This document shows positions 1-12,895 of a DNA stretch of 12,895 nucleotides, one piece after another. This stretch comes from Devosia sp. (GTDB lineage Bacteria > Pseudomonadota > Alphaproteobacteria > Rhizobiales > Devosiaceae). Numbering within the stretch: position 1 is the first letter of the stretch; each line of letters begins with the position of its first letter. The position numbers were made by a program, and so were the translations under genes. The DNA lies in contig JAEUMC010000719.1 of NCBI GenBank assembly GCA_016793415.1, positions 1 through 12,895 of the forward strand, written 5' to 3'. The notes beneath the pieces were generated by a model. It saw nothing but the letters and a program-made list of their open reading frames with translations. It was not told where the DNA came from and ran no database searches.

Positions 1-206
1 GCAATCCTGGGCGCCAACCGCTTGCCGATCGCATCGACGTCCTTGGCGGTGACGGCTTGCAGCAGCTCCGTTGCCGCGGCGCGGAGATCGTCGGGGGCCT
101 CGACCGTTTTCGCCGTCGAGACCTTGGGGGGTGTGTAGGCCGGGCCGGCAAGAGCGACGCCGCTCAGCAGGACTGAGGCAACGATGGTTACGACGGCACG
201 GCGCAT
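1..206 (-). CDS. Secreted protein of unknown function, N-terminal part only
   Basis: The gene runs off the left edge; 68 codons are visible. It starts at ATG (204-206 on the plus strand), preceded by a GGAG ribosome binding site about seven bases upstream. The first 20 or so residues form a clear Sec signal peptide: a positive MRR start, a hydrophobic core (VVTIVASVLLSGVALA) and a small-residue cleavage site near ALA-GPA. After cleavage comes a Pro/Thr/Lys linker (YTPPKVSTAKT) and an amphipathic, probably helical stretch (DDLRAAATELLQAVTAKDVDAI). No family is recognisable from this fragment. It lies 66 bp downstream of the asparaginase on the same strand, so it may be co-transcribed with it; the gap holds a GCCGGCCGGC palindrome but no T-tract. 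The export call is firm; the function is unknown. Confidence 0.75.
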   Translation of the reverse strand, partial: MRRAVVTIVASVLLSGVALAGPAYTPPKVSTAKTVEAPDDLRAAATELLQAVTAKDVDAIGKRLAPRI

Positions 207-272
207 GCGAGGTCTCCGAACGGTCTGCTTGATGGATTGGACGCTGCCGGCCGGCAAGTCCTTGGGTCCCGG

Positions 273-1268
273 TCAGGCGGCCCGCATTTCGCCCACTTCG
301 AAGCCGCGCACGTTGCGTACCAACTGGCGGGCGAACTTTTCCAATACGGCGCGTTGGCCGGCATCGGGATCGGCAAAGCGCAGCAGCAGGTTGGCGACCA
401 GGGTTTGGCTCGCCAGCATGTTGCCGTCGTCGATTTTCAGCGCATAGCCCCAGCCCTTGTCGCGGATGGCGCCGCACTGCACGCCTTCAGCGCCGCCCTT
501 CTGCATCACTCGGCCGCCGAACGCTTCCATCACCAGGGTATCGAGATGGCCGGTGCCGGCGACGAGCAGCGGGTGCCTGGTCGCGGCATCGAAGATGCGC
601 GTGGCTGCGCTGCCGAGGTCCGCAGGGAGGCCGGCGCCCGTCGCCATCTTCGCGAAACCGCGGGCGAAGGCCGAAAGCGGCGCGGCCCAGGTGGGGATCG
701 AGCAGCCATCGGTGCCGCAGCGATCCTCGCTCAGCGGCTCGCCGATCACCGTCTCGATGGCCCGGCGCACCGCTACCTGCACCGGGTGACCGCGCGTCAC
801 GTAGTCATGCGTGTCGACGCCCAGGGCACGCGCCACGCTGAGCATACCCGAGTGCTTGCCCGAGCAGTTGTTGTGCAACTGGCTCGGCTCCAGTCCATGG
901 GCGCGCAGCGATTCGCGTGCCCTGCTGTTGCTCGGCTGGTGCGCGCCGCATTCGAGATCGCCGGCACCGAGCCCGATATGCTCAAGGAAATGCGTCACGC
1001 CCTCGACATGCACATCCTCGCCATGGTGCGAGGCGCAGGCCAGCGCCAGTTCCTCGTCGCTCAATCCGAAGCGATCGATGGCGCCTGAAGTGACCATGGC
1101 GAGAGCCTGCATCGACTTGATCGCCGAGCGCGGGAAAACCGGGCGCGAGATATCGCCGGCCGCAGCGACGACATTGCCTTCGGCATCGGAAATCACAAAG
1201 GCACCGCGGTGGCGACTCTCGACGAAGCTGCCGCGCGTCTGTTCGATAAGGATGGGGTTGGCGTCCAA
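273..1268 (-). CDS. Class 3 (Rhizobium etli-type) L-asparaginase, asparaginase II family
   Basis: This 331-residue protein hydrolyses L-asparagine to aspartate and ammonia, probably in the cytoplasm since no signal peptide is seen. It belongs to the asparaginase II family (PF06089), typified by R. etli ReAV, which is unrelated to E. coli-type enzymes. Known ReAV residues occur at identical numbering here: the SxxK pair Ser48-Lys51 (PRSAIKSMQ), Ser80 (CASHHGED), and the zinc ligands Cys135 and Lys138 (NNCSGKHSG) and Cys189 (TDGCSIP). Length fits the family. The start is TTG: an in-frame TGA lies two codons upstream and the next ATG is Met53, inside the active-site motif. A modest GAAGAG lies seven bases before the TTG. 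A terminator-like hairpin with a possible embedded promoter sits 16 bp upstream. The family call is very secure; the exact initiation is less so. Confidence 0.93.
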   Translation of the reverse strand: MDANPILIEQTRGSFVESRHRGAFVISDAEGNVVAAAGDISRPVFPRSAIKSMQALAMVTSGAIDRFGLSDEELALACASHHGEDVHVEGVTHFLEHIGLGAGDLECGAHQPSNSRARESLRAHGLEPSQLHNNCSGKHSGMLSVARALGVDTHDYVTRGHPVQVAVRRAIETVIGEPLSEDRCGTDGCSIPTWAAPLSAFARGFAKMATGAGLPADLGSAATRIFDAATRHPLLVAGTGHLDTLVMEAFGGRVMQKGGAEGVQCGAIRDKGWGYALKIDDGNMLASQTLVANLLLRFADPDAGQRAVLEKFARQLVRNVRGFEVGEMRAA

Positions 1269-1283
1269 AACTCAACTCTTCAG

Positions 1284-1323
1284 AAGAAAAGGCCCGGAGG
1301 TTCCTAGGGAACGCGTCCGGGCC
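1284..1323 (-). terminator. Rho-independent-type terminator after the SH3b-like gene
   Basis: On the minus strand GGCCCGGA pairs with TCCGGGCC (plus 1316-1323 with 1291-1298). A small asymmetric internal loop follows, then a second stem GTTCC/GGAAC with a three-base loop. The hairpin runs straight into TTTTCTTCTG (plus 1281-1290). Position and T-tract fit termination of the upstream SH3b-like gene. It ends only about 16 bp before the asparaginase start, so it could instead be a leader attenuator for that gene. Confidence 0.7.
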
Positions 1324-1333
1324 GTGAAGTCAA
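1304..1333 (-). promoter_or_regulatory. Candidate promoter of the asparaginase gene
   Basis: Read on the minus strand, TTGACT (1333-1328) is followed after 18 bp by CCCTAG (1309-1304), about 36 bp upstream of the TTG start. TTGACT matches the sigma-70 -35 box at five of six positions. CCCTAG resembles the GCTAGG-type elements found 37-42 bp before other starts in this window. The -10 candidate is inside the small palindrome GTTCCCTAGGAAC, which could also be an operator. This is inference from position and sequence only. Confidence 0.35.
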
Positions 1334-1433
1334 TGTTTCGGAGGTCAGTCAAAGGCACGTGTGCATGGGGGTAGTCGAGTCGTCGTAGGAGCCTGCCGCG
1401 CCGTTTGGAGCAACGCGGCGGGAAACTTGGGGA

Positions 1434-1775
1434 TCAGATGTCCCAGTCGTAGGACAGCTTCAGGAACTTGGCGTTCACCCAGCCCTTGGTGTCCTGCTGT
1501 TCGACGAGGCACCAGTCCGAGCCGCCCTGCGGCGCGATGATGCAGCGCTCGACCCAGACCGAGGTCTTGGGCTCGAACTCGCCGATCTTCTGCGAGTAGG
1601 ACGCGGGCCACTTGCGGACGTTGAGGGTATCCCACTTCTTCACACCGACGATGTGGGCGGGGCTCTCGACGTCGTAACCGGCGGCCATGGCCGGCTGGAT
1701 GGCGAAGACGGCGGCGCTGGCGATGATCAGACCGGCGAGGGTCGCGACCAGCAGCTTCTCATGGGATCTGTTCAT
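1434..1775 (-). CDS. Small secreted SH3b-like (bacterial SH3) protein
   Basis: This 113-residue protein has a signal peptide (MNRSHEKLLVATLAGLIIAS..AMA, about residues 1-32) and a mature part of about 80 residues that matches a bacterial SH3 fold. The family-typical pattern is VKKWDTLNVRKWPASYSQKIGEF (45-67), then VWVE, then DWCLVEQQDTKGWVNAKFL (87-105). Cys78 and Cys89 could form a disulphide in the periplasm. Such domains usually bind peptidoglycan or envelope proteins; the partner here is unknown. I place the start at 1775 because an AGGATG ribosome binding site lies before it and the signal peptide begins there. The frame stays open upstream to 1898, but those 41 residues are not signal-like. 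A strong terminator follows the gene, so it is probably monocistronic. Confidence 0.82.
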   Translation of the reverse strand: MNRSHEKLLVATLAGLIIASAAVFAIQPAMAAGYDVESPAHIVGVKKWDTLNVRKWPASYSQKIGEFEPKTSVWVERCIIAPQGGSDWCLVEQQDTKGWVNAKFLKLSYDWDI

Positions 1776-1901
1776 CGGGGCATCCTTTCGGGGGCCAGAG
1801 TTCGTTCTGTTGTCCCGAATATGCCGGCGCCCGATTGAACCCCCACTGAGCCCGCCATTCAGCCGGCATTCATCGGCAAGGCGATGTGACGGCAGCAATG
1901 A

Positions 1902-1934
1902 GGAAGGGGCAGGAACCGTCCGGGTTCCCGCCCC
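1902..1934 (-). terminator. Terminator hairpin after the first small secreted paralogue
   Basis: On the minus strand GGGGC, one mismatch, GGAACC, a five-base loop, GGTTCC and GCCCC form an 11-bp near-perfect stem (plus 1906-1934), followed by TTCCTCATT. It starts 25 bp after the TAG of the gene ending at 1959. The T-tract is weak, so termination may be incomplete, but the hairpin itself is clear. Confidence 0.6.
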
Positions 1935-1958
1935 TGCGCCAGATCAACCCAAATGGGC

Positions 1959-2327
1959 CTAGCGGTGCACGTAGAGAGTGACCGTATCCTCGCCCATCAT
2001 CTTGATCGCGTAGACGTCAGCCGGGGTGTAGCCCTTCTGACGCAAGGCACGAACCATTGCCTCGTTGTCGGCTATCGCGGCGCGCCGGCCGGCGGCGTTG
2101 CCCTCTGCGGGCAGTATTGAATGGTTGGCGCAGTATTCCGTCACCCAGACGCGCTGCGGATCGACCACGGCCGCGAGTTCCGCCGGATCGATGCGGTTGA
2201 GCCCACCCAGGTGATCCTGGCAGACGTCGTCGTCGTTCTCGATCGGCAAGGCGGTGGCGAAAACGGTGGGGATGGTAGCAGCGCCCAGGCCGATGGCAAG
2301 CAGGGCAGCCAGCAGGACTCTCGACAT
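1959..2327 (-). CDS. Small secreted protein, paralogue of the gene at 2425-2826
   Basis: This 122-residue protein has a signal peptide (MSRVLLAALLAIGLGAATIPTVFATA, about 1-26) and a mature domain of about 95 residues. The mature domain aligns along its length with the neighbouring product: C-x-D-x-LG-x-L-x-R-x-x-PAE, then RVW(V/I)TE(Y/F)C, GNAA, AI-x-x-N and DVYA(I/V)KMMG(E/D)DT-x-x-LYVH at the C-terminus. Cys36 and Cys66 are 30 residues apart, exactly as in the paralogue, suggesting one conserved disulphide. I chose the ATG at 2327 because an AGGAG lies eight bases upstream and the signal peptide starts there; an earlier in-frame ATG at 2363 would add 12 residues without a comparable site. 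I do not recognise the family; a periplasmic protein is the safe reading. Hairpins flank the gene on both sides. Confidence 0.82.
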   Translation of the reverse strand: MSRVLLAALLAIGLGAATIPTVFATALPIENDDDVCQDHLGGLNRIDPAELAAVVDPQRVWVTEYCANHSILPAEGNAAGRRAAIADNEAMVRALRQKGYTPADVYAIKMMGEDTVTLYVHR

Positions 2328-2370
2328 TTCGGTTTCTCCTTCAAACCGGCGCGGGCAACACAAATGCCAA

Positions 2371-2401
2371 ACGCCGGGCGGCCTCGCGGCCGATCCGGCG
2401 T
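2371..2401 (-). terminator. GC-rich hairpin between the two paralogues
   Basis: ACGCCGG (2371-2377) pairs with CCGGCGT (2395-2401), with an inner GGCC/GGCC pairing. It lies 24 bp after the stop of the gene at 2425 and 44 bp before the next start. The following sequence on the minus strand, TTGGCATTTG, is only moderately T-rich. It may separate the two genes or simply reduce read-through. Confidence 0.45.
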
Positions 2402-2424
2402 CAGTTTAGCACCAAGGGGTTGGA

Positions 2425-2826
2425 TCAGCGTCCGAAATTGTGGACGTAGAGGTTGATGGTATCGTCGCCCATCATCTTGACCGCGTAGACGTCATCGGCA
2501 TGGAAGCCGCGCTCGGTCAGCACGTCGGTGAGCACGTCGTTCTTGGCGATGGCGGTGCGGAGGTAAGCCGCGTTGCCGTCGGAGCGCATCAAGGTCTCGT
2601 GGGTGCAGAACTCGGTGATCCAGACGCGGTAATGGCTGTCGACGCCGAGCACCTCGGCAGGCAGAACGCGCTTCAAGACGCCGAGTTGATCGCCGCAATT
2701 GGGTTCGGGCGTCGACGGCTGGTCGCCGCAGTAATTGGCCGTACACCTCTGGGCATTGGCGGGAAGAGCAGAGAACGAAGTCAGCATGGCAACCGCAAAT
2801 GTTGCGGCGAGAGCGAGCTTGGTCAT
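2425..2826 (-). CDS. Small secreted cysteine-containing protein, tandem paralogue
   Basis: This 133-residue protein has a signal peptide (MTKLALAATFAVAMLTSFSALPANA, cleaved near residue 25) and a mature domain with Cys28, Cys33, Cys44 and Cys74. Cys44 and Cys74 match the only two cysteines of the paralogue at 1959-2327. The extra pair Cys28/Cys33 (QRCTANYCGD) lies in an N-terminal insertion absent from it. The shared core is GDQLGVLKRVLPAEV, RVWITEFC, GNAAYLRTAIAKN and DDVYAVKMMGDDTINLYVH. The ATG at 2826 has an AGGAG seven bases upstream. The gene faces away from the epimerase at 3040, so its promoter must lie in the 213-bp divergent gap. I recognise no named family. Export and paralogy are clear; function is unknown. 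Confidence 0.83.
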   Translation of the reverse strand: MTKLALAATFAVAMLTSFSALPANAQRCTANYCGDQPSTPEPNCGDQLGVLKRVLPAEVLGVDSHYRVWITEFCTHETLMRSDGNAAYLRTAIAKNDVLTDVLTERGFHADDVYAVKMMGDDTINLYVHNFGR

Positions 2827-3039
2827 TTCAGTCTCCTGATCTGAGACGGCGGGGGAAACCGCGCGTCGTGGTCATTTCCAAATCGGGGGGATCGCGATGA
2901 AGCAATCCGCCTCCTGACGCTGGAGAAGAGACTGCGCCATCGGCTTTGAACCGGCACTGACGAGTGCGTTCAGGCTCGTGACAGAATGGCCCCGAGCCGT
3001 GCTAGGCTTTTGTGCAAATCAGTTCGGGAGGACGACGAG
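2827..3039. other. Divergent intergenic region
   Basis: These 213 bp separate the secreted-protein gene (minus) from the epimerase (plus) and must hold both promoters. On the plus side a candidate is marked at 2978-3008. On the minus side I find no convincing hexamer pair. No open frame with a ribosome binding site or family-like content is visible here. Confidence 0.5.
2978..3008 (+). promoter_or_regulatory. Candidate promoter of the epimerase gene
   Basis: GTGACA (2978-2983, five of six matches to the -35 consensus) is followed after 17 bp by GCTAGGCT (3001-3008). The octamer starts 39 bp upstream of the ATG and recurs in variant form before yejB, yejA and hutU. A GGGAGGA ribosome binding site follows at about 3026-3032. 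The call is inferential. Confidence 0.45.
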
Positions 3040-3897
3040 ATGGCCAAGGTTCTGGTGACGGGCGGCAGCGGCAAGCTCGGGCGGGCAGTGCTGAAGGACC
3101 TGGTGACCAACGGCTATTCGGTGCTCAATGTCGACCAGACGTTGCCGAAGGATCCGATCTGCCCAACGGTGCGCATCGACCTCACCGATTTCGGCCAGGT
3201 GGCGCAGGCGATCCTCGGCGGCGTCGACGAGCGGCGCGGCCCGTTCGATGCGGTGGTGCATCTCGCCGCCATCCCGGCGCCGGGCCTGTTCGCCAACAGC
3301 CGCACCGTCGCGAACAATGTGCCCACCAGCTATAACGTGTTCGAGGCGTGCCGGCTCGCCGGGGTCAAGAACGTCGTGTTTGCCTCGAGCGAGACCGTGC
3401 TCGGCCTGCCCTTCGAAACGCCGCCGCCCTACGTGCCTGTCGACGAGGAGTATTTCCCGCGACCCGAGACGGCCTATTCGCTCGGCAAACTGCTCGACGA
3501 GACGATGGCGGCGCAGTTCTGCCGCTGGGATCCGGAGCTGAAAATCGTCGGATTGCGCTTCTCCAACGTCATGGATGTCGAAGACTACAAGGCATTCCCG
3601 GCCTTTGACGCCGACCCCAAGCTCAGGAAATGGAACCTCTGGGGCTATATCGATGCGCGCGACGGGGCGCAGGCGGTACGCCGCGGCATCGAGGCCGAGT
3701 TCAAGGGGTTCGAGGCCTTCATCATCGCCAACCAGGACACGGTAATGAGCCGCTCCAACATGTCGCTGATGGCGGAAGTGTTTCCCAAGGTGACGCACAA
3801 GCGCGAGCTCAGCCAGAACGGCACGCTGCTGTCGATCGACAAGGCGCGGCGCATGCTCGACTACAACCCGCAGCATAGCTGGCGGAACCACGTCTGA
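3040..3897 (+). CDS. NAD(P)-dependent epimerase/dehydratase (extended SDR)
   Basis: This 285-residue extended short-chain dehydrogenase/reductase acts on a sugar or sugar acid, probably nucleotide-linked or a free aldose/uronate. The N-terminal Rossmann motif is GGSGKLG (8-14). An acidic residue at the end of the second strand (Asp32, NVDQ) favours NAD over NADP. The motif HLAA is at 74-77, a catalytic Ser is in FASSET (116-117), and the YxxxK pair is Tyr146/Lys150 (AYSLGK). Length and layout resemble the uronate dehydrogenase / L-arabinose dehydrogenase-like branch, but the substrate cannot be read from sequence. The start at 3040 follows a strong GGGAGGA site; the frame extends 18 codons upstream without a signal. 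The stop overlaps the next ATG (TGATG), so both genes should be coupled in translation. Confidence 0.88.
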   Translation: MAKVLVTGGSGKLGRAVLKDLVTNGYSVLNVDQTLPKDPICPTVRIDLTDFGQVAQAILGGVDERRGPFDAVVHLAAIPAPGLFANSRTVANNVPTSYNVFEACRLAGVKNVVFASSETVLGLPFETPPPYVPVDEEYFPRPETAYSLGKLLDETMAAQFCRWDPELKIVGLRFSNVMDVEDYKAFPAFDADPKLRKWNLWGYIDARDGAQAVRRGIEAEFKGFEAFIIANQDTVMSRSNMSLMAEVFPKVTHKRELSQNGTLLSIDKARRMLDYNPQHSWRNHV

Positions 3898-4751
3898 TGG
3901 CCATCCGACTTGGTGGTCACGGCCTGCCGATCGGCAGCGACGACCCTTATGCCTTCGCCCGCGCGCATCGCGAGTTCGGCTATGGGGCGGCCTATGTGCC
4001 GGAGGTGAGGCTCGACGATCGCGACCGGCTGGTGGCGATCGAGCAGGCTTTTGCCGCAGCGAACGTGGTGCTGGCCGAGATCGGCATCTGGCGCAATCTG
4101 GTCTCGCCCGATGAGGCGGTGCGCAAGGCCAACCTCGCCTACGCCGTCGAGCGCCTCGCCATCGCCGATGCGGTCGGCGCCGGCTGCGCTGTCAGCTATA
4201 TCGGCTCGTTCCGCGCCGGCACCGACTACGCGCCCGCCGCCGAGAACATGGGGCCGGAAGCGTTCGACGCCTGCGTCGAGACCGTGCGCTATCTGCTCGA
4301 CACCGTGAAGCCGACCCGCGCGAAGTTCGCGCTCGAAATGATGCAGTATTCGCTGCCCGACAGCGTCGACAGCTATGTCGAACTGATCAATGCCATCGAC
4401 CGGCCGATGTTCGGGGCGCATTTCGACCCGGTGAACATCATCATGACGCCGCGGGTCTATTTCGATAACGGGGCGCTGATCCGAGAGTGTTTCGACAAGC
4501 TGGGCCACTGGGTGGTGTCGTGCCACGCCAAGGATATCAAGCTGCACCACCAGGCGGCCCTGCATCTCGACGAAGTGTAGATCGGCGAGGGCGTGCTCGA
4601 CTATCGCACATACCTCGGCGAACTGAACCGGCTGCCACGCGAGGTGCCGCTGATGCTCGAACATCTCAAGGGCGAAGAGTACGCGGTGGCGCGCGACCGT
4701 ATTTTCGCGGTCGGTGACGCCATAAGCGTCGATTTCGCGGTGCGCCCGTGA
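3897..4751 (+). pseudogene. Sugar phosphate isomerase/epimerase-like TIM barrel, interrupted by an in-frame amber codon
   Basis: The reading frame from ATG 3897 covers 284 codons to TGA at 4749-4751, but codon 228 (4578-4580) is TAG. The 227-residue upstream part matches the xylose isomerase-like TIM-barrel family (PF01261). Three of the usual four metal ligands are visible: Glu147 (KFALEMM), Asp177 (GAHFDPVN) and His210 (SCHAKDIK). The frame after the stop continues without shift as IGEGVLDYRTYLGELNRL and then PLMLEHL, where Glu255 is the expected fourth ligand. So the short product would lack a metal ligand and the last barrel strands, and is probably inactive. Without the stop the gene would be ordinary, 284 residues, and coupled to the epimerase. 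One base change (for example CAG to TAG) explains it; a sequencing error or stop read-through are alternatives. If read literally, the coding part is 3897-4580. Confidence 0.8.
4578..4580 (+). other. In-frame amber (TAG) inside the TIM-barrel gene
   Basis: The sequence around it reads GAC GAA GTG TAG ATC GGC GAG. Family members usually have an acidic-hydrophobic stretch followed by a GEG or GQG turn here, so translation on both sides is normal. No frameshift or deletion is seen. No hairpin marking a selenocysteine or programmed read-through site is evident just downstream. Confidence 0.9.
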
Positions 4752-4799
4752 CATTCACTCCTTGGTGATTTGCCGCATTCCGGCCCACAGTGCTGCGTT

Positions 4800-4807
4800 G
4801 CTAGCCT
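4800..4807 (+). promoter_or_regulatory. Candidate -10 element before yejB
   Basis: GCTAGCCT lies 37 bp upstream of the TTG start of yejB, matching the position and sequence of the elements before the epimerase and yejA. No good -35 box is found at normal spacing; TTGCCG at 4770-4775 is too far upstream. If this is not a promoter, the yej genes would be read from the epimerase operon across an 85-bp gap. Confidence 0.3.
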
Positions 4808-4836
4808 GAACCGACTACGGACGACTGGAGCCGCCA

Positions 4837-5949
4837 TTGGGCGCCTACATCCTGAGACGCCTGCTGCTGATGATCCCGACGCTGCTCGGGATCATGATCG
4901 TCTCCTTCATCATCGTGCAGTTCGCGCCGGGCGGCCCGGTTGAGCAGGTCATCGCGCAGATGTCCGGGCAGAACATCAGCTCGACCGAGCGCATCACCGG
5001 CAGCCAGCAGGGCGACTTCGCCGGCCAGGAAACCGGGAAGGCCAGAGACACGGCCGACGTCAACTCCACCTATCGCGGGGCACGCGGGCTTCGCCCGGAA
5101 ATCCTCGAGCGGATCGAGAAGCAGTTCGGCTTCGACAAGCCGCCGGTGGAGCGCTTTTTCACCATGATGTGGAACTACCTGCGCTTCGATTTCGGCAACA
5201 GCTACTTCCGTGACATCTCGGTGGTCGACCTGATCAAGGAGAAGCTGCCGGTCTCGATCACGCTGGGGCTGTGGATGACGCTGCTCGGCTATGGCGTGTC
5301 GATCCCGCTCGGCATCGCCAAGGCGCTGCGCGACGGCTCGCGCTTCGACATCTGGACCTCGTCGATCGTCATCATCGGCTACGCGCTGCCCGGTTTCCTC
5401 ATCGCCGTGCTGCTGATCGTGTTGTTCGCCGGCGGCAGCTTCTGGAACATCTTCCCGCTGCGCGGCCTGGTGTCGGAGAATTTCGCGAGCCTGCCCTGGT
5501 ACAGCCAGGTGCTCGACTACCTCTGGCACATCACGTTGCCGATCATTGCGATGGCGGTCGGCGGCTTCGCCACGGTGACGCTGCTCACCAAGAACTCGTT
5601 CCTCGAGGAAATCCGCAAGCAGTATGTCACTACCGCGCGCGCCAAGGGGCTCAACGACCGGCAGGTGCTGTACCGGCATGTGTTCCGCAACGCCATGCTG
5701 CTGGTCATTGCCAGCTTCCCGGCGGCATTCATCTCGGCATTCTTTGGAGGCTCGCTGCTGATCGAGACGATCTTCTCGCTCGATGGCCTCGGTCTGCTCG
5801 GCTTCCAGTCGGTGCTCAACCGCGACTACTCGGTGGTATTCGCCACACTCTACGTCTTCTCGTTGCTCGGCCTCATCATCGGGCTCGTCTCCGACCTCAT
5901 GTACATGTGGATCGATCCGCGCATCGATTTCGAAAGTCGGGAAGTCTGA
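4837..5949 (+). CDS. yejB: Oligopeptide / microcin C-type ABC transporter permease YejB
   Basis: This 370-residue inner-membrane permease pairs with YejE to form the channel of the Yej importer. The sequence closely follows E. coli YejB from its first residues: [24 protein letters not shown] forms the first membrane segment, then [34 protein letters not shown] (98-122) follows a soluble loop (about 45-90). The binding-protein-dependent permease domain spans about 135-360. The coupling-helix EAA-type motif is [23 protein letters not shown] (266-288). The protein ends [11 protein letters not shown]. The start is TTG at 4837, preceded by GGAG six bases upstream; it gives exactly the conserved MGAY start. 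The stop overlaps the yejE ATG (TGATG). Nothing suggests damage. Confidence 0.95.
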
Positions 5950-7123
5950 TGCACGCGACCCTCACGGGCTTCCGCTCTCCCCTTCTCACCTTTGCGCCTG
6001 CCGACCAGGCCCGCTCGGCGCCGCTGCTGTCACCGATCAATCAGCGTCGGCTCAAGGTGTTCAACGCCAATCGGCGGGGGGTGTGGTCGCTGTGGATCTT
6101 CCTCGTCCTGTTCATTCTCACCATGTTCGCCGAGCTGATCGCCAACGATCGGCCGCTGGTGGTGAGCTACAAGGGCGAGACGCTGTTTCCGGTGGTCATC
6201 TCCTATCCTGAAAGCAAGTTCGGCGGCTTCCTCGCTGAAACGATCTATCGTGACCCCTTCATCGCCGACGAGATCAACGCCAATGGCTGGATGGTCTGGC
6301 CGCCGATCCGCTATTCCTTCGGTACGGTCGATGAGTCCCTCAGCGGCCCTGCTCCATCCAAGCCGTCCTGGCTGCAGACCATCGAGGAGCGTTGCGCCGC
6401 CTATCCGGCCGGCGTTGCCGATCCGTCCTGCACCATCGGCAACTTCCACTGGCTCGGGACCGACGACCAGGGCCGGGACGTGCTGGCGCGGTTGATCTAC
6501 GGCTTCCGCATCTCGGTGCTGTTCGGCCTCGTTCTCACCGTGCTTTCGTCGATCATCGGCATCGGCGCCGGGGCCCTGCAGGGGTATCTCGGCGGCTGGG
6601 TCGACCTGATCGCCCAGCGCGTCATCGAAGTATGGAGCTCGGTCCCCTCGCTGTACCTGCTGCTGATCATCTCCAGCATCATCGCGCCCAGCTTCTGGGT
6701 ACTGCTCGGCATCCTCTTGCTGTTCTCGTGGACGGCGCTGGTCGGCATCGTGCGGGCCGAGTTCCTGCGGGCCCGCAACTTCGAATACGTCGCTGCCGCC
6801 CGGGCGCTCGGCGTCTCGAACTTCAAGATCATGATCGGGCACCTGTTGCCCAATGCGATGGTTGCGACACTCACCTTCATGCCGTTCATCCTTGCCGGTT
6901 CGGTCACCACGCTGACGGCCCTCGACTTCCTCGGCTTCGGACTGCCGGTCGGCTCGCCGTCGCTGGGCGAGCTCTTGGCGCAGGGCAAGGACAACCTCTC
7001 CGCCTGGTGGCTCGGCATCACCGGCTTCTTTACCGTGTCGCTGATCCTCACCCTGCTGGTCTTCATCGGCGAAGGGGTGCGCGACGCGTTCGACCCGCGC
7101 AAGACCTTCGCGGGAACACGCTC

Positions 7124-7127
<4 letters not shown>
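5949..7127 (+). CDS. yejE: Oligopeptide / microcin C-type ABC transporter permease YejE
   Basis: This 392-residue second permease subunit of the Yej importer is about 50 residues longer than E. coli YejE. It has a 28-residue N-terminal extension before the conserved SPINQRRLKVFNANRRGVWSLWIF (28-51). It also has a periplasmic insertion around 130-166 with Cys149 and Cys161 just before the conserved WLGTDDQGRDVLARLIYG (168-185). The permease domain follows, with the EAA-type motif AARALGVSNFKIMIGHLLPNAM (283-304) and the ending GEGVRDAFDPRKTF. The start ATG overlaps the yejB stop by one base. The frame is open far upstream inside yejB, but that part is out-of-frame shadow. The last four bases overlap yejF (ATGA), so translation of B, E and F is coupled. 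Confidence 0.94.
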
Positions 7128-8749
<1,622 letters not shown>

Positions 8750-8754
8750 AAGTT

Positions 8755-8782
8755 TTGACGCAATCGCACCTGACGCTAAGCT
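8755..8782 (+). promoter_or_regulatory. Candidate promoter of yejA
   Basis: TTGACG (8755-8760, five of six matches to the -35 consensus) precedes GCTAAGCT (8775-8782), with the TAAGCT core 16 bp after the -35 box. The octamer begins 42 bp upstream of the ATG at 8817. It lies just after the yejF stop, in the only gap of the yej group. An independent promoter would let the binding protein be made in excess over the membrane complex, as is usual for such importers. Confidence 0.5.
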
Positions 8783-8816
8783 CCGACAACACGTTCTCCC
8801 CCGAATGGAGGCCCTC

Positions 8817-10661
8817 ATGCGCATGAAGCTCGTCGCCCTCGCCCTGGCTGCCCTCGTCTCGGTCAGCCCCGCCGTCGCCCAGGACAAGGTCTGGCACCAC
8901 GCTGGATCGCTGATCGGCGAGCCGAAATATCCCGAGGGTTTTCAGAAGTTCGACTATGTGAACGCGGATGCGCCGGTAGGGGGCGTGGTGCGGCTGAGCT
9001 CGATGGGCGGCTTCGATACCTTCAACCCGATCCTGCCGCAGGGCGAACCGGCCGACGGCATCGGGCTGGTGTTCGAAACACTGACCACGCCGTCGCTCGA
9101 CGAGAACTCCACCCAGTACGGCAATCTTGCCGAGGCCTTCAGCTACCCGGACGATTTCTCCTCGGTTACCTTCCGGATGAACCCGCGCGCCAAATGGGCC
9201 GACGGCGAGCCGGTCAAGGCCGAGGACGTGGTCTGGACCTTCAACAAGGTGAAGGAACTGAACCCCAGCCAGGCGAACTACTACGCCAATGTCGTCAAGG
9301 CCGAAGTCACCGCGCCCGGCGAAGTCACCTTCAGCTTCGACCAGACCGGCAACCGCGAGCTGCCGCATATCATGGGCCAGCTGATCGTCTTGCCGCAGCA
9401 CTGGTGGGAGGGCACCGGGCCCGACGGCAAGCCGCGCGACATCGGCCGCTCCACGCTCGAGCCGCCAATGGGCTCGGGGCCCTACAAGCTCGCCAGCTTT
9501 TCAGCCGGCACCTCAATCACCTACGAGCGCGACCCCAACTACTGGGGTCTGAAGGAGCCCTTCAACATCGGCCAGAACAATTTTGCCGGGATCAAGTACG
9601 AGTATTTCCGCGACACCACCGCCGAATTCGAAGGCTTCAAGGGCGACGCCTTCGACTGGTGGGACGAGAACCTGGCACTGCGCTGGCAGAACGACTACAC
9701 CTTCCCCGCGGTCACCGAGGGCAAGGTGATCAAGGAGCTGTTCGAGAACGCCTATCGCGGCTCGGGCATCCTGGTCGGGTTCGTTCCGAACCTCAGGAAA
9801 CCTCTGTTCCAGAACGAAGCGCTGCGTGAGGCGATGCTCTATGCCTTCGACTTCGAGGAACTCGATAAGCTCCGCTTCTTCGGCCAGTACGATCGCATCA
9901 ACTCGTACTTCTATGGCACCGAATTCGCCTCGTCCGGCTTGCCGCAGGGCGAGGAGCTCGAGATCCTCAACTCGGTGAAGGATCTGGTTCCGGCCTCGGT
10001 GTTCACCACCGAGTACAAGAACCCGGTCAACGGCGATACGACCAAGCTCCGCCAGAGCCTTCGTACCGCCAACGAAATCCTGACCAAGGCCGGTTACACG
10101 CTCAACGGCAACCAGTTGATCGATCCGAACGGAACCCCGGTGACGTTCGAGATCCTGCTCAATGGCCCGACCATCGAACCGATCGCCACGGCGTTCCAGA
10201 CCAACCTCAAGCGGCTCGGCATCAACGCCACGATCCGCTCGGTGGATTCCCCACAATATATCGAGCGGGCGCAGAACCGCGACTACGACATGATCTACAC
10301 CGGCTGGGTGCAGTCGCTCTCGCCTGGCAACGAGCAGCGTGATTTCTGGGGCTCGACCTCGGCGGCGCAGAACGACAGCCGCAACTATGGCGGGATTTCC
10401 GACAAGGGCGTCGATGCGCTGATCGACAAGATCGTCTTCGCCGACGATCGCGAGACGCTGATCGCCGCCACCCGAGCGCTCGACCGGGTGCTGCTGGCGC
10501 ACCACTACACCGTGCCCACCTACACGCTGCGCAAATCCCGCATCGCCCGCTGGGACCGCTTCAGCCACCCCGACGAGTTGCCCGAGTTCTCGATCGGCTT
10601 CCCGACAGTGTGGTGGTACGACGAAGCCAAGGCAGCCAAGACCGGCGCGGCGAAGAACTAG
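8817..10661 (+). CDS. yejA: Periplasmic oligopeptide-binding protein YejA
   Basis: This 614-residue solute-binding protein (SBP_bac_5 family) delivers oligopeptides to YejBEF. It has a signal peptide MRMKLVALALAALVSVSPAVA (1-21) and no lipobox cysteine, so it is a soluble periplasmic protein. Family landmarks follow E. coli YejA closely: GEPKYPEGFQKFDYVNADAP near the N-terminus, FNPRAKWADGEPVKAEDVVWTF-like text (here RMNPRAKWADG), PPMGSGPYKL, RDPNYWG, then ALDRVLLAHHYTVPTY and IGFPTVWWYDEAKAAK at the end. Length equals that of E. coli YejA within a few residues. I use the ATG at 8817 because GGAGG (8807-8811) is five bases upstream; the ATG at 8805 overlaps that site. Having the gene last (B-E-F-A) differs from the enterobacterial order A-B-E-F. 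A repeat with strong hairpins follows the stop. Confidence 0.94.
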   Translation: MRMKLVALALAALVSVSPAVAQDKVWHHAGSLIGEPKYPEGFQKFDYVNADAPVGGVVRLSSMGGFDTFNPILPQGEPADGIGLVFETLTTPSLDENSTQYGNLAEAFSYPDDFSSVTFRMNPRAKWADGEPVKAEDVVWTFNKVKELNPSQANYYANVVKAEVTAPGEVTFSFDQTGNRELPHIMGQLIVLPQHWWEGTGPDGKPRDIGRSTLEPPMGSGPYKLASFSAGTSITYERDPNYWGLKEPFNIGQNNFAGIKYEYFRDTTAEFEGFKGDAFDWWDENLALRWQNDYTFPAVTEGKVIKELFENAYRGSGILVGFVPNLRKPLFQNEALREAMLYAFDFEELDKLRFFGQYDRINSYFYGTEFASSGLPQGEELEILNSVKDLVPASVFTTEYKNPVNGDTTKLRQSLRTANEILTKAGYTLNGNQLIDPNGTPVTFEILLNGPTIEPIATAFQTNLKRLGINATIRSVDSPQYIERAQNRDYDMIYTGWVQSLSPGNEQRDFWGSTSAAQNDSRNYGGISDKGVDALIDKIVFADDRETLIAATRALDRVLLAHHYTVPTYTLRKSRIARWDRFSHPDELPEFSIGFPTVWWYDEAKAAKTGAAKN

Positions 10662-10679
10662 GGGCGCCGACATTGGCGC

Positions 10680-10695
10680 GTGGGGGCACCCCCAC
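10680..10695. other. Perfect palindromic hairpin after yejA
   Basis: GTGGGGG and CCCCCAC form a seven-base-pair inverted repeat with a two-base centre, 18 bp after the yejA stop. It overlaps the left end of repeat copy 1, whose ACCCCCACCC end supplies one arm. It has no T-tract. It and the following repeat hairpins are the only candidates for ending transcription between the convergent yejA and hutU genes. Confidence 0.5.
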
Positions 10696-10822
10696 CCTTG
10701 ATCCCTCCCCACAAGGGGGAGGGAGACGCCTACTGAGACCCCGGTTTTCGCTCTCCCTCCCCTTGATGGGGAGGGCAGCGCAGCTTGGCGGCGTCGCCGC
10801 CTAGCGTAGCTGGGTGGGGTGG
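10688..10822 (+). repeat. Palindromic intergenic repeat, copy 1
   Basis: This 135-bp element is a direct copy of that at 12549-12678. It begins ACCCCCACCCTTGATCCC and ends AGCTGGGTGGGGTGG, so the ends are imperfect inverted repeats (CCCCACCC against GGGTGGGG). Inside are two hairpins with the same stem, CCCTCCCC/GGGGAGGG, separated by a variable spacer of about 24 bp. A third hairpin follows (GGCGGC/GCCGCC, with outer CAGCT/AGCTG). The size, structure and lack of coding content fit a REP/MITE-like dispersed element of Hyphomicrobiales. Read as protein it gives a stretch like TLDPSPQGGG, familiar from spurious annotations. It lies between convergent yejA and hutU and may act as a transcription end. 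Confidence 0.85.
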
Positions 10823-10842
10823 GCCGCCAGCTCAGTGGCCGA

Positions 10843-12510
10843 TCAGCTTCCCCGCAGATCGAACCAGCCGATCCCCTTGCTCGCCGCCTCGTCCACAGCC
10901 TCGTCATACCCGGCATCGGCATAGCGCATCACGCCGAGCGAGGTGTCGTTGGTCAGTGCATGTGACAGCCGCTCGTCCGCCGCCGCCGTCCCATCTGCGA
11001 CCAGCGTCACGCCGGCCGAGGTCATGTAGCCGGCATAGCCGCCGCCACCCGAGTGGATCACCACCAGGTCGGCCATCGAGGCGGTGAGCAGCATCGCATC
11101 CAGCAGCGGCCAATCGGCGATGGCGTCGGAGCCATCCTTCATGTTCTCGGTCATGATGTTGGGGTGCGTCATGGCGCCGGCATCGAGATGGTCGCGCGAG
11201 AACGCCACCGGCCCCTTGAGCTCGCCATCCCGCACCAGCGCGTTCACCGCCAATGCCAGTGCCGTCCGTTCGCCGTGACCCAGCCAGGCGATGCGCGCCG
11301 GCAGACCTTCGAACGGCACGTATTGCCGCGCCAGCCGGATCCAGTTGGTGACGATCTTGTTGTCCGGGAACATCTCCAGCACCAGATCGTCGATCCGTGC
11401 GATATCGGAGGCTTCGCCGGACAGCGCCATCCAGCGGAACGGCCCGATGGCGCGGGCGAATAGCGGGCGGAGATACGCCTCGGTGAAAATCGGGATATCG
11501 AAGGCGTTTTCGACCCCGGCCTGCCTGGCCTGGGTGCGGATCAGGTTGCCGTTGTCGAACACTTCCGAACCGGCGGCCTGGAACCCCAGCATGGCCCGCA
11601 CGTGGTCAGCGATCGAGGCGCGGCTCGCCGCCATCAACTGCCCCTGGCCGTCGACGCGCAGCCGGCGCACTTCATCGAGGCTCATGCCTTTGGGCACATA
11701 GCCGTAGACGAGATCATGCGCGCTGGTCTGGTCGGTGACGATATCGGGGATGATCCCCCGCTTGAGGATTTCCGGATAGACCTCGGCGGCATTGGCGACC
11801 AGCCCCACCGACAGCGCCCGCCTGTCGCGCACGGCGGCGGCGATCATGTCGAGCGCGGTATCGAGGTCGGGCGCGATTTCCTGGAGATAGCCGATTTCCC
11901 TGCGCCGCTCGGCCCGTTGTGGATCGACATCGACGTCGAGGATCGCGGCACCCGCCATCCGTCCGGCGAGCGGCTGCGCCCCGCCCATGCCGCCCATGCC
12001 GGCGGTCAGAATGAAGCGCCCGGCGAGCGAACCGCCGAAGCGCTTCTCGGCGATGCGCATGAAGATCTCGTAGGTGCCCTGGATGACGCCCTGGCTGCCG
12101 ATATACTGCCACGCCCCGGCGGTGAGCCCGCCCCAGGCGATCAAGCCCTTCTTCTCGAGCTCATAAAACACCTCGGCCCTGGCCCATTGCCCGACGATGT
12201 TGCAGTTCGCCATGATCACCAGCGGCGCCTGCGCATGGGTCTTCAACAGCCCAATCGGCTTGCCCGACTGGATGACCAGTGTCTGGTCCTCATCCATCGT
12301 GGTCAGCGTCTCGACGATCTGCCGATGCGCCGCCCAGTTGCGCGCCGCCTTGCCGAGTGCGGCATAGACGATCAGCTTTTCGGGGTCCTCGCCGACCGCC
12401 AGCACATTCTCGAGCAGCCGCAGCAGTGCCTCCTGCCGCCAGCCTTTGGCGCGCAGGGTCGGACCGGAGGGGATGGGGAAATTGGGGTGGCGGGGATTGG
12501 GTTTTGGCAT
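10843..12510 (-). CDS. hutU: Urocanate hydratase family protein with altered active-site cysteines
   Basis: This 555-residue cytoplasmic NAD+-dependent protein has the length and order of urocanase, which hydrates urocanate to imidazolone propionate in histidine breakdown. Conserved parts are YIGSQGVIQGTYE (136-148), the NAD-binding TAGMGGMGGAQPLAG (169-183), VTDQTSAHD (258-266), IGPFRWMALSGE (355-366), RDHLDAG (439-445), DGSDAIADWPLL (459-470) and DGT...LTND..LGVMRYADAGYD. Differences from typical HutU: Ala408 in ARIAWLG where the family has Cys (P. putida Cys410); Ala352 in RPLFARAIGPF where Cys is usual; LVYGYVPKG for PLNGYLPAG; and HSGGGGYAGYMTSAG for HHGGGVGMGFSQHSG. It may be a divergent paralogue acting on a modified urocanate, or a weakened enzyme. 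No hutH, hutI or hutG is visible. The ATG fits the family N-terminus but has no clear ribosome binding site. The symbol marks the family only. Confidence 0.88.
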   Translation of the reverse strand: MPKPNPRHPNFPIPSGPTLRAKGWRQEALLRLLENVLAVGEDPEKLIVYAALGKAARNWAAHRQIVETLTTMDEDQTLVIQSGKPIGLLKTHAQAPLVIMANCNIVGQWARAEVFYELEKKGLIAWGGLTAGAWQYIGSQGVIQGTYEIFMRIAEKRFGGSLAGRFILTAGMGGMGGAQPLAGRMAGAAILDVDVDPQRAERRREIGYLQEIAPDLDTALDMIAAAVRDRRALSVGLVANAAEVYPEILKRGIIPDIVTDQTSAHDLVYGYVPKGMSLDEVRRLRVDGQGQLMAASRASIADHVRAMLGFQAAGSEVFDNGNLIRTQARQAGVENAFDIPIFTEAYLRPLFARAIGPFRWMALSGEASDIARIDDLVLEMFPDNKIVTNWIRLARQYVPFEGLPARIAWLGHGERTALALAVNALVRDGELKGPVAFSRDHLDAGAMTHPNIMTENMKDGSDAIADWPLLDAMLLTASMADLVVIHSGGGGYAGYMTSAGVTLVADGTAAADERLSHALTNDTSLGVMRYADAGYDEAVDEAASKGIGWFDLRGS

Positions 12511-12519
12511 GGTGGGCGG

Positions 12520-12527
12520 AGACTAGC
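12520..12527 (-). promoter_or_regulatory. Candidate -10 element very close to the hutU start
   Basis: On the minus strand GCTAGTCT begins 17 bp upstream of the ATG, and the sequence between (CCGCCCACC) has no purine-rich ribosome binding site. If this is the -10 box, transcription would start at or within a few bases of the ATG, giving a leaderless mRNA. No -35 box is clear; the -35 zone falls beside the left edge of repeat copy 2. Confidence 0.3.
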
Positions 12528-12548
12528 GCCGCGCTGGTGCGTGTGGCT

Positions 12549-12678
12549 ACCCCCACCCTTGATCCCTCCCCACAAGGGGGAGGGAGACGGTACCACAAGC
12601 GCCGCAGTCTCCCTCCCCTTGATGGGGAGGGTAGCGCAGCTTGGCCGCCCCGCGGCCTAGCGAAGCTGGGTGGGGTGG
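12549..12678 (+). repeat. Palindromic intergenic repeat, copy 2
   Basis: This 130-bp element has the same orientation and parts as the copy at 10688-10822: ACCCCCACCC start, two CCCTCCCC/GGGGAGGG hairpins, a third hairpin and a GGGTGGGGTGG end. The spacer between the first two hairpins differs in sequence and length. The third hairpin has stem GGCCGC/GCGGCC where copy 1 has GGCGGC/GCCGCC; the G-C pair is swapped to C-G, keeping the fold. Its outer stem CAGCTT/AAGCTG is perfect here. It lies just upstream of hutU and just after the partial gene at 12695. Confidence 0.85.
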
Positions 12679-12694
12679 AGCCGTAAACTCAAGA

Positions 12695-12895
12695 CTAAGC
12701 CCAGCCCGTCCGGGCCTTCTTCTTCCGCTTGACGCCCTCGAGCGCGTATTTCGCCAGCTCGATCCCCATCGCCTTTTCGACCGGCGGATACACAGCCGGG
12801 TCGATCACCGAGGTGGAGAGCGGGATCACCTTCTTGGGGACGTGCAGGACGAAGACGAACATGCCTTCGCGCATCTGCCCGGCGCTCAGCGGCTG
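12695..12895 (-). CDS. C-terminal end of a protein of unknown function
   Basis: The gene enters from the right edge; 66 codons and a TAG stop are visible. The fragment includes MREGMFVFVLHVPKKVIPL, STSVIDPAVYPPVEKAMGI and ELAKYALEG, and ends in a basic tail VKRKKKARTGWA. Codon use is like the neighbours and the frame is clean. I do not recognise the family with confidence. A G-x-x-V-x-V-x-x-x-P pattern near the C-terminus is faintly like the end of DUF917 (S-methyl-thiohydantoin desulfurase-type) proteins, but that is weak. It is on the same strand as and upstream of hutU, separated by 184 bp that contain repeat copy 2. Confidence 0.65.
   Translation of the reverse strand, partial: QPLSAGQMREGMFVFVLHVPKKVIPLSTSVIDPAVYPPVEKAMGIELAKYALEGVKRKKKARTGWA

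Follow-up and report, generated by a model that had tools for sequence, protein, structure and literature searches.

A urocanase-family protein with alanines in place of two conserved cysteines as a probable thiourocanate hydratase encoded in the ergothioneine-degradation operon of a Devosia-like alphaproteobacterium

The urocanase-family protein described here is, with high probability, a thiourocanate hydratase encoded in an operon for ergothioneine breakdown; its host is a Devosia-like alphaproteobacterium. The whole stretch of DNA analysed, called the window, is 12,895 nucleotides long and corresponds to C349:1-12895 of the host genome. This class of enzyme has been described before, a relative has been solved and a curated model exists; the likeliest substrate is thiourocanate. 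The phrase 'thiourocanate hydratase' was not found among the matches listed in a literature search. The gene was originally predicted at the right coordinates, and its strand is minus (Table 1). The claim that it is free of decay also holds: the reading frame is open from end to end, RDHLDAG is present, and three urocanase Pfam domains match the protein across nearly their entire length.

Table 1. Coordinates of the hydratase gene, its neighbouring elements and the candidate importer genes
Feature	Coordinates	Strand	Remarks
Thiourocanate hydratase gene (probable), full length, ATG to stop	10843..12510	minus	555 aa
Thiohydantoin desulfurase gene, last 66 codons and stop, cut by the window end	12695..12895	minus	Identity to L003 desulfurase
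Paired palindromes CCCTCCCC-N5-GGGGAGGG	10703-10775 and 12564-12631		Flank the hydratase gene on both sides
OsmF-type ABC importer in a Devosia-type ergothioneine operon	L003:1866-5907		Position
OsmF-type binding protein gene, host genome (C757)	L125:1200-2108		Only importer component identified there

Family, structure and tree placement

The protein scores 1036.6 bits on the NCBIfam model for thiourocanate hydratase (NF058530) and passes its curated equivalog cut-off of 930. The top sequence match in the PDB, 188 bits ahead of the second, is 7NED, titled thiourocanate hydratase, from Paenibacillus sp. Soil724D2. Paenibacillus belongs to a different phylum from this host. The two proteins share 67% identity over 535 aligned residues (TM-score 0.93), as against 51% and 52% for two classical urocanases, and have AHDLVYGYVP, PLFARAIGPF and HSGGGGYAGYMTSAG in common.

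A tree of urocanase homologues, proposed as a check in the original prediction, was built from 60 rows. A branch with support 100/100 separates 28 clade rows and 7NED from 29 HutU rows, 1W1U and 1X87; the protein groups with 7NED, outside the HutU clade. P. putida HutU (1W1U, 1UWK), which is 51% identical to the protein, lies on the opposite side of the tree. Rows were labelled as clade members at an identity of at least 60% to the query, and identities were either 49-53% or 79-100% with none between; because the loci are the 80 nearest among 352, this division may lack forms that lie in between.

Cysteine positions, clade-marking residues and predicted chemistry

Ala352 (PLFARAIGPF) and Ala408 (ARIAWLG) are present in the protein and stand where HutU has Cys, as originally noted. 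The rewritten segments AHDLVYGYVPKG and HSGGGGYAGYMTSAG are likewise present, with RDHLDAG kept. The original alignment to HutU proved correct: Cys occupies both of the corresponding positions in P. putida urocanase 1W1U, and likewise in B. subtilis urocanase 2FKN. The second cysteine is residue 411 in the deposited 1W1U chain, consistent with 'Cys410' provided that the count omits the initiator Met. Cys410 is the numbering used for P. putida urocanase, in which mutagenesis reportedly showed this residue to be important for activity. No report on urocanase Cys410 was found among the matches listed in a literature search.

The two positions were followed in 89 distinct clade rows (87 from loci, 7NED and the query) and 31 HutU rows (29 from loci, 1W1U and 1X87, so that two are solved urocanases). 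Of the 89 clade rows, 86 have Ala at position 352, the exceptions being Cys (L008), Val (L012) and Gly (L065). At position 408, Ala occurs in 88 of the 89, with Gly in 7NED where the query has Ala. All 31 HutU rows carry Cys at both positions. The loss of the cysteines is not an oddity of one protein but the usual state of the known clade. Cys103, Leu267, Asn320, Ser487, Gly491 and Tyr492 are identical in 89/89 clade rows. As many as 70 columns separate the clade from the HutU rows at a conservation of at least 95% within each group (90 clade rows here, the query having been entered twice). Thus, the Cys replacements are no chance pair of changes. The two Cys positions together with Leu267, Asn320 and Ser487 offer a simple test of urocanate hydratase labels.

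In urocanase, the NAD+ bound by the Rossmann domain forms an adduct with the substrate ring, and the conjugated system takes up water. Pathway chemistry that goes further than the names in NCBIfam and PDB is given here as general background, as is anything on the Variovorax S-methylthiourocanate hydratase that goes further than its PDB titles. The analysis shows the family, the clade, the gene order of relatives and that the other genes exist in the host genome; for the substrate, the product and what each residue does, we propose the following. Ergothionase would remove trimethylamine from ergothioneine to yield thiourocanate, the ring of which would bear a 2-thione. By analogy with urocanase chemistry and 7NED, the bound NAD+ would act as an electrophile on this ring, and addition of water would give a thiohydantoin propionate. 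Thiohydantoin desulfurase would then take off the sulfur, ErtD would open hydantoin-5-propionate and ErtE would hydrolyse N-carbamoyl-L-glutamate; these later steps are named from the NCBIfam descriptions of the neighbour genes. A pocket shaped for the 2-thio ring could explain the Ala pair, Leu267/Tyr269, Asn320 and the rewritten segment HSGGGGYAGYM. The lost cysteines and rewritten segments are read as probable substrate fitting. Conversion of ergothioneine to trimethylamine and thiourocanic acid by ergothionase is stated in PMC13405746, which also gives an alternative fate of thiourocanate through a desulfhydrase in gut anaerobes.

Ergothioneine genes in relatives and in the host genome, and alternative assignments

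The 80 nearest loci are titled Devosia, Rhizobiaceae genera or Rhizobiales, apart from L040, a metagenome-assembled genome titled Alphaproteobacteria only. Of these loci, 77 have an ergothionase-like lyase, ErtD, ErtE, the desulfurase and the hydratase in this order on one strand, with the hydratase as the last gene of the five-gene run. The other three are L010 and L043, both with little upstream sequence, and L060, where the ErtD match does not reach half of the length. In the Devosia-type locus L003, ErtD, ErtE and the desulfurase pass NF058538, NF058540 and NF058529, respectively. The best PDB match of the L003 lyase is ergothionase 6S7J, with 178.8 bits versus 154.5 for histidine ammonia-lyase, and the lyase falls far under the hutH cut-off (217.6 versus 539). 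Among 41 genomes (the host and 40 relatives), 10 pass NF058530, and 5 of these 10 are without a second urocanase match. This assignment shifts the gene from histidine breakdown to ergothioneine breakdown, and the operon is present in many Devosia and Rhizobiaceae genomes.

In the host, the operon is cut by the window end. The truncated frame there, the tail of the desulfurase, is 92% identical in translation to residues 310-375 of the L003 desulfurase, and the remaining genes lie on other contigs. Contig C560 carries part of ErtD, then ErtE, then a desulfurase running to the contig end, and its final 150 bases match the first 150 of the window minus strand at 98.7%. The partial ErtD, ErtE and the desulfurase on C560 exceed the same NCBIfam cut-offs as the L003 genes. 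Linkage in the host genome thus covers the hydratase, the desulfurase, ErtE and part of ErtD. The lyase is found on a separate contig, C757, adjoined by a gene for an OsmF-type binding protein.

A second hutU with hutH, hutI and hutG had been suggested as something to look for elsewhere in the genome. Contig C762 carries hutG, hutH and hutI, each above its cut-off, with a cut hutU piece of about 199 residues. This piece scores 361.6 on hutU (slightly below the cut-off), 264.6 on the S-methyl model and 241.8 on the thiourocanate model, and stops short of both cysteine positions. The C757 lyase is without the Ala-Ser-Gly triad, whereas HutH of the same genome has it. From the hut genes on C762, the triad difference between the lyases and the ergothioneine genes on C560, C757 and the window, the host appears to break down histidine and ergothioneine with two separate sets of genes.

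Could the protein nevertheless be a classical HutU of histidine breakdown, with two cysteines lost and its substrate unchanged? It does pass TIGR01228 (hutU) with 692.5 bits against a cut-off of 375, among 120 listed proteins, ranging from near-identical down to 85% identity, the 49 that bear a name (counted by eye) are all labelled urocanate hydratase, and urocanate can sit in 7NED according to the PDB title. The hutU model, however, covers all three types and does not separate them (692.5 for the protein versus 694.6 for an Agrobacterium pAt protein, L146, of the S-methyl type). The 100/100 branch, the two cysteines in every HutU row and the position of the gene outside the hut operon, the members of which are together on C762, make this assignment very improbable. 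Decay into a non-catalytic urocanase would account for the two cysteines and the several motif residues unlike HutU. This explanation has hardly any probability: the frame is open at full length with RDHLDAG retained, nearly the same residues are fixed across the 89 clade rows, and the gene order is held in 77 of the 80 loci.

The original prediction of a functional paralogue acting on another substrate stands in part. The protein looks functional and most likely acts on something other than urocanate, and a hut cluster is present elsewhere in the genome; S-methyl-thiourocanate, which had been suggested, was rejected on the NCBIfam cut-off and the residues. None of the results pointed to N-methylated urocanates, the other suggestion. 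A solved urocanase relative of that type does exist, as the titles of 8Q9U and 8Q9V (S-methylthiourocanate hydratase, Variovorax sp. RA8) state. It resembles the query in fold (TM 0.92), in belonging to the urocanase family and in its related pathway, and the cluster that encodes the L146 protein also has relatives of the desulfurase, ErtD and ErtE. The Variovorax enzyme, however, is 51-52% identical to the query, keeps the first Cys (in PLFC) and carries Gly in place of the second. Its type has an NCBIfam model of its own, NF058531, which the query fails (744.7, cut-off 880). The L146 protein passes this model (975.8) and fails the thiourocanate model (725.3); it also carries Cys at the first position and Gly at the second, and is without part of the HSGGGGYAGYM segment. 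A search with NF058531 over 299 genomes of the phylum gave none above the cut-off, so that the comparison with the S-methyl type rests on one full-length protein (L146) and a stretch of 8Q9U/8Q9V. The desulfurase of the host passes the thiohydantoin model (581.3, cut-off 440) and fails the S-methyl one (277.5, cut-off 450). A role as S-methyl-thiourocanate hydratase is thus extremely improbable.

Candidate importer, palindromes and other genes

An OsmF-type ABC system, modelled as a glycine betaine system, lies within the operon in 11 of the 80 loci, Devosia-type ones included. Its binding protein passes NF049931 OsmF (501, cut-off 400), and the nearest PDB matches of the binding protein are named glycine betaine or OsmF (down to 2e-145). 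The match to the ergothioneine-binding EgtUC is 1.6e-28, no better than those to choline and nicotine sensors. As the PDB matches favour glycine betaine/OsmF, the case for ergothioneine import rests on gene position. A full-text literature search for ergothioneine with OsmF gave a match on oral cancer nutrition only. We tentatively suggest, at somewhat less than even chances, that the system is an unrecognised ergothioneine importer and, further, that the Ala/Ala pocket of the hydratase represents a sub-type tuned differently from the Ala/Gly one of Paenibacillus, for example towards a selenium analogue. The importer in the Devosia-type operon is the part that may be new.

The palindromes on either side of the hydratase gene are 52 and 47 bases apart within the two pairs, start to start, and one pair sits between the desulfurase and hydratase genes. 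The host genome has 171 exact copies of the palindrome versus 0 of a reversed control, and at least one such palindrome occurs in 13 of the 80 related loci. They look like a REP-type element. A Y1 transposase (PF01797) was not found in the host genome, which is 82.5% complete.

The other genes of the window were considered as pathway members and rejected as rare in related loci. They comprise oligopeptide-type ABC genes (4837-10661), an epimerase, a TIM-barrel gene and asparaginase II. Among the 80 loci, at E 1e-30 and with more than half of the length matched, the epimerase occurs in 6, asparaginase II in 4, and the solute-binding protein and the TIM barrel in 3 each; the loci span at most 10 kb per side, so that the asparaginase count may be too low, and the others likewise on short contigs. 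The ABC genes, the epimerase and the TIM-barrel gene are on the opposite strand and point towards the hydratase gene. The TIM-barrel gene (3897-4580) is open for 227 codons and the matching L003 frame has 855 bases; either a frame change or a fault in the assembly may have shortened the window copy. Two adjoining small proteins of one cluster, 134 and 133 aa, are encoded at 1959-2363 and 2425-2826 on the minus strand, and a Pfam search with them gave no match. Elsewhere in the host genome, two adjacent distant relatives of the desulfurase were seen at C75:3820-5924, with 27% and 25% identity.

The S-methyl-thiourocanate hydratase of Agrobacterium tumefaciens is borne on pAt15955, a plasmid typed as conjugative (L146:6025-18708). 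The same cluster encodes an S-methyl-thiohydantoin desulfurase, ErtD, ErtE, a glutathione transferase and a molybdopterin S/N-oxide reductase. The last two enzymes may hint at an input of oxidised or methylated ergothioneine.
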